From Inquilinus sp. Marseille-Q2685 (lineage in GTDB: Bacteria; Pseudomonadota; Alphaproteobacteria; DSM-16000; Inquilinaceae), in assembly GCF_916619195.1 (NCBI RefSeq), contig NZ_CAKAKL010000003.1, positions 186,001 through 250,000 on the forward strand: a DNA stretch of 64,000 bases, in the 5' to 3' direction. How positions within the stretch are numbered: position 1 is the stretch's first letter; every line of letters begins with the position of its first letter. The position numbers and the translations under genes were made by a program. This document shows positions 1-64,000 of this stretch, piece by piece. Under the pieces are notes generated by a model. That model did not search any database. It was given only the letters and a program-made list of their open reading frames with translations, and had not been told where the DNA came from.

Positions 1-84
1 CAGATCCGGGCGCCGACCACCGCCGGCACCAACCCCGCGGCCGCGCCGCGGCGCCTGGCGCAGGCTTCGGAGACCCAGCCATGA
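1..84 (+). CDS. C-terminal end of an upstream protein (partial)
   Basis: The first frame is open from the left edge and ends in TGA at 82-84, giving 27 residues rich in Ala, Pro, Thr and Arg. The stop overlaps the start of the next gene as ATGA, so the two are probably co-transcribed and translationally coupled. The remaining piece is too short to identify. Because the following genes belong to a Tad/Flp pilus locus, an upstream Tad component (for example a TPR lipoprotein of the TadD type) is a reasonable guess, but this is inference from position only. Confidence 0.55.
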   Translation, partial: QIRAPTTAGTNPAAAPRRLAQASETQP

Positions 85-431
85 TCCGATCGGCCCCGAC
101 GAGAGCCCGCCTGTCGGCGCTGTGCGCTGCCCTCCTGCTGCTTCCGGCTGCCACGGCGGGGGCGCAGCAGGCGCTGGTGCCGGCCCGGCCGGCTGCGCAG
201 CCCGACTGGTTCGAATCCAACCGCACCCTTCAGGTTCTCCGGGCGCAGCAGCAGCAGGGGCTTCGCCCGGCCGGCCAGGGCGGCCTTGCGGCCGGCGAGG
301 CGGAGCAGATCTATCACAACTACATGCAGCAGATCGGCAAGCCGCTTCCGAGCGGGACCGGTCGATCTTATGGCGGGTCTGATCTCGGCTTCGGATCGGG
401 CATGAACGAGTCATCCGGGGGAAGGCCATGA
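81..431 (+). CDS. Small exported protein of a Tad pilus locus, DUF3613-like
   Basis: The 116-residue product starts with a charged N-region and a hydrophobic stretch at about residues 11-27, followed by A-G-A-Q-Q, so a Sec signal peptide cut near residue 28 is likely. The mature part is short and Gln-rich (a QQQQ run near residue 57). It contains a segment around residues 75-90 (AEQIYHNYMQQIGKPLP) resembling the Y-x-x-Y/L...P-I-P signature of small DUF3613-type proteins found beside tad genes. It overlaps both neighbours by 4 bases (ATGA), which indicates a coupled operon. Function is unknown; a periplasmic accessory role in Flp pilus assembly is inferred from context. Confidence 0.6.
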   Translation: MIRSAPTRARLSALCAALLLLPAATAGAQQALVPARPAAQPDWFESNRTLQVLRAQQQQGLRPAGQGGLAAGEAEQIYHNYMQQIGKPLPSGTGRSYGGSDLGFGSGMNESSGGRP

Positions 432-2272
432 GGCCCAGCGTCCTGCGATCGTCCCTCGGCGACCGGGGCGCGATCGCGCCGTTCGCCGCCCTCATGCTGA
501 TGCCGCTGATCGGCGCGACAGCTCTGGCGACGGATGTCGGCCTCTGGTACGCCCAGCGCCGGCACTTGCAGGCGGCCGCCGACATGGCGGCGCTGTCGGC
601 CGTGCAGAACCCGGCCGAGGCCTCGGCCATCGCTGGCGACCTGCTGCAGCGCAACGGTTTCGACACTGAGGCGCTGGAGTCCACAACTCTCGGCACCTAC
701 TGCCCGGACGTCGCCATTGCTCCCTCCGTCCGATTTGTGCCGGGCCTCGCTACCTGTCCGGACGGGACCAACCCGCCGGCGGCGAACGCGGTCATGGTAT
801 CGGCCAAGACGACCGTGCCGGGCTTTCTGTCCCGCGCCCTGCTGCAGGACGACGGCGGTGGGCAGATCGGCGGCACGCCGGGCTCGGATGATCCGAATCT
901 CCACCGGGTCAGCGTCCAGGCCACCGCCGCGCGCATCGACGAAGCCGGATTCCAGGCCGGGACCGGCTTGGTCGAGGTCGATACGCAGAGAAGCGCGCTG
1001 CTCAACGCAGTGCTGGGCAATGTACTCGGCACTCAGATCCAGCTTACGGCAGTCCACTACCAGGGACTCCTGAACACCAATATCGACGCGCTGACCTTCC
1101 TCGATGCGCTCGCGGTCCGCGCCGATATCTCAGCAGGCACCTATGACGGGCTGCTGGACACGGATGTCGGCGTCGGCGTGCTGCTGCAGGCGGCGATCGA
1201 TGCCTTGAACAAGGCCGGCAACATCGCCGGCATCGGCCTTCAAGCCATTGAAGGCTTGGTGGTGCTGCAGGGGCAGCTCGTCGGCAACCCCGACCTCAAG
1301 ATCGGCGACCTGATCGATCTCGGAGTCTGGAAGAACCTCCCGATCGGCGGATCGACGACACCGACGGCGCTGGCCGCCGACCTGAACGTCTTCCAGCTCG
1401 TCACGTTGGCCGTCCAGGTGGCCAACAAGCACAACGCCGTCTACATCCCGGCGATCAATGTAGGGCTGCCTGGGATTGCCTCGCTGCAGATCACGGCGAC
1501 GGTGATCGAGCCGCCGCAGTCGCCGCCCTTCGCTTTCGGGCCGGAAGGCATGCGGGTCCACACAGCACAGGTACGGCTGCAGCTCAAGCTGCAACTGCTG
1601 GACCTGTTCGGCCTTCTCGGCCAGGGCGTCCAACTGCCGCTCTACGTCGAAGCCGGCGAAGGCGATGCCGTGCTGAAGGACATCTCCTGCGGGATCGAAC
1701 CGGCCAAGGACGCCACCGTCACCGTCGCCGCCAAGAGCGGCGTGGCCAAGGCCTATATCGGCACGCTGCCGCCCGGTCTGATGAAGAATTTCGACCATGA
1801 GGTCTCGGTCAACGACATCCAGCCAGCGCCGCTGGTCGATGTCAGCGTGCTGGGAATCATCGGTCTTGTGCGGATCAACGGCCGGGCGAAGGTCGAGCTC
1901 GGGAGCGGTTCATATCAGGATCTTGTCTTCGACCGGGAGGACATCGACAACCACGTGGCGCAGTCGGTCGCCAGCGCCGGCATGGTCGACAATCTTCTCG
2001 CCAGCCTGGGCGGCGTCGATCCGTCCACCGGAAAGGCCAACCTGCAGCTGAGCGCCTGCGTCGTCAGCCTCGGCGGCCTCTGCCTGATCCCGGTCGCCCC
2101 CGAGGCGCTCGGCAAGACGGTCGGCGCACTGCATCAGCTTCTCAATCCTGTGATCAATGGGCTCCTCGATCCGTTGGTCGACAACCTGCTCGCCGCCCTG
2201 GGCATCCGCCTGGGCGTCATGGATGTCGTCGTCACCGGCGTGCGCTGCGGCGTGCCCGTGCTGATCCGATGA
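428..2272 (+). CDS. TadG-like Flp pilus-associated protein
   Basis: The 614-residue protein begins with the TadE/TadG-type N-terminus: a short basic stretch, DRGAIAPFAALMLMPLIG, one membrane helix (about residues 14-35), then DVGLWYAQRRHLQAAADMAAL. That segment is typical of the pseudopilin-like N-domain of TadG. The long remainder (about 50-614) is extracytoplasmic, rich in Leu, Val and Gly, with several Cys near the C-terminus, but has no von Willebrand motif I can point to. TadG-class proteins anchor or tune the Flp pilus in the envelope. It overlaps the upstream gene by 4 bases and lies about 70 bases before the pilin gene. Confidence 0.75.
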   Translation: MRPSVLRSSLGDRGAIAPFAALMLMPLIGATALATDVGLWYAQRRHLQAAADMAALSAVQNPAEASAIAGDLLQRNGFDTEALESTTLGTYCPDVAIAPSVRFVPGLATCPDGTNPPAANAVMVSAKTTVPGFLSRALLQDDGGGQIGGTPGSDDPNLHRVSVQATAARIDEAGFQAGTGLVEVDTQRSALLNAVLGNVLGTQIQLTAVHYQGLLNTNIDALTFLDALAVRADISAGTYDGLLDTDVGVGVLLQAAIDALNKAGNIAGIGLQAIEGLVVLQGQLVGNPDLKIGDLIDLGVWKNLPIGGSTTPTALAADLNVFQLVTLAVQVANKHNAVYIPAINVGLPGIASLQITATVIEPPQSPPFAFGPEGMRVHTAQVRLQLKLQLLDLFGLLGQGVQLPLYVEAGEGDAVLKDISCGIEPAKDATVTVAAKSGVAKAYIGTLPPGLMKNFDHEVSVNDIQPAPLVDVSVLGIIGLVRINGRAKVELGSGSYQDLVFDREDIDNHVAQSVASAGMVDNLLASLGGVDPSTGKANLQLSACVVSLGGLCLIPVAPEALGKTVGALHQLLNPVINGLLDPLVDNLLAALGIRLGVMDVVVTGVRCGVPVLIR

Positions 2273-2344
2273 CGGGACACCGCCGGCGGCGCCGGGGCCG
2301 TCGATGGGGTGGAGTTGATCCCGGCTATTTCAGGAGGTCACATC

Positions 2345-2530
2345 ATGTTGCGGAAGTTTTTCAACAAGGCTCGCAAGGTCGCTCAGGACGATCAGGGCAT
2401 TACGGCCGTCGAGTACGCCGTCCTTGGCGCTCTGGTTGCCGTCGGGCTGGTTGCCGCTGTTCCCAGTCTGCTCGCCGCGTTTACTGCGGCATTCGCCAGA
2501 ATCGCCTCTGCCATTAGTGGTACCCCTTGA
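2345..2530 (+). CDS. flp: Flp-family type IVb pilin
   Basis: The start at 2345 was chosen because a strong Shine-Dalgarno (AGGAGGT) ends about 7 bases before it. The 61-residue product has a short basic leader, then QDDQGITAVEYAVLGALVAVGL, the Flp hallmark: Gly before the cleavage point, Glu five residues into the mature pilin, an adjacent Tyr, and a hydrophobic helix. The prepilin peptidase encoded at 3069 is expected to cut after the Gly. The mature pilin of about 40-45 residues would form the bundle-forming Flp pilus used for surface adhesion. The stop overlaps the region in which the next gene begins. Confidence 0.9.
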   Translation: MLRKFFNKARKVAQDDQGITAVEYAVLGALVAVGLVAAVPSLLAAFTAAFARIASAISGTP

Positions 2531-2568
2531 CGGGCATCGCATCGCGAAGCGAATTTTCCAACGAGTTC

Positions 2569-3069
2569 ATGGATATAGCCATGATCTTTTCTGCACGACG
2601 TGCAACTCGAGTGGCGGGCCGGCAACGGCCCGTCGCCTTCTCCGACGAGAGCGGGCTGGCCGCGGTCGAATTCGCCCTGGTCGCCCCGGTCTTCATCATG
2701 CTGCTCTTCGGCATCGTCATCTTCGGCATCCATTTCGGCACCTGGCTCGCCGTCAATCAGGCCGCAGCAGAGGGCGCCCGCGCCTCCGTCGCCGGCATGG
2801 ATCTGGATGAGCGCCGGGAGCTCGCGACCAGCACCGCCGAGGCCGTTCTCGCCGCCTATGGGCCGATCCTGGGCGACACCGGCTGGACGGTCGATGCCAA
2901 GGCCTCGGACTCCGACCCGCGCCTGTTCGAGGTGACGGTGACTTACGACCAGGCTGCGCGCAACGCGGCCTCTGGCCTTCAGGGCGACAGCGGGGACGAT
3001 GACTCCTTGATCGTGCTGCCGCTCTCCAATCCGACGGCCACCGCGACCGTCGCCAATGGCGGATATTGA
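2569..3069 (+). CDS. TadE-like pseudopilin
   Basis: A protein of about 166 residues with the TadE signature: a basic N-terminus, FSDESGLAAVEFALVAPVFIM and a membrane helix (about residues 22-45), then a periplasmic part. The E-F pair after the Gly is the pseudopilin processing signature. The start is uncertain. An upstream in-frame TTG at 2527 exists but gives an unusual leader, while ATG at 2569 or 2581 places the helix at a normal distance. No strong ribosome site decides between them. TadE proteins are minor pseudopilins needed for Flp pilus biogenesis. The stop overlaps the next start (TGATG). Confidence 0.8.
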   Translation: MDIAMIFSARRATRVAGRQRPVAFSDESGLAAVEFALVAPVFIMLLFGIVIFGIHFGTWLAVNQAAAEGARASVAGMDLDERRELATSTAEAVLAAYGPILGDTGWTVDAKASDSDPRLFEVTVTYDQAARNAASGLQGDSGDDDSLIVLPLSNPTATATVANGGY

Positions 3070-3542
3070 TGGCCGGTCTCGATTTCATCTTCCTCGGCCT
3101 TCTGGTCCTGCTGCTGCTGCCGATCGTGCTGATCGATCTGCGCGAGAGCCGGATCCCCAATGTCTGCAACCTGGCGCTGGCCGCGGGCGGGTTGGCCCAG
3201 GCCCTGGTCCGCAGCCCGACGCTGCAGACGCTCGGCCTGTCGCTCGGCGTCGCCGTGCTCACCTTCCTGCTCCTCGCCGGCACCGCCTGGCTGATGCAGA
3301 AAATCGACCGGCATGCCCGCATCGGCTGGGGCGACCTGAAGTTCCTGACCGCCGCCAGCCTCTGGGTCGGGCTGCAGGGCAGCCTGATCGTGCTGATCGT
3401 CGCCAGCCTGGTGGCGCTGCTGGCCACCCTGGCCATGGCCCCCTGGCGCGGCGTCCGCTGGCGCGAGATGCGGCCCTTCGGCCCGGCGCTCGCGGTCGGC
3501 CTGCTCGCCGTCACTGTCACGGTCTTCATCCGCGGGGCGTGA
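3069..3542 (+). CDS. cpaA: Prepilin peptidase, CpaA/TadV type (A24 family)
   Basis: The 157-residue, almost wholly hydrophobic protein carries the two aspartate motifs of A24 aspartic prepilin peptidases: LIDLRESRIPN near residue 22 and GWGDLKFLTA near residue 90. Its size fits the short CpaA/TadV subfamily, which lacks the methyltransferase domain of PilD. It would cleave the Flp pilin and TadE-like pseudopilins at the inner membrane. It starts within the preceding stop (TGATG) and is the last gene of the pilus operon; an A+T-rich gap of about 100 bases follows. Confidence 0.87.
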   Translation: MAGLDFIFLGLLVLLLLPIVLIDLRESRIPNVCNLALAAGGLAQALVRSPTLQTLGLSLGVAVLTFLLLAGTAWLMQKIDRHARIGWGDLKFLTAASLWVGLQGSLIVLIVASLVALLATLAMAPWRGVRWREMRPFGPALAVGLLAVTVTVFIRGA

Positions 3543-3646
3543 GTCTTTGTTGATTTTAGCAGAAGAATTTTGTTAATTAAACCGAACCCCTTCATCTTAC
3601 GCGACAATGGTGCTTAGCTGCTGCCATCCGTAGATGGGAGTCCATC

Positions 3647-4669
3647 ATGAGCACCGATGTGAATCGCCGCATCCTGCTGGCCGCGCGGCCGGTGGGGGAG
3701 CCGAAGGACAGCGACTTCCGCCTGGTCGAGGAGGCGGTGCCGGCGCCCGGCCCGGGCCAGCTTCTGATCCGCACGCTGTGGCTGTCGCTCGACCCCTATA
3801 TGCGCGGCCGGATGAGCGACGCGAAGTCCTATGCGGCGCCGGTCGAGATCGGCCAGGTCATGGTCGGCGGCGCGGTCGGCCGGATCGTCGCCTCGAACCA
3901 CCCCGGCTTCGTCCCGGGCGACATCGTCGAAGGCCGCACCGGCTGGCAAGATTACGCGCTGTCCGACGGCACCGGCCTGCGCAAGGTCGATCCGTCGCTG
4001 GGGCCGATCTCGACCGCGGTCGGCGTGCTCGGCATGCCCGGGATGACGGCCTATACCGGCCTCCTCACCATCGGGCAGCCGAAGCCGGGCGAGACCGTCG
4101 TGGTCTCGGCCGCCTCGGGGGCGGTCGGCGCGGTGGTCGGGCAGATCGCGAAGATCAAGGGCGCCCGCGTCGTGGGCATCGCCGGCGGGGCGGAGAAGGG
4201 CGCCTATCTGACCGGCGAGCTCGGCTTCGACGCCGCGGTCGACCACCGGGCGCCGGATTTTGCCGAGCAGCTGCGCGCGGCCGTGCCGGACGGGATCGAC
4301 GTCTATTTCGAGAATGTCGGCGGAGCGGTGTGGGAAACGGTGTGGCCGCTGCTGAATCCCTTCGCCCGGGTTCCGGTCTGCGGCCTGATCGCCCAGTACA
4401 ACGCCACCGGCCTGCCGCCGGGGCCGAACCTGGTGCCGGCGGTGATGCGCGACGTGCTGTCGAAGCGGCTGACCCTGCGCGGCTTCATCGTCAGCGACTT
4501 CGCCGACCAGCACGCCGCCTTCCTGCGCGACGTCTCCGGCTGGATCCGCGAGGGGAAGCTCCGCTACCGCGAGGATGTGGCGGAGGGGCTGGAGAACGCG
4601 CCCCGGACCTTCCTGCGGCTGTTCCGGGGCGAGAATTTCGGCAAGCTCCTGGTCAAGGTGGCGGAGTAG
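3647..4669 (+). CDS. Zinc-independent NADP-dependent oxidoreductase, CurA/YncB-like MDR family
   Basis: The 340-residue protein has the medium-chain dehydrogenase/reductase layout without zinc ligands: an N-terminal catalytic fold with LSLDPYMRGRM (about residues 46-56), and a cofactor fold with VVVSAASGAVGAVVGQIAK (about 150-168), where the AASGAVG loop binds NADP(H). VYFENVGG and the C-terminal FRGENFGKLLVKV are typical of bacterial leukotriene-B4-12-hydroxydehydrogenase-like and curcumin-reductase-like enzymes. It probably reduces alpha,beta-unsaturated carbonyls; the real substrate cannot be read from sequence. It stands alone between the pilus operon and convergent small genes. Confidence 0.88.
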   Translation: MSTDVNRRILLAARPVGEPKDSDFRLVEEAVPAPGPGQLLIRTLWLSLDPYMRGRMSDAKSYAAPVEIGQVMVGGAVGRIVASNHPGFVPGDIVEGRTGWQDYALSDGTGLRKVDPSLGPISTAVGVLGMPGMTAYTGLLTIGQPKPGETVVVSAASGAVGAVVGQIAKIKGARVVGIAGGAEKGAYLTGELGFDAAVDHRAPDFAEQLRAAVPDGIDVYFENVGGAVWETVWPLLNPFARVPVCGLIAQYNATGLPPGPNLVPAVMRDVLSKRLTLRGFIVSDFADQHAAFLRDVSGWIREGKLRYREDVAEGLENAPRTFLRLFRGENFGKLLVKVAE

Positions 4670-4681
4670 CCGCCGGCGGGG

Positions 4682-4918
4682 TCACAGGAGCATCCGCCCG
4701 GCCATGGCCATGAGGCCGATGCGCGTGGTGGCGGCCTCGAAATCCGTCTCCAGCGGCAGGCCGAGGTCGCTGCGGGCGGAGTCGCTCAGCGTCTCCATCC
4801 GCAGCCGGGTCTGCCGCGCGGCCGGTCGTGCCGGTCCGCCGGCGACGCGGCGCCAGATCCGCTCCAGGAGGCTGGCGGGGCGCTGACGCAGCGGCAGGCG
4901 CAGGGCATGGGTGCTCAT
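4682..4918 (-). CDS. Small basic protein with DUF1127-like C-terminal motif
   Basis: A 78-residue Arg/Leu-rich protein. The segment about residues 42-53 (ETLSDSARSDLGLP) resembles the L-S-D-x-x-L-x-D-I/L-G-L motif of DUF1127 proteins, small alphaproteobacterial proteins linked in some species to RNA maturation and stress or phosphate responses. Assignment is tentative because the helix before the motif is unusually proline-rich. Its start overlaps the stop of the upstream small gene by 4 bases, so the two form a tiny operon transcribed away from the LysR gene. Confidence 0.5.
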   Translation of the reverse strand: MSTHALRLPLRQRPASLLERIWRRVAGGPARPAARQTRLRMETLSDSARSDLGLPLETDFEAATTRIGLMAMAGRMLL

Positions 4919-5112
4919 GACGATCTCCTTGAAGCCATCGCAATCGGACAGGCGGCCGCCTTCGGCACCGGCGGCGGGGCCGTGTCGATGCCGTAGCGGC
5001 CGATGATCACCGGGCCGGTGGCGTCGGACACCGTGACCACGGTCTCGGCCGCGGCGCCGGGCCGGGCCCGGTACATCACCACCTCCGTCAGCACGGCCAT
5101 CGGATCCTCCAT
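4915..5112 (-). CDS. Small hypothetical protein
   Basis: An open frame of 65 residues (61 if translation begins at the Met at 5100, MAVLTEVVMYRARPG). No domain recognised. It contains a short beta-like core (VTVSDATGPVIIGRYGIDTA) and a Cys near the C-terminus. It is 4-base-overlapped with the following small gene and is divergent from the LysR-type regulator at 5320, with which it shares a 200-base intergenic region containing an inverted repeat. A role as a LysR target is possible but unproven. Confidence 0.45.
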   Translation of the reverse strand: MEDPMAVLTEVVMYRARPGAAAETVVTVSDATGPVIIGRYGIDTAPPPVPKAAACPIAMASRRSS

Positions 5113-5160
5113 CTCCGGCCTCGGCGGTCCGAGGCGATGGTGGAAGACTACGCCACCCCT

Positions 5161-5180
5161 CCTGACATCATCCTGTCAGG
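5161..5180. promoter_or_regulatory. Inverted repeat in divergent promoter region, candidate LysR operator
   Basis: CCTGACA and TGTCAGG form perfect 7-base arms around a 6-base spacer. The repeat lies between the two divergent units (starts at 5112 and 5320), the usual place for an operator shared by a LysR-type regulator and its target. Binding is inferred, not shown. Confidence 0.4.
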
Positions 5181-5319
5181 AGAGATGCGCGGACCGATGC
5201 ATTCCGGGTGATCGCGAGGCGGTCGCGAAGTGGAAGATGAGGCTGAACGCCGGCGTACACCATTCGACAATATCGAGGAGGGGCTGTACGTTTCCGTTCA
5301 GGATGCAGGAAGGCCGGCT

Positions 5320-6264
5320 ATGACCGACTGGGACGATCTGCGGGTGATCCACGCGGTGGCCGAGACCGGCAGCCTGTCGGCGGCGGCGCGGCGCCTCGGC
5401 CTCAGCCAGCCGACCATCGGCCGCCGGGTCCAGGCGCTGGAGGAGCGGCTGGGATTGATCCTGTTCGAGCGCAGCGCCGATGGCTACCGCCCGACCGCGG
5501 CGGGGGAGGCGCTGCTGCCGTATCTGCGGGCCATGGCGGAATCGGCGGCGGCGCTGGAGCGCGAGGCGCGGATCCAGGCCGATCCCGGCACCGGGCTGGT
5601 GCGGGTCGCCGCCGGCGGCTGGGCCAGCCGCTTCCTGGCCGAAAGGCTGTCCCGGCTGCGCGAGGCGCTGCCCGGCATCGACCTCGCCGTGGATTTCGAA
5701 CGGCAGCTGCCGAATCTGGGTGATGATTCGGTGCATCTCGGCGTCTATGCCTCCGTGCCGGAGCTGCCGGGCCTGCGGTCCCGTCTGGTCGCCCGGTCCG
5801 CCTACGCCATCTACGGCGCGCGGGCCTATGTCGACCGGCATCCGGAGGCCTGGTCCGAGGCGCGCTTCGCCGCCTGCGACTGGGTGATCTACGACAACGA
5901 GCGGGTGCGGGTCGGCAGCGACGTCGACGGCTATCCGCTCGACCGGCAGCTCGCATCGGCCGGAAACACCGGGATCCTGCGCCTGACCACCACCGACCTG
6001 ATGCTGTCGGCGCTGCTGTCCGGCGCCGGGCTGGCGCTGATCCCCTGCTTCGTCGGCGACGCGCATCCGGACCTGGTGCGGGTGTCGCCGCCGGTGCCGG
6101 CGATGGAGCACCGCTACCGCCTGATCGTGCACCAGGATGTCGGCCGCTCGCCCCGAATCGCCCGGGCCAAGGAGGCGATCGCCGCCCTGTTCGCGGCCGA
6201 GCGCCGGCTGCTGGAAGGCGAGGCGGGGGCGGCGGACCGGACCGGCGCGCCGGTCCCGGCCTGA
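5320..6264 (+). CDS. LysR-family transcriptional regulator
   Basis: The 314-residue protein starts at ATG 5320, preceded by AGGAAGG; the longer open frame upstream adds sequence unlike the family. Residues 1-60 form the winged helix-turn-helix (LRVIHAVAETGSLSAAARRLGLSQPT... with the following RRVQALEERLG), and residues about 90-290 form the LysR substrate-binding fold. The start motif and SGAGLALIPCF in the effector domain are family-typical. It is divergent from the two small genes and ends just before a convergent LysE exporter. The ligand is unknown. Confidence 0.88.
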   Translation: MTDWDDLRVIHAVAETGSLSAAARRLGLSQPTIGRRVQALEERLGLILFERSADGYRPTAAGEALLPYLRAMAESAAALEREARIQADPGTGLVRVAAGGWASRFLAERLSRLREALPGIDLAVDFERQLPNLGDDSVHLGVYASVPELPGLRSRLVARSAYAIYGARAYVDRHPEAWSEARFAACDWVIYDNERVRVGSDVDGYPLDRQLASAGNTGILRLTTTDLMLSALLSGAGLALIPCFVGDAHPDLVRVSPPVPAMEHRYRLIVHQDVGRSPRIARAKEAIAALFAAERRLLEGEAGAADRTGAPVPA

Positions 6265-6266
6265 TC

Positions 6267-6872
6267 TCAGCCGCGGCTGGCGATCAGCGCGGCCGACCCC
6301 GCCATCATCGCGGCGGCGGAGCGGTTGGCCAGGCGCAGCCGGCGCGGCGAGCGGAAGAAGCGGCGGGCGCGCGCGGCGCCCAGCACATAGGCCGACTGCA
6401 CCAGCATGTCGATGCCGACCTGCACCGCGAACACCGCGGCGATGCCGGCCGCGTCCAGCGTCGTCAGGTCCAGCACCTGCGGCAGCACCGCGCCAAAGAA
6501 CACCACCGCCTTGGGGTTGCCGAGGGTCAGCGCCGCCCCGCCCAGGATCCCGCCCGCCCGGCGCGGCGCCGCGTCGGGCTCGACCGCCGGCGCGCGCCAC
6601 AGCTTCCATGCCAGGACGATCAGATAGGCGATGCCGGCCCATTTCACGGCGACGAAGACCGGTTCATAGGCCAGGGCCAGCGCCGACAGGCCGAACACCG
6701 CGGCGGCAAGCCACAGCGCGTTGCCCGCGACCATGCCGAGGACGAAGGGCAGGGCCTCGCCGGCGCCGCGCGACAGCACCCGGGCCACCAGCGCCGTCTG
6801 GGCCGGCCCGGGGACCAGGGCGGCGAGGGCGACGGGCACGGCGAAGAGGGCGAGCGCTGCGGGGGTGATCAT
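6267..6872 (-). CDS. LysE/RhtB-family amino-acid exporter
   Basis: The start at 6872 gives a 201-residue protein beginning MITPAALALFAVPVALAALVPGP. The first helix followed by V-P-G-P matches the LysE family. About six hydrophobic segments follow, with GNPKAVVFFGAVLPQ in the middle, the conserved N-P-K/G loop of the family. Such proteins export amino acids or related metabolites across the inner membrane; substrate cannot be assigned. A longer reading to 6941 adds a Pro/Gly-rich stretch that does not fit. Confidence 0.85.
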   Translation of the reverse strand: MITPAALALFAVPVALAALVPGPAQTALVARVLSRGAGEALPFVLGMVAGNALWLAAAVFGLSALALAYEPVFVAVKWAGIAYLIVLAWKLWRAPAVEPDAAPRRAGGILGGAALTLGNPKAVVFFGAVLPQVLDLTTLDAAGIAAVFAVQVGIDMLVQSAYVLGAARARRFFRSPRRLRLANRSAAAMMAGSAALIASRG

Positions 6873-7033
6873 GGTGGCGGCCTGCCGATGGAGTGGACGA
6901 TTCAACATAGCGCGGCCGGCACCGCCGGGGGAGCGCGGCATCGCCCGGCTGCATGGCTGGCCGGCGTTCGCACGGCCCGCTTCCGCCGTCGCGCTCTGCT
7001 AGGCTGCCGCTCCGAGGGAGGAGAGGCGCCGCG

Positions 7034-8428
7034 ATGTACCAGGTTCCGATCCGGCCGGGCGAAAGCTGGATGCGCGCCCGGGTCCGGCGACATGTCCATG
7101 AGCTGCTGCGGCTGGCGCTGCCGGTGATCGTCGCCCGCGCCGGGCTGATCCTGATGGCGCTGGTCGACACCCTGTTCGTCGGCCGCTACGGCAGCGCCGA
7201 CCTGGCCCATCTGTCGATCGCCAACGCGCCGATCGGCGCCATGATCGGCACCTCCACCGGCCTCGTCATCGGCACGCTGGTGATGACCGCCAACGCCCTC
7301 GGCCGCGGCCGGCCCGGCGAATGCGGCGCGGTCTGGCATCGGGCGCTGATCTATGGCGGCGCCATCGGCCTGGTGCTGGCCGTGCTGTGCCATTTCATCG
7401 AACCGCTGCTGATCCTGTCCGGCCAGACGCCGGAGCTGTCGAAGGCCGGCGCGGACATCGCCATCGTGCTGGGCTGGGGCATGCCGGCGGCGGTGGTCTA
7501 CACCGTCACCGCCTTCTTCCTGGAAGGGCTGAAGCGGCCGGTGCCGGGCATGATCGCGATGATCGCCGCCAACATCCTGAACGCGCTGGTCAACTGGCTC
7601 CTGGTGTTCGGCGTCGCCGGTCTGCCGGAGCTCGGGGCGCTGGGCGCGGCCTGGGCCAGCACCGCCTCGCGCGTGTTCCTGGCGGCCAGCCTGGTCGCCT
7701 ATGTCTGGTGGATGCGCGACCGCGACGCCTACGGCATCCGCCGCTGGCGGGGCTGGCGCTGGCGCGACTGGTCGAAGCAGCGCCAGCTCGGCTACGGCGG
7801 CGGCCTCAGCATCTTCATCGAATCGGGCGCCTTCACCGCGCTGACCTTCTTCGCCGGGCTGCTCGGCACCCTGCCGCTCGCCGCCTATTCGATCGGCCTC
7901 AACCTGATCGCCCTGATCTTCATGGTGGCGCTCGGCCTCGCCTCCGCCACGGCGGTCCGGGTTGGCATCGCCCATGGCCGGCACGACCTCAAGGACATGG
8001 TGCTGGCCGGCTGGGTCGGGCTCGGCGTCAACAGCGTGGTCATGGTGCTGCTCGGGGCCGTGCTGTGGCTGTTCGCCCGGCCGATCGCCGAGGCCTACAC
8101 CAGCGATCCGGCGCTGATCCCGCTGGTGGTGCCGGTGGTCCTGGTCTCGACCTTCATCCTGCTGGTCGATGGCGGCCAGGTGGTGGTGGCCAACGCGCTG
8201 CGCGGCCGCGGCGACGTGGTGGTGCCGACGCTGCTGCACACCATCTCCTACGTCCTGGTGATGACGCCGCTGGGCTGGCTCCTCGGCGTCCATCTCGGCC
8301 GCGGCGCGGTCGGGCTGTTCGAGGCGATCCTGATCGCCAGCGTGGTCTCGGTCGGCCTCCTGGCCGGCCGTTTCCACCTGCTGGCGCGCAGCGACGCCCG
8401 CGCCGCGACGGCGGGTGCCGCCGCCTGA
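7034..8428 (+). CDS. MATE-family efflux transporter
   Basis: A 464-residue protein with about 12 membrane segments and the MATE layout of two similar halves. Near the N-terminus it has LALPVIVARAGLILMALVDTLFVGRYG, where the L-P...V-D-x-x-F-V-G pattern is the family signature, and a mid-protein LVNWLLVFG segment. The start at 7034 follows GGAGAGG at good spacing. MATE proteins export cationic drugs and metabolites using Na+ or H+ gradients. It lies 84 bases before gyrA in the same direction, but nothing suggests a functional link. Confidence 0.88.
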   Translation: MYQVPIRPGESWMRARVRRHVHELLRLALPVIVARAGLILMALVDTLFVGRYGSADLAHLSIANAPIGAMIGTSTGLVIGTLVMTANALGRGRPGECGAVWHRALIYGGAIGLVLAVLCHFIEPLLILSGQTPELSKAGADIAIVLGWGMPAAVVYTVTAFFLEGLKRPVPGMIAMIAANILNALVNWLLVFGVAGLPELGALGAAWASTASRVFLAASLVAYVWWMRDRDAYGIRRWRGWRWRDWSKQRQLGYGGGLSIFIESGAFTALTFFAGLLGTLPLAAYSIGLNLIALIFMVALGLASATAVRVGIAHGRHDLKDMVLAGWVGLGVNSVVMVLLGAVLWLFARPIAEAYTSDPALIPLVVPVVLVSTFILLVDGGQVVVANALRGRGDVVVPTLLHTISYVLVMTPLGWLLGVHLGRGAVGLFEAILIASVVSVGLLAGRFHLLARSDARAATAGAAA

Positions 8429-8512
8429 TTGTTCGCAGGTGCGGAAACGTGCTAGCGTCGCCGCGCCCGGCAGGCTGCCCGGGCACGTCCTTTTGCCAGC
8501 CCGGACAGCGCT

Positions 8513-11308
<2,796 letters not shown>

Positions 11309-11322
11309 GGAAGGCCGCACGG

Positions 11323-11841
11323 ATGTCCAAGCCGCGCATCGGGGTCTATCCCGGCACCTTCGATCCGATCACCAAAGGGCATATGGACATCATCCAGCGG
11401 GCGACGCGGATCGTCGACCATCTGGTCGTCGCCGTGGCCCGCAACGACGGCAAGGGCCCGCTGTTCTCGACCGACGAGCGGGTGGAGCTGGTGCGGGCCG
11501 ACGTCGCGCCCCTGGTGGCCCAGGGGATCTCGATCGAGGTCCGCTCCTTCGACGTTCTGCTGATGCACTTCGCCGCCTCGGTCGGTGCCACCACGGTGGT
11601 GCGCGGCCTGCGTGCCGTCTCGGACTTCGAATACGAGTTCCAGATGGCCGGCATGAACGCCAAGATCAATCCGGTGATCGAGACGGTGTTCCTGATGGCG
11701 TCGGACCGCTACCAGTTCATCTCCTCCCGCTTCGTCAAGGAGATCGGCCGGCTCGGCGGCGACATCGCTCCTTTCGTCAGCCCGCTGGTGGCCAAGCGCC
11801 TGAACGAGCAGTTCGCCCGCAAAGGTCTGGTGTCGGATTAG
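11323..11841 (+). CDS. coaD: Phosphopantetheine adenylyltransferase
   Basis: A 172-residue nucleotidyltransferase of normal CoaD length. Residues 9-20 (YPGTFDPITKGH) contain the T/HxGH ATP-binding motif; VVRGLRAVSDFEYE and MASDRYQFISSRFVKEI are the conserved substrate and ATP loops. It transfers AMP to 4'-phosphopantetheine in the penultimate step of coenzyme A synthesis. It sits 14 bases after gyrA, so co-transcription is likely. An integrase reading frame on the other strand runs into its last codons. Confidence 0.97.
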   Translation: MSKPRIGVYPGTFDPITKGHMDIIQRATRIVDHLVVAVARNDGKGPLFSTDERVELVRADVAPLVAQGISIEVRSFDVLLMHFAASVGATTVVRGLRAVSDFEYEFQMAGMNAKINPVIETVFLMASDRYQFISSRFVKEIGRLGGDIAPFVSPLVAKRLNEQFARKGLVSD

Positions 11842-13127
11842 GGTGGTTCTCGTGCCTCGCGAGTGTTGACCGTCGGACGGTGCCTCCCTAATGTGCGCCG
11901 CGCCCGCCCGGACACGCTTCGGGCCGGCAGTGTGAGCCGGTAGCTCAGTCGGTAGAGCAGAGGCCTTTTAAGCCCCTGGTCGTGGGTTCGAGTCCCACCC
12001 GGCTCACCATTCCCCGTGCTAAGCGATTGATTTAAAAGAGGGTTTGTAGATTTGGCCAATGAGGTTTGTAACTCCTTGCCCGCCAGATGCTCGGTCATTT
12101 TGATCACGGCGGCCTTCGCGAGGAGCTTCTGCCGGGCTGCGGCCACGTAGCGCTCGACCTCCTTGATCGACTTGTGTCCGGTGATCGACATGATCTCAAT
12201 CGTGCTGCATCCGGCTTCGGCGAGCCGGCGCGCGGCCGCCTTCCGGAGGCCGTGCAGGACGCAGCGATCCGGCACGCCGGAGGCGCCGATCTTGTCGGCC
12301 ATCCAGTTGCCGAACCCGTTTGATGTGAACGGCTGTCCGTACTGCGTCGTGAGAATCACTGCGTGGCGGCGCGGTGTGGACCGAAGCGCTTCCCGGAGAT
12401 GGGGATGGACCGGGATGACGATGCTCTCGTCCTTGGCCTCCTGGTCCGTCTTCTTCTGTGCAAGAGTGATCGTGCCGGCCGCTTCGTTGTAGTCGCTCCA
12501 GCGCATCTTCACGATGTCGCTCTTGCGCTGGCCGGTGTAGAGCGCGAGGGCGAAGGCGGTCCGCTCCATCGTCCCGACCGGCCACCGCCGTTCATAGACC
12601 GCCAGCTCCTCCTCGGTCCAGGTGTGGAAGGTGCCGGACGGGAAGAACGCGATCTCCCGCGTCGGATCGTCTGTCCGCCACTTCAATCGGATCGCCAGCT
12701 TCATCAGGGCGCGGAGACGCTTCAGCAGATTGTTCGCGGCGGCCGGCGTTTCGGATTTCCCCGAGATGATCTTCTCGGCGTCTTCGTAGCGCATCTGCGC
12801 CACGAGCCGGTGGCCATGCTCCTTGACGAAAGCCTCGATGATCCCACGAACGGCGCGCCGGGTATCGGGCTTCTGCATCTTGAACGCGGTCGTGTTGTAG
12901 TACTCGAATGCCAGCCGCTCGAACGTGCCTGGTTTGCCCCGCGTCTTCTTGCCCGGTTCCCTGGGAGCGAAGTGCTTGGCCGCCTCGTAGTAGGCGGCAA
13001 TATATTCCGGCGATCCGGGCCTCCCGGGCAGCGGAACCGCGACGCCGCCGGGCGGCCGGAAGTAGTGCCGCTCCTTGCCGTGCCGGTCCTTGAACCGGTT
13101 GATGTAGCGCAACCGCACCGTGGTCAT
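11838..13127 (-). CDS. Tyrosine-recombinase integrase at tRNA-Lys
   Basis: A phage/island-type integrase with Arg201 (YTGQRKSD), Lys225/226 (beta-hairpin), His292 and Arg295 (LHGLRKAA), His318 (TGHKS) and nucleophile Tyr327 (VERYVAA), so the catalytic set is complete. The frame opens at 13127 and does not stop before the tRNA. It continues antisense through the whole tRNA-Lys gene, producing the familiar tRNA-antisense peptide EPGGTRTHDQGLKRP, and stops at 11838 inside coaD. Residues after about 370 are therefore host-derived read-through. It overlaps the AlpA-like gene by 4 bases. Confidence 0.88.
   Translation of the reverse strand: MTTVRLRYINRFKDRHGKERHYFRPPGGVAVPLPGRPGSPEYIAAYYEAAKHFAPREPGKKTRGKPGTFERLAFEYYNTTAFKMQKPDTRRAVRGIIEAFVKEHGHRLVAQMRYEDAEKIISGKSETPAAANNLLKRLRALMKLAIRLKWRTDDPTREIAFFPSGTFHTWTEEELAVYERRWPVGTMERTAFALALYTGQRKSDIVKMRWSDYNEAAGTITLAQKKTDQEAKDESIVIPVHPHLREALRSTPRRHAVILTTQYGQPFTSNGFGNWMADKIGASGVPDRCVLHGLRKAAARRLAEAGCSTIEIMSITGHKSIKEVERYVAAARQKLLAKAAVIKMTEHLAGKELQTSLAKSTNPLLNQSLSTGNGEPGGTRTHDQGLKRPLLYRLSYRLTLPARSVSGRARRTLGRHRPTVNTREAREPP
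11934..12009 (+). tRNA. tRNA-Lys (anticodon UUU), integration site
   Basis: The acceptor stem GAGCCGG (11934-11940) pairs with CCGGCTC (11999-12005), followed by A and an encoded CCA. The D-stem GCTC/GAGC, the T-stem GTGGG/CCCAC with loop TTCGAGT, and the anticodon loop CTTTTAA give anticodon TTT (Lys). One anticodon-stem pair (position 28 A with 42 C) is mismatched. The integrase gene begins on the other strand beyond the 3' end, so the 3' half serves as the left attachment site. Confidence 0.95.
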
Positions 13128-13375
13128 CGGAAGTCGGCCCAGGTGTCCTCTTCATCGTCGCCGCCGTCATGCGGCAGGGCCTTGAACGCGTCGCGCAGCT
13201 CATCGACGTCCCAAACGAGCCTGCCGTCGATCCTGCGCGGGCGCGGCATGCGCTTGTCGAGAACCATCTCCTTGAATTTCGACGCGCTGATGCCGACCGC
13301 GGCCGCCGCCTCTGGACCCGGCAACCCGAATACCAGGGGCAACCTTGCTGCTATCTCGATACGACGTTCACTCAT
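13124..13375 (-). CDS. AlpA/excisionase-like DNA-binding protein
   Basis: An 83-residue protein with a MerR-like winged helix: GPEAAAAVGISASKFKEMV followed by MPRPRRIDGRLVWDVDELRDAF, the R-x-x-G-x-x-x-W-D-x-x-E/D-L pattern of AlpA and excisionase-type proteins. The C-terminus is acidic. It is directly upstream of, and 4-base-overlapped with, the integrase, the usual arrangement for a recombination directionality factor or an activator of integrase expression. Confidence 0.75.
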   Translation of the reverse strand: MSERRIEIAARLPLVFGLPGPEAAAAVGISASKFKEMVLDKRMPRPRRIDGRLVWDVDELRDAFKALPHDGGDDEEDTWADFR

Positions 13376-13567
13376 GCGGCCCTCGCGACGGTCCGCGGCG
13401 GTCAGTGACCGTCACAACATCATCTCGACGGCGATTCATCACCTCCGGCATCGCTCTACCCATGCCAGTGAGTCCTCGGCAACAGAGCTGCGCCCGGAAG
13501 GCGGGCGAATCAATCCGCCGACGCCGGCTGGGGTGGGATGGGCTAGCCTCCGGCGGTGGAAACGTCC

Positions 13568-13825
13568 CTAGCCCCGGGATCTCGGCTTCTTCAGCCGGAC
13601 ACCTGGGCCGCCTCCGTTCTCCGGGATGAACTCGATGCCCGCTGCCTCCAGGGCTGATCGGATTGCGGCCTTGTTGTTGGGGAACGGAGTGCGTGCACCC
13701 CGCTCGAAGTCGACGATCGTCTGGCGAGCAACGCGTGCTTCTTCAGCGAGTTTGGTCTGGCTCCATCCGAGCATGGCGCGAGCGCCCCGGCACTGCTCAA
13801 CAGATATCTCGTCGTCGGGAATCAT
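13568..13825 (-). CDS. XRE-family repressor-like regulator
   Basis: An 85-residue protein consisting essentially of a Cro/CI helix-turn-helix: ARAMLGWSQTKLAEEARVARQTIVDFERGARTPF spans residues about 14-47. ALEAAGIEFIPENGGGPGVRL is the usual C-terminal strand of small XRE proteins. It is separated from the AlpA-like gene by about 190 bases with no gene. An inverted repeat about 30 bases upstream could be its own operator. It probably controls the integrase module. Confidence 0.8.
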   Translation of the reverse strand: MIPDDEISVEQCRGARAMLGWSQTKLAEEARVARQTIVDFERGARTPFPNNKAAIRSALEAAGIEFIPENGGGPGVRLKKPRSRG

Positions 13826-13855
13826 AGCACGTCTTTTTGATTGATGTTAGGCATT

Positions 13856-13873
13856 ATGATCGGCTAAGATCAT
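13856..13873. promoter_or_regulatory. Inverted repeat, candidate operator of the XRE regulator
   Basis: ATGATC and GATCAT form 6-base arms around GGCTAA, nested inside a wider ATTGAT...ATCAAT pair (13840-13845 and 13872-13877). The site lies about 30 bases upstream of the XRE start at 13825, where autorepression would be expected. Inferred from position and symmetry only. Confidence 0.4.
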
Positions 13874-13968
13874 CAATACTGTAGCATCGTTGACCGCAGA
13901 GCGGCCGGACGAGGTGGTGGCACACCTCGCCCGACCTGACCACAATCCGACTACTGGGGAGCCGGACT

Positions 13969-14613
13969 ATGGCTGATTCGGACCATATCACGACTTTGCC
14001 CGCGCTCAGCCGCCGGGACCTGCTCGGCGGCGCCACCGTCCTGCCGATCGGCGCGGCCGATGCCCGGCGCCGCGGCGCCAGCTCCGATCCCGTCCTTGAC
14101 CTCTTCCAGGAATGGCGGGTTCTCGATGCCGAGCTGGATGCCTGGCAGGACGATTGGCAGAAGAAGGAGGGCGTCCTGCTCCGCACGGTCGGCATCCCGC
14201 GCGTGCTCGTGCCGGTGCCGGGCGAGGCTGAGCCCGTTTCCGCCTGTGAGCTTGCCGAAATCGATGAGCTGCTCGAAGACGTGCCAGGGACGGACGAACT
14301 TCGCCAAAGGCTGCACCACGAGTTCGAGGCGCACCGGCGGCGCTGGGAGATCGCCGCGGCCGCGATCGGTCTCGGGCCAGTGGAGGAGCACGTCAATCAC
14401 GCCTGGGATCGGTGGGATGCCCTCACCGAGACCATCTGGCAAACGCCCGCCGGCAGTTTGGCCGGCATCGCCGCCAAGCTCGCCATGGTGCTCTCCGCCG
14501 GCCAGTCCCGCTGTGACGACGAGGAGTTCCCGTGGCCGCCGTTGCGCTCCGTCCTGGCCGACCTCCAGCGCCTCGGGAAGCTGCCTGACAGTGCGGTGTC
14601 GACCTCTCGATAA
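13969..14613 (+). CDS. Hypothetical protein with Tat-like N-terminus
   Basis: A 214-residue protein not assigned to a named family. Residues about 12-30 read LSRRDLLGGATVLPIGAADA, which resembles a twin-arginine signal although the hydrophobic stretch is short. The remainder is largely helical and charged, with many Trp/Glu residues (LFQEWRVLDAELDAWQDDWQ; EAHRRRWEIAAAAIG). Similar short proteins recur on alphaproteobacterial islands. It is followed after 137 bases by a MucR-type regulator in the same direction. Confidence 0.55.
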   Translation: MADSDHITTLPALSRRDLLGGATVLPIGAADARRRGASSDPVLDLFQEWRVLDAELDAWQDDWQKKEGVLLRTVGIPRVLVPVPGEAEPVSACELAEIDELLEDVPGTDELRQRLHHEFEAHRRRWEIAAAAIGLGPVEEHVNHAWDRWDALTETIWQTPAGSLAGIAAKLAMVLSAGQSRCDDEEFPWPPLRSVLADLQRLGKLPDSAVSTSR

Positions 14614-14750
14614 AAGATCCACGTTATCGAAGCCGTTGTTCGCGAGAGAATCTGCCCAGGTGTGAATAACCCGTAAGAGCTTCTGAAAATTCTGGACTTG
14701 CTGAGCGGCTGCGACAACAGTCGCTCATCGATTCCCAAAGGAGAATAGAA

Positions 14751-15248
14751 ATGGCGGGAGACGCAACCGTCGGATTGCAACAGGGGGTGGCGGACGAGAC
14801 ACGAAAGCTGACCGTGCAGATCGTTGCCGCGCATGTGGCTCACAATAATGTTGCGACGAATGACCTGCCGGCGCTGATCGATCAGGTCTACGCAGCCCTC
14901 AATGGCCTCGGGAAGCCTGTCGAACCGGTGAAGGAGCGGCCCCAGCCGGCGGTGCCGATCAAGAGGTCGGTCATGCCCGACTACATCGTCTGCCTCGAGG
15001 ACGGCAGGAAGCTGAAGATGCTGAAACGGCATCTGAAGACCGCCTACAACATGACGCCGGACGAGTACCGCGAGCGCTGGGGCCTGCCGGCCGACTACCC
15101 GATGGTCGCGCCGAACTACGCCAACCAGCGCAGCGCTCTGGCGAAGACGATCGGGCTCGGGACGCGTCGTGCTGCCACTCCGCCGGCTCCGGTGCCGCAG
15201 TCCGAATTCGCTGTTCCGAAGGCTCGCCGCAGCCGCAAAGCGGGCTGA
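14751..15248 (+). CDS. MucR/Ros-family zinc-finger regulator
   Basis: A 165-residue protein with an N-terminal dimerisation part and the Ros/MucR finger in residues 85-120: YIVCLEDGRKLKMLKRHLKTAYNMTPDEYRERWGL. The expected second zinc Cys (C-x-x-C) is replaced here by C-L-E-D, a natural variation among MucR proteins. The tail is basic. A good ribosome site (AAGGAG) lies 8 bases before the ATG. MucR proteins are H-NS-like silencers of A+T-rich DNA, so an island copy may keep the neighbouring defence genes quiet; this is inference. Confidence 0.88.
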   Translation: MAGDATVGLQQGVADETRKLTVQIVAAHVAHNNVATNDLPALIDQVYAALNGLGKPVEPVKERPQPAVPIKRSVMPDYIVCLEDGRKLKMLKRHLKTAYNMTPDEYRERWGLPADYPMVAPNYANQRSALAKTIGLGTRRAATPPAPVPQSEFAVPKARRSRKAG

Positions 15249-15258
15249 TAAACCGGAT

Positions 15259-15292
15259 CCAGCGCTCGCCCACATCACTGGGTGAGCGCTGG
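15259..15292 (+). terminator. Hairpin after the MucR-type gene
   Basis: CCAGCGCTCGCCCA pairs with TGGGTGAGCGCTGG (14-base arms, one G-U) around CATCAC, ten bases after the MucR stop. There is no clear T-run, but position between convergent genes supports a transcription terminator. Confidence 0.55.
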
Positions 15293-15387
15293 CGCTTGCG
15301 TCCAAATCCTTGGATCAGACGTCTCATGCCAGAGATGGGGCGAAGGCCTTGCCGATTTTGGCGAGGGCCCCTCTTTATCTTCTATGT

Positions 15388-16317
15388 CTACGGCGCCGCC
15401 CCGCCTCGCTGATTCCTGGAGAGCGATCTCTCGTACTCGTGAACGAGATCCGCGGCGCCTTCATTCATCTCATCCTCAAGAGCAAGACGTTTGAATTTAT
15501 AAAGGAATGGCAGAACCAATGGGCTGGTTGCCCGACGGCTGTAGATTGCGTTCTGAAATTCGCGCGATCTAGCACGGCAGACGTCAACTCCACATTCACC
15601 GTCGACCGCGCTCTTCCAGAAGTTTCGAGCTTCCTTCATAAGCATTTCCAGAGAGTCAGCTGTATCGACTTGCCGGTAATACTCGCGGGCGGCCCAGGAA
15701 AGGAAAGGCATTGCCGGAGCCATTGTAAGCACCCAAGCCGTCATTGACACGTTCTGTATCAGACCCGAGATGGCGAGAGCACCGATCAGACAGATCGAGA
15801 TCGCCTTCAGAATCGAGCTGTAGCTGCGACGAAGTCGAGCGTCGTAGTGAAGATTTGTCCGCTGACAGATGATCCTCGCAAGATGCAGGGGCAAGTTGCC
15901 TACAGCCTCTGGATACCAATTCCTCAACTTGGCGTCATCCGCGCGCCTCGCAAAGGCCTTTGCGGCCGCATGTATATCTTCTGCTTCAACCCTTTCTCCG
16001 ATGCTAAACTGGTCCCATGGCAGGTCAAAGACGGCGCAGTCGAACTGCTCTCCGATCCTTGCGGCTTGTCTGATCAGCTTCTTCTGGGATCGATCCAAGA
16101 TGAGGACGTCTAGTGCGACAACTGCAAGCGATGCCGCTGCGACATAGGCCTTGAGCTCTGGTCGAAGCGTCGCCAGAATACCGCCAATGATCGGGATGCC
16201 AAGTGCAAGTCCGAGCTGCACGACCATGAGGAGAGTCGCGTTCGCATATGTTTGCTTTCGTGCTCGCAGAAGCTTGAGTTGCCGCTCATCATTTTGGATG
16301 ACGGGAATCTCATTCAC
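15388..16317 (-). CDS. S-4TM family putative pore-forming effector (CBASS)
   Basis: A 309-residue membrane protein with four predicted transmembrane segments as two pairs: about residues 25-48 and 55-73, then 170-190 and 195-214, separated by a soluble region of about 95 residues. This two-plus-two layout, the N-terminal NDERQLKLLRARKQTYANA and WAAREYYRQVDTADSLE after the last helix match the S-4TM family, predicted membrane effectors linked to CD-NTases. It starts 10 bases after the CD-NTase stop, so they form one operon. On activation by a cyclic nucleotide it would permeabilise the inner membrane of infected cells. Confidence 0.8.
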   Translation of the reverse strand: MNEIPVIQNDERQLKLLRARKQTYANATLLMVVQLGLALGIPIIGGILATLRPELKAYVAAASLAVVALDVLILDRSQKKLIRQAARIGEQFDCAVFDLPWDQFSIGERVEAEDIHAAAKAFARRADDAKLRNWYPEAVGNLPLHLARIICQRTNLHYDARLRRSYSSILKAISICLIGALAISGLIQNVSMTAWVLTMAPAMPFLSWAAREYYRQVDTADSLEMLMKEARNFWKSAVDGECGVDVCRARSREFQNAIYSRRATSPLVLPFLYKFKRLALEDEMNEGAADLVHEYERSLSRNQRGGAAP

Positions 16318-16327
16318 GTCCCCCTCC

Positions 16328-17782
16328 TTATTCGATCACCACATAGAAGGGATCGCTTTGTGAAACGAGCTTCTGATCCCGTTTTCGAATGACAAAGGCC
16401 TCGACGGAATGGACTCCACGATACGCGAGTTGTTCCCAGCGGGATGTGCCTTCGTCGGAAGGCACGAAGTCACCCCGCAGTGAGTTCGCACGCATTGCCT
16501 CCTGGTCGGTATTGGTAACCCGCCAATGAACTTCATAGTCGCTGCTGACCGGGGTCCCAACCCCGGTGCGGATCTGGAACTTGAGCCAGTTGTGCTTTGG
16601 CAGTGGGGCGGAGCCGGGTACGTGTGTATCGATCATCGGTCCGTTGCGGCTCGGATGGCGGGTTGCGATGATGCTGACTTGGAATAGGGGCGATGAGAGA
16701 CGCGTCCACCTCGGGCGTCGCTTGTGGGGCAAACGGTCGAAATTGGCTGGCAACGCCCGGCGCCCGAATCGGATGAACAGTTCCACCAAGTCACCAACAA
16801 CCCCGCGCACCCCGAATGATGCGGCCTCAGCCAGCGCACGCGCCTCATCCGATACGTGCGCCGCTTTCTCGATGACTGCGCTTCTTGCGAAATCGTCGCC
16901 AAATACTCGGCGCCATTTACCGATGCTCTCGTCTCGATCGCTTTCTGCGTAGGCGTCATCGATCCAGGTTCGATAAGTGTGAATTTTCTCTCGAAAATTG
17001 GTGTAGCGGTCATCGTTCCATAGATCGCTTAATACCTCAGACGAAAGAACCGGATTGGCAACGATCGGTCTATAGGGATTTGACTGCAGCCAATCATCCA
17101 AGCGTCCGACAATAGTCTTCAGCGCTGTGGGTAGGTCTGCAAAGTCGTTCGAATTGAGGCTGTCCGTCCAGATGATTCGATTGCCGAGCAGCGTCGTGAA
17201 CAGGACCGAGGGGCAGGAAAAGGTGCCCTTAATATCGCGAAGATATTTCAGAAGTCTTGTCACCTTCCGAAAGCCATTGTTGCCAGTCCACCCGTTTCGT
17301 TCAATCAGCCACTCCGTATATCTCTTAGGCTCAGAAAGTTCGAATGCATCGGTGTTGAAGTTACAGACCTCCAGTCGCGTTACGCCACCTCTGTCGACGA
17401 TGCATGGCGCGATGTCGATCTTGCGGTCGCCGACGTATTCGATCGTGACGCAGTGTGAATAACGTCGGACCTTATCTTTGTAGGTGGGGTGATTGGAAAA
17501 AACAGCACGGAGTGTTGAGAGATAGTCCTTGGCCGTCCAGCCATTAACTGGCTCAGCAAATACGAGAAGATCTGCGTCGAAGGCCTTGTCCTCGACAGGC
17601 TTGATAATGGTTTTGTGTGCCCACGATCCTTGTGGAATGAAGGACTTGACTTTTGGCATCCAATCGGATTCGCGCACCACACTCTTCAGGGTTTCGACGC
17701 TGTCCTCAAGCAGTGTGACTCGTGTGGCATTTAAGTTCACTATATCGGACATGAAAGTGTTGAAGTGATCTGTTAGTTTCAT
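16328..17782 (-). CDS. CD-NTase with SMODS nucleotidyltransferase and AGS-C-like sensor domain (CBASS synthase)
   Basis: A 484-residue protein. Residues about 20-215 form the SMODS nucleotidyltransferase: GSWAHKT (Gly52-Ser53), FDADLLVF (Asp69 and Asp71) and DRKIDIAPCI (Asp123) give the GS...DxD...D metal-binding set. The last about 120 residues (from RRPRWTRLSSPLFQVSI; ending SQSDPFYVVIE) look like the AGS-C beta-rich sensor domain that pairs with SMODS enzymes. It should make a cyclic di- or oligonucleotide upon phage infection. It is first in a two-gene operon with an S-4TM effector; no ubiquitin-like (Cap2/Cap3) or HORMA/TRIP13 genes are present, so this resembles a minimal type I CBASS. 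Confidence 0.86.
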   Translation of the reverse strand: MKLTDHFNTFMSDIVNLNATRVTLLEDSVETLKSVVRESDWMPKVKSFIPQGSWAHKTIIKPVEDKAFDADLLVFAEPVNGWTAKDYLSTLRAVFSNHPTYKDKVRRYSHCVTIEYVGDRKIDIAPCIVDRGGVTRLEVCNFNTDAFELSEPKRYTEWLIERNGWTGNNGFRKVTRLLKYLRDIKGTFSCPSVLFTTLLGNRIIWTDSLNSNDFADLPTALKTIVGRLDDWLQSNPYRPIVANPVLSSEVLSDLWNDDRYTNFREKIHTYRTWIDDAYAESDRDESIGKWRRVFGDDFARSAVIEKAAHVSDEARALAEAASFGVRGVVGDLVELFIRFGRRALPANFDRLPHKRRPRWTRLSSPLFQVSIIATRHPSRNGPMIDTHVPGSAPLPKHNWLKFQIRTGVGTPVSSDYEVHWRVTNTDQEAMRANSLRGDFVPSDEGTSRWEQLAYRGVHSVEAFVIRKRDQKLVSQSDPFYVVIE

Positions 17783-17840
17783 TTTTCATCTTTCTTCGGT
17801 TCAAATGTTCAATCATATCAGGTCTGACGATGTTGGATTA

Positions 17841-17868
17841 ATTATAACCCCTGGTCATTAATTACAAA
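17841..17868 (-). promoter_or_regulatory. Candidate promoter of the CBASS operon
   Basis: On the minus strand TTTGTA and TATAAT are separated by 16 bases, in an A+T-rich island that also has two ATTAATTA copies. Predicted transcription would start about 50 bases before the CD-NTase ATG. Sequence-only prediction. Confidence 0.4.
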
Positions 17869-17970
17869 TTAAATGCTGGGCCGAGGACGTGTAAAGAAGC
17901 TTTTGCAAGCTCCGGCGGGTATCGGCGGTTTTCGATGGCTCAGCGTGAGGCACTTAGTGTGTCAATGGAT

Positions 17971-18043
17971 GTCCGAAATGTAAATACAAATTTCGGACAA
18001 ATCGAGATTGCCTTTGTCCGAAACACGTATACACTCTCCGGAC
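17971..18043 (+). promoter_or_regulatory. Operator-promoter of the AbiE pair
   Basis: A perfect inverted repeat GTCCGAAAT (17971-17979) / ATTTCGGAC (17990-17998) is followed by another half-site GTCCGAAA (18016-18023) and TCCGGAC (18037-18043), directly before the AbiEi start. A TATACA -10-like box lies at 18028-18033. AbiEi antitoxins of the COG5340 class are known to autoregulate by binding inverted repeats at their promoter; repeated half-sites here fit that model. Confidence 0.6.
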
Positions 18044-18802
18044 ATGCGTGGCTCCAGTCTCGATCTCAAGTCCCAAATCGCCGGCCAGGTGGCGATGCAT
18101 TCTCCTGCCCGCGTGTGGACGCCGACCGACTTTCTCAATATCGGCCCGCGCGATGCAGTGGACAAGGCGCTGCAGCGTCTGGCGCACAGCGGAAGCCTGC
18201 GCCGCATCGATCGCGGACTCTACGACCAACCACGGCTCAATCCACTGACCGGCAAGCCAGCCGCGCCAGATTATCGCGCGGTCATCGAGGCAATCTCCCG
18301 GCGCGACCAGACGCGGATGCTGGTCGACGGCATGACGGCTGCCAACGATCTCGGTCTTTCGGATGCCGTTCCGGGCCGGGTTGTGGTCCATACGGATGCA
18401 CGGCTCCGTCCCATCCGGTTGGACAATCTGACGATCACATTCCGGCCGACAGCACCGAGCAAGCTGTTCTGGGCTGGGCGTCCGGCGATGCGCGTCGTCC
18501 AAGCGCTGCATTGGCTACGCGAGGCACTGGCAAAGCCGGACGACCGGGATCGGATCACAGCGCGTCTCCTCGCGATCCTCTCGGATCCGGCCCATGGTCC
18601 TGGCCTTCGCGCGGATCTGGAGGATGGTTTGCCGACGCTTCCGGCCTGGATGCAGGCCTTCCTTCGTGACCTGTTGAAGCGGTCGGCCGGAGAACTGCAG
18701 GATCGCCCTGAAGCGGATCTCCGCTTGGATCACGAGCCGCATCGTGGCGATTCCGACACCTTCATTCGTTCAGTCCGGCCCCGCCGGGAGGCCGATCGAT
18801 GA
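18044..18802 (+). CDS. abiEi: AbiEi-type antitoxin (DUF6088-like), type IV toxin-antitoxin
   Basis: The start at 18044 gives a 252-residue protein. Residues about 5-60 form the N-terminal winged helix (LKSQIAGQVAMHSPARVW... PTDFLNIGPRDAVDKALQRL) followed by LRRIDRGLYDQPR, the DUF6088/AbiEi pattern. The rest (VDGMTAANDLGLSDAVPGRVVVHTDARLRPI) is the typical C-terminal domain. It overlaps the toxin gene by 4 bases (ATGA). The ATG lies only about 10 bases after the -10-like box, so the mRNA may be leaderless. It would repress its own promoter and counteract the nucleotidyltransferase toxin. Confidence 0.82.
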   Translation: MRGSSLDLKSQIAGQVAMHSPARVWTPTDFLNIGPRDAVDKALQRLAHSGSLRRIDRGLYDQPRLNPLTGKPAAPDYRAVIEAISRRDQTRMLVDGMTAANDLGLSDAVPGRVVVHTDARLRPIRLDNLTITFRPTAPSKLFWAGRPAMRVVQALHWLREALAKPDDRDRITARLLAILSDPAHGPGLRADLEDGLPTLPAWMQAFLRDLLKRSAGELQDRPEADLRLDHEPHRGDSDTFIRSVRPRREADR

Positions 18803-19851
18803 CGCCGGGGTTCTTCGATGTCATTGGGGCCAGCAGCCAGGCTAGGGAAGGGCTCTATCTCTCTGCCGCCAACCGGCTCGGCACGACCGTGCAGAACGTC
18901 GAGAAGGACTTCTGGGTCTGCTGGACGCTCGACGCGTTGTTCAACGGGTTGGCGCTAAATGGACCTCGCCTATTGTTCAAGGGCGGTACCTCGCTATCGA
19001 AGGGTTATGGCCTGATCGATCGGTTTTCCGAGGACATCGACATAACAGTGTTTCGGGAGGACATTGGCGAGCCCGCCACCATGGCAGAGCTGGAAGCCCT
19101 GAGCGGCAAGAAGCGCGCGGCCCGGCTCGAGGCGATCAAGACGGCGTGCCAGACCTATATTCGGGAAACGCTTCTGGTGGCATTGACGGCGATCGTGGGC
19201 CGGACGATGCGCGAGACCGGCAGCGTCGGCCTTCGCGTAACGCTGGACGAGAGCGATCCGGACGGGCAGAGCCTGCTGCTCTGGTATCCGAGCGTCGCGA
19301 CGTCGCCCGGGAGCTATGTGCGGCCAGCGGTGAAGATCGAGTCCGGAGCGAAGTCGGCCCTCGACCCGCACCGACCGGTCGATATCAGACCATACGTCGA
19401 TGATGACCTAAGAACACCGGGCGCGTTGACTGTTAGGGCAGTGACAACGGTGGATCCCGCGCGCACCTTCTGGGACAAGGTCGTCATCCTCCACGGGCTG
19501 CGTCGCTGGTACGAGCGTCGCGGCGAGTTGCGCGGCGGCGGACAGCGCGTGTCGCGGCACTACTACGACGTCTACCGTCTCCTCCGGTCCGAAGTCGGGC
19601 TCGCCGCCGTCACCGATCTCGACATGGCCGGGGACTGCGTGAGCCACGCGCGCATGTTCTTCAATCGGCCGGGTCTCGATCTGGCCTCTGCGGCACGCGG
19701 GACGTTCGCGCTGGCGCCGCACGATGGCATGGTGGCGGAGTTGCGGCGTGACTATGCTGCGATGGCGACGATGATCTTCGGCGACATCCCGGCCTTCGAC
19801 GAGGTGATGGCGAGTGTCGCCGATCTGGAGCGAACGGTGAATGAGCGTTGA
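18799..19851 (+). CDS. abiEii: AbiEii/AbiGii nucleotidyltransferase toxin
   Basis: A 350-residue protein of the AbiEii/DUF1814 fold. Residues 60-68 (FKGGTSLSK) carry the G-G-T-S motif and 76-83 (FSEDIDIT) the D-x-D metal site; VEKDFWVCWTL near residue 35 and RTFWDKVVILHGLRRW near residue 220 are family hallmarks. AbiEii relatives transfer nucleotides to tRNA or other acceptors and cause reversible growth arrest, aborting phage infection. Coupled to the antitoxin gene by ATGA. It is convergent with the Gabija genes, with about 100 bases between. Confidence 0.88.
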   Translation: MTPGFFDVIGASSQAREGLYLSAANRLGTTVQNVEKDFWVCWTLDALFNGLALNGPRLLFKGGTSLSKGYGLIDRFSEDIDITVFREDIGEPATMAELEALSGKKRAARLEAIKTACQTYIRETLLVALTAIVGRTMRETGSVGLRVTLDESDPDGQSLLLWYPSVATSPGSYVRPAVKIESGAKSALDPHRPVDIRPYVDDDLRTPGALTVRAVTTVDPARTFWDKVVILHGLRRWYERRGELRGGGQRVSRHYYDVYRLLRSEVGLAAVTDLDMAGDCVSHARMFFNRPGLDLASAARGTFALAPHDGMVAELRRDYAAMATMIFGDIPAFDEVMASVADLERTVNER

Positions 19852-19948
19852 CCGTGGGGCTGCTCGAGAGGGCCTGCTGGGATAGCGGCGCCTTCGATCC
19901 GAAGGATTTACTGCGCGTTCGGCACTACGTGCTTCAAACTGATCAATC

Positions 19949-21655
19949 TTAGTCCACGAGGGGCATCGCTCCCTGTGGCCTGACGATCGTTACAAGGGCA
20001 CGCGCCCTCGTCAGGCCGACCCGAAGCAGGCGACGGCTGCGCTCGAACGGCGCGCTTTCGGTCCGCTCGTCGAAGAAGCTCGATTTATAAGCGCCTTCCA
20101 CAAGCACGACGCCGTCGAACTCCTTGCCCTTCGATTTGTGGATGTTCATCAGGACGCAGCCCTGCGGGTCGCGTTCGGCCGCGATGAGACGTTCCTGCTC
20201 GAGGATACGCTTCACGAGTTCGCTCGCCCCCACGTAGCTGCCGGAGGCCAGCCAGCGGTCGCCGAGTCCGGCGGCCAACGCGTCGGTCGCCCGAAACAGT
20301 CGGACGAGCCGGACCTCGCGAAACAGTTCGTTGAGAGCGGGAATATCCTGGAGCAGCCGGCGCGCGGCCTTCCAATCCGGAACTGGATCCCCGGTCATCG
20401 TGATGCCCGCCGCGTGCGCCACTACAAGCGCCTTCGCCGCATCGATGCGCGGTCCTTCACCCTTGGACACCTTGACGGCCGCTTCGTCATACTTGCGCGC
20501 GTTGTCCGCCGCCTTCTTAGTCGGCTCCTCTGCATTCTTCAGCTTGTAGAACCCCGCCAGCAGCCGCAGCGTACGTGCAAGTGTCTCCTCCGCGAGACCT
20601 GTCGGCCATTCTAGAATCGAGGCGACGACAATAGCGGCCGCCGCTGAAAGCTCCGCGTCCCAGACCACGTCATGTTCGACGATCGCCAGCGCCTGGTTAT
20701 TGTAGCTATGTGGTTCCGAGAGAATCGCCGATAGGTCGGAAATCAGCGAATTGCTCCGCGAGAGCACCGCGACGCTCGGGTGCTCGACCCCCTTCTTGCG
20801 CAGCGCGCTGAACGTCCAGATAACACCCGCATGGACCGTTGCCGCGAAGGCGTTGGGCCAATAGCTCGCCTGTTTCACGTCGGACGTCACAGGCAGCGGA
20901 CCTTGGTTGCGCAGTACGGCATCCGCGAACTTCAGGATTCCTGCATTTGGGCTCCTGTGGTTCTCGCCGCCCAAATCGAATTCGGCGATCTTCATCGTCT
21001 CGCGGAGGATATCGAGACGCCGCGGATCGATGTCCTCCCGATAGTCGAAGATGCGCTGCTCGGGATCGGCAAGGCAGAACATGTCCGTCATCTCGGCCAG
21101 TGTCCGCACTATCCGCCACTGGTCATTATCGGTGTCCTGAAACTCATCGACGATGATCATCGGAAAGTGATCGGCCACCAGCGCACGCAGGGCCCCGCAG
21201 CGCTCGAGCAACTCAGCGGTGCCGGCCGCGAACTGATCGAAGCAATAGAGCCCCTGTTCGACGGCCTGGCGTTGGCGTTCGGCATCCCAGTCGCCGTCGA
21301 ACGACGCTTTCCGCAAGCGTTCCTCGCTGGGATAGAGGAAGCGGATCGGCCGCCCATGCAGCAGTCGGCCGTGCGCCTCCAGCATCTCCATACAGAAGGC
21401 GTGATATGTCTGGACGGTCACTGCCCGCCGTTCGCCCGGCGTCAGGATTTCCTTGCAGCGCAGCAAGACTTGTCGGATCGCGGCTCGCGAAAAGCTCAGG
21501 AAGAGTACTTCCTGCCCCGGTTTCAAAGTGGAGCACCGCTGCTGCGCTTTGAGCAGCGCGATCGTGGTTTTGCCCGAGCCTGGTCCCCCGAGCACAAGCA
21601 GGTGCCCGTCTCGTGCGATGATCGCCTTGCGTTTGTCGCACAGCTCCAGCTTCAT
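19949..21655 (-). CDS. gajB: Gabija GajB-like UvrD/Rep-type helicase
   Basis: A 568-residue superfamily 1A helicase with all core motifs: I GGPGSGKTT (residues 23-31), Ia LSFSRAA, II VDEFQDTD (169-176), III CLADPEQRIFDYRE, IV NHRSP, V NIHKSKGKEFDGVVLV and VI LRVGLTRAR. It is short for UvrD (over 700 residues) and close to GajB size. It overlaps the OLD-nuclease gene by 4 bases (ATGA). In Gabija, GajB associates with a GajA tetramer and is thought to sense DNA ends or nucleotide depletion during phage replication. Confidence 0.83.
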   Translation of the reverse strand: MKLELCDKRKAIIARDGHLLVLGGPGSGKTTIALLKAQQRCSTLKPGQEVLFLSFSRAAIRQVLLRCKEILTPGERRAVTVQTYHAFCMEMLEAHGRLLHGRPIRFLYPSEERLRKASFDGDWDAERQRQAVEQGLYCFDQFAAGTAELLERCGALRALVADHFPMIIVDEFQDTDNDQWRIVRTLAEMTDMFCLADPEQRIFDYREDIDPRRLDILRETMKIAEFDLGGENHRSPNAGILKFADAVLRNQGPLPVTSDVKQASYWPNAFAATVHAGVIWTFSALRKKGVEHPSVAVLSRSNSLISDLSAILSEPHSYNNQALAIVEHDVVWDAELSAAAAIVVASILEWPTGLAEETLARTLRLLAGFYKLKNAEEPTKKAADNARKYDEAAVKVSKGEGPRIDAAKALVVAHAAGITMTGDPVPDWKAARRLLQDIPALNELFREVRLVRLFRATDALAAGLGDRWLASGSYVGASELVKRILEQERLIAAERDPQGCVLMNIHKSKGKEFDGVVLVEGAYKSSFFDERTESAPFERSRRLLRVGLTRARALVTIVRPQGAMPLVD

Positions 21656-23499
21656 CCCAGCAGGTCCGCAAGATCATCCACCGGCGGCGTCGCGATGTCC
21701 TCGGGCAGCGCGCTGAGCGCCTTGTGGATTGTCTCCAATATCTCCCGAATGGTGGCCGGCAGATCTGCCGCACTTTCGCAGTGTGAGACCAGCATCGCCG
21801 CATAACCGTGTGCGTCCCCCTTGCGGGCTTTCAGCACCTTAGCGGCCAATGCGGCGACATCGGGGTCTTTAGCGGCCGGATCGTAGGCGCCGACCGCCGG
21901 ATAATCCGACCGATCCTTCACTTCGTTGAGAAAGCGATGCACGACGGCGATAGGCACCTGCTTGATCAGGAGATTCTCGATGCCCTTTTCGGGCGACTCC
22001 CAGACATGCGTATAGCCCTTCAGCTTGGCGAGCGCTTCTTGGGTCAGGGCGGCGTTGGGTTTGTCGTGAAAGCCGAACGACAGTTTGCCGAGTGCCGAGA
22101 ATACCGGCCCATGCCGCGGCACGGCCCCTTCACCGTCGGCATTGAAAATGCTGACACCGGCGAGATCTAAGTGCGTGTAAGCGTCGGCCCCTAGGCTCGC
22201 CTCCATGATCGACGAGGCGACGGGAAACAACGACGCCTCGGTCGAACCCTCCACGACCAACACAGCACGGCTCAGGATGGCTTCGGCGAACTGTCGCCGG
22301 TCGGTGCGGAACATTTTTGGCTTCACCGCCTCGGCACTGATCGGTTGCCCCGTCAGCGCGCCTGCGTCGTCGCGATTCAGGATAACGATCTGCTCCGGGT
22401 CGAACTGCTCAATCACATAGGGCGAGTGGGATGTGACGATCGACTGTCCCATTTCGCCGAGCACGAACTTTGTCACCCGCCGCTGCGTGTGCGGAGGCAG
22501 GGCGATCTCCGGCTCTTCCATCGCGAAGATCACAGACTGCTTGTCCTTCAACTCCGCGATGAACGTTAGCAGTGCGAACACCAGCAGATTGATCGAGCCG
22601 GTGCCGAGCCGGCCGAAGGGTACGAGGTGTTGGCCCGGTTGGGCGGCGATGAACAGACGCACGACCTCGCGCAGATGCTCACGCGTCAGATCCGAGGCGA
22701 AGAAGGCTGTCGAGTCATCGCCGAGCGCCAGATTGACGAAGCGGCCCATGCGCGAACGAACCTCGGATCGGATGTGCTTCAACTGCTCGATTTCGCCGAT
22801 GGCGGGGTCGAGCGCCTGCAATCGTCCGAGGGTGTCCTGCCACATCTCCACCGCGCCGGCGCCGCCTAGTTTGAGCACCGAGTCCAGGAGCGAGCCGCGC
22901 TGCAGGCTGAGTGCGCGCGAGCCCGTCCGCAGCGTCCGCAGAAACACAAAGCCGCAAAGCCGTTTATGCGCACGCGTAAAGGGGACACGACCTTGGCCCA
23001 GCTTGATCTCGGTGTCCTCGTCCAGCGCGCCCACCTCCTTGGTGGGATGATCGAAGAAGGTGTTGCCAATGAAATCGTCTTCCTCGCGATCATACCGACC
23101 GACAAACACCAGGGGCAGAACCCAGACCGCCGTGGGGCCATCCGCCTGATCGAGGCCGTCTTGCACGTCATCCAGAAACACGCCGGCCTGGTCGTCCCAA
23201 CGCCGCAGATGACCGCCAAATCGCCTTCTCGCCTCGTCCGACAAATCGACCAAAATCGCTTCAATGCGAATTTCGATTGGGGCTCCCTCGTCGCTCAGAT
23301 ACCGTCCACAATGGAAGTCATGTTCATCGACGACGGGTCGGCGATAGAGACGTTCTGGGCCGAGCACGAGGTCGAGCGCCTCGCAGACAGTCGATTTGCC
23401 TATATTATTACCGCCGACCAGCAGGGTATGTCCGACGAAATCTACCTTTCCGTGTGACACACCTCGAAAATTCGAGATTCGCAATCTCCGGACGCGCAT
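21652..23499 (-). CDS. gajA: Gabija GajA-like OLD-family ATPase/TOPRIM nuclease (class 2 OLD)
   Basis: The start at 23499 (MRVRRLRISNFRG) gives 615 residues; the longer frame upstream is not family-like. An SMC/RecF-type ATPase covers residues 1-~375: Walker A GGNNIGKST (29-37), signature LGTGSINL (298-305), Walker B IFAMEEPE (323-330) and H-loop TSHSPY (His357). A TOPRIM nuclease domain follows (about 405-520) with VLVVEGSTE (Glu416, Glu420). Where D-x-D is expected the sequence reads FGFHDKPN (His477-Asp478-Lys479). Pairing with a UvrD-like helicase defines class 2 OLD/Gabija. Confidence 0.83.
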   Translation of the reverse strand: MRVRRLRISNFRGVSHGKVDFVGHTLLVGGNNIGKSTVCEALDLVLGPERLYRRPVVDEHDFHCGRYLSDEGAPIEIRIEAILVDLSDEARRRFGGHLRRWDDQAGVFLDDVQDGLDQADGPTAVWVLPLVFVGRYDREEDDFIGNTFFDHPTKEVGALDEDTEIKLGQGRVPFTRAHKRLCGFVFLRTLRTGSRALSLQRGSLLDSVLKLGGAGAVEMWQDTLGRLQALDPAIGEIEQLKHIRSEVRSRMGRFVNLALGDDSTAFFASDLTREHLREVVRLFIAAQPGQHLVPFGRLGTGSINLLVFALLTFIAELKDKQSVIFAMEEPEIALPPHTQRRVTKFVLGEMGQSIVTSHSPYVIEQFDPEQIVILNRDDAGALTGQPISAEAVKPKMFRTDRRQFAEAILSRAVLVVEGSTEASLFPVASSIMEASLGADAYTHLDLAGVSIFNADGEGAVPRHGPVFSALGKLSFGFHDKPNAALTQEALAKLKGYTHVWESPEKGIENLLIKQVPIAVVHRFLNEVKDRSDYPAVGAYDPAAKDPDVAALAAKVLKARKGDAHGYAAMLVSHCESAADLPATIREILETIHKALSALPEDIATPPVDDLADLLG

Positions 23500-24237
23500 T
23501 GCAATCCACCCAATTTTCCCACTGAATTTGACAAGCTGGAATATCGGGCAATTCTGCCAGATTTTTGTGATCGTGCGCGAGGAAACTGCATCCGTGCTCG
23601 TCTGAGCGCATGTAATGGTCCCCGAAAGGCTGTGGCCGCGGACGGCCACCAATTGTGCGGTCCAGCACGGCCAGATTGGCCGAGATGGGCCGGATGCGGT
23701 TAGGTCCGCTTCCGGCAGCCGACTGCGACGGCCGGTATGGCGCGGTCCAGTCTGGCGACCGGCATTCCTGGTTGGAGACGGCACCGCACTCCGGCTGACA
23801 TGCAATCGCCTTGACCGGGAGGCACGCCGAATCGCGACTCCCGGTCATGGTGGTCATGCCGCGCCGGGCCATCTCCGGCGTGCCGCTATGCGGGCGGCCA
23901 CCGCGGCGTCATGCACCTTCGGTGAGGCCATCTTTATGCCAACACGGAGCTGTCACTGTCCGAGCACGCCACCTCGGCCTTTGTCCAGGCGAGGCTGGCG
24001 GAGCGGGGCGATCAGACAAGGGTCGCGAGCAGAGACTCCAATCGAAGCAGCAAGCTTGCCCTGTCAACGAAGGAGACGGCTAAAGGTGGCAGCTGCCGCG
24101 TGTAGGTGCGCAAGTGAGTTGTCTCAAATTCGCCATCGACATGACGGCAGCGAGCGGATGCCGGTGACCTTCGATACCTAAAGTCCGGTCTTCGAAACCT
24201 CAGTTCATTGGAGATCCGTCTTGGCCCGGACAGCGAT
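23500..24237. other. 738-base gap without a convincing gene
   Basis: Both strands hold open frames of 60-190 codons, but their products are Arg/Pro/Cys-rich low-quality sequences without a recognisable domain or ribosome site, and several overlap each other. The first about 100 bases presumably contain the GajA promoter. No copy of the tRNA-Lys 3' end was found here by eye, so it is not an obvious right attachment site. The stretch may be decayed coding DNA at an old island junction. Confidence 0.4.
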
Positions 24238-25932
24238 ATGACCGGCACGCTGACACTGCTGAACCTAGCCGGTTATGTCGCGCTCCTGCTGTGGGGCGTG
24301 CACATGGTCTCGACCGGAGTGATGCGGGCCTTCGGCTCGGACCTGCGCCGGGTGCTGGGTCGGAGCTTGCGCCACCGCCTCAACGCCTTCCTGATCGGGC
24401 TCGGTGTCACCGCTGCACTGCAGAGCAGCACCGCCACCGGGCTGATGGCGACCTCCTTCGTCGCCTCCGGCGTGATCGGTCTTGCCCCGGCGCTCGCGGT
24501 GATACTCGGCGCCAATGTCGGCACCACCCTGATCGTGCAGGTCCTGTCCTTCGACGTCTCGCTGGTCGCGCCGATCCTGATCCTGGTCGGCGTCATCGCC
24601 TTCAAGCGCGGCGGCCGCACCCGGACCCGCGACCTTGGCCGGGTCTGGATCGGTCTTGGGCTGATTCTTCTGGCTCTGCACCTGCTGGTTGTGGCGATCG
24701 AACCGGCGGCCCAGGTGCCGGCGTTGCGCGCGGTGTTCGGCCTCGTCGCCTCGGCCCCGGCGCTTGGTGTGCTGATTGCGGCCGTGTTCGCATGGGCGGC
24801 CCATTCCTCCGTTGCCGTCGTGCTCCTGATCATGTCGCTCGCCGGAGCCGGCGTGATCCAGCCGGCGGCAGTGGTCGCGCTCGTCACCGGCGCCAATCTC
24901 GGCAGCGGGATCAACCCGGTGCTGGAGGGTGCCGGCAGTGGCAACCCTGCGCATCGCCGGCTGCCGATCGGCAACCTGCTGACCCGCACCGTCGGCGTCG
25001 CCGTCGCCCTGCCGCTCGCCGCCCCGATCGTCGACCTGCTGCTCCCGCTCGACCCTGACCCGGTGCGTCTGGCCGCGAATTTCCACACCGCCTTCAATCT
25101 CGTGCTCGCCATCCCCTTCTTCATCATCCTGCCGGCGACAGCAAGGCTGCTGGAATGGCTGCTGCCCGACCGGTCGGAGAACCTTCAGGATCCAGGCACT
25201 CCGCTGCACCTCGACGACAGTGCTCTGTCCGATCCGCATCTCGCCTTGGCCAACGCTGCCCGGGAGACCCTGCGCATGGCCGACATCGTCGAGGCCATGC
25301 TGCGCGGCGTGATCGAGGCCTTCCAGGCCGACGACCGCAGGCGCGTCGCCGAGATCAGTCGCATGGACGACGGCGTCGACAGCCTGCACCGCGCGATCAA
25401 GCTGCACCTGACGAGGATCAGCCGCGACGGCTTCGATGACGAGGCCGGCCGCCGCTATTCGGACGTGCTCAGCTTCGCCATCAACCTCGAGCACATCGGC
25501 GACATCATCGACAAGAACGTGATGGAACTGGCGGCCAAGAGGGTTCGCTTCCGCTTGGCCTTCTCGGACGAGGGCATGGAAGAGATCCGCGCCATGTGCG
25601 AGCGCCTGCTGGCAAACCTGAAGCTTGCCATCGCCGTGTTCATGACCGGCGATGCCCACGCGGCTGCCAGGCTGATCGCCGAGAAGGAGGTGTTCCGCGA
25701 GCTCGAGCGCCATGCCACCGAGACGCATTTCGGCCGGCTGCGCGAGGGCCGCCTCGAAAGCATCGAGACCAGCGCGCTGCATCTCGACATCCTGCGCGAC
25801 ACCAGGCGCATCAACTCCCACATCGCTGCCGCCGGATACCCGGCACTCGATGCCGCCAACGCCGCCCGCCCCAGGCTGCTGCGAGAGGGGGCGTCCGGCT
25901 GGGTCGAGCCAGCGCTCGACACCGGCGGGTAG
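24238..25932 (+). CDS. Na+/phosphate symporter with C-terminal PhoU-like domain
   Basis: The start at 24238 gives 564 residues. The membrane part (about 1-315) has the two inverted repeats of the NptA/Na-Pi family, each with a glutamine/serine motif: ALQSSTATGLM near residue 63 and AAHSSVAVVLLIM near 188, plus GANVGTTL and GANLGSGI. Residues about 335-545 are helical and resemble PhoU (SLHRAIKLHLTRI...; INLEHIGDIIDKNVMELA). It probably takes up phosphate with Na+ and fits the phosphate/arsenic theme of the downstream DNA. A strong hairpin follows the gene. Confidence 0.88.
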   Translation: MTGTLTLLNLAGYVALLLWGVHMVSTGVMRAFGSDLRRVLGRSLRHRLNAFLIGLGVTAALQSSTATGLMATSFVASGVIGLAPALAVILGANVGTTLIVQVLSFDVSLVAPILILVGVIAFKRGGRTRTRDLGRVWIGLGLILLALHLLVVAIEPAAQVPALRAVFGLVASAPALGVLIAAVFAWAAHSSVAVVLLIMSLAGAGVIQPAAVVALVTGANLGSGINPVLEGAGSGNPAHRRLPIGNLLTRTVGVAVALPLAAPIVDLLLPLDPDPVRLAANFHTAFNLVLAIPFFIILPATARLLEWLLPDRSENLQDPGTPLHLDDSALSDPHLALANAARETLRMADIVEAMLRGVIEAFQADDRRRVAEISRMDDGVDSLHRAIKLHLTRISRDGFDDEAGRRYSDVLSFAINLEHIGDIIDKNVMELAAKRVRFRLAFSDEGMEEIRAMCERLLANLKLAIAVFMTGDAHAAARLIAEKEVFRELERHATETHFGRLREGRLESIETSALHLDILRDTRRINSHIAAAGYPALDAANAARPRLLREGASGWVEPALDTGG

Positions 25933-25975
25933 TGCGCCGGCCGCCGGCAGGCCGCGGAGCGCATGGCGCCAGAAT

Positions 25976-26001
25976 GTCCCACGGCCGAACGGCCGTGGGA
26001 C
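25976..26001 (+). terminator. Hairpin after the Na+/phosphate symporter gene
   Basis: GTCCCACGGCC pairs perfectly with GGCCGTGGGAC around GAAC, 43 bases after the stop. No T-run follows, so termination may be inefficient or Rho-assisted. About 200 further bases up to the next gene show nothing else. Confidence 0.5.
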
Positions 26002-26204
26002 ACGGGAAAGGATGTGCAGACAAAGACTTAGGCGCCGGCGTGTGCCGGAGCTTTCATCTTGCCCTACCGCGACCTCTCCCGTCCGCCGCCACCCCGAGCC
26101 CGCCCGTCTGCGATCCCTCAAATCCAATCTATCGATCTCCAGGCTCCCGAGAATGGAGAGCGGCCGGGCCGATCGACCGCTCTCCGAGGCCCAGAACCAG
26201 CCTC

Positions 26205-26576
26205 TCAGACGCCGTTCAGGAACGCGCTTTCGGCGCTCGGCAGGTCGTCGAAGTGAACCATGACGAGCATCATCTGAAGCCGCCGCGAGCGATCGACAAC
26301 GCAGGTCGCGACCCGATATCGGCCGCGGAAAATGCTCAGGATGCGCACCCGATCCGAGCCTTCGAAGTCGTCGTCACCAACGTCTTCATAGACCCCAAGA
26401 TGCCTCTCGGCGATGCGGCCGTCCCAGACGAACTCGCCCAGCTCGGCCTCGACGAACCGCTCGACCACGGCGTCGAGTCCATCGGGTCCGAACTCGATTT
26501 CGAGGTCGCGGACGAGCTGCGGGAAGCGGTCGAACGACGCGTGCGGATGGTCGAAGGGGAGCATCGGATTCTCCAT
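26205..26576 (-). CDS. Hypothetical protein of a mobile-element backbone
   Basis: A 123-residue acidic protein (119 if it starts at the second Met, 26564). No named domain recognised. It has alternating strands and helices, with FDRFPQLVRDLEIEFG near the N-terminus, AERHLGVYEDVGDDDFEGSD in the middle and RYRVATCVVDRSRRLQMMLV near the end. It is on the same strand as, and downstream of, the DUF736 gene. Presence among plasmid/ICE genes suggests an accessory element gene. Confidence 0.5.
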   Translation of the reverse strand: MENPMLPFDHPHASFDRFPQLVRDLEIEFGPDGLDAVVERFVEAELGEFVWDGRIAERHLGVYEDVGDDDFEGSDRVRILSIFRGRYRVATCVVDRSRRLQMMLVMVHFDDLPSAESAFLNGV

Positions 26577-26864
26577 CGTTGAGCCGTCCTCCTCGTCGAG
26601 GACATCTCTCGGGAGCAGCCGGCGGAGGCTCCGTCAGGGACGCCGAAGGCGCCGCGGAGCGGGGCGCGGGGGAGCCGGATTGCGCCAGCAATTCGGGGGG
26701 ACCGCGCATCCTTGACGGGGCCTTCGCCTCCGGCTGGTAGGATGAGAAGGCCGAGACGAAGCCCTGTCACAGGATCTGCCGGTGGGGCCGCGGCTCTCTC
26801 GGCCGGAGCCACTGCGGCCGAGGGGGAGCCGCCCCCACGCGTGGCGAGGGCGGCTGGCCGAGGA

Positions 26865-27188
26865 TCAGTCGGCCGGGTTCCAGATCAAGGCGAAGACATC
26901 GGGATCGTCCTGTCCGGCGGCGCGGCCGAGATTGGCGTAGAGCTTGCGGGGGCCGAACTCGGGCGCGGCCAGCGACAGGCTGACATAGGGCTTGCCGGAG
27001 GTCTCGCCGGTGCGGATCCAGCCGGCGCCGATCTCGACGCCCTGGGTCAGGACGCGGAAGTCGGGCTGGGTGTCGCCGGACTTGCCGGTGTTGGGGACGA
27101 TGTCGATCTCGGCGCGGATGGAGAGGGTCTTGACCTGGCCCTTGTAGCCGCCGGTGGCGAGCTTGGTGACGTGACCGATCGCAGACAT
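26865..27188 (-). CDS. DUF736 family protein
   Basis: The start at 27188 follows AGAAGGAG at proper spacing and gives 107 residues that match DUF736 end to end: IGHVTKLATGGYKGQVKTLSIRAEI, then DFRVLTQGVEIGAGWIRTGETSGKPYVSLSLAAPEFGPRKLYANLGRAAGQDD. DUF736 proteins are small beta-rich proteins of unknown function found almost exclusively on alphaproteobacterial plasmids and integrative elements. A long nested hairpin lies just upstream of the ribosome site. Confidence 0.9.
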   Translation of the reverse strand: MSAIGHVTKLATGGYKGQVKTLSIRAEIDIVPNTGKSGDTQPDFRVLTQGVEIGAGWIRTGETSGKPYVSLSLAAPEFGPRKLYANLGRAAGQDDPDVFALIWNPAD

Positions 27189-27213
27189 GGCGTGTCTCCT
27201 TCTGAATGTCGCG

Positions 27214-27436
27214 GGGGCCTGTCCCGCCGCGATGGCGGACCGTTGCGGGCGAGACCGGGCGGCCCCGAACCCGTCAGGGCCGAAGCGGCAGCGGAGGACC
27301 CGGACGGACCGGTTTTCTGGAGCGCAGCGGGCGCGAGGAGCCGCCGGAGGCGGCGGGGAGAAAACCGGTCCGGGCGGGTTTCGGGCCGGCCGGCGCCGCC
27401 CGCAGGTCTCAAGCCACGCGCGGCGGGACAGGCCCC
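27214..27436 (-). repeat. Long nested inverted repeat 5' of the DUF736 gene (candidate structured leader RNA)
   Basis: Three arm pairs nest around a short centre. Outer: 27214-27231 with 27419-27436, perfect 18 bases (GGGGCCTGTCCCGCCGCG). Middle: 27257-27273 with 27375-27391, imperfect. Inner: 27306-27317 with 27360-27371, perfect (GGACCGGTTTTC). The structure ends about 25 bases before the DUF736 ATG. Together with the small terminator beyond it, this accounts for the 395-base gap to the ParB fragment. A similar element precedes the ArdC-like gene. It could act as a cis-regulatory RNA, a recombination site or a MITE-like remnant; none is proven. Confidence 0.6.
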
Positions 27437-27504
27437 GGCCGGACACCGGAGAGACACCATGCCGGCGCGGCCACGGCAGCCTCGCCGAGATGGCGGCGGC
27501 CAGC

Positions 27505-27538
27505 AAAAAAAGACCGCTCCCGCGCGGGGCGGGAGCGG
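27505..27538 (-). terminator. Intrinsic terminator of the ParB-like gene
   Basis: On the minus strand CCGCTCCCGC / GCGGGAGCGG forms a stable stem-loop followed by TCTTTTTTT. It lies 46 bases after the ParB-fragment stop (27584) and is a textbook Rho-independent terminator. Confidence 0.85.
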
Positions 27539-27583
27539 CTCCAGGAAGGGCAGGGACGGCGTGCCGCCCCTGCTGCCGCGCCC

Positions 27584-28024
27584 TCAGGCCAGGGCGCCGC
27601 GATCGGTGTAGGACCGGGCCGGGAAGGCCATCCAGGCCGGGGTCCAGCCCTCGACCCTGGCCCGTCCGTTGGCGCCGGCGAGGCAGTCGCGGACGATGCC
27701 GCGGCGAGCCTTGAGCGTCGCCGAGACATTCGCATCGGCGATGGCCCGGCCGGCGACCTCGGCCAGCATCGCGTCCACCACCGCGCGGTCGCGGACGAGA
27801 TCGAAGAAGGCGTCATCCGCCTGCCAGACCTCCGCCATGCGCACGCCGAGTTCCGTCCCGACCGCCTCGACGACGGGAGCGCCCGCCATCAGCGTCTCGC
27901 CCATGGCGACGGCGAGGACGCGCATCACCTCCTCGTCCGGGAGCGCCATCAGGGCCTCGAAGGCGGCGGCGGTGGCGTCCTCACCGGCGAACCGGCCGGC
28001 GACGATCCCGGCGTGGCCGGAACG
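27584..28024 (-). pseudogene. C-terminal fragment of the ParB-like protein, separated by IS21 insertion
   Basis: From the insertion point the frame reads RSGHAGIVAGRFAGEDATA, then a helical domain (ALMALPDEEVMRVLAVAMGETL; VWQADDAFFDLVRDRAVVD) and ends WMAFPARSYTDRGALA. This is the usual C-terminus of the large ParB-like proteins of alphaproteobacterial plasmids and ICEs. Its N-terminal part lies at 30330-31577 on the other side of the insertion sequence. The open frame extends a little into IS sequence (to 28078), which is accidental. Confidence 0.8.
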
Positions 28025-28093
28025 GCTGTCAATGGACACGAACTTTCCCGCAGTTAGGGGACACGAACCTTCCCGCACTGGGTCGCTGATGCT

Positions 28094-28144
28094 GGATTAG
28101 GCCATTCCGCTCGCGGCGTAGCCGGGAGCGGAATGGCCTAATCC
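28094..28144 (-). terminator. Perfect 19-base inverted repeat at the istB stop codon
   Basis: GGATTAGGCCATTCCGCTC (28094-28112) and its exact complement (28126-28144) flank a 13-base loop and overlap the istB stop (28138-28140). It is probably a transcription terminator or barrier protecting the element from read-through. Confidence 0.6.
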
Positions 28145-28947
28145 GCGGTGGCCCCGTTGGGCCTGGCGGAGGGCGTGGTGAGCTTGAGCTGCTGCTCGAT
28201 GTGGCGCAGCCGGTAGCTGGCGCCGTCGGTCTGGACCACATGGCAATGATGCAGCAGCCGGTCCAGGATGGCCGCGGCCAGGGCCTCGTCGCCCGCTAGC
28301 ATGGCCGGCCAGTCGGTGATGCTCTTGTTCGAGGTGATGATCGTGCTCGACCGCTCGTAGCGGTGGTTCACGACCTGGAACAGCCGGTGGGCATCGCGCC
28401 GGTCGAGTGCCTGGAATCCGAGCTCGTCGATGACCAGGACCTGCACGCCCAGATAGCGTGGACGGCGCGCGCTGCTGGCGATCGGCTCCTTGACCCGGCG
28501 CATGTCCTCGATCAGGTCATCAGCCTCGATGAACAGCGTCGAGAAGCCGTTCTGCACCGCCTTGACGCCGAGCGCCGCGGCCAGATGGGTCTTGCCGGTC
28601 CCCGGCGGCCCAAGCAGCAGCACCGTCTCCTTGCGGCGGACGAACTCACAGGTCGCCAGCATCTCGATCTTCGATCGCTCGATGCTGTGGTTGAACAGGA
28701 AGTCGAAGCTCTCCACCGTCCGGCCGACCGGCAAGCGGCTCTGCTTGAGCCAGCTCCGGATCCGCTTCTCCTCGCGGAACGCGGTCTCCGATTCCGCCAG
28801 GAGCTCGAGGAAGGCGGCGAGCGTCAGCTCCTCTCGGACACCCTGTTCGACAAGCTCGGCGAGGCGTTCGGACGTGAAGCCCCAGCCCAGCCGCTCAAGC
28901 AGAGCGCGGCTGCGGTCCAGCCCCGTCGCGGCCCGCGGCCGGCTCAT
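28138..28947 (-). CDS. istB: IS21 helper ATPase IstB
   Basis: A 269-residue AAA+ protein of the IstB/DnaC type: an N-terminal helical part, Walker A LLGPPGTGKTHLA (about residues 112-124), Walker B VLVIDELGF (about 173-181) and sensor STIITSNKS. It assembles on target DNA and stimulates the IstA transposase. The start overlaps the istA stop by 4 bases. Intact. Confidence 0.95.
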   Translation of the reverse strand: MSRPRAATGLDRSRALLERLGWGFTSERLAELVEQGVREELTLAAFLELLAESETAFREEKRIRSWLKQSRLPVGRTVESFDFLFNHSIERSKIEMLATCEFVRRKETVLLLGPPGTGKTHLAAALGVKAVQNGFSTLFIEADDLIEDMRRVKEPIASSARRPRYLGVQVLVIDELGFQALDRRDAHRLFQVVNHRYERSSTIITSNKSITDWPAMLAGDEALAAAILDRLLHHCHVVQTDGASYRLRHIEQQLKLTTPSARPNGATAD

Positions 28948-30239
28948 GACAGAGCCTCCACGGCGCGCTGATAGCGCTCCAGGCCCACGGCCGGAGCCGT
29001 GATCTGCGGCAGCTCCCAGCTGCGCGGCAACACGAGCCGGCGCGCCAGCCGGCCGAGCGGTGCCGGCGCAATGACGGGTCCGTCGGACACGCCGTCATAG
29101 TGGCTCTGGTCGACCAGCAGCCGGCAGGCCGTGTGCCGTGGGAAGCACGCGATCCGGTCTCCGCGGCGGTAGATCTCGACCGTCCCGGCGCAGCCTCGCA
29201 CCTCGACGAAGCCGCCGGCATGGCCATAGGGGACGCTGTATTGACGCCCCTCGAAGGCGACCAGGCTGTCGCGTCCGACGCGGCGATGGACCTGCACGTC
29301 GAAGGGCTGCGGCAAGGTCATCGGCAACGGCGCCAGCACCGCTTGCTCCGCCTGCCAAGCCGCATGGATCGTGCTGCCCGTGACCGGGCAGATCAGCCGA
29401 TGGGCGTGCTCGTCGATCCGCTGACCGCTCGCGGTCTGCAGCGCCGCGACGCTGGCAAAGCGCTCGCCTTCCCGCACCAGCAGATGCTTCACATCGTGTC
29501 CGCGGCGCTCGACTTTGCCCTTGTCCTGCGGCATCCGAACCCGGCACGGATCGATGATGAAGCCGAGCTGCCGGGCATAGGACGCGTACCCGGGATGCAG
29601 CACCGCCCAGGCGCCCGCGCCCTGCGCCACGCCCGTCTTCAGGTTGTCGATCCGGATCGAGGCCGGCACGCCGCCGAGCCATGTCAGCGCCCGGTTGTGA
29701 CACTCCAGCCAAGCCAGCAGGTCCTGCCGGATGCTCCAGACCACCGCCCACATCCGGCTATGGCTCAGCGTCATCACGAACGCCTGCAGCCGCATCGGAC
29801 GGTCGCTCAGCTCCTCGATGATCAGCGGCCGGCTCTGCACCCAATCGACCTGCGCCTGCACGCCGGGACGGGTCTCCACGCGGCGAACCGGGCGCATTGG
29901 CGGCGCCGGCATCCGGCGCCGGACGTAGCGCAGCACCGACTTGTAGGTCCCCGTGAAGCCGTGCTCGCAGACCAGCAGGTCATACAGGACCCGTACACCT
30001 TCCGGCCGGCCAGGCGCTGCCGCCTGCTGCCGCATCCACAGCTCGATCACGGCGTCGTGAGCGTGGCACGCCTCGGCTTTGCCTCGCCGGCCATCCGGGC
30101 TCTGGGCACGAAGCCGCAGCAGCCGATAGCGCACCGTGCTCTCGTCCACGCCGAGATCCGCGGCGATGCTCCGCACGCTCCTCCCGCGCTCCTGCAGAAC
30201 CCGTGCGCACACGATCGCCTCCGGTCCCAGCCTCCCCAC
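28944..30239 (-). CDS. istA: IS21 transposase IstA
   Basis: A 431-residue DDE transposase. N-terminal helix-turn-helix (RSVRSIAADLGVDESTVRYRL), then an RNase H-like core with VQAQVDWVQ (first Asp), IRIDNLKTGV (second Asp) and QDKGKVERRGHDVK (catalytic Glu), followed by the Mu-type C-terminal domain (GRQYSVPYGHAGGFVEVR). All catalytic residues are present, so the element may still be mobile. Confidence 0.95.
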   Translation of the reverse strand: MGRLGPEAIVCARVLQERGRSVRSIAADLGVDESTVRYRLLRLRAQSPDGRRGKAEACHAHDAVIELWMRQQAAAPGRPEGVRVLYDLLVCEHGFTGTYKSVLRYVRRRMPAPPMRPVRRVETRPGVQAQVDWVQSRPLIIEELSDRPMRLQAFVMTLSHSRMWAVVWSIRQDLLAWLECHNRALTWLGGVPASIRIDNLKTGVAQGAGAWAVLHPGYASYARQLGFIIDPCRVRMPQDKGKVERRGHDVKHLLVREGERFASVAALQTASGQRIDEHAHRLICPVTGSTIHAAWQAEQAVLAPLPMTLPQPFDVQVHRRVGRDSLVAFEGRQYSVPYGHAGGFVEVRGCAGTVEIYRRGDRIACFPRHTACRLLVDQSHYDGVSDGPVIAPAPLGRLARRLVLPRSWELPQITAPAVGLERYQRAVEALS

Positions 30240-30329
30240 GGCCGTCCCTCCTGTCGGCTTCCCTCCGAAGCTCGACAGGCTCTCGCATCATCCCGCCTGC
30301 GGGAATCTTCGTGTCCCCTAACGCCCGGT

Positions 30330-31577
30330 TTAGACCGTCCTCCGACAACGGCCGAGGCGGTCGAGCAGCATGCAGCGCTCGGCGTCGAACGCGGCTTCCG
30401 AGACGCTGCCGGCAAGGCTCTTCGCCACCGCCTCGTTCGGCGCCTCCTGGGCCTCCCATTCCACCTGCCAGTGGCCCGAGGGCGCGATCACATGGGCCAG
30501 CAGCAGCCGCAGCGCCGTGCGCGGATGGCCGAGCAGCGCCGCGCGGACGGCGGCATGCCGGTGCAGGTCGAGATAGCGCCGGAGCGCCCGGCTCACCTCC
30601 GGCCGCGCGGCAGGCTCGGGCTTGTCCTTGTCCTCCTTCGGCCGGAGCTTGCGGGCTTCCTTGCGGGTGAGCCAGCCCTCGTGCAGCTCGACCTCACCCT
30701 GGTGCGAGACGGTGACGAAGACCTTGCCGCCCTTCGCCTTCGGCACGCGCTCATGCTCCCATTCGGCGAAATGCTTGCCCGCCTCCAGCACCTCGACCCC
30801 GGCCCAGCCCGCGGCGAGGAGCGCGTTGCGCTTGGCGGCGACGGCCGCATTCTGGAGCGGCCAGAAGGCTTCCGGATCGGCGAAGTAGCGCTCCTCCCGG
30901 AAGAGGTCGGAGACGACCCGGCCCGGGTACTCGTCGAGCGGGAACAGCGCCGCCGAGACCGGGATCGCCTGCCCGCCGAGGATCCAGCGCTTGGCCTGGA
31001 TGCCGGTCGGCGCCCACTGCTTCGGGTCGTCGTAGAGGGCCAGCCACTCGCGTTGCTTGCCCTTCGACGCCATGGTCAGGTGGCGGATGGTCTCGGCGTC
31101 GACCTCCTGGCGGCGGGTGAGATCGCGCAGCCGCGGCAGCAGGTTGCCGAGCGCGAGCCGCCGCTTCACCATCGCCTCGGTGAGGCCGAAGGTGGCGGCG
31201 ATCTGGGCGACGCTGCGGCCCGCCCGGATCAGCCGGACCATGGCCTCGTGCTGGGACATTTCGTCGGGATCAAGGCGCGCCATGTTCTCGATCATCGAGG
31301 CCTCGATGGCCGCGGCGTCGTCGCCCGGCGCCAGCACGCCGCAGGGCGGGGGCTCGATCTCGCCGGCCTCCTCTTCGACCGTCCGGGCCGCGAAGTAGCG
31401 CCGCTTTCCGGCAATGACCTCGTAGCGCTCGCCGTCCGGCCGGACCAGGAGCGGGATCAGGATGCCGCGTGCCCGGACCGAGGGCAGCAGGTCGGAGACG
31501 TCGGGCTCGGCCTTGCCGTGCCGCATGTTCAGCGGCGAGGGATAGAGCTTGTCGAGGGGGATATGGAGGAGTTCCAT
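30330..31577 (-). pseudogene. N-terminal part of a ParB-like partition/nuclease-fold protein, truncated by IS21
   Basis: A 415-codon frame with the ParB N-terminal domain (LYPSPLNMRHG; GILIPLLVRPDGERYEVIAG plus KRRYFAA; ENMARLDPDEMSQHEAM), a helix-turn-helix (SVAQIAATFGLTEAMVKRRL) and the long C-terminal extension seen in plasmid/ICE versions of 600-700 residues. The homologous frame breaks off after CMLLDRLG, reads a few unrelated codons and stops at 30330, ten bases before the IS21 end. The rest of the protein is at 27584-28024. The truncated product may still bind DNA, but is probably non-functional. Confidence 0.82.
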
Positions 31578-31611
31578 GATGGCTCATCCTTCTCATCACA
31601 CGAGGGGTGAA

Positions 31612-31654
31612 CCGGCCCCGTCCGTCCATCAGGCACGATCGCGGGCGGGGCCGG
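31612..31654 (-). repeat. Inverted repeat 5' of the ParB-like gene
   Basis: CCGGCCCCG (31612-31620) and CGGGGCCGG (31646-31654) form perfect 9-base arms, ending about 35 bases before the ParB-like start at 31577 and just after the DUF2958 gene stop. Position relative to the start resembles the larger hairpins upstream of the DUF736 and ArdC-like genes. Confidence 0.45.
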
Positions 31655-31675
31655 GCTGCGCCGGATGGCGCAGGC

Positions 31676-32071
31676 TCAACCGCCCGGATCGGGCGGAAGC
31701 GGGGAGAGATGGCGGGCGGCGTCGGCGAGCATCGCCTCGTCCTCGACGATGCGGCCCCAGAGCCGGGCCGCCCCGGCATAGACCGACAGCGGCCGGGTCG
31801 GCGCGAAGCGCTCGTCGCGCCGGATGCCGAGGCCCAAGGGGCCGCGCAGCGCCTCCAGCTCGGCCCAGCTGACATAGCCCAGCTCGGGACAGCCGAAGCC
31901 GAGATCGCAGAGTCCGAAGAGGGTGTCGCCGTCCTCCATCAGCTCGGTCAGGAGCCAGACGGCAACGCCCCAAGGGGCATAGAGCTTCACCACCGGCACG
32001 GGATCGTGTTCGGGACCGGCCCGGAAATTGGCGACCAGACGCTCGCGCAGGGGATCGGGGATCAGGAGCAT
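31676..32071 (-). CDS. DUF2958 domain protein
   Basis: A 131-residue protein beginning MLLIPDPLRERLVANFRAG and continuing PVVKLYAPWGVAVWLLTELMED...FGLCDLGFGCPELGYVS, the complete DUF2958 signature. Function is unknown; the family is a regular passenger on alphaproteobacterial conjugative elements, usually beside ArdC and ParB-like genes as here. Its start overlaps the end of the ArdC-like gene by 10 bases, indicating co-translation. Confidence 0.88.
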   Translation of the reverse strand: MLLIPDPLRERLVANFRAGPEHDPVPVVKLYAPWGVAVWLLTELMEDGDTLFGLCDLGFGCPELGYVSWAELEALRGPLGLGIRRDERFAPTRPLSVYAGAARLWGRIVEDEAMLADAARHLSPLPPDPGG

Positions 32072-32964
32072 GGCGCGGCCTCCAAGAGCAGGTCGGCGGC
32101 CCGGCTGGCGTGGCTGCCGGCGCGGAAGATCGCGCGCGTGTCCTCGCGCATGAGCGCGAGCCAAGCGCCGAGATAGTCGGCATGGCGGACGGTCGGGACG
32201 ATGCCGAGCGAGGCGCAGACGAAGGCGCTCGCCATCTCGGCGACGAGTTCCTCGCGGCCATAGGCGACCGAGCCGTAGACGCCGGAGAAGTCCCGCGCCA
32301 GCCGCGAGGGATGGCCGGTCCAGTGGCCGAGCTCGTGGAAACAGGTGCGATACCAGTTGATCGGCACGAAGAAGGACGCGCGCGACGGCACCTGCAGGAA
32401 ATCCAGGCTCGGCACATAGAGGGCGCGGTCGCCGCCGATGCGGATGTCGGCGCCGGTGGCCTCGATCACGGCATCGGCTTCGGGCACGATGGCGTCGTCC
32501 GGCACCATCGGCACGGCGCCGCCGACCCGCTCCGGCAGGCCCTCGCACTGGGTGGCGTTGAAGACGGTGAAGCGCTTGAGGAACGGCACGCCCGCGGGCT
32601 CGTCGTCCTCGGCATCGGCGCGTTCGCGTTCGGCCCGCGGCACGAAGCGGTCGGCATAGACGACCGTGGTTCCGCGCTCGCCCTTGCGGATATGGCCGCC
32701 CAATTCCAGCGCCTGCCGGTAGGTCAGCCAGTCCTGCGAGGGGAAGCCGGCCGCAATGGCGGCGTCCCACAGGATCAGGATGTTGATGCCGGAGTAGCGG
32801 CGTCCGGTGGCAGCGTTGCGGGGCAGGCCGAGGGGGCAGGGGCTCCGGCCCCAGGGCTGGACCCAGGGCACCCGGCCTTGCTCCAGCTCGGCAATGATGC
32901 GGCCGGTGATCTCGGCATAGAGGGACGGCCGGTCGGGTTCAGGGCGGCGGTTGACAGCGGGCAT
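32062..32964 (-). CDS. ArdC-like antirestriction protein (ssDNA-binding N-domain plus zincin-like metallopeptidase domain)
   Basis: The start at 32964 (after GGGAGAGG) gives 300 residues. Residues about 12-135 form the ArdC N-domain (YAEITGRIIAELEQGRVPWVQPW; LPRNAATGRRYSGINILIL; GHIRKGERGTTVVYADRF), which binds single-stranded DNA. Residues about 170-300 hold the zincin-like domain with HELGHWTGH (210-218). ArdC proteins protect incoming conjugative DNA from restriction. A long hairpin lies directly upstream. First gene of a unit with DUF2958 and ParB-like genes. Confidence 0.88.
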   Translation of the reverse strand: MPAVNRRPEPDRPSLYAEITGRIIAELEQGRVPWVQPWGRSPCPLGLPRNAATGRRYSGINILILWDAAIAAGFPSQDWLTYRQALELGGHIRKGERGTTVVYADRFVPRAERERADAEDDEPAGVPFLKRFTVFNATQCEGLPERVGGAVPMVPDDAIVPEADAVIEATGADIRIGGDRALYVPSLDFLQVPSRASFFVPINWYRTCFHELGHWTGHPSRLARDFSGVYGSVAYGREELVAEMASAFVCASLGIVPTVRHADYLGAWLALMREDTRAIFRAGSHASRAADLLLEAAPCS

Positions 32965-32994
32965 GGGCCTCTCCCTTGGCTCTCCACCTCGCCC

Positions 32995-33160
32995 GTCCCC
33001 GGCCAAGCGGGGTGGGCGGCGAAGAGCGGCCGGGAGGCCCGCGGCAAGGGCCGGGCGCACCGAAGGCCGGAACGCAGTGGAGGGCCCGCAGCGAAGCGGA
33101 GGGTTGCGCCCGGCCCGGGCGGGCCTACAAGGGCGCGGCGCCCACCCCGCGGCCGGGGAC
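32995..33160 (-). repeat. Long nested inverted repeat 5' of the ArdC-like gene (candidate structured leader RNA)
   Basis: The outer arms 32995-33017 and 33140-33160 match except for a two-base gap. The inner arms 33048-33059 (GGGCCGGGCGCA) and 33105-33116 (TGCGCCCGGCCC) match perfectly. The structure ends about 30 bases before the ArdC-like ATG, the same geometry as the element upstream of DUF736. This explains most of the 265-base gap up to 33230. Confidence 0.6.
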
Positions 33161-33229
33161 GGTCAGGTCATGGGGGCTCAGTGGTCTTGGACGGGTCGCC
33201 GGTCTGCGAGAGGAGACTTCGCTCGGCGG

Positions 33230-34123
33230 TCAACCGACGCAGCAGTCTCCGTCACGCACCCGGCCCATCCGATAGCCCGCGCTTCGCACGGACATCACGG
33301 TGAGGGGGACGCGGGCCGACTGCAGGTTGTGCCGCAGCCGGGTGACCAGCACATCGACGGAACGGACGTCGATCGACGTGTCGGCGGGCCAGAGAAAGTC
33401 GCGCAGCTCCTCCCTGGAGAGGACCGCCTTCTCGAGCACCGTCAGCACGAGCAGCAGCTTGAACTCGGCGATCGGCAGATGTACGGGCCGCTCGCCGACG
33501 CGCACCGACATGGCGGCGAGGTCGATCTCGACGGGCACGTCGCAGCCCGTGATGCGCAGGGTCAGGCGCTCGCAACCTAGGGACGACAGGAAGGTCCAGG
33601 CGATGTCGGCCGCCGTGACCGGCGCGACGACGTAGCTGTCGGCCCCGAACAGCCGTACCCTGGTCTTGCCGCGGTTCTCCGCCTGCAGAATGGTGCCGCA
33701 GACGTGCCGGACGCCGTACCGCACACGGATCCGGTCGATGTCGGTTCGGGTCAGCCGTTGCGCATCGGCCAGGCTGTCGATGAACAGGAATGCGGAGTCA
33801 CACGCAGTGACTTCAGACGCTCTCTCATCCGGGATCGCCGCCATCTCGCCGAGGCAGAGCCGGAGCAGCGCCCCGACCCGGTCGGCGACCGCTTGCGGGG
33901 CGCCAATGAGCAGTGCGCTCTTGCGTCCATCGACACAGCAGGCCGCATATTCGCGCGTCATGAGCCGACGGCTGATCGCTTCCACGCCGACCGGTGAGGC
34001 TTGACGGCGATCGACCCTTCGAAGGCCAAGCGGGCTTCCAACCGTCTCCGACAGGCTCATCCGACGCCTCCGCGCGATCGGGACCAGGACAACGAGACCC
34101 GCCGGCCGCTCCAGTGCATTCAC
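33230..34123 (-). CDS. PhoB-like winged-helix regulator with degenerate receiver domain
   Basis: A 297-codon frame (perhaps starting at a later Met, e.g. 34060). The last about 110 residues are a good OmpR/PhoB winged helix: LPIAEFKLLLVLTVLEKAVLSREELRDFLW, then RSVDVLVTRLRHNLQ and VRSAGYRMG. The N-terminal half does not show the receiver Asp pair, phospho-acceptor Asp or Lys, so it cannot be a normal phosphorylated response regulator. It lies directly after phoB on the same strand. It may be a paralogue reading a different signal, or a decaying copy. Confidence 0.65.
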   Translation of the reverse strand: MNALERPAGLVVLVPIARRRRMSLSETVGSPLGLRRVDRRQASPVGVEAISRRLMTREYAACCVDGRKSALLIGAPQAVADRVGALLRLCLGEMAAIPDERASEVTACDSAFLFIDSLADAQRLTRTDIDRIRVRYGVRHVCGTILQAENRGKTRVRLFGADSYVVAPVTAADIAWTFLSSLGCERLTLRITGCDVPVEIDLAAMSVRVGERPVHLPIAEFKLLLVLTVLEKAVLSREELRDFLWPADTSIDVRSVDVLVTRLRHNLQSARVPLTVMSVRSAGYRMGRVRDGDCCVG

Positions 34124-34158
34124 TCCTCCCCGAAGCCAGCGCTCGGCGCCGCGGCGCG

Positions 34159-34893
34159 TCAGGCCTGAGCCTCCCGGTCCAAGGCATATCCCGCCGATCG
34201 GATCGTGCGGATCAGATCGACCGGCTCGACCAGTTTGCTGTCGCCGACGACGTGCTCGTTGAGCGCCTTGCGCAGCCGGCGGATATGGACGTCGACCGTT
34301 CTCAGCTCGACATAGACGTCGTGGCCCCAGACGATGTCGAGCAGCTGCTCGCGGCTGAACACCCGGCCGGGATGCTGCATGAAGTGGCGCAGCAGGCGGA
34401 ACTCGGTCGGGCCGAGATGCACATCGCGGTTGCCGCGGCGAACCTTGTGCGCGCTGAGATCCATGATCAGGTCCGAATACATCAGGATCTCGTCGGCGTG
34501 CGGCGGCAGCGCCCGGCGCAGCACCGCCTTGATCCGGGCCATCAGCTCCGGCGTTGAGAACGGCTTGGCGACATAGTCGTCGGCACCGGAATTGAGGCCG
34601 CGGATCCGGTCCCCCTCCTCACCCCGCGCGGTCAGCATGATCACCGGGATATCGTGGATCTTTCGGGAACCCCGGCGCAGCTGCCGGCACACGTCGAGCC
34701 CCGAGACGTGCGGCAGCATCCAGTCCAGCAGCACGAGATCCGGACGCTGCTCGCTGGCCAGCAGCAAGGCCTCCTCGCCGTCATAGGCAGCGAGGACGCG
34801 ATATCCTTCGCGTTCCAGGTTGTAGGTCAGGAGAGTGACGAGATCGACCTCATCGTCGACGACAAGAACCAGCGGTTGGTCGTTGTCTCTCAC
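34159..34893 (-). CDS. phoB: Phosphate regulon response regulator PhoB
   Basis: A 244-residue OmpR-family regulator. Receiver: VLVVDDEVDLVTLL (acidic pair), Asp57 in LVLLDWMLP (phospho-acceptor), LTARGEE and AKPFSTPEL (Lys). DNA-binding domain: LGPTEFRLLRHFMQHPGRVF, VDVHIRRLRKAL, IRTIRSAGYALD. It is typical PhoB and would bind the two Pho-box-like sites at 39.5-39.6 kb. No phoR kinase gene lies in the window, so the partner must be elsewhere. The start overlaps the phoU stop by 4 bases. Confidence 0.92.
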   Translation of the reverse strand: MRDNDQPLVLVVDDEVDLVTLLTYNLEREGYRVLAAYDGEEALLLASEQRPDLVLLDWMLPHVSGLDVCRQLRRGSRKIHDIPVIMLTARGEEGDRIRGLNSGADDYVAKPFSTPELMARIKAVLRRALPPHADEILMYSDLIMDLSAHKVRRGNRDVHLGPTEFRLLRHFMQHPGRVFSREQLLDIVWGHDVYVELRTVDVHIRRLRKALNEHVVGDSKLVEPVDLIRTIRSAGYALDREAQA

Positions 34894-35630
34894 TGATGGG
34901 TCTCCGTTGCTGTTGATGGGGTGACCACGGCATAGGGAGACTCGTCGCCCTTGGGCCGCGCAGCCGTCACGGGCTTGCCCGTCAGCAGGAAGTGGATCAG
35001 CTCGGCGATGTTGGTCGCGTGGTCGCCGATCCGCTCGATGTTCTTGGCGATGAACAGGAGATGGGTGCAGGGGGTGATGTTGCGCGGATCCTCCATCATG
35101 TAGGTGAGGGTCTCGCGGAACAGGCTGGTGTAGAGGTCGTCGACCGATTCGTCCTGGCGCCAGGCCGACAGCGCCTTGTCCAGGTCGCGCTCGGTGTAGG
35201 CGTCGAGCACGTCCTTGATGATCTGCTGCACCATCCGGCCCATGCGCGGCAGCGTCGCCACCGGGCGGACCACCGGCACCTGGGCCAGGGCCAGCGACCG
35301 CTTGGCGATGTTGGCGGCGTAGTCGCCGATCCGCTCCAGGTCCGCGGCGATGCGGAGCGCCGAGATTGTCTCGCGGAGATCGGCCGCGAGAGGCTGGCGC
35401 AGGGCCAGCACCTGGACGACGGCGGCATCGACGGATTGCTCATAGGCGTCCATCTGCTCGTCGCTGCGCATGACCCGGCCGGCGAGGTCGGCGTCGCGCC
35501 GCACCACCGCCTGGATGGCGAGCTCGAGCTGGCTCTCGGCTAGGCCGCCCATCTGGACGACCGTTCGACGCAGGAATTCGAGCTCCTGGTCGAAGGACTT
35601 GACGATGTGTTCGCTGGACATGGGCATCAT
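34890..35630 (-). CDS. phoU: Phosphate signalling protein PhoU
   Basis: A 246-residue all-helical protein with two PhoU repeats: SFDQELEFLRRTVVQMGGLAE at the start and the metal-binding signatures RIAADLERIGDYAANIAK and FIAKNIERIGDHATNIAEL. It links Pst transport to PhoR signalling and restrains phosphate uptake. Translation probably starts at one of the clustered Met codons (35630, 35627 or 35621). Positioned between pstB and phoB in the standard order. Confidence 0.93.
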   Translation of the reverse strand: MMPMSSEHIVKSFDQELEFLRRTVVQMGGLAESQLELAIQAVVRRDADLAGRVMRSDEQMDAYEQSVDAAVVQVLALRQPLAADLRETISALRIAADLERIGDYAANIAKRSLALAQVPVVRPVATLPRMGRMVQQIIKDVLDAYTERDLDKALSAWRQDESVDDLYTSLFRETLTYMMEDPRNITPCTHLLFIAKNIERIGDHATNIAELIHFLLTGKPVTAARPKGDESPYAVVTPSTATETHQ

Positions 35631-35653
35631 CCTGGCGAGAGGAAGCTTGGGTA

Positions 35654-36496
35654 TCAGCCGTAGCGGCCGGTGATGTAGTCCTGGGTACGCTTTTCCTTCG
35701 GGGCCAGGAACAGATCCGATGTCGGAGCGAACTCGATCAGCGATCCGAGATACATGAAAGCCGTGAATTTGGAGACACGGCTGGCCTGCTGCATGTTGTG
35801 AGTCACGATCAGGATCGTGACCTTGCCATCGAGCTCCCCGATCAGCTCCTCGATGCTGGCGGTCGCGATCGGATCGAGCGCGGAGGTCGGCTCGTCGAAC
35901 AGGATGATCTCCGGATCCGTCGCCAGCGCTCGGGCGATGCAGAGCCGCTGCTGCTGCCCGCCCGAAAGGGCACTGCCCGGGCTCGACAGCCGGTCCTTCA
36001 CCTCGGTCCAGAGGGCCGCGCCGCGAAGGGCCGCCTCGACCTTGTCGTCAATGAAGCTGCGCGACCTGATGCCCCGGACGCGCAGGCCGTAGGCGACGTT
36101 CTCGTAGATCGACTTTGGGAACGGGTTCGGCTTCTGGAAGACCATGCCGATCCGCATCCGCATCTCGATCGCGTCGACGTCGCGGCCGATGATGTTGATC
36201 CGGTCGGGATGGAGGACGATCTCGCCGCTGTAGCGCGTGCCGACCGTCAGATCGTGCATGCGATTGAAGCAGCGCAGCAGGGTCGACTTGCCGCAGCCCG
36301 ACGGGCCGATCAGGGCAGTCACGGAGTTCGCCCGGATGTCCATCGTGACACCCTTCAGCGCGTGTGACTGCCCGTAGTAGAAATCGACGTTTCGGACGCT
36401 GGCCTTGATCTCGCCTCGGGCGGCTTCGGCCTGCGAGGCATCGGCGTTCGCCGCCGCCAGCACCGTGGACCCGGCCGTCATATCCATGGTCACCAT
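35654..36496 (-). CDS. pstB: Phosphate ABC transporter ATPase PstB
   Basis: The start at 36496 gives 280 residues with a Pst-type nucleotide-binding domain: Walker [10 protein letters not shown] (64-72), Q-loop [15 protein letters not shown] (the P-N-P-F-P segment is PstB-specific), signature LSGGQQQRL (177-185), Walker [14 protein letters not shown] and [10 protein letters not shown]. It overlaps the pstA stop by 7 bases. It powers high-affinity phosphate uptake. The longer open frame upstream is antisense-like extension into pstA. Confidence 0.95.
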
Positions 36497-37422
36497 TTGA
36501 TGTTTCTCCGGATGCGGAAGCGCAGGTAGATGGCGCCCGCGTTCATGAGCAGTGTCATGACCAGCAGGACCAGGCCGGCGGCCGCGGCGTTTTCCTGGAA
36601 GGCGGCGCCGGGACGCGAGACCCAGTTGAACATCTGGATCGGCATCACCGTGAAGCCGGCGCTCAGCCACTCGAACGAGATGAACGGGAACTCGGCCGTG
36701 ATCGGCGGCGGCGGCAGGAATGCGATGAAGGTCAGGGCGCCGATGGTGATCAGTGGCGCGGTCTCGCCGATCGCCCGGGCCAGCCCGATGATCACGCCCG
36801 TCATGATGCCCGGCGTCGCATAGGGAACGACGTGATCCGCCGTGACCCGCCACCGCGTTGCGCCGCAGGCATACGCAGCTTCCCGCACCGAATTCGGGAT
36901 CGCGCGGATCGACTCCCGCGTCGCGACGATGATGATCGGCAGGATCAAAAGGGCGAGCGTCAGGCCGGCTGTCAGGATGCTGCGCCCCAATCCGAGCTGA
37001 TAGACGAACAGCCCGAGAGCGAGCAGGCCATATACGATCGACGGGACGCCGGCGAGATTGGTGACGTTGATCTCGATGATATCGGTCCACCAGCGCTTCG
37101 GGGCGTACTCCTCGAGGTAGACGCCGGCTGCGACGCCGACGATCACGCCGATGACCGCCGTGACCAGCATGATCAGGATCGTGCCGACCCAGGCCGACAG
37201 GATGCCGGCGCTGCTGGCTCGCCGGGACGGGAAGCTGAGGAAGAACTCGCCGTCGAGCCGCGGTGCGCCCGCGACGACGAGCTGGAAGATCAGGGCGACC
37301 AGCGTCAGGAGCGCGATCCCGAGGGCGATCACGCCGATGCCGACGAAGATCACGTCCCAGCGGCGGCGCCGGGCGACATTGGCCTTGATGGGCTCACCCA
37401 GGACCTCGGATACGGAAGTCAT
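36490..37422 (-). CDS. pstA: Phosphate ABC transporter permease PstA
   Basis: The start at 37422 gives 310 residues with six membrane segments and the permease EAA loop ([36 protein letters not shown]). [20 protein letters not shown] and [11 protein letters not shown] are PstA hallmarks. It shares its first base with the last bases of pstC, indicating tight coupling, and it overlaps pstB. Confidence 0.94.
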
Positions 37423-38336
37423 CAGTAGATCTCCCGGTACCGGCGCCGCAGGAAATAGGCCGCCAGGTTGAAGACGAGAGTGATGAGGAGCAGCAGCAGG
37501 CCGGCGGCGAAGATCGTCTGGTAGCCGATGCTTCCGTGCGGCAGGTCGCCGAGCGCGACCTGGACGATGTAGGCCGTGATCGTCGCCGCCGGCTCCATAG
37601 GATTGAAGCTCAGCGTCGGGACCAGCCCGGCCGCGATCGCCACGATCATCGTCTCGCCGACCGCGCGGGAGATGCCGAGCACGGCGGCGGCCGCGATTCC
37701 GGAGATGGCCGCCGGCACCACGACACGGATGGCTGTCTGGAAGCGGGTGGAGCCCATCGCGTAGGAGCCCTCGCGCAGAGGCAAAGGCACCGCCCGCATC
37801 GCATCTTCGCTGACCGAGCTGATGTAGGGCACGATCATGATGCCGATCACGATGCCGGCGCTCAGGACGTTGAAGCCGGGCAGCCCGGGCAGGATCGTCG
37901 CCTGCAGGAGCGGCGTCACGAACAGCAGCGCGAAGTAGCCGTAGATGACGGTCGGGATGCCCGCCAGCACCTCGAGCACCGGCTTTACGGATTCGCGGAC
38001 GGCCGGTGGCGCGTATTCGCTGAGATAGATCGCGATCGCAAGGCCCAGCGGAAAGGCGACGACCACCGCGACCGTCGTGCTCAAGAGCGTTCCCACGAGC
38101 AGCGGCAGGATGCCGAAGCGCGGCTCGGCGAAGAGCGGCGTCCACATCGTGTCAGTCAGGAAGGTGACGACCGACACCTCGTTGAAGAACACCAGAGATT
38201 CGCTCACCAGAACGAACACGATGGCGGTCGTCACGAACACCGACGACAGCGCTGCGATCAGCAGGAAAGTCTCGATGACGCGTTCGATCCGCTTCTGTCG
38301 CTGGAGCGTCGCGCGTGCTGTCTCAGGCAGGGCCAT
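37422..38336 (-). CDS. pstC: Phosphate ABC transporter permease PstC
   Basis: A 304-residue permease with six membrane helices. Conserved segments: LAIAIYLSEYAPPAVRESVKPVLEV, LAGIPTVIYGYFAL, and the EAA-like loop LREGSYAMGSTRFQTAIRVVVPAAISGI followed by GISRAVGETMIV. It pairs with PstA in the membrane. A strong hairpin lies in the 72-base gap between pstS and this gene. Confidence 0.94.
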   Translation of the reverse strand: MALPETARATLQRQKRIERVIETFLLIAALSSVFVTTAIVFVLVSESLVFFNEVSVVTFLTDTMWTPLFAEPRFGILPLLVGTLLSTTVAVVVAFPLGLAIAIYLSEYAPPAVRESVKPVLEVLAGIPTVIYGYFALLFVTPLLQATILPGLPGFNVLSAGIVIGIMIVPYISSVSEDAMRAVPLPLREGSYAMGSTRFQTAIRVVVPAAISGIAAAAVLGISRAVGETMIVAIAAGLVPTLSFNPMEPAATITAYIVQVALGDLPHGSIGYQTIFAAGLLLLLITLVFNLAAYFLRRRYREIY

Positions 38337-38368
38337 GGCAGCGCCTTTCAGGAAGGGCGTGGCACGGG

Positions 38369-38400
38369 AAAAACGGGCTGCAGCCGGTCGGCTGCAGCCC
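38369..38400 (-). terminator. Intrinsic terminator/attenuator between pstS and pstC
   Basis: On the minus strand GGGCTGCAGCC and GGCTGCAGCCC form an 11-base stem with a 4-base loop, followed by GTTTTTCCC. A partial terminator here would make the binding protein PstS more abundant than the membrane components, as usual for ABC uptake systems. Confidence 0.75.
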
Positions 38401-38408
38401 TTGGAGCA

Positions 38409-39398
38409 TTACTTGACGGTCTCGCGATTCAGGATCTCTTCGATCGGGAGCCCCACCTCCGGCACGCCGCCGAAGGCCGTGCCGACGACCGCGTCGTCGA
38501 GCTTCTTGTCGGCGATCTCGTAGGCGGCCGCCGGCAGCGGCACATAGGCCACCTCGTCGATCAGGGCCTGGCCCTCCTCCGACATGTAGTACTTGATGTA
38601 TTCCTTGATGATCGGCCGCGCCGCCGCCTTGGTGTTGACATAGATGAACAACGGCCGGGCGAGCGGCACATAGGTCCCGGACTGGACCGCCTCGCGGCTC
38701 GGCAGGACCGCTTCGCCCTTCGGATTGACGATCGGCACCGCCTTCATCGCCTTCTCGTTCTCGGAGTAGTAGGCGTAGGGCAGGTAGCCGAGGGCGTTCT
38801 TGTCGTTCTGGATGCCCTGCACCAGGACGTTGTCGTCCTCGCTGGCGGTGTAGTCGCCGCGGCTCGACTTCGCTTTCCCGACGACGGCCTCCGTGAAGTA
38901 GTCGAAGGTGCCGGAGTCGGAGCCCGCGCCGAACAGATGCACCGGCTCGTTCGGCCACTCCGGGTTGACCTGATTCCAGTGGGTGATCTTGCCCTGGGCG
39001 CCCGGCTCCCAGAACTTCTTGAGGTCGGCGATCGTGAGCTGCTTGATCCAGCTGTTGCTCGGGCTCACGGCGACGGTCAGGGCGTCGAAGGCGATCGGCA
39101 GCTCGATGTACTCGACCCCGGCCGCCCGGCAGGCCTCCATCTCCTCCTTCAGGATCGGACGCGAAGCGTTCGATATGTCGGTCTCGCCGCGGCAGAACTT
39201 CTTGAAGCCGCCGCCGGTGCCCGAGATCCCGACGGTGATCTGGACGGCGCCGCCCTTGGCCTTCTGGAACTCTTCGGAGACGGCTTCGCTGACGGGATAG
39301 ACGGTGCTGGACCCGTCAAGCGTGATCCGCTCCTGCGCATGGGCCGCACCGGCGGACGCCACCACGGCGAGGGTTGCCAAGGTGAGGGTTCGCATCAT
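38409..39398 (-). CDS. pstS: Periplasmic phosphate-binding protein PstS
   Basis: The start at 39398 gives 329 residues: a signal peptide (residues 1-21, ending AHA-Q), then ITLDGSSTVYPVSEAVSEEF, GGFKKFCRGETDISNASRPI, FGAGSDSGTFDYFTEAVVGK and KNALGYLPYAYY. T-S-S/S-S-T and S-D-S-G-T-F-D residues contact phosphate in this PstS class. It begins the pst-pho operon. A Pho-box-like site lies about 120 bases upstream. Binding specificity matters here because arsenate is the competing analogue. Confidence 0.94.
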   Translation of the reverse strand: MMRTLTLATLAVVASAGAAHAQERITLDGSSTVYPVSEAVSEEFQKAKGGAVQITVGISGTGGGFKKFCRGETDISNASRPILKEEMEACRAAGVEYIELPIAFDALTVAVSPSNSWIKQLTIADLKKFWEPGAQGKITHWNQVNPEWPNEPVHLFGAGSDSGTFDYFTEAVVGKAKSSRGDYTASEDDNVLVQGIQNDKNALGYLPYAYYSENEKAMKAVPIVNPKGEAVLPSREAVQSGTYVPLARPLFIYVNTKAAARPIIKEYIKYYMSEEGQALIDEVAYVPLPAAAYEIADKKLDDAVVGTAFGGVPEVGLPIEEILNRETVK

Positions 39399-39519
39399 GA
39401 CTGGAACCTCGTCGGTAGATTTTTGGGAGCCGCAGGGCGGGCCCGCGAGCAGACCGGCGGCTGATCCGTCCGGTTGCATAAAGGCTATGGACGGCCGGTT
39501 GCACTTCTGAGTCAATCTG

Positions 39520-39537
39520 ATGAAGCTTTGATGACAA
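39520..39537 (-). promoter_or_regulatory. Pho-box-like site for pstS
   Basis: On the minus strand TTGTCAT-CAAA-GCTTCAT resembles two 7-base PhoB half-sites with a 4-base spacer (consensus CTGTCAT). The first half-site matches 6 of 7, the second 4 of 7; a third repeat follows in 11-base phase. It lies about 120 bases upstream of pstS. Confidence 0.55.
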
Positions 39538-39624
39538 TGCGATTCTTCTAAAATGTTGGAATCATAGGAGATCGGCCGTACGCAACGATCAGAGACGATT
39601 TGAGAACTCTCGAATCTCGGATTC

Positions 39625-39642
39625 GTGTCACATCTCCGTAAC
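39625..39642 (+). promoter_or_regulatory. Pho-box-like site for phoX
   Basis: GTGTCAC-ATCT-CCGTAAC shows two 7-base PhoB half-sites in 11-base phase, with 6 of 7 matches to CTGTCAC in the first. It lies 96 bases upstream of the phoX start within the 339-base divergent region. Confidence 0.6.
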
Positions 39643-39737
39643 GATCGGCGGCTATCAGTGGGGCAGCGACCGCCCCTCTGAACGAGCGTGGCGCTCGCCG
39701 GGTCTGCCAGGGCTCCGTTCACGAAGGGGGATGCAAA

Positions 39738-41729
39738 ATGGATCGCCGGAACACTCTCGGCCTGCCACGGGCCGTTGCCTATGAGCTCTCGGAGGACGAG
39801 GGACGCAACCCGTCGCGTCAGCCGACCATCGGGGACGTCGTCAATCAGCGCTTCGGCCGCCGCGACATGCTGCGAGGTGCCCTGGCCGCATCCGCGATCA
39901 CTGCGATCGCAGGGCCGGCCATTCTCGACGGACGCCCGGCATCAGCCGCGGGCACGTCCCGGTTCGTCTTCGATGAGGTCCCGCACGGGGTCGACGCGAC
40001 CCATCATGTCGCTCCCGGCTACGACGCGGATATCCTCATCCGCTGGGGCGATCCGGTGGTGAAGGGCGCTCCTGCCTTCGACCCCCACAACCAGACCGCG
40101 GACGCCCAGGAAAAGCAGTTCGGCTACAACAACGACTACATCGCGGTGATCCCGCTGGAAGGGGCCGCGGATCGGGCGCTGCTCTGCGTCAACCACGAGT
40201 ACACGTCGGAGGAGCTGATGTTCCCCGGCCTCAGCGGGCCGCAGGACAGCAAGGACGCCCAGTTCAAGGACATGACGCCGGAGCGGATCGAGATCGAGAT
40301 GGCGGCGCATGGCGCGTCTGTCCTTGAGATCGAACGCACCGGGGGCAAGTGGCGGGTTGTGGCCGACAGCAAGTACAACCGCCGGATCTCGACGCGTTCG
40401 ACCGAGGTCGCCATCACCGGCCCTGCCGCCGGCGACGCGCGGATGAAGACCAAGGCCGATCCGAGCGGGACCAAGATGATCGGCATGGTCAACAACTGCG
40501 CCGGCGGCGTGACGCCGTGGGGTACCTACCTGTCCGGCGAAGAGAACTTCCATGGCTATTTCTGGGGCAAGATGCCGGAGGAGCATCGCGAGGCCGCCAA
40601 TCACAAGCGGTACGGTGTCCCGGGCAACTGGTACAACTGGGGGACGGTGCACGAGCGCTACGACGTGACCAAGGAGCCGAACGAGGCCAATCGTTTCGGC
40701 TGGGTGGTCGAGATCGATCCGACCGATCCGACCTCGACTCCGAAGAAGCGTACGGCTCTTGGCCGCTTCAAGCATGAAGGCGTCGAGCCGGTGCTTCTCG
40801 ATGACGGCAGGGTCGTCTTCTACATGGGCGACGACGAGCGCTTCGAATATGTCTACAAGTTCGTCACGGCCGGGAAGTTCAATCCGAACGATCGTGCCGC
40901 CAATGCGGACCTTCTCGACGAGGGCACGCTCTACGTCGCGCGCTTCAATGCCGATGGCGCAGTGACCTGGCTGCCGCTGGTCCACGGCCAGAACGGCCTG
41001 ACGGCGGAGAACGGTTTCGCGAGCCAGGCCGACGTCCTGATCGAGACGCGGCGCGCCGCCGATGTGGTCAAGGCCACGCCGATGGATCGGCCCGAGGATG
41101 TGGAGCCGAACCGAGTGACCGGCAAGGTCTACGTGATGCTGACCAACAACACGAGGCGCAAGCCGGACCAACTGGATGGCCCGAACCCGCGGGCTGACAA
41201 CAAGTTCGGCCAAATCGTCGAGATCACGCCGGCCGCCGCGGGCCACGGCGCCGAGACGGCGACCTGGGACATCCTGGTGCAATGTGGTGACCCGTCTGTA
41301 GCCGAGGTGGGAGCGAAGTGGAATGCCGCGACCTCCCCGAACGGCTGGTTCGGCATGCCGGACATGTGCGCGGTCGACGCGGATGGCCGCCTCTGGATCG
41401 GCACCGACGGCATGAACGCGAAGTCCACTGGGACCGCCGACGGCCTGTTCGGGCTGGAGTCAGAAGGCGAGGGGCGCGGCACGAGCAAGCAGTTCTTCCG
41501 CTGCCCGGCCGGGGCGGAGATGTGCGGGCCGGTGTTCACGCCGGACCAGACGGCGCTGTTCCTTGCGATCCAGCACCCGGGCGAGGATGGCGAGACCTGG
41601 CCGGAGTTCGGTCGCGCGTCGACCTTCGCTGACCCGGCGACCCGCTGGCCGGACTTCAAGGGCGGGATGCCGCCGAGGCCCTCCGTCGTGGTCGTCACCA
41701 AGCAGGGTGGCGGCAAGATCGCCAGCTGA
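39738..41729 (+). CDS. phoX: PhoX-family alkaline phosphatase, Tat-exported
   Basis: A 663-residue protein of normal PhoX length. The twin-arginine signal FGRRDMLRGALAASAITAIAG is at residues 39-59. The catalytic body contains conserved PhoX stretches: FGYNNDYIAV, LLCVNHEYTSEELMFPG, MVNNCAGGVTPWGTYLSGEE and DRLWIGTDGM-type segments (here ADGRLWIGTDG). PhoX releases phosphate from organic esters in the periplasm using Ca2+ and Fe. It is divergent from pstS with predicted PhoB sites between, so it should be phosphate-starvation induced. A clear terminator follows. Confidence 0.93.
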   Translation: MDRRNTLGLPRAVAYELSEDEGRNPSRQPTIGDVVNQRFGRRDMLRGALAASAITAIAGPAILDGRPASAAGTSRFVFDEVPHGVDATHHVAPGYDADILIRWGDPVVKGAPAFDPHNQTADAQEKQFGYNNDYIAVIPLEGAADRALLCVNHEYTSEELMFPGLSGPQDSKDAQFKDMTPERIEIEMAAHGASVLEIERTGGKWRVVADSKYNRRISTRSTEVAITGPAAGDARMKTKADPSGTKMIGMVNNCAGGVTPWGTYLSGEENFHGYFWGKMPEEHREAANHKRYGVPGNWYNWGTVHERYDVTKEPNEANRFGWVVEIDPTDPTSTPKKRTALGRFKHEGVEPVLLDDGRVVFYMGDDERFEYVYKFVTAGKFNPNDRAANADLLDEGTLYVARFNADGAVTWLPLVHGQNGLTAENGFASQADVLIETRRAADVVKATPMDRPEDVEPNRVTGKVYVMLTNNTRRKPDQLDGPNPRADNKFGQIVEITPAAAGHGAETATWDILVQCGDPSVAEVGAKWNAATSPNGWFGMPDMCAVDADGRLWIGTDGMNAKSTGTADGLFGLESEGEGRGTSKQFFRCPAGAEMCGPVFTPDQTALFLAIQHPGEDGETWPEFGRASTFADPATRWPDFKGGMPPRPSVVVVTKQGGGKIAS

Positions 41730-41766
41730 GGCCCCGCCGAGACGGTGACGTCCTGACGAGATCGTG

Positions 41767-41790
41767 ATGGGAGGGCAGTTGCCCTCCCAT
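41767..41790 (+). terminator. Terminator after phoX
   Basis: ATGGGAGGGCA and TGCCCTCCCAT form an 11-base stem around GT, followed by TTTCGCT, 38 bases after the phoX stop. Confidence 0.7.
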
Positions 41791-41807
41791 TTCGCTACAG
41801 ACAGCCA

Positions 41808-41836
41808 TTGACGCATCGAGGCTCTAGGGATACGCT
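41808..41836 (+). promoter_or_regulatory. Candidate sigma-70 promoter of the arsM operon
   Basis: TTGACG (5 of 6 to the -35 consensus) and TACGCT (weak -10) are spaced by exactly 17 bases, immediately upstream of a strong palindrome at 41843-41863. Confidence 0.45.
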
Positions 41837-41842
41837 ACCTCT

Positions 41843-41863
41843 ATGCATTGCTCTTCAATGCAT
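41843..41863. promoter_or_regulatory. Palindromic operator candidate of the arsM operon
   Basis: ATGCATTG and CAATGCAT form perfect 8-base arms around CTCTT, placed at the predicted transcription start. The half-site TCAATGCAT recurs at 43419-43427, upstream of the flavoprotein gene. The likely binder is the PadR-type regulator encoded at 42971 or one of the ArsR proteins. Confidence 0.5.
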
Positions 41864-41907
41864 CGATCCCGAGAACTGCTCTGCACGAGTGGTGGAGGAG
41901 ATGCGCA

Positions 41908-42120
41908 ATGTCGAGCGTTACAGAGAGGCGTGCGCTGCGCCCTTCGTTTTCTGTCGTCCTGACGATCTGGAGCGAACTGAGACATACCTTCTCGTCCAGG
42001 CCGCCGCATTCGCCGTCGCCTGAATCCCTCAGCGTCCATCTCCAGCGTGACATCGGCGGCTTCGGCGCCAGCCCCGACGACGGCGACCGCCGGACCGTCC
42101 AACCGTGGAGGCTGCGATGA
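41908..42120 (+). CDS. Possible small leader ORF before arsM
   Basis: A 70-codon frame begins 7 bases after a strong GGAGGAG and ends in TGA overlapping the arsM ATG (ATGA). The product is Ser/Arg/Pro-rich and unlike any known protein, so it may be a translated leader that couples ribosomes to arsM rather than a functional protein. The 387-base gap before arsM otherwise holds the promoter and palindrome. Confidence 0.3.
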   Translation: MSSVTERRALRPSFSVVLTIWSELRHTFSSRPPHSPSPESLSVHLQRDIGGFGASPDDGDRRTVQPWRLR

Positions 42121-42923
42121 ACACGTCCGAGACCAGGAAACTGGTGCGGGATCGGTATGCGGGGATCGCCACCGCCGGTGGATCCTGCTGCGGTCCTGCC
42201 TCCGGCTCCGCCTGCTGCGGTTCCGATCGAGGCGTCGATGCCAAAGCAGCCCGGATGGGCTACTCCGAGGCCGAGCTTCGGGCCGTCCCGGACGGAGCCA
42301 ATCTGGGCCTCGGCTGTGGCAATCCCCAGGCCATCGCCGGTTTGAAGCCGGGCGAGGTCGTGGTCGATCTCGGGAGCGGCGCCGGGTTCGATTGCCTTCT
42401 GGCGGCACGGCAAGTCGGCCCGGAGGGGCGGGTAATCGGGATCGACATGACCCACGAGATGCTGGCCAAGGCGCGTGAGAATGCGGCACGGGCTGGTGCG
42501 AGGAATGTCGAATTCCGGCTCGGAGAGATCGAGCACCTCCCGGTTCCCGACAACACTGCCGACGTGATCGTGTCGAACTGCGTGATCAACCTCGTGCCCG
42601 ACCAGGCCCAGGTCTTCCGCGAGGCATTCCGGGTTCTGAAGCCGGGTGGGCGCCTGGCGATCACCGACATGGTGAACATCCGTCCGCTGCCGGCCGATCT
42701 GGCCGCCGACGAGGCGCTGATCTGCGGCTGTGTCGCAGGGGCTGCAGCACCGAGCGCGGTCGAGGGCTGGCTTCAGGCGGCCGGCTTCGCCGAGATCGCG
42801 ATTCGGGTCAAGTCGGATAGTCGCGAGCTCGTGTCAGACTGGGCGCCGGAGCGAGCCGTCGAGACGTATGTCGCGTCCGCGACGCTCGAAGCGGTCAAGC
42901 CCATCACTCAGGCCGGCGCGTAG
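42117..42923 (+). CDS. arsM: Arsenite S-adenosylmethionine methyltransferase
   Basis: The start at 42117 follows GGAGG and gives 268 residues. The Rossmann core has VVDLGSGAGFDCLLAA and IGIDMTHEMLAKAR. The three functional cysteines of bacterial ArsM are present: Cys67 (LGLGCGNPQ), Cys155 (VSNCVINL) and Cys203/205 (LICGCVAG). An added N-terminal motif has two vicinal pairs, Cys24-Cys25 and Cys33-Cys34 (SCCGPASGSACCG). It methylates As(III) to mono-, di- and trimethyl products. First recognised gene of an operon with the PadR regulator, flavoprotein and MFS exporter. Confidence 0.95.
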   Translation: MNTSETRKLVRDRYAGIATAGGSCCGPASGSACCGSDRGVDAKAARMGYSEAELRAVPDGANLGLGCGNPQAIAGLKPGEVVVDLGSGAGFDCLLAARQVGPEGRVIGIDMTHEMLAKARENAARAGARNVEFRLGEIEHLPVPDNTADVIVSNCVINLVPDQAQVFREAFRVLKPGGRLAITDMVNIRPLPADLAADEALICGCVAGAAAPSAVEGWLQAAGFAEIAIRVKSDSRELVSDWAPERAVETYVASATLEAVKPITQAGA

Positions 42924-42970
42924 GTCGACGGCCAACCCTCTCCCGCAAAAGGCAATCCCGAGCGACGTTC

Positions 42971-43390
42971 ATGTCCAAGCCCGCCAAGCCCCTTGAGGTC
43001 GTTCCCCGTCAGGCCCCTGAATACACCAGCCGGTCGTACTGGAGCGGCACGATCAAGATGTCGCTGTCGAAGTTTTTCATCCTGCGCGTTCTGCATGACC
43101 GGCCGATGCACGGCTACGACATCGCCCGCGCCGTCGAGCTGACGACCAACGGCTGCTGCTCGCCCACGGAGGGGACGATCTATCCGGTCCTCCGGGACTT
43201 CGAGGAGGGTGGCTACGTGACGTCGGAGACCGAACTGGTGTGTGGACGACAGCGGAAGACCTACACCCTGACGGACAAGGGGCGAGATGCCTTCCGCGTC
43301 GGCGTCGAAGCCTGGATGGAGGTGACGGCCGCGCTGGTCGAGACGGGCACGCTCGTCGAGCGGGCCGGGAAGGGCGGCTGCTGCACCTGA
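42971..43390 (+). CDS. PadR-family regulator with vicinal cysteine pairs, candidate arsenite sensor
   Basis: A 139-residue winged-helix PadR protein: FFILRVLHDRPMHGYDIARAV, then GTIYPVLRDFEEGGYVTSE and KTYTLTDKGRDAFR. Cys62-Cys63 lie right before the recognition region (TNGCCSPTEG), Cys91 in the wing, and Cys137-Cys138 at the extreme C-terminus (GGCCT). Ordinary PadR proteins lack these. In an arsenic operon this suggests As(III)-thiol sensing and derepression, which is inference. Lies 47 bases after arsM. Confidence 0.82.
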   Translation: MSKPAKPLEVVPRQAPEYTSRSYWSGTIKMSLSKFFILRVLHDRPMHGYDIARAVELTTNGCCSPTEGTIYPVLRDFEEGGYVTSETELVCGRQRKTYTLTDKGRDAFRVGVEAWMEVTAALVETGTLVERAGKGGCCT

Positions 43391-43411
43391 ACCCTTTTTT
43401 GTGTTCGGCCC

Positions 43412-43427
43412 TTGATCATCAATGCAT
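43412..43427. promoter_or_regulatory. Second CAATGCAT site upstream of the flavoprotein gene
   Basis: TTGATCATCAA (43412-43422) is an inverted repeat, and the adjoining TCAATGCAT (43419-43427) equals the half-site of the arsM palindrome. It lies 25 bases before the next start, so a regulator may act at both places. Confidence 0.4.
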
Positions 43428-43451
43428 AGACCTCATGAGCGGAGCGCCGTA

Positions 43452-44876
43452 ATGACCTCGATCTCCTCCTCGATTCCCCGGCCAGACGCTGCAGCGATGA
43501 GCGCCATGCATGCGACCGGATCGACGGCCGATCTGCCGATCGCGATCATCGGCGGCGGCCCCGTCGGGCTCGCCGCGGCCGCCCAGTGCCTCGCGCGCGG
43601 CCTCGAACCGGTGATCCTCGAAGCCGGGGATCGGGTCGGCGCCGCTGTCCGGGCCTGGGGCCACGTGCCGATGTTCTCCGAATGGGAGTTCAACCTCGAC
43701 CGGGCGGCGGTCGGATTGCTGGAGAAGGCGGGCTGGGACCGGCCCGACGATCGGGTCTATCCGACCGGACGCGAGCTCGCCGAGCGGTACCTCGATCCTC
43801 TGTCTGCCACGCCGGAGATCTCAGCCCGCCTGCGCCTGAACTCGCGCGTCATCGGCATGGCGCGCAGCCAGCTCGGCAAGCTCCGAACCGAAGGGCGCGA
43901 GGTGCAACCTTTCGAGGTTCGTTACGGGGACGCCTCCGGACGGGAACACCGCCTCTTCGCCCGTGCGGTGATCGATGCCTCCGGGACCTGGTCCAACCCG
44001 AGTCCCGGCGGCGCCAACGGGCTTCCCGCCATCGGCGAACGGTCGGCGGCGGATCGCGTGCGCTACGGCATGCCCGACGTGCTCGGTGCCGAGCGAGACC
44101 GCTATGTCGGTAAGCGGGTCCTGGTCGTCGGCAGCGGCCACTCGGCGATCGGGACCCTGATCGACCTCGCGGCCCTGGCTGAGTTGAGCCCGGGCACACG
44201 GATTCTTTGGGCGATCCGCGGCACTGACATGGTCCGGATCTACGGCGGCGGCTCGGCCGATCAACTGCCGAGGCGCGGTGCGCTGGGCCGGCGCGTGCGC
44301 GCTCTGGTCGACCAGGGCGCGATCGAGATCCTCACTCCCTTCGCGCTGGACGAGATCACCCGAGGCGCCGGCGGGACCCTGGTCGTCGCCGGAATCAGCG
44401 ACGGCGGGACGCGAAGCGTCGAAGTCGACGAAATGATCGTGGCGACCGGATTGCGTCCTGATCTGAGTTTCCTCGGGGAGCTTCGCCTCGACCTCGATCC
44501 GGCGTTGGAATGCTCGCGGGCGTTGGCACCGTTGATCGACCCGAATGTGCACTCCTGCGGGACGGTCCGGCCGCACGGCGCGGCGGAGCTCGCGCAACCC
44601 GAGCCCGGGCTCTATCTGATCGGCATGAAGAGCTACGGCCGGGCTCCGACTTTCCTCCTCGCCACGGGCTACGAGCAGGCCCGGTCGGTCGTGGCCAAGC
44701 TCGCCGGCGACGAGGAGGGCGCGCGCCGCATCGAGTTGGTGCTGCCGGAGACAGGCGTTTGCAGCGGCTCGGGCGCTCGACCCGGCACGGCCCCGGCGGA
44801 AACCGAGGCTGAATGCTGCGGGCCGAAGATTACCACGGAGCCCCGGGCGACGTCCTGCTGCGGCGCCGTGGCGTGA
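43452..44876 (+). CDS. NAD(P)/FAD-dependent flavoprotein of the ars operon
   Basis: The start at 43452 gives 474 residues. FAD-binding GGGPVGLAAAAQCLARG lies near residue 36 and a second dinucleotide fold (VLVVGSGHSAIGTLIDLA) near residue 218, as in flavin monooxygenases and thioredoxin-reductase-like proteins. The C-terminus is unusual: CCGPKITTEPRATSCCG (two vicinal Cys pairs at 455-456 and 469-470), echoing the N-terminus of ArsM. It lies in an operon between the PadR regulator and an MFS exporter. An arsenical oxidoreductase role is inferred; the reaction is unknown. It is distinct from the ArsO-like protein at 60182. Confidence 0.78.
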   Translation: MTSISSSIPRPDAAAMSAMHATGSTADLPIAIIGGGPVGLAAAAQCLARGLEPVILEAGDRVGAAVRAWGHVPMFSEWEFNLDRAAVGLLEKAGWDRPDDRVYPTGRELAERYLDPLSATPEISARLRLNSRVIGMARSQLGKLRTEGREVQPFEVRYGDASGREHRLFARAVIDASGTWSNPSPGGANGLPAIGERSAADRVRYGMPDVLGAERDRYVGKRVLVVGSGHSAIGTLIDLAALAELSPGTRILWAIRGTDMVRIYGGGSADQLPRRGALGRRVRALVDQGAIEILTPFALDEITRGAGGTLVVAGISDGGTRSVEVDEMIVATGLRPDLSFLGELRLDLDPALECSRALAPLIDPNVHSCGTVRPHGAAELAQPEPGLYLIGMKSYGRAPTFLLATGYEQARSVVAKLAGDEEGARRIELVLPETGVCSGSGARPGTAPAETEAECCGPKITTEPRATSCCGAVA

Positions 44877-46111
44877 GCCTGGTCCCGAGCTCGGCCGCGC
44901 CTGCCCGGGGGCGGCCGAAGCAATCGGTCATCGCCGTGCTCGGCGTGACCGAAATCCTCGCCTACGGATCGACCTACTATCTTCCGGCGGTTCTGGCGAA
45001 GCCGATATCCGTCGACACGGGATGGCCGCTCGCCTGGATCGTCGGGGGCTTGTCGCTGGGCTGGCTGGTATCCGGCGTGGTCTCGCCGATCGTCGGCCGC
45101 ACCATCGATCGTCGCGGCGGTCGGCCAGTTATCGCCGCGAGCGCCGTCCTCCTGGCCTGCGGCTTGGCAATGCTCGGTGCGGCGCCCAACCTGCCGATGT
45201 TCTTCCTGGCCTGGGCCGTCATCGGGCTGGGCATGGGGGGCGGGCTCTACGATGCGGTATTTGCGTCTCTCGGGCGCCTCTACGGCGCCGGCGCCCGCGG
45301 CGCGATCACGGCCCTGACGCTCTGGGGCGGCTTCGCCAGCACGATCTGCTGGCCGTTCAGCGCCTTCCTGGTTGACCAGGTTGGATGGCGCGGCACGTGC
45401 CTGGTCTATGCCGCGATCCATCTCTGTGCAGCGCTTCCGCTGCAAATGGCCGTGCTTCCGCGCGAGGAGCGCTCGAAACCGGCACCGTCCATACCGCAGC
45501 CAGGCGCCGCCGACGACGCGCTGACCGCAGGGTCTCCGTCCTTTCTCCTCTTCGTCCTGCTCGCAGTGACGTTCACGCTGGCGTCCGCCGTGCCGGCGGT
45601 GATGTCGGTTCACCTGCTGACGATCTTGCAATCCCAAGGAATCGCTCTCGGCGCGGCCGTCGCGCTCGGGGCGCTGGTGGGGCCGTCGCAGGTGGCCTCT
45701 CGCGCCATCGAGATGGTCATCGGCCGGTTCCATCACCCCATCTGGACGATGATCGTGGCGACGGTGCTGGTCGTGCTCGGCCTGGGCCTTCTCGTTGCCG
45801 GCGCACCGGTCGTGGCCGTGGCCCTGATCCTTTACGGTGGTGGCATCGGCCTCGAGTCGATCGCAAAGGGCACTCTTCCGCTCGCGCTGTTCGGCAGCGA
45901 GGGCTACGCCACGCTGATGGGCAAGCTCGCCGTGCCGGGGCTCCTGGTCCAGGCAGTCGCGCCCTTCATCGGGGCGCTGCTGATTGACCGGCTCGGCCCG
46001 TCGGCGATGCTCGCCATCGTCTGGGTTCTGGCAGCGGCGAACGTCGCCTCCGCCGTGCTTCTGATGGTGCTGCACCGTAGTCGCGGCCGGGCGCCCGCCA
46101 CGCCGGCATGA
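44873..46111 (+). CDS. MFS transporter of the ars operon
   Basis: GTG at 44873 overlaps the flavoprotein stop (GTGA) and gives 412 residues; an in-frame ATG at 44813 would overlap that gene by 64 bases and is less likely. About 12 membrane segments are seen, with SPIVGRTIDRRGGRPVI (the MFS loop 2-3 motif D-R-x-G-R) and a central hydrophilic loop near residue 200. Arsenic operons often contain an MFS exporter for methyl- or aromatic arsenicals or arsenite (ArsP/ArsK-like roles), but this sequence cannot be tied to one of them by eye. Confidence 0.8.
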   Translation: MSLVPSSAAPARGRPKQSVIAVLGVTEILAYGSTYYLPAVLAKPISVDTGWPLAWIVGGLSLGWLVSGVVSPIVGRTIDRRGGRPVIAASAVLLACGLAMLGAAPNLPMFFLAWAVIGLGMGGGLYDAVFASLGRLYGAGARGAITALTLWGGFASTICWPFSAFLVDQVGWRGTCLVYAAIHLCAALPLQMAVLPREERSKPAPSIPQPGAADDALTAGSPSFLLFVLLAVTFTLASAVPAVMSVHLLTILQSQGIALGAAVALGALVGPSQVASRAIEMVIGRFHHPIWTMIVATVLVVLGLGLLVAGAPVVAVALILYGGGIGLESIAKGTLPLALFGSEGYATLMGKLAVPGLLVQAVAPFIGALLIDRLGPSAMLAIVWVLAAANVASAVLLMVLHRSRGRAPATPA

Positions 46112-46161
46112 TGATGACCAGCACGGCGGGCCGGCAGCACCGGGCATCCCGGCTCGAGAGG

Positions 46162-46545
46162 CTACTTCGTTGCCTCCTTGAGGTAGGCGACGAGGTCGTC
46201 CAGTTGCTGCGGATTCTTGATGCCCGGGAACACCATCTTGGTTCCGGGGACCGCGCCGCGAGGGTTGCTCAGGTAGGTATGGAGGGCTTCCTCATCCCAG
46301 ACCAGGCCCGACCCCTTCATGGCGTCGGAGTATTTGAAGCCGTCCACCGTGCCCGCCGTGCGTCCGAAAAGGCCGTGCAGGCTGGGGCCGACCTTGTTGG
46401 TTCCCGCCTCCAGCGCATGACACGCCTTGCACTGGTTGAAGACACGCGCACCAGCTTGCGGATCGGCGGCCCGGGCCGCGGCTGAGATGCACAGCGACAT
46501 GAAAACGCCGCCCAGCAGGCCGGCGGCGAGGTGTTTCGACGTCAT
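46162..46545 (-). CDS. Class I cytochrome c, probable electron acceptor of arsenite oxidase
   Basis: A 127-residue protein: signal peptide to about residue 26 (ARA-AD), haem site CKACH (Cys39, Cys42, His43) and probable Met ligand in GTKMVFPGI (Met104). This is the cytochrome c550/c2 layout. It is the last gene after aioB-aioA on the same strand, with a hairpin between, and would carry electrons from AioBA to a terminal oxidase. Confidence 0.9.
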   Translation of the reverse strand: MTSKHLAAGLLGGVFMSLCISAAARAADPQAGARVFNQCKACHALEAGTNKVGPSLHGLFGRTAGTVDGFKYSDAMKGSGLVWDEEALHTYLSNPRGAVPGTKMVFPGIKNPQQLDDLVAYLKEATK

Positions 46546-46572
46546 CAGAGTCCTCGATCGAGACGGAAAGGA

Positions 46573-46598
46573 CGCCAGGGGCGCGGCCGCCCCTGGCG
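46573..46598 (-). terminator. Hairpin between aioA and cytochrome c gene
   Basis: CGCCAGGGGCG and CGCCCCTGGCG form a perfect 11-base stem around CGGC, followed on the minus strand by TCCTTTCC. A partial terminator or mRNA-stability element. Confidence 0.55.
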
Positions 46599-46611
46599 AT
46601 CGATGGCAGGT

Positions 46612-49074
46612 TCAGCCCTGCCGATACTCCTGAGATTTGAAGGTCAGGTGCCGCACGCTCTCGGGCGCATCGGCGATCTTCCGGATGTTCGCCCAGGTCT
46701 GCTTGTAGTTCGGGATGATCAGTTCGTTCACCCCCTTCGAAACCACGTTGCCCTGCACGCCGGTCGGATACGCGAACAGCATGAAGGCCTGTTTGGGCCT
46801 GGCGGTCGGCGTCGGATACGCCATGGCCTGCGTCGAGCCGTTGTCGTTGAACACCTCGACCAGGTCGCCGGCCTTCAGGCCGAGATCGCTCATGTCCGCT
46901 GCGCTCAGCTCGATGAAGGGCAAGGGCCACCGGTCGACGACGAACTCGTCCTTCTGGTCGAGATACGCCGACTGCCAGACATGGTTTGTGCGGCCGTTGT
47001 TGATCAGGAACGGGTACTTGTCTTTCTCGGCCTGCTTGCCCGCGGCTTGCAGCCCGCGCCACGGGGTCGCCGCGAAATGCGCCTTCCCGTCATCGGTCTT
47101 GAACTTGCCGTCGGTAAAGAGGCGCTTGGTCCCGATGATCTTGTCGCCGTCGACCCCGGTGGCGGGCTCCTGGAAGCCATTGGTGCCCATGGCGCGAAGC
47201 CGGGCATAGGTGACGAACTCGCCGCCCTTCTCATGCTTGGCGTAGCCGTCCATAAAGGCGTCTTCCTCGGTCTTCCAGTCATAGCCCTTGAAGCGGTCGG
47301 CGATGTCGGGCTTCCCGGCCTTGCGCCAGGCCGCCTCGAGCTTCTGCGCGAGGCCAGCGACGATCAGGGAATCCGGCTTCGCCTGACCCGGCGGATCCAT
47401 GTACCGCTCGGTCAGCCGCATCCGGCGTTCGCCGTTCATCGAGGTGAGGTTCGCCTCGCCCGCGGTCGCCGCGGGCAGCACGACGTGGGCGTCCTCCCCG
47501 ATCTTTGTCGGAACGATGTCGACGTCGACCGAGAACAGGCCGCCGGCTTTGATCGCCCCCATGATGGCTTCGATCATCCCGGCGCGGTCGCCGTAGGGCA
47601 CCTTCGCCATGGCGTATTTCACCATGTCGGTCCGCTGCTTGTAGACGTTGCGGAATTCCGACGCGTTCAGCGTCGTCTTGAAGTGATCGCAGCCCCAGAT
47701 GTGATGGATCCCGCCCTTGCCGTTGATGATCAACTGATCCACATAGGCCGCCGGCCGGCCGACATGGGAGTCCGAGGGGCGGGAATATCCTTCCTGATGG
47801 CCGCCCATGCGGACGCAGCCGCCGCCCGGTCGGCCGACATTGCCGGTCGCCAACGCGATGTTCACCAGCGCCTGGTTCGTCCGGTAGTTGTCGTTGCCCC
47901 AGATCAGGCCCTTCTCATAGGCGAACATCGTCCGCCGGCGCTTGCCGCCCTTCGGCTCGGCGATCCAGGCCGCGGCCTTCTGGATGTCCTCGACCGAGAC
48001 GCCGGTGACCTTCGCCGCCTCGGCCAAGTCGACCTTGTTGGCGGCGACCATATCGTCGTAGCCGCTGGTGCTGGCCTCGATGAAGGCCTTGTCGATCCAG
48101 CCCTTCTCGGCGACCACCGTCATGATCGCGTTGAACAGGATCAGGTCGGTGCCGGAGTTGATGGCCAGGTGCAGGACATTGTCCTTGCCGGCCTCGATCT
48201 CGCAGGCATTGACGGTCACCGTGCGCCGCGGGTCGACGATGACGATCCGGCCGGCCTCGTGCGGTTCGTCCGGCAGCTGCTCCTGCTTCTTCGCCAGGGA
48301 CGTGCCGCGGAGGTTCGGAACCCAGTGATTCAGGAAGTAATTGGTCTGGGTTTCGAGCGAGTTGGTGCCGACGGCGAAGATGGTGTCCGCGAGCTCGGCA
48401 TCCTCGTAGCAGTTGTTAAGCTCACCGACGCCCATGTCGCGGGTGCCATGGACCTCGGAGTTGTAGGCCGGCCGGTTGTGGATGCGGATGTTCTTGACCT
48501 TCATGCTCTCGAAATAGAGCTTGCCGGTCGCCCAGGTGTTCTCGTAGCCGCCGCCGGCGCCGCCATGGTCGTAGGCCGAGACGATGAGCCCATCCTCGCC
48601 CTGCTCCTCGACCACCCGGCGCGTGACTTCGGCGACGAGCTCGAGGGCGTCGTCCCACGAGGTCGGATGCATGCCGGAGTAGCGCCAGACCAGCGGATCG
48701 GTCAGACGCTGCTTCTGGGTTCCGCGGGCCTCGGAGTAGGACAGTTCGCCGAGCCGAGCACCGCGAACCGAGCCGAGGCCGGAATTCACCACGCACTCGG
48801 CGTCCGGCTTGATGACGATGTGGACGTCGCGGCCGTCCTGCTTGACCACATTGTACATCGACGGCGAGAACCACGCCGTCGCGTCGGCGCCCTGCTGCTG
48901 GCTCAGATCCTCGCCGAACGCATTTTCGCCCGGCGCCGTCCCGCCTTGGCGGTTCACGTCCCAGCTGTAGGCCTTGTAGCCGCAACCGACGATGCAGAAG
49001 TGGCAGGTGACATTGTGGATCTTGGCATCCGCAGGCGGGATCGGAAGCCGGTCGACGAAGCGCTTGTAGGCCAT
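46612..49074 (-). CDS. aioA: Arsenite oxidase large (molybdopterin) subunit
   Basis: An 820-residue DMSO-reductase-family enzyme of AioA length. Near the N-terminus CHFCIVGCG (Cys24, Cys27, Cys31) binds the 3Fe-4S cluster; the fourth Cys is absent as in all AioA. GGAGGGYENTWATGKLYFES, RIHNRPAYNSEVHGTRDMG, NACEIEAGKDNVLHLA and GGCVRMGGHQEGYSRPSD are AioA-specific stretches forming the Mo-bisMGD and arsenite pocket. It oxidises As(III) to As(V) in the periplasm, exported with AioB by its Tat signal. Follows aioB by 15 bases. Confidence 0.97.
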   Translation of the reverse strand: MAYKRFVDRLPIPPADAKIHNVTCHFCIVGCGYKAYSWDVNRQGGTAPGENAFGEDLSQQQGADATAWFSPSMYNVVKQDGRDVHIVIKPDAECVVNSGLGSVRGARLGELSYSEARGTQKQRLTDPLVWRYSGMHPTSWDDALELVAEVTRRVVEEQGEDGLIVSAYDHGGAGGGYENTWATGKLYFESMKVKNIRIHNRPAYNSEVHGTRDMGVGELNNCYEDAELADTIFAVGTNSLETQTNYFLNHWVPNLRGTSLAKKQEQLPDEPHEAGRIVIVDPRRTVTVNACEIEAGKDNVLHLAINSGTDLILFNAIMTVVAEKGWIDKAFIEASTSGYDDMVAANKVDLAEAAKVTGVSVEDIQKAAAWIAEPKGGKRRRTMFAYEKGLIWGNDNYRTNQALVNIALATGNVGRPGGGCVRMGGHQEGYSRPSDSHVGRPAAYVDQLIINGKGGIHHIWGCDHFKTTLNASEFRNVYKQRTDMVKYAMAKVPYGDRAGMIEAIMGAIKAGGLFSVDVDIVPTKIGEDAHVVLPAATAGEANLTSMNGERRMRLTERYMDPPGQAKPDSLIVAGLAQKLEAAWRKAGKPDIADRFKGYDWKTEEDAFMDGYAKHEKGGEFVTYARLRAMGTNGFQEPATGVDGDKIIGTKRLFTDGKFKTDDGKAHFAATPWRGLQAAGKQAEKDKYPFLINNGRTNHVWQSAYLDQKDEFVVDRWPLPFIELSAADMSDLGLKAGDLVEVFNDNGSTQAMAYPTPTARPKQAFMLFAYPTGVQGNVVSKGVNELIIPNYKQTWANIRKIADAPESVRHLTFKSQEYRQG

Positions 49075-49089
49075 GCTCTCCTCCCTGCC

Positions 49090-49617
49090 TCAGGCCGTCA
49101 GCACGTTGCTGAGGCGCCCGTAAATGAGCTCGTCCACGCCCTCGGCATAGATGTCGCCCCTCTCGTCGACACGGAGCTGGAACTGGGGCAGGTTCTGAGT
49201 GGCGTGCCCCCAGACCTGAAAGCCGCCCTTCTCGCAGTCGAAGCGGGAGTAGTGGCCCGGGCAGTCGAGCGTCTTGTCGTTACCGACGTAGCTCAGCGGA
49301 TAGCCCTTGTGCGGGCAGAGCGTCGAGAACGCCACGATGTCGCCATCGGGCCCCACGCCGCCTTCAGCCGCGGAACCCAATTTGATCAGCACCCCCGGGC
49401 TGCTGTCATCGGGATAGGTGATGTCGAGTGGCTCGTTGACCTTGAGGTCCTTGACGTTGGCCAGCCGGTTCGCCGGGTAGGCGACCCGGGCGAGAGGGGC
49501 CGCGGCCTTTGCCGGAGCGCCGACGGCACCGGCGGCAACGGTCGCGACGGCGGCGGCACCGCCGCCCCGAAGAAATTGCCGGCGACCGAGGTCGACCAGG
49601 CGCGAACAGCTCTTCAT
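49090..49617 (-). CDS. aioB: Arsenite oxidase small (Rieske) subunit
   Basis: A 175-residue protein with a twin-arginine signal (LGRRQFLRGGGAAAV, residues 10-24) and a Rieske 2Fe-2S site: CPHKG (Cys101, His103) and CPGHYSRFDC (Cys119, His122). It passes electrons from AioA to cytochrome c and carries the Tat signal for the complex. A sigma-54-type promoter lies 39-54 bases upstream. Confidence 0.96.
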   Translation of the reverse strand: MKSCSRLVDLGRRQFLRGGGAAAVATVAAGAVGAPAKAAAPLARVAYPANRLANVKDLKVNEPLDITYPDDSSPGVLIKLGSAAEGGVGPDGDIVAFSTLCPHKGYPLSYVGNDKTLDCPGHYSRFDCEKGGFQVWGHATQNLPQFQLRVDERGDIYAEGVDELIYGRLSNVLTA

Positions 49618-49655
49618 GGCAGATGTCTCCCCGCGATCTTGGTGCAGCGGGGATC

Positions 49656-49671
49656 AGCAAGACGGGGGCCA
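49656..49671 (-). promoter_or_regulatory. Sigma-54 promoter of aioBA
   Basis: The minus strand reads TGGCCCCCGTCTTGCT, matching TGGCAC-N5-TTGCT with GG and GC separated by exactly 10 bases. Predicted transcription begins about 28 bases before the aioB ATG. It agrees with the sigma-54 activator AioR encoded nearby and with known RpoN dependence of aioBA in Agrobacterium. Confidence 0.7.
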
Positions 49672-49883
49672 GCCGCGAGAGCCGCAGATCTGCTGACTTT
49701 CAGCCCCCGCACTGTTCGGCTTTCCGAACATCGCGTTGGAAGGAGGTTCGAGATGCTGAACGGCAGCCGTTCACGCGGCAATCGAAGCACCGATTGCCAG
49801 CCCGCGCAGCGATCAGCGGACATCTGGGCGGAGTTCCGTTGCCGCCCCTTGTGCGACATCGATATATTCAGATAACTACATCG

Positions 49884-50690
49884 ATGAACTTACATCAGCC
49901 CGCAGCCGATCGCCGCAGCCTATCCGCCGCCTTTGTGGGAGGCGGGGTTATCGGCACTTTGGGCGGACTGATCGGGCTGGGCGGAGCCGAGTTTCGTCTG
50001 CCGCTTCTGATCGGCATCTTCCGTTTCGTGGCTCTCGAAGCGGTCATCCTCAACAAGGCCATGAGCCTCGTGGTCGTGGCATCGGCGTTGCTTTTCCGAA
50101 CCAAGGCGGTGCCGGTCGAGGACGTGCTGGCGCATTGGCCGGTCATAGTGAATCTGTTGGCCGGCAGCCTCGTGGGCGCGTGGTTCGGCGCAGGCTGGGC
50201 GACACGGCTGCGGTCCGAGACCCTCTATCGGGTCATCGCGGTCTTGCTGGTCGTGATTGCTGTGGTTCTGCTGCTTGAACACCAGATCACCGGTGGGGCA
50301 GCCATCTTCACTGGGACAACTCAGGCAATCGCTGGGGTGATCGCCGGCTTCGGGATCGGGGTGTTCGCATCGCTCCTCGGCGTCGCCGGGGGCGAGCTTC
50401 TGATCCCGACCCTTGTTCTGCTGTTCGGAGCAGATATCAAGCTTGCCGGGAGCTTGTCGCTCGCGGTCAGCCTGCCAACGATGCTGGTCGGCTTCACCCG
50501 CTACAGCCGAGACCAGAGCTTCAGCGTGCTCGGCCGCAATCGATCGTTCGTGCTGGTGACGGCAGTGGGCTCGATCGTCGGAAGCTATGTCGGCGGCTTG
50601 CTCCTCGGTATCGCCCCCGGTGCGGTCCTGCTGCCTGTACTGGCGGCGATCCTCGTCATCTCGGCTGTGAAAGTCTGGCGGCATAGGTGA
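49884..50690 (+). CDS. TauE/SafE-family membrane exporter
   Basis: The start at 49884 gives 268 residues and about eight membrane helices with two similar halves: GVIGTLGGLIGLGGAEFRLP and GFGIGVFASLLGVAGGELLIP, the glycine-rich repeat of TauE/SafE (sulfite or sulfoacetate exporters). It is transcribed divergently from aioBA. TauE-like genes recur in arsenic clusters; whether it exports a sulfur compound, an organic anion or an arsenical is unknown. Confidence 0.82.
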   Translation: MNLHQPAADRRSLSAAFVGGGVIGTLGGLIGLGGAEFRLPLLIGIFRFVALEAVILNKAMSLVVVASALLFRTKAVPVEDVLAHWPVIVNLLAGSLVGAWFGAGWATRLRSETLYRVIAVLLVVIAVVLLLEHQITGGAAIFTGTTQAIAGVIAGFGIGVFASLLGVAGGELLIPTLVLLFGADIKLAGSLSLAVSLPTMLVGFTRYSRDQSFSVLGRNRSFVLVTAVGSIVGSYVGGLLLGIAPGAVLLPVLAAILVISAVKVWRHR

Positions 50691-50706
50691 CGCCTCCCGG
50701 GCGCAT

Positions 50707-51621
50707 TCAGCCGGTCGACAGCGTAGCGACCTGACGCTTACCCCAGACGAGCAGCGCGCAGACAGAGATGAGAATGACGATTGCGCCAAGCCACTGGCTC
50801 AGCGACAGGTGCTCATCGAGAACCAAATACGAGGCCGCGATCGTGAACACAGGGATCAGGTTCAGAAAGGCGGCCGCGACGCTCGCGGGGACGGAGCGAA
50901 GCCCGATCAGATAGAACCAGAAGGCCGCTCCATAATACATGAGACCGGAGGCAACTGCGCCAACCCATTGGGCTGCCGAGAGTGACAGGAGCAGTCGTCT
51001 TGACTGCCCATCTTCGAAGAATGGCCACACGCAAAGTGCGCAAATTAGGCCAGCGGATTGCTGTGTCGCCACAATAAACAAAGGAGAGATGTCCGAGACG
51101 ATCTTCCGAGAAAGCACGGTGTAGAGCGCGCAGCAGCTCACTCCCATCAGAACGAGGCCGTTTCCCCAGCCGATTCCCTCGCCGTTGCCGGTGGGGCCTG
51201 CCACGAGGAGAACTCCGACGAAGGCGACGACAACCGTTGCGATGAGGCCGAGATGGAGCCGCTCCCCGATGACCAGGCGTGCCATCACGATCACCAGCGC
51301 GGGCTCGGCCGCCCACAACAGGCTGGCGACGCCGGCCGTCGTTCGGGCCAAGCCCAGCATGCTGAACGTGTAGGCGAGACCGGGATTGAGGAATCCCAGG
51401 AGGATGATGATCACCAGGCTTCTGGTTGAGGCCGACCGTGCGCCGGACGCGTAGGCGATCAACCAGAGAACAATGACGCTGGGCGCGAGCTGAACGATCA
51501 GCAATGTGATCGGGGAAACCGATGTCAGCATGGCTTTGCTGATCACCGTACCGGCAGCCCAGAAGCCGCTCGCCAGAATTAGCGACGCCGCAGGCGCAGC
51601 GCCGAATGTCGGGCTCGACAT
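50707..51621 (-). CDS. EamA/DMT-family transporter
   Basis: A 304-residue protein with ten membrane segments as two EamA repeats: LILASGFWAAGTVISKAML... to AGPTGNG, and GLVLMGVSCCALYTVLSRKIV to the end. PVFTIAASYLVLDEHLSLSQWLGAIVILI is a typical second-repeat ending. It is convergent with the TauE-like gene and 268 bases upstream of nothing recognisable. Substrate unknown; not a standard ars component. Confidence 0.82.
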   Translation of the reverse strand: MSSPTFGAAPAASLILASGFWAAGTVISKAMLTSVSPITLLIVQLAPSVIVLWLIAYASGARSASTRSLVIIILLGFLNPGLAYTFSMLGLARTTAGVASLLWAAEPALVIVMARLVIGERLHLGLIATVVVAFVGVLLVAGPTGNGEGIGWGNGLVLMGVSCCALYTVLSRKIVSDISPLFIVATQQSAGLICALCVWPFFEDGQSRRLLLSLSAAQWVGAVASGLMYYGAAFWFYLIGLRSVPASVAAAFLNLIPVFTIAASYLVLDEHLSLSQWLGAIVILISVCALLVWGKRQVATLSTG

Positions 51622-51889
51622 GAGGACTCTCCGCGTCGAAATGCATGAATAGGAAACTGCGTCGAGAACGTGACGCGCAGCACGGGGCTGGCGCAGTCAT
51701 CGCCATCGCAGTTGTCGTATCCAGGCTTGCGGAGAGGTTGGTTGGACACGCCCCCATCTTATCGCAAGGGCGGGAACAGCACATCCACAACCATCGAGGG
51801 CCGCTCTGGGCCATATCGGCCGAGCAGACAGCGACCACCACCCCGATGCCAGGACGTGGGCAATCGCATGCTCGTGCTACGCGTCGCGG

Positions 51890-53227
51890 CTATCTCGGGC
51901 GATCGGCCAACCCGTACTTTCGCATCTTCTCCCAGAGCGTCGTGCGGGAGATCCCGAGCACCTGTGCCGTCCGACCGATCTGCCATCCCGTCTTCTCGAG
52001 CGCCTCTTCGATGTGACGCCGTTCCAGGACCTTCCGGCGGTCGGCCAATGGGATGATCGACGTCGGGCCAGCGGCAGACCAAGTGCTTTGGCTGGTCAGG
52101 TCGGGAAAGAGGTCGATCTCGGTGATCATTGTCGTCTGGGCCAGTGCGATGGCGCGTTCGACGCGGTTGCGCAGCTCCCGGACATTGCCCGGCCACACAT
52201 GCTCGCGGGCGGCGGCGCGGGCGCCGTCGGTCAGGGCTATGGCGCCGCGGCCGAACATCGTCGCGAACTGATCGACGTAGAGCCGGAGGAGATCCTCGAT
52301 GTCGTCCGGGCGATCCCTGAGGGAAGGGATCGACACAGGGATGACGTTGATCCGGAAGAACAGATCCTCCCGGAACCTTCCTTCCCGAACCCGCTGCTCG
52401 AGGTCGGCGTTGGTGGCGCAGATGACCCGGGCGGAAAAGGGCTGAACCCGCTCGCCACCGACCCGGGTGAACACCCGGTCCTGGACCAGACGGAGCAGCT
52501 TCGGCTGCACGGCGAGCGGAAGCTCGCCGATCTCGTCCAGGAACAGGATGCCGTCTCCCGACCGCTCGGCATAGCCGCGGTGCTGGGCGTGGGCGTTCGT
52601 GAAGGCGCCTCTCTCGTGTCCGAAGAGCTCGCTTTCGATGAGCTCGGACGGAACCGCTGCGCAGTTGACGGCCACGAAAGGCTGGCCGGCGCGTTTCGAG
52701 GCCTGATGGACGAAGCGGGCCGCGACTTCCTTGCCGACACCACTCTCGCCGGTCAGCAGCAGCGTGGAGTCGATGTCGAGGATGCGCCGGAGGAGCGCCT
52801 CGACCTGCTGCATCGGCCGGGAGCGGCCGAGCGCTCCGGTCGGCCGATCGCTGCGCTCCAGGATCGAGGAGACCTTCCCGAGCAGCTCGGCAACGTCGAA
52901 CGGCTTGGCCAGATAGTCCTCGGCTCCGGCCTTCACCAGGCGGACGGCCTGCTCGATTTCGGCGAAGGCGGTGACGAATATGACCGGAGCCCGGCCCGGT
53001 GCCTCGTTGAGGCGCTGCAGGATCTGCTCGCCGTTCATGTCCGGGAGCTGGATATCGCACAGCACCAGGTCGAAGGCGTCGGCGGCCAAGCGATCCAGGG
53101 CGTCCTGCGCCGTCGACCACCAGGAGGCCGCGTAGCCTTCCAGCTCAAAACGGTCGGCAAGCGCCTGACCCACGATCGGGTCGTCCTCTATGATGCCGAT
53201 CCGGCGTCGATCATGCTGCAGCATCAA
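51890..53227 (-). CDS. aioR: Sigma-54-dependent response regulator AioR
   Basis: A 445-residue NtrC-type regulator. Receiver domain 8-120 with acidic pair EDD, Asp58 (LVLCDIQLPD) and Lys108 (LAKPF). AAA+ domain about 135-370 with Walker A GESGVGKE (160-167), Walker B GILFLDEIGEL and an arginine finger region. The sigma-54 contact loop reads GAFTNA (207-212) instead of the usual GAFTGA. A Fis-type helix-turn-helix ends the protein (IGRTAQVLGISRTTLWEKMRKYGL). With AioS it should activate the sigma-54 promoter of aioBA. It overlaps the aioS end by 17 bases. Confidence 0.92.
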   Translation of the reverse strand: MMLQHDRRRIGIIEDDPIVGQALADRFELEGYAASWWSTAQDALDRLAADAFDLVLCDIQLPDMNGEQILQRLNEAPGRAPVIFVTAFAEIEQAVRLVKAGAEDYLAKPFDVAELLGKVSSILERSDRPTGALGRSRPMQQVEALLRRILDIDSTLLLTGESGVGKEVAARFVHQASKRAGQPFVAVNCAAVPSELIESELFGHERGAFTNAHAQHRGYAERSGDGILFLDEIGELPLAVQPKLLRLVQDRVFTRVGGERVQPFSARVICATNADLEQRVREGRFREDLFFRINVIPVSIPSLRDRPDDIEDLLRLYVDQFATMFGRGAIALTDGARAAAREHVWPGNVRELRNRVERAIALAQTTMITEIDLFPDLTSQSTWSAAGPTSIIPLADRRKVLERRHIEEALEKTGWQIGRTAQVLGISRTTLWEKMRKYGLADRPR

Positions 53228-54632
53228 GAGTCCTTCGGGCGATTGGGATCACGAGACGGATGCTGGTTCCGCCGCGAGCGTGGGTTCTCACGGTCGCGGT
53301 ACCGCCGAGGCGACGGAGAAGGCGCGCGGCGCTCCAGAGGCCGAGGCCATGGGAGCCAACCGGCGGCTGTTCGTCCTGAGACACCAGCAGATTCGCCATC
53401 GGTGCCGGCAAGCCCGGGCCTTCATCGCGGACGGCGATATAGAGATGGTCGCGCTTCGCCAACGCTATGAAGGCGACGGAGCCGCGGACGGGAGTTGCGA
53501 CACAAGCGTTGAGCAGCAGGTTCAGCGCCACCTGTCGGACTGCGGCACCGTCGATATCGATGGGCGATTGGAGGGCATTGGTCCAGACAAGCCGGATCTG
53601 GCGCCGGCTCCGTTCATGGGCGATGAGGAACTGCAGATCGTCGAGATCTGCCGGATCCAGGGTTCTGGCCGCCGTGCTCTGCTTGTAGGAGAGCAAAACC
53701 GAGCGGACGACATTGCGAATGCCGAGGAGGCCGCGCTCGACCAGGGCGATGCTCCGCTCTCGCACGGCGGGATTGTTGCCGTGCACCTTGAGCGTATCGA
53801 GCGCCGTCATCATGCCGCCGAGCGGATTGTTCACCTCATGCGCCATGCCGGATGCCAGACGCCCGATGACAGCGACCTTTTCCTCCTCGGCGAGCTGTGC
53901 GGCCAAGGCGTCCCGCTCCGCAGCCGCGCTGGTCATCCGATTGTAGCGGTCCGCCAGCGCCCGGAATTCCTGCGGCCAGCCGGCAGTGAGCTTCTGCGGG
54001 ATCGGCCGTGGTACACCCCCGTCGGTCGCGCCGACATGAGCGGTCAGGCTGGTCACGGGGCGCAGCAGCAGCCGGACCGCGAGATATCCGAGGCCGGCGA
54101 AGGCCAATGCGAGAAGCCCGTTGACGATAATCAGGGTCCGCAGCGTTTGGCGCCGCGCCGTGATGAGATCGGCAATGTCGATTTCCGCGCTGATCTGGCC
54201 GATGAGGGTGCCGTCCTGCTGGATCGTCCGGGCGAGGCGGGCTGTCTCCGCCGACGCATCGATGCTCAACTCCGGCGCCACGAATGGGAGGTGAGTGCCG
54301 ACGGGGAAGCGGCGCGGCTGCGAGCTCGCGAGAACCGTGTTGTCCGGGAGAATGGCCGTGAGCCAGGTCGGCCGGACTCGACCGCCCTCGTGGGCCGCCC
54401 GGTCCAGCACGTCGAAGGTCTCCCACACGTCGCGCCGCATGATGGTCGGTGCGGCCGCGAGGGCAACGCCGTCGAGCATGCTGGCCGACAGGTTCCTCAG
54501 GTAGCTCTCCTGGTCAGCCTCGAGCCGCTTGAGCACCACGGCCGACGCCGCGACACCGGCGGACAGCATCAGCGCGGCGACGAGGATCGGAATCTTGACG
54601 GTCAGCGGGGTGCGGCGCCGCCGGGCGGTCAT
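53211..54632 (-). CDS. aioS: Arsenite-responsive sensor histidine kinase AioS
   Basis: A 473-residue kinase: a first membrane helix (about 15-35), a periplasmic domain of about 125 residues, a second helix (about 165-190) and a HAMP-like segment. The H-box is SGMAHEVNNPLGG (His265), followed by N-, G1- and G2-type ATP-binding boxes (NLLLNACVATP, DEGPGLP, GSHGLGLWSAARLL). It is positioned between aioX and aioR and probably receives the signal from periplasmic AioX. The start is 4-base-overlapped with aioX. Confidence 0.9.
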   Translation of the reverse strand: MTARRRRTPLTVKIPILVAALMLSAGVAASAVVLKRLEADQESYLRNLSASMLDGVALAAAPTIMRRDVWETFDVLDRAAHEGGRVRPTWLTAILPDNTVLASSQPRRFPVGTHLPFVAPELSIDASAETARLARTIQQDGTLIGQISAEIDIADLITARRQTLRTLIIVNGLLALAFAGLGYLAVRLLLRPVTSLTAHVGATDGGVPRPIPQKLTAGWPQEFRALADRYNRMTSAAAERDALAAQLAEEEKVAVIGRLASGMAHEVNNPLGGMMTALDTLKVHGNNPAVRERSIALVERGLLGIRNVVRSVLLSYKQSTAARTLDPADLDDLQFLIAHERSRRQIRLVWTNALQSPIDIDGAAVRQVALNLLLNACVATPVRGSVAFIALAKRDHLYIAVRDEGPGLPAPMANLLVSQDEQPPVGSHGLGLWSAARLLRRLGGTATVRTHARGGTSIRLVIPIARRTLDAAA

Positions 54633-55528
54633 GCGTCGCTCCTCACTGCCTCATACAGGGAGGCGATTCCGGCAAAGAGACTGTCGGGCTGCTCGTCGAA
54701 GCGGTCCAGATGGAGGCTGGCCAGGAGCGCGCGACCGCTCGCGTCGCCATCCATGTCCAAGAGCAGCCTTTTCAGCCGAACGATGGCCGGTTCCTCGGCC
54801 CGCGCCGCCAGGCAGGCGATCGGCGGGAAGCCGAGTTTCTGGGACCGATGGAGGACGCGGGTGGCACCGGTCAGGGACGGTTCGATCTGCTGCAGGATCT
54901 CCCAGACATAGCCGTCGACGCTCCCGGATTGCGCCAGGTCCGCCGCGACCGCCCGCACGACGTTGCGATGGCCATAGGTGAAGAAGAACGAGCTGAAGAA
55001 GGATCGCGGAGATTCGTGGATCTGGTGCAGCAGCCAGCGGGTGACCAGAAACCCCGAATTGCTGTCCGGATCGCTGAAGGCATGAATCTGGTCCCGGAGA
55101 CCTTCCAGCGATTGGGCCGGATTGTCCGCGGCCACGATCATGTAGGATTGATAAAGGGGTTCCCCGCGATAGATCGGGACCGCGATCAGCTGCAGCCGGT
55201 CGCGGTGCTGGACATATGGATAGCCGCAGATCCAGGCGGCTTCGATCTGGCCGGAGAGCAGCAGCGCCGTGATCTCCTGATAGGTCCGGCGCTGCTCGAT
55301 GATCACGGGGCGGCCGAGCCGCTCGCTGAAATAGGTCGAAAACCGGTCGAGGAACGCGACATCGGAATCGATGACGACGGGCGTGATGCCGATCCGAACC
55401 GGGTCGAGGGATTGCGCGCGGGCTCGGCCGGCGCCGAGACCTGCGAGCGACATCACGCCGCCGATCACCGCAAGCCGGCGGTCGAGACGGATCACCGCGG
55501 GACCGGTGCTCCTCCCATCCTCAGGCAT
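54629..55528 (-). CDS. aioX: Periplasmic arsenite-binding protein AioX
   Basis: A 299-residue PhnD/SsuA-type substrate-binding protein. The signal peptide ends near residue 38 (ARA-Q). The core has PVRIGITPVVIDSDVAFLDRF, SGQIEAAWICGYPYVQ (Cys101) and VAADNPAQSLEGLRDQ. In A. tumefaciens AioX, a cysteine in the homologous protein is needed for As(III) sensing; Cys101 in A-W-I-C-G-Y-P-Y is the likely equivalent. It is first of the aioXSR operon and would present bound arsenite to AioS. Confidence 0.9.
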   Translation of the reverse strand: MPEDGRSTGPAVIRLDRRLAVIGGVMSLAGLGAGRARAQSLDPVRIGITPVVIDSDVAFLDRFSTYFSERLGRPVIIEQRRTYQEITALLLSGQIEAAWICGYPYVQHRDRLQLIAVPIYRGEPLYQSYMIVAADNPAQSLEGLRDQIHAFSDPDSNSGFLVTRWLLHQIHESPRSFFSSFFFTYGHRNVVRAVAADLAQSGSVDGYVWEILQQIEPSLTGATRVLHRSQKLGFPPIACLAARAEEPAIVRLKRLLLDMDGDASGRALLASLHLDRFDEQPDSLFAGIASLYEAVRSDA

Positions 55529-55584
55529 CCCTGGCCATGCCTCCCAAGCCGCCCGGCGCCATTCGGCGTTACCGGCCGCACATT

Positions 55585-55610
55585 GACATTTTGACGATAG
55601 CCGAAATGTC
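55585..55610. promoter_or_regulatory. Inverted repeat upstream of aioX
   Basis: GACATTT (55585-55591) and AAATGTC (55604-55610) are 7-base arms around 12 bases, centred about 70 bases before the aioX start in the 113-base gap between arsJ and aioX. A candidate operator for an ArsR protein; unproven. Confidence 0.35.
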
Positions 55611-55641
55611 CCTTGTCCTCAAATCCCCAACACGGCGGATG

Positions 55642-56906
55642 TCAGCCGTCATCCGCCAGGGCTCCGACAGGGGCGACCGTTCCCGGCGGGACGGTGACCG
55701 GGAGCAATAGCGAGACCAGCCAGGATGACGCTACCATCACGCCGGCAGCGACGAGGCAGGCTTCGATCCCGCCGAGCTGGTAGATCCAGCCAGACAGAAG
55801 GGTGCCGACCAGCCGGCCGCCGGCATTCGCCATGTAGTAGAAGCCGACGTTGAGGGCGACCTTGTCGCCTTCGGTGTAGGCCAGGATGAGATAGGAGTGG
55901 ATCGCCGAGTTCAGGGCGAACACAACGCCGAACAGGCCCAAGCCCACCAGCACGACGGCCTGCGCCGAGACGCCGGTTCCGGGCTCGAGCAGAAGAACGG
56001 CCATTGCCGCCGGGATGAAGGCCAGAACGAGGGCCCAGAGGCGCGCGGCCCGTGTCTCGGTGGTGCGGCCGTCCGGAGAGCGCCTGACGAAGGCGGGGGC
56101 GCTCGCCTGCACGATGCCGTAGCCGATCGTCCACAGCGCCATGAAGGCGCCGACCTCGGTGAAGCTCCAGCCGGCGATATCATAGAGGAACAGCGGGAGG
56201 CCGACCACGAACCAGACGTCGCGGGCCCCGAACAAGAAGAAGCGGGCGGCCGACAGCAGGTTGATCTCCCGGGACTTGGCGAAGATCGCGCTGAAGCCGA
56301 TTTTGCCCTTCACCTTGCCGATGTCCGGCGGCACCAGCAGCATCGAGCCGACCAGGACGACCGCCAGCCCTGCGGCCATCGCCCAGAGGCCGCCGTCGAA
56401 GCCGAGCATCTCGAGAAGCAGGGTGCCGAGAAAGAAGCCCGCGCCCTTCAGCGCGTTCTTCGAGCCGGTCAGGATGGCGACCCACCGGAACAGCGCGCCT
56501 TCGCGTCCCTCCGGAACGACCGTCTTGATGGCGCTCTTCGCGCTCATCTTGGTCAGGTCCTTGGCAACTCCCGACAGCCCTTGCGCGATGATGACCCAGG
56601 CGACGGATGCCAGGATGGTCCAGGCCGGGTTCAGCAGCGACAGCATGATGAGTGCTGCGATTTGGATCAGGAGGCCGGACCAGAGCGTCACCTTCAGCCC
56701 GAGCCGCGCCCCGATCCAGCCGCCGAACAGATTGGTGACAACGCCGCAGAACTCGTAGAGCACGAACAGCATGGCGAGCTGCAGCGGGCTGTAGCCGAGC
56801 GTGTTGAAGTGCAGCAGCACCAGCATGCGCAGCGCGCCGTCGGTCAGGGTGAAGCCCCAATAGGCCGCGGTGACCGCGATGTAGGCCTTGAGGCCGCTGT
56901 TGCCGC

Positions 56907-56910
<4 letters not shown>
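55642..56910 (-). CDS. arsJ: Organoarsenical (1-arseno-3-phosphoglycerate) exporter ArsJ
   Basis: A 422-residue MFS protein with 12 membrane segments and the ArsJ sequence pattern: [23 protein letters not shown] at the start, [37 protein letters not shown] and [20 protein letters not shown]. ArsJ exports 1-arseno-3-phosphoglycerate made by the adjacent GAPDH, effectively extruding arsenate. It overlaps that gene by 4 bases (ATGA). Confidence 0.95.
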
Positions 56911-57928
<1,018 letters not shown>

Positions 57929-57929
<1 letters not shown>

Positions 57930-58468
57930 CAGACCTTCTCGTGCGGATCGAGGGATTCGACGCGGGACAGGGCCGTCGAGCGGCCGATGTCGTCGAGACG
58001 ATGTTGCAGGCTGATGCGGTCGAGCGACCGGATCGGCAGGCTCACGAAGATGCCGATGCGGTTGTACAGCATGCGAAAGGCATCGGCGAAAGCGACGGCC
58101 CGCTCGGCTTCGTTGCCGGTCGCCGCCGCGGGGTCGGGGATCCCCCAATGCGCCGACATCGGCTGGCCAGGCCAGACCGGGCACACCTCCTCGGCCGCCT
58201 TGTCACAGACGGTGAACACGAAATCGAGCGGCTCGACCCCCGGGCGGGCAAATTCCTCCCAGCTCTTCGAGCGAGCGTTCTGGGTCGGCAGCTTGGCCTT
58301 CCTCAGAAGATCGAGGGCCATCGGCTCGATATAGCCTTTGGGATGGCTCCCGGCGCTGAACGCATGGAAGCGCCCTCGGCCGAGGCTGTTCAGGATCGCC
58401 TCGGCAAGGATCGAGCGAGCCGAATTGCCGGTGCAAAGAAACAGGACGTTGAAGATCCGATCTGACAT
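57929..58468 (-). CDS. arsC: Arsenate reductase, thioredoxin-coupled LMW-phosphatase type
   Basis: A 179-residue protein starting with the P-loop CTGNSARS (Cys12-Ser19) after VLFLC, with Cys88 and Cys96 in [18 protein letters not shown] as the resolving pair, and [12 protein letters not shown]. This is the Staphylococcus/Bacillus-like ArsC lineage with a longer C-terminus. It reduces As(V) to As(III). Second gene after arsR in the arsR-arsC-gapdh-arsJ unit. Confidence 0.93.
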
Positions 58469-58513
58469 GGCCGTGCCTCATCCCGGGGCCGCCGGGCGGT
58501 GGCCCGGCGTCGT

Positions 58514-58849
58514 TCAGCAGCAGGTTTCGTCGGCTACCGTCGCAAGGTCTCCACAGAGACTCGGGTTTCCGCCGCAGCAATCTGCCACCAGGAAACCGAT
58601 CAGCTGGCGCGTCCCCTCGATGTCCAAGCCGTAGTAGATCTGCCGCTGCACCCGCCACGAGCGCAGCAGCTGCGCCCGCTCGAGTTGCGACAGATGGAAG
58701 GACAGGGTCGAGGCGACGATGCCGAGCCGCGCCGCGATCTCGCCGGCGGGCAGGCCGGATGGACCGATCTCGACCAGCAGCCGAAAGGCGGCGAGCCGAG
58801 TCTCGTGTCCCAGGGCACTGAAGGCGTCGACAGCGGGCTTGATTTCCAT
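58514..58849 (-). CDS. arsR: ArsR-family repressor (C-terminal CC...C type)
   Basis: A 111-residue winged-helix protein: ALGHETRLAAFRLLVEIGP, then LPAGEIAARLGIVASTLSFHLSQLERAQLLRS and YYGLDIEGTRQLI. The As(III) site is C-terminal: Cys91-Cys92 and Cys99 (ADCCGGNPSLCG), as in Acidithiobacillus-type ArsR, plus a terminal Cys110-Cys111. It leads the arsR-arsC-gapdh-arsJ operon and should repress it until arsenite binds. Confidence 0.93.
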   Translation of the reverse strand: MEIKPAVDAFSALGHETRLAAFRLLVEIGPSGLPAGEIAARLGIVASTLSFHLSQLERAQLLRSWRVQRQIYYGLDIEGTRQLIGFLVADCCGGNPSLCGDLATVADETCC

Positions 58850-58956
58850 ATTTCCAACAATGTCAAAATCAGGAGTGGCTCGTCAACCGCATCCTTGCGG
58901 CACCAGTCATTATAGCGCCTCTGTTACAGTTGTGTGTGGGCTCGACCTTTTGATTC

Positions 58957-59703
58957 CTAGGAGCTGAGCGAAGCCTTGGCCTGCTGTGCGGCAGCGTCGA
59001 CCCCGATGCCCTCCGCCTTCCGTTCGCTGTACCGGCTCGTCAGATAGGGCGAGCGGTCCCGGACGAGGAGGGTGAACTTGTACAACTCCTCCATCACGTC
59101 CACGACCCGCTCGTAGTAGGGCGAAGGCTTCATGCGCCCCTGTTCATCGAATTCCTGATAGGCCTTGGCGACCGAGGACTGGTTCGGGATGGTCACCATC
59201 CGCATCCAGCGACCCAGCACGCGCATCGCGTTCACCGCATTGAAGGATTGCGACCCGCCCGAAACCTGCATCACGGCGAGCGTCCGTCCCTGCGTCGGGC
59301 GCACCGCGCCGATCTCCAGCGGAATCCAGTCGATCTGGGCCTTCAGGATCGCGCTCATCGCACCGTGGCGTTCGGGGCTGCACCAGACCTGCCCCTCCGA
59401 CCAGGTCGACAGCTCGCGGAGTTCCGCGACCTTCGGATGATCCGCGGGAACGCTGTCGGGCAGCGGCAGGCCGCGCGGATCGAAGATGCGGGTCTCGGCC
59501 CCGAAGCGTTCGAGGAGCCGCGAGGCCTCCTGCGTCAGGAAGCGGCTGTAGGACCGGTCCCGGACCGAGCCGTAGAGCAGAAGGATGCGGGGCGGGTGCG
59601 AGGACGTCTGCTCGGGCTGGAGCTTTGAAAGGTCCGGGATATCGAGGAAGCGCTCCTCGAGAGCCGGAAAGCTCGTCGCCTCGTCGCGGTCGGAGACGGT
59701 CAT
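58957..59703 (-). CDS. arsH: NADPH-dependent FMN reductase / methylarsenite oxidase ArsH
   Basis: The start at 59703 gives 248 residues. The flavodoxin-like fold has [20 protein letters not shown] (FMN phosphate loop), [29 protein letters not shown] and [17 protein letters not shown]. ArsH oxidises trivalent methylated and aromatic arsenicals to less toxic pentavalent forms, and can make H2O2. It suits an organism that also carries ArsM. Confidence 0.95.
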
Positions 59704-59749
59704 GGGGAAATTCCTGCTTCGGATAGAGAGGCGATGTCGCGACGGGCCC

Positions 59750-60172
59750 TCAGCGGACCCGATTTCCCTGGGCGCCGACGACGACCTCGCCATCCTCCTT
59801 AGTGAAGGGCCCTTTCTGCGGCTGCGAAAGGATGTCGAGGACCGCCTCGGAAGGTCGGCACAACCGAACGCCGCGCTCGGTCACGACGAAGGGACGGTTG
59901 ATCAGGATCGGGTGCGCCATCATGGCGTCGAGGAACTGATCGTCGGTCAGGGCGGGATCGCCGAGGCCGAGCTCGTGATAGGGCGTCCCCCGCTCGCGCA
60001 GCGCATCCCGGACCGACAGGCCCGCCTTTGCGATCAGGTCGCGCAGGGTCTCGCGGGACGGCGGCGTCTTCAGGTACTCGACGATGGTCGGTTCGATGCC
60101 GGCATTGCGGATCATCGCGAGGACGTTCCGCGACGTGCCGCAGGACGGGTTGTGATAGATCGTCACGCTCAT
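59750..60172 (-). CDS. arsC: Arsenate reductase, glutaredoxin-coupled type
   Basis: A 140-residue protein with the R773-type signature [14 protein letters not shown] (Cys11) and the arginines that bind arsenate (SPF-type region: [32 protein letters not shown]). It uses glutathione/glutaredoxin. It is the second, unrelated arsenate reductase of the island and belongs to the acr3-arsR-arsO operon. Confidence 0.95.
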
Positions 60173-60181
60173 GTCCCTGCC

Positions 60182-61273
60182 TCAGATCGTTGCCATGCTG
60201 TGTTCGGCCTCAAGGGCCGCCGCGATCTCGCCGGCGGTGGCGCGCGCCGTCCGGGCGACGCCGATCAGCGTCGCCGAGGCGTAGCCGGTCCATTCCCCGT
60301 AGCCGACCAGCCATAGCCGCGGCTCGCGGAGCGATCGCGTGCCCTCCACCCGGACGCGTCCGTCGTCCTCGATCACTCCGAGCGGCACAAGATGGTCCAG
60401 GGCGGGGCGGTAGCCCGTACACCAGATCACCGTGTCGACCCTGCTGTGCGATCCGTCCCGCCAGATCACGCCGTCTTCGACGAAGCGCTCGAAGGGCCGG
60501 ACGGCGGTCAACACCCCGCGGTTCCGCGCCTCCTGCACCGGCGGCACCATGACGATATCGCCCAGTCCTCCCTTCGGCACGATGACAGTCCGGCCCGCCT
60601 GCTGCGCCTTCCATCGCTCGGTCGCACGCTCGAACAGGACGCGGCCGTCGACGTCATCGGGCAGGAACATCGGCGGCTCGATCGTGACCCAGGTCGCTTG
60701 GGCGGCCTTCGACACCTCCGCGAGGATCTGGGCGCCGGAGTTTCCTCCGCCGGCGATCAGGACCCGCTGGCCGGCGAAGTCATCGGGGCGTCGATAGCCG
60801 CTCGAATGAAGCTGGTGGCCGATGAACCTGTCCCGGCCGGGATAAGCGGGGACATAGGGCTTGCCCCAGGTTCCGGTTGCGCTGACGACCGCCCGGGCCG
60901 ACCATGTGCCCTGGTCTGCATGAACCAGCAATCCACCCGCGCCCCGCTCGACGGAGTGCACTCGCACGGGACGCTCGATGTTGAAGCCATAACGGCGCTC
61001 GTACTCGGCCAAGTATGCGACGACGTGGTCGCGCGTCGGATAGTCGTCCCCGGCACGCGGCAGCATCCATCCGGGCAGAGAGCTCCACTGGGCGGGCGAG
61101 AACAGGCGGAGCGAATCCCAGGCGTGGCGCCAGGCGCCGCCTGGGGCCTCCTCGGCGTCGAGGAGGACGAAATCGATCTCCGCCCGGCGCAGAAAGTAGG
61201 CGACGGCCAGCGCCGACTGGCCACCGCCGATGACGACGACGCCCACAGTCCGCGGGCTTGCCCGTGAGTTCAC
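60182..61273 (-). CDS. arsO: ArsO-family flavin-containing monooxygenase
   Basis: A 363-residue flavoprotein: [18 protein letters not shown] (FAD), [21 protein letters not shown] (very typical of ArsO), the FATGTW-like [33 protein letters not shown] (NADPH) and [12 protein letters not shown]. ArsO genes accompany ars operons; their exact reaction is not settled. Eight bases separate it from arsC and one from arsR. Confidence 0.9.
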
Positions 61274-61274
61274 C

Positions 61275-61637
61275 TCAAGCCCTCGCCGACGATGATCCAG
61301 TGAATCGAGGCGTCTCGGGCGAGCCAGGCAGCGTGGAGCAGCCGATCTCAGGCAGGCCCTGGCAGCAGTCCTCGACCAGGAACTGGATCAGATCGCCCAT
61401 GCTCCGCAGGTCGGCGGCATAGGCGATCGACCGACCGGCCCGCTTCGATCGGAGCAGGCCCGCGTCCTCGAGGGTGGAGAGGTGGGTGGAAATCGTGTTT
61501 TGCGGCGCGCCTAGCCGGCGCGCGATCTCGCCGGCCGCCATCCCGTCCAGGCCCGCCTTCACCAGCAACCGGAAGATCTCGAGGCGGGTTTCCTGCGACA
61601 GGGCCCGCAGCATGGAGAGGCTGTCGCCGATATTCAT
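61275..61637 (-). CDS. arsR: Second ArsR-family repressor
   Basis: A 120-residue winged helix: [61 protein letters not shown] is spread over residues 33-73, then the As(III)-type cysteines Cys91-Cys92 and Cys100 ([12 protein letters not shown]). The same binding-site design as the first ArsR but a distinct sequence. It lies between acr3 and arsO; presumably represses the acr3 promoter at about 62.84 kb. Confidence 0.92.
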
Positions 61638-61673
61638 CGCATCCTTACTCCCTTGCTCCCCGTGTCGCGGAGG

Positions 61674-62768
61674 TCACTCCGCCGCGTTCGTAGCCGGTTT
61701 TCCGACTGCCTCCGCGTGCGTGTCCGCGAAGTAGCGCCGCCCAATCCAAAGCGCGACATGGACCAGCCCGATCAGGACGGGAACCTCCACCAGCGGACCG
61801 ATCACGGTGGCGAACGCGGCAGGTGACGCCAGGCCGAAGGTCGTGATGGCCACGGCGATCGCGAGCTCGAAGTTGTTGCTCGCCGCGGTGAAGGCCATGG
61901 CGGTGGTGCGCGGGTAATCGACCTCGATCAGCTTGCCCATCAGGAAGCTGATGACGAACATCACCAGGAAGTAAATCGCGAGCGGAACGGCGATGCGCAG
62001 GGCGTCGAGCGGGAGATGGACCACCGCTCCGCCCTTCAGGCTGAACATCGCGACGATGGTGAACAGGAGCGCCACGAGGGTCAGCGGACCGATCTTCGGC
62101 AGGTAGGCGCGCTCGTACCAGTCCGTGCCCTTCGTCTGCGTGAGGATCCGGCGCGTCAGATAGCCGCCGAAGAACGGGATGCCAAGATAGATCAGGACCG
62201 CTTCGGCAATGGTCCAGAAGCTGACATCGATGATGCTGCCTTCCAGACCGAACGCCGGCGGCAGGACGGCCAGGAAGAACCAGGCATAGGCGCTGAAGAA
62301 GAGGATCTGGAAGATCGAGTTGAAGGCGACGAGCCCCGCCACGTACTGGTTGCTGCCGCAGGCGAGCTGGTTCCAGACCAGGACCATGGCAATGCAGCGC
62401 GCGAGGCCGATCAGGATCACGCCCGTCATGTAGTCGGGACGATCGCGCAGGAAGATGACGGCGAGGGCGAACATCAGGACCGGCCCGACCAGCCAGTTCT
62501 GGACCAGCGAGAGCAGGAGAACGCGCTTGTCCCGGAAGACCTGCGGCAGCTCCTCGTATCGGACCTTTGCCAATGGCGGATACATCATCACGATCAGGCC
62601 GATCGCGATCGGGAGGTTGGTCGAGCCGATCGACAGGCTGTCGAGCAGCCGCGGCAGCTCGGTGAACACCGTCCCCAGCATGACGCCCAGCGCCATGGCC
62701 GCGAAGATCCAGACCGTCAGGTAGCGATCCAGGAAGGACAGGCGGCCCCTGGGTGTTGTTGGAGACAT
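61674..62768 (-). CDS. acr3: ACR3-family arsenite efflux permease
   Basis: ATG at 62768, nine bases after GGAG, is preferred over 62783. The 364-residue protein has ten membrane segments: [40 protein letters not shown], the catalytic helix [21 protein letters not shown] (Cys125, Cys137) and [16 protein letters not shown]. It exports As(III) with the proton gradient and begins the acr3-arsR-arsO-arsC-arsH unit. Confidence 0.96.
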
Positions 62769-62829
62769 GGCGATCGGCTCCATGGAGTCATCTCTGCCGC
62801 GCCCTAACGGAGGCGCAGAAGTCAGAATC

Positions 62830-62859
62830 GATATAATCGACCTTTCCAGATATGTCGAA
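62830..62859 (-). promoter_or_regulatory. Candidate promoter/operator of the acr3 operon
   Basis: On the minus strand TTCGAC and TATATC are spaced by 18 bases. Both boxes lie within related repeats (TCGACATATC and TCGATTATATCGA), so a dimeric ArsR could cover the promoter. It is 60-90 bases before the acr3 start. Confidence 0.45.
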
Positions 62860-62928
62860 TTATTGTCGGCGGACATCAGGTCGCACCCTGCCTCGTGCAT
62901 CGTCACGCCAGTGAGATCCGGCGATCGT

Positions 62929-63516
62929 TCAGGGATCGATGTGGTTGGGCAGACCGCGTTCCAGGAGGGCCTGGACGACATACGGAAACGCGAAGGGGCG
63001 AATCCGGTTTCCGCGCCTCTCGAGGTCCAGGATCATCTGCCGGAGCGGTCGTCCATAGGACCCCACCATCGTGTTGAGGGACTGGGCGAGGGATTTGAGG
63101 CGATCATCGCTCGGGCGAGCCTCGATTTCTCGGATGACGTTCGACAGAGCGGCTCGAGGCTCGGTGGGCAGCCAGCAGACGAAGAGGCGCGTCGCTTGGA
63201 ACAGCTCGCGATTCAGAGCCGTGCGGTGCGGCACGGGACCACCTCGACCTCGTCCCGGTTCGGGACGACCGGGCACGTCAACAATGTCGTCATCGCCCGT
63301 GGGGCCGTGCAGGAGCGGATTGAAGCAGGGCAGCGGTGGGGCTGGGATCGTCGCGAGGAACCCTCGCGCCGCGGTCTCGCCCGCGTAGAATGTCTCGATG
63401 AGCTTGGTCTCCCGATGCTGTGCTTCGAACATGTAGTATGACGCCTCGAGCGTCCTTCCTCCGGCGCAGCTCTGTTTCGTCTCTCCGGCCAGCGTCCAGA
63501 GATGGAGCACCGGCAT
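62929..63516 (-). CDS. Hypothetical protein
   Basis: A 195-residue protein if it starts at 63516 ([15 protein letters not shown]); the open frame continues far upstream but with unlikely composition. No domain recognised. The N-half contains [25 protein letters not shown] and [21 protein letters not shown]; the C-half is helical ([38 protein letters not shown]). The ribosome site is weak. It is divergent from an XRE regulator at the window edge, which may control it. Element-associated accessory gene by context. Confidence 0.45.
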
Positions 63517-63896
63517 GACGATGTATTCCCGGCAGATCCTATCCTTGTTCGCCTGGCCGGTGCAGGTCCCGATCGGCAAGATCGCCTCCGTGGTCGATCG
63601 TTCGCCCGGACAGAATTCCGCGGATCGCAGGCGAGTCAATCGGGTGAGCGTCCTGTGTTCGGCATGTTGCGCCGGAAAGGGCGTTCCGATCCGGTCTCGA
63701 GCGCCTTCGGGATCCGTCCTTCGCCGGTTGCGCGTGACCCATTCCCTTCCGGTCGCGGCTCGCTCCGATTCGGCCGCCTGCCGGGGCCGGACGGCAAGGC
63801 GCATGGAGTTTGATGTCTGGAATATGAACTTTTCTGCTGAAATTTTGTCGGGTATACCAGACTGACAGGTGCCGGGCTGCGGCTTCTTCTCCCCGC
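63517..63896. other. 380-base gap with a possible promoter for the XRE gene
   Basis: No convincing gene. Near the right side the palindrome GGTATACC (63851-63858) contains a TATACC -10-like box, about 40 bases before the XRE start, and could be an autoregulatory operator. The rest shows nothing distinctive. Confidence 0.3.
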
Positions 63897-64000
63897 ATGG
63901 AAGACATGCGGCAGGCGGTGGCTCGGAACCTCCGGCGTATTCGCGGAGATAGGTCACTGACCCAGGAGGAATTGGCGTTCCGGGCCGAGGTCAACCGCAG
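63897..64000 (+). CDS. XRE-family regulator, N-terminal part (cut by window edge)
   Basis: From ATG 63897 the frame reads MEDMRQAVARNLRRIRGDR and SLTQEELAFRAEVNR before the window ends. The pattern of first helix, then S-L-T-Q-E-E-L-A, then A-E-V-N-R is a Cro/CI helix-turn-helix. It is divergent from the hypothetical gene at 62929-63516. Confidence 0.75.
   Translation, partial: MEDMRQAVARNLRRIRGDRSLTQEELAFRAEVNR

Follow-up and report, generated by a model that had tools for sequence, protein, structure and literature searches.

To our knowledge, nearly all characterized arsenic operons are interpreted as being under ArsR control. The As(III) repressors of the ArsR/SmtB family (R773 ArsR, AfArsR, CgArsR and SpArsR) are dimeric winged-helix autorepressors of ars operons, with an operator over the promoter and cysteine thiols as arsenical ligands, traits that the system proposed below would share. 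In R773 ArsR the cysteine site lies inside the DNA-binding domain, and CgArsR has a vicinal pair (PMC11868830).

Among PadR-type regulators, ChrI of B. cereus SJ1 is induced by chromate and belongs to an operon with an oxyanion exporter (PMC2936356). The M. tuberculosis PadR protein Rv3488 binds metal ions. As far as we know, Rv3488 is not part of an arsenic operon. The small-molecule PadRs LmrR and B. subtilis PadR have drugs or phenolic acids as ligands and are not known to bind metals through a recognition-helix cysteine pair.

Here we describe a PadR protein that, judging from its sequence and surroundings, is very probably the arsenic-responsive switch of an arsenic-detoxification operon. 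Its gene lies within a 64-kb stretch of DNA (the window, meaning the whole stretch analyzed) together with arsM and genes for a flavoprotein and an exporter (Table 1). Taken as a whole, the explanation that we favor, with a probability of roughly 0.78, is that a dimeric PadR repressor sits on operators O1 and O2 and would be released from them by trivalent arsenicals. The first-pass annotation of this DNA had already read the protein as a probable arsenite-responsive repressor, and that reading is supported by our analyses, with no check contradicting it.

Table 1. Features of the arsM-padR operon and its predicted control region, with positions in the window.
Feature	Positions	Strand	Basis
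Sigma-70-type promoter predicted for the arsM operon: -35 TTGACG (41808-41813), 17-nt spacer, -10 TACGCT (41831-41836)	41808..41836	+	Same layout as padR promoters of other genera
Operator O1 (predicted), 21-bp dyad ACGCATCGA-GGC-TCTAGGGAT within the promoter	41811..41831	.	30-mer matrix 28.0 bits; dyad matrix 19.6
Operator O2 (predicted), near-perfect dyad ATGCATTGC-TCT-TCAATGCAT at the predicted transcription start	41843..41863	.	Dyad matrix 30.1 bits; both strands score
arsM, arsenite S-adenosylmethionine methyltransferase; ATG 42120 is the likely start	42105..42923	+	PRK11873
padR, predicted winged-helix repressor; paired Cys at 62-63 and 137-138	42971..43390	+	PF03551, AlphaFold2, PadR structures
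Codons of C62-C63, immediately preceding the recognition helix; putative core ligands for arsenicals	43154..43159	+	CC in 84/84 homologs
Codons of C137-C138, C-terminus; proposed additional thiol ligands	43379..43384	+	C-terminal CC 49/84, CxC 24/84
Operator O3 (predicted), padR/flavoprotein gap, GGCCCTTGA-TCA-TCAATGCAT, degenerate left half	43407..43427	.	30-mer matrix 12.2 bits; dyad matrix 13.1
FAD/NAD(P)-binding flavoprotein distantly related to ArsO and YpdA; C-terminal tail rich in Cys	43452..44876	+	Profile matches; homolog adjoining padR in 72/84
MFS exporter related to ArsK	44813..46111	+	NF033733 best family; similar MFS in 63/84 loci

The padR open reading frame encodes 139 residues, and its product matches PF03551 at 73.6 bits (Pfam search; cut-off 27), with ArsR/SmtB (PF01022, HTH_5) absent from its Pfam and NCBIfam matches. 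An AlphaFold2 model (mean pLDDT 91.2) contains a helix at residues 48-58, a loop at 59-66 that carries C62-C63 and a predicted recognition helix at 67-79. A wing of two strands comes next, and then a long C-terminal helix (102-134), directly behind which lie C137-C138. The model has the PadR fold with its C-terminal dimerization helix, and the solved structures that align to it at Z 13-14 include Rv3488 and the operator-bound B. subtilis PadR. The first-pass annotation had proposed a PadR-type winged helix with vicinal cysteines near the recognition region and at the C-terminus; the Pfam match bears out the family, and both pairs are present among the five cysteines of the protein (62, 63, 91, 137 and 138).

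We compared this protein with its relatives in a set of 84 loci (80 from a collection scan with ortholog alignment, plus the window, a paralog and two further genera), which was collected with peptide patterns that did not contain the cysteines of interest. Because the 84 loci are mutually related, counts over them do not represent independent events. All 84 homologs have CC at the position of C62-C63, which more divergent clade members also keep, and 0 of 26 rows of other PadRs have it. At the C-terminus, CC (49/84) and CxC (24/84) together account for 73 homologs, the window protein among these, and the pair is missing or reduced in the other 11. The cysteine pairs pointed out in the first pass are a conserved signature of this PadR clade, with the internal pair invariant. 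A fixed three-cysteine site was dropped as a clade-defining trait since the C-terminal pair is not universal, and its absence or reduction in 11 of 84 homologs and in a Cupriavidus member means that an As(III) site of three fixed thiols cannot be assumed. Members without the C-terminal pair could offer only two thiols per subunit, a number that suffices for MAs(III) in SpArsR (PMC11868830).

This CC clade is mainly alphaproteobacterial. All 56 clade members compared with PF03551 match it. Of 289 evenly sampled alphaproteobacterial genomes, about nine contain a clear clade member, with a wide score gap of 167 bits versus 61 for other PadRs, and 398 genomes sampled evenly across the phylum yielded no members outside the Alphaproteobacteria. 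Nearly all of the 84 loci are likewise alphaproteobacterial (mostly Inquilinus, Azospirillum, Xanthobacter, Chthonobacter and the Roseomonas group), and a Cupriavidus plasmid is a betaproteobacterial carrier of one clade member. On this plasmid, pRK1-4 of Cupriavidus basilensis (L150:6968-8329), the PadR has the internal CC and lacks the C-terminal cysteines; the locus contains two dyads, and the next gene encodes an ArsP_1-family permease, making it a related operon with a different pump. The PadR tree resolves the position of the window copy weakly. A record titled Mycobacterium sp. KBS0706 (L050, NZ_VCCH02000093.1) carries a locus that falls within Inquilinus limosus in this tree and is probably misnamed; its genome counts as the same genus as the window.

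The clade is also associated with a common DNA site. Upstream regions of the padR loci share a strikingly conserved consensus, TTGAc-GCATCGA-N3-TCaAgGcATAg, the core of which is a 21-bp dyad, ATGCATCGA-N3-TCGATGCAT, that lies between the -35 and -10 boxes of the padR promoters. With a dyad matrix built solely from sites upstream of padR and a threshold of at least 16 bits, we identified the dyad upstream of padR in 82 of 84 loci; the window has it at the promoter of arsM, from which padR would be read as well. As an independent check on this upstream-trained matrix, the gap that follows padR was searched, and 71 of the 84 loci have a dyad there. The remaining 1.45 Mb contained eight matches, the best and third best of which lie upstream of arsM in the window. 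Ten loci have a second dyad that overlies the padR start codon, 32-33 bp further downstream.

Two further features of these promoters deserve mention. In most loci (for example L082, L072 and L095) the padR start codon lies a few bases past the -10 box, which suggests a leaderless mRNA; padR of the relatives is thus probably translated without a leader, and almost all of the promoter is taken up by the operator. Similar dyads (ATACCTTGGTATTCAAGGTAT and ATGCCTAGTAATTCTAGGTAT) occur upstream of two related PadRs without CC (L143 and L145), and we accordingly dropped the idea that the operator is exclusive to the CC clade. Their presence there indicates that the operator type probably predates the cysteine sensor.

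Within the window, we searched for sites using a 30-mer matrix derived from padR promoters of other genera, with the window and its genus excluded from training. The top four matches all fall within the arsM-padR operon, at 41807-41836 (28.0 bits), 41838-41868 (minus strand 26.9, plus strand 20.6) and 43403-43432 (12.2), and the best unrelated place scores 0.8 bits. In 40 random windows used as a control, the maximum averages 3.2 bits and the largest value is 17.6; the O3 score of 12.2 is below that largest value, and O3 occupies the conserved place after padR. The palindrome at 41843-41863, ATGCATTGCTCTTCAATGCAT, matches the dyad pattern perfectly, where shuffled sequences average 0.15 matches at two or fewer mismatches. 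It had been put forward by the first-pass annotation as a regulatory site, together with a sequence shared between the operon start and the region just after padR. Both proposals held up: the palindrome corresponds to the predicted operator of this PadR family, with one of the best window scores from an independently trained matrix, and the shared sequence, TCAATGCAT, has exactly two copies in the 64 kb, one at 41855 and one at 43419. O1 is a second dyad, additional to the palindrome, that overlaps the promoter and has a weaker right half. Its center is 32 bp from that of O2, and the same tandem layout at 32-33 bp recurs in 10 other loci.

A genome-wide scan of the host with a sequence-only covariance model found clear sites only in the arsM-padR operon and at the promoter of the paralog locus, with O1 as the best match in the genome. 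Weak matches at C1:93974, C2:689321 and C1:482335 were set aside because they resemble coding sequence. We likewise rejected a PadR regulon extending further into the surrounding island (aio, acr3 and arsJ), as no site of the window outside the operon exceeded 0.8 bits.

The arrangement of arsM and padR is particular to this genome. The arsM product passes the PRK11873 model (NF008823) at 347.6 bits (cut-off 263) and its gene adjoins padR directly upstream, which substantiates the first-pass placement of padR within an arsM operon. The 47-bp gap between the two genes contains no dyad, so padR must be read from the arsM promoter. Among the 84 loci, arsM adjoins padR of the CC clade only in the window genome, and the simplest reading is that arsM was inserted behind an old padR promoter. 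Some 260 bases separate the predicted transcription start from arsM (41843-42100 of the window). A short open frame from ATG 41843 (MHCSSMHRS...) resembles the padR start MPRSSMH of the tandem-operator loci and is possibly a relic of the old padR start.

Downstream of padR, the two remaining genes of the operon belong to a unit that recurs across the clade. A flavoprotein gene is present in 72 of 84 loci and a similar MFS gene in 63, and the usual targets of the clade PadR are predicted to be the flavoprotein and an ArsK-like exporter. The flavoprotein of the window scores 39.9 bits against ArsO (NF040505), below the cut-off of 425. Its tail contains CC motifs, as is usual for the flavoprotein across the clade, and among 75 homologs 34 have seven cysteines within their final 75 residues. 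The protein may be an enzyme that binds or oxidizes arsenicals. The exporter scores 239.1 bits against ArsK (NF033733; cut-off 400) and is ArsK-like only; ArsK is nonetheless the best NCBIfam match of the MFS protein in every locus scanned, at 157-256 bits (all below 400).

Arsenic genes frequently surround this unit. We found arsC, acr3, arsM or aioA within 8 kb of padR in 35 of 84 loci, a count to be read against 0-2 acr3 copies per genome, and no other arsenic gene within 8 kb in several of the 84. The arsenic setting ascribed to padR in the first pass extends to many loci of its clade. In the host genome, a PadR paralog (79% identical) lies in a cluster with the order arsR-arsC-acr3-GNAT-padR-flavoprotein-MFS. 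The window operon itself is part of an arsenic-phosphate island (32000-63000), with pst/pho genes and PhoX on the upstream side and, downstream of the operon, cytochrome c, aioA, an aioXSR-like trio (51890-55528), arsJ, arsR, arsH and arsC. The downstream side also includes a true ArsO (60182-61273; 566.7 bits against NF040505), a second arsR and acr3, and the PadR dyad is absent from all of these downstream genes. Since arsR genes are found elsewhere in the island, PadR is not the sole arsenic regulator of the cell.

Combining the computed fold, conserved cysteines, operators with their specificity and arsenic gene context, we propose that the arsM operon promoter is bound by PadR homodimers on its two 21-bp dyads, O1 and O2. 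In the dimer geometry that we presume, dimers on O1 and the adjacent O2 would cover the DNA from -35 to about +21 and block RNA polymerase, keeping the methyltransferase, PadR itself, the flavoprotein and the efflux pump off, with O3 adding control over the flavoprotein and exporter genes. PadR would presumably act on the arsM-padR-flavoprotein-exporter operon, itself included, as a repressor rather than an activator. The cysteines and the gene context point to a trivalent arsenical as the inducer, which would be As(III) and probably also MAs(III) (the product of ArsM) or Sb(III). The arsenical would bind the vicinal thiols of C62-C63 at the start of the recognition helix, assisted by the C-terminal cysteines, and shift the helix out of register, leading to release of the DNA.

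The second cysteine pair, present in 73 of 84 homologs including the window protein, could complete a three-thiol As(III) site, and many loci carry genes for As(V) or As(III) (arsC, acr3 and aioA) rather than organoarsenical genes. Both points weigh against a narrower form of the favored explanation, which we regard as somewhat unlikely, in which PadR senses methylarsenite or other trivalent organoarsenicals selectively and has little response to inorganic As(III), like the two-cysteine SpArsR. Such selectivity would fit the observations that only the two vicinal cysteines are invariant, with the C-terminal pair missing in several members, and that a related operon contains an ArsP_1-family permease. 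It would also fit an operon that yields MAs(III) through ArsM, and two thiols suffice for MAs(III) in SpArsR (PMC11868830).

The same repressor and operators could instead serve a non-arsenical inducer, either another soft metal (Cd, Cu, Hg or Zn) or thiol oxidation, with arsenic genes being merely frequent neighbors. We consider this quite improbable given that arsC, acr3, arsM or aioA occur at 35 of 84 loci, that the exporter is closest to ArsK and that the gene captured in the window is arsM, even though metal-binding PadRs are known (cadmium and manganese complexes of Rv3488 have been solved) and ChrI is induced by chromate (PMC2936356). The Cupriavidus ArsP_1 permease resembles, below cut-off, the SO_0444 Cu/Zn and SaoE efflux proteins, and some loci have no other arsenic gene nearby, both of which would also suit such an inducer. 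Finally, it is very improbable that arsM is constitutive or under another regulator and that the dyads upstream of it are relics of an ancestral padR promoter: arsM next to a CC-clade padR only in the window genome among 84 loci and the weaker right half of O1 would suit this, but O1 and O2 are among the best sites genome-wide, O2 fits the dyad pattern without a mismatch and padR, separated from arsM by a 47-bp gap free of dyads, must be read from the arsM promoter.

A broader conclusion is reasonably likely, namely that a second, ArsR-independent family evolved thiol sensing of trivalent arsenicals. This family would be a mainly alphaproteobacterial PadR clade with its own 21-bp operator, a probably leaderless promoter and a cysteine site at the recognition helix, controlling an undescribed module (a Cys-tailed flavoprotein and an ArsK-like pump) that captured arsM here. 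It would represent a separate origin of arsenic sensing, and its conserved operator would provide a ready-made operator and reporter for arsenic biosensors. The module genes currently carry generic names (PadR regulator, NAD(P)-binding protein and MFS transporter), and our analysis flags the flavoprotein and pump as a likely arsenic-detoxification module.

We found no PadR-type arsenic sensor in the open-licence literature, and a subscription paper could exist; CC-clade PadR switches with a common DNA-binding site are apparently an undescribed group. Among described PadRs, LmrR and B. subtilis PadR have the same fold as the window protein (Z 13.4 for B. subtilis PadR on operator DNA). Rv3488 ranks with the solved structures that match the model best (Z 13-14), whereas its sequence is about 24% identical and its NCBIfam family scores 35.8 bits against a cut-off of 140. 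ChrI is similar in being a PadR-type regulator with an exporter in its operon, as proposed for the window PadR, and differs in having chromate as inducer, a proposed basic-residue ligand site and chrA as target. Compared with the ArsR/SmtB repressors, the window protein has a PadR domain, no ArsR family match and a different operator, and its cysteine pairs are found in the loop before the recognition helix and at the end of the PadR dimerization helix.
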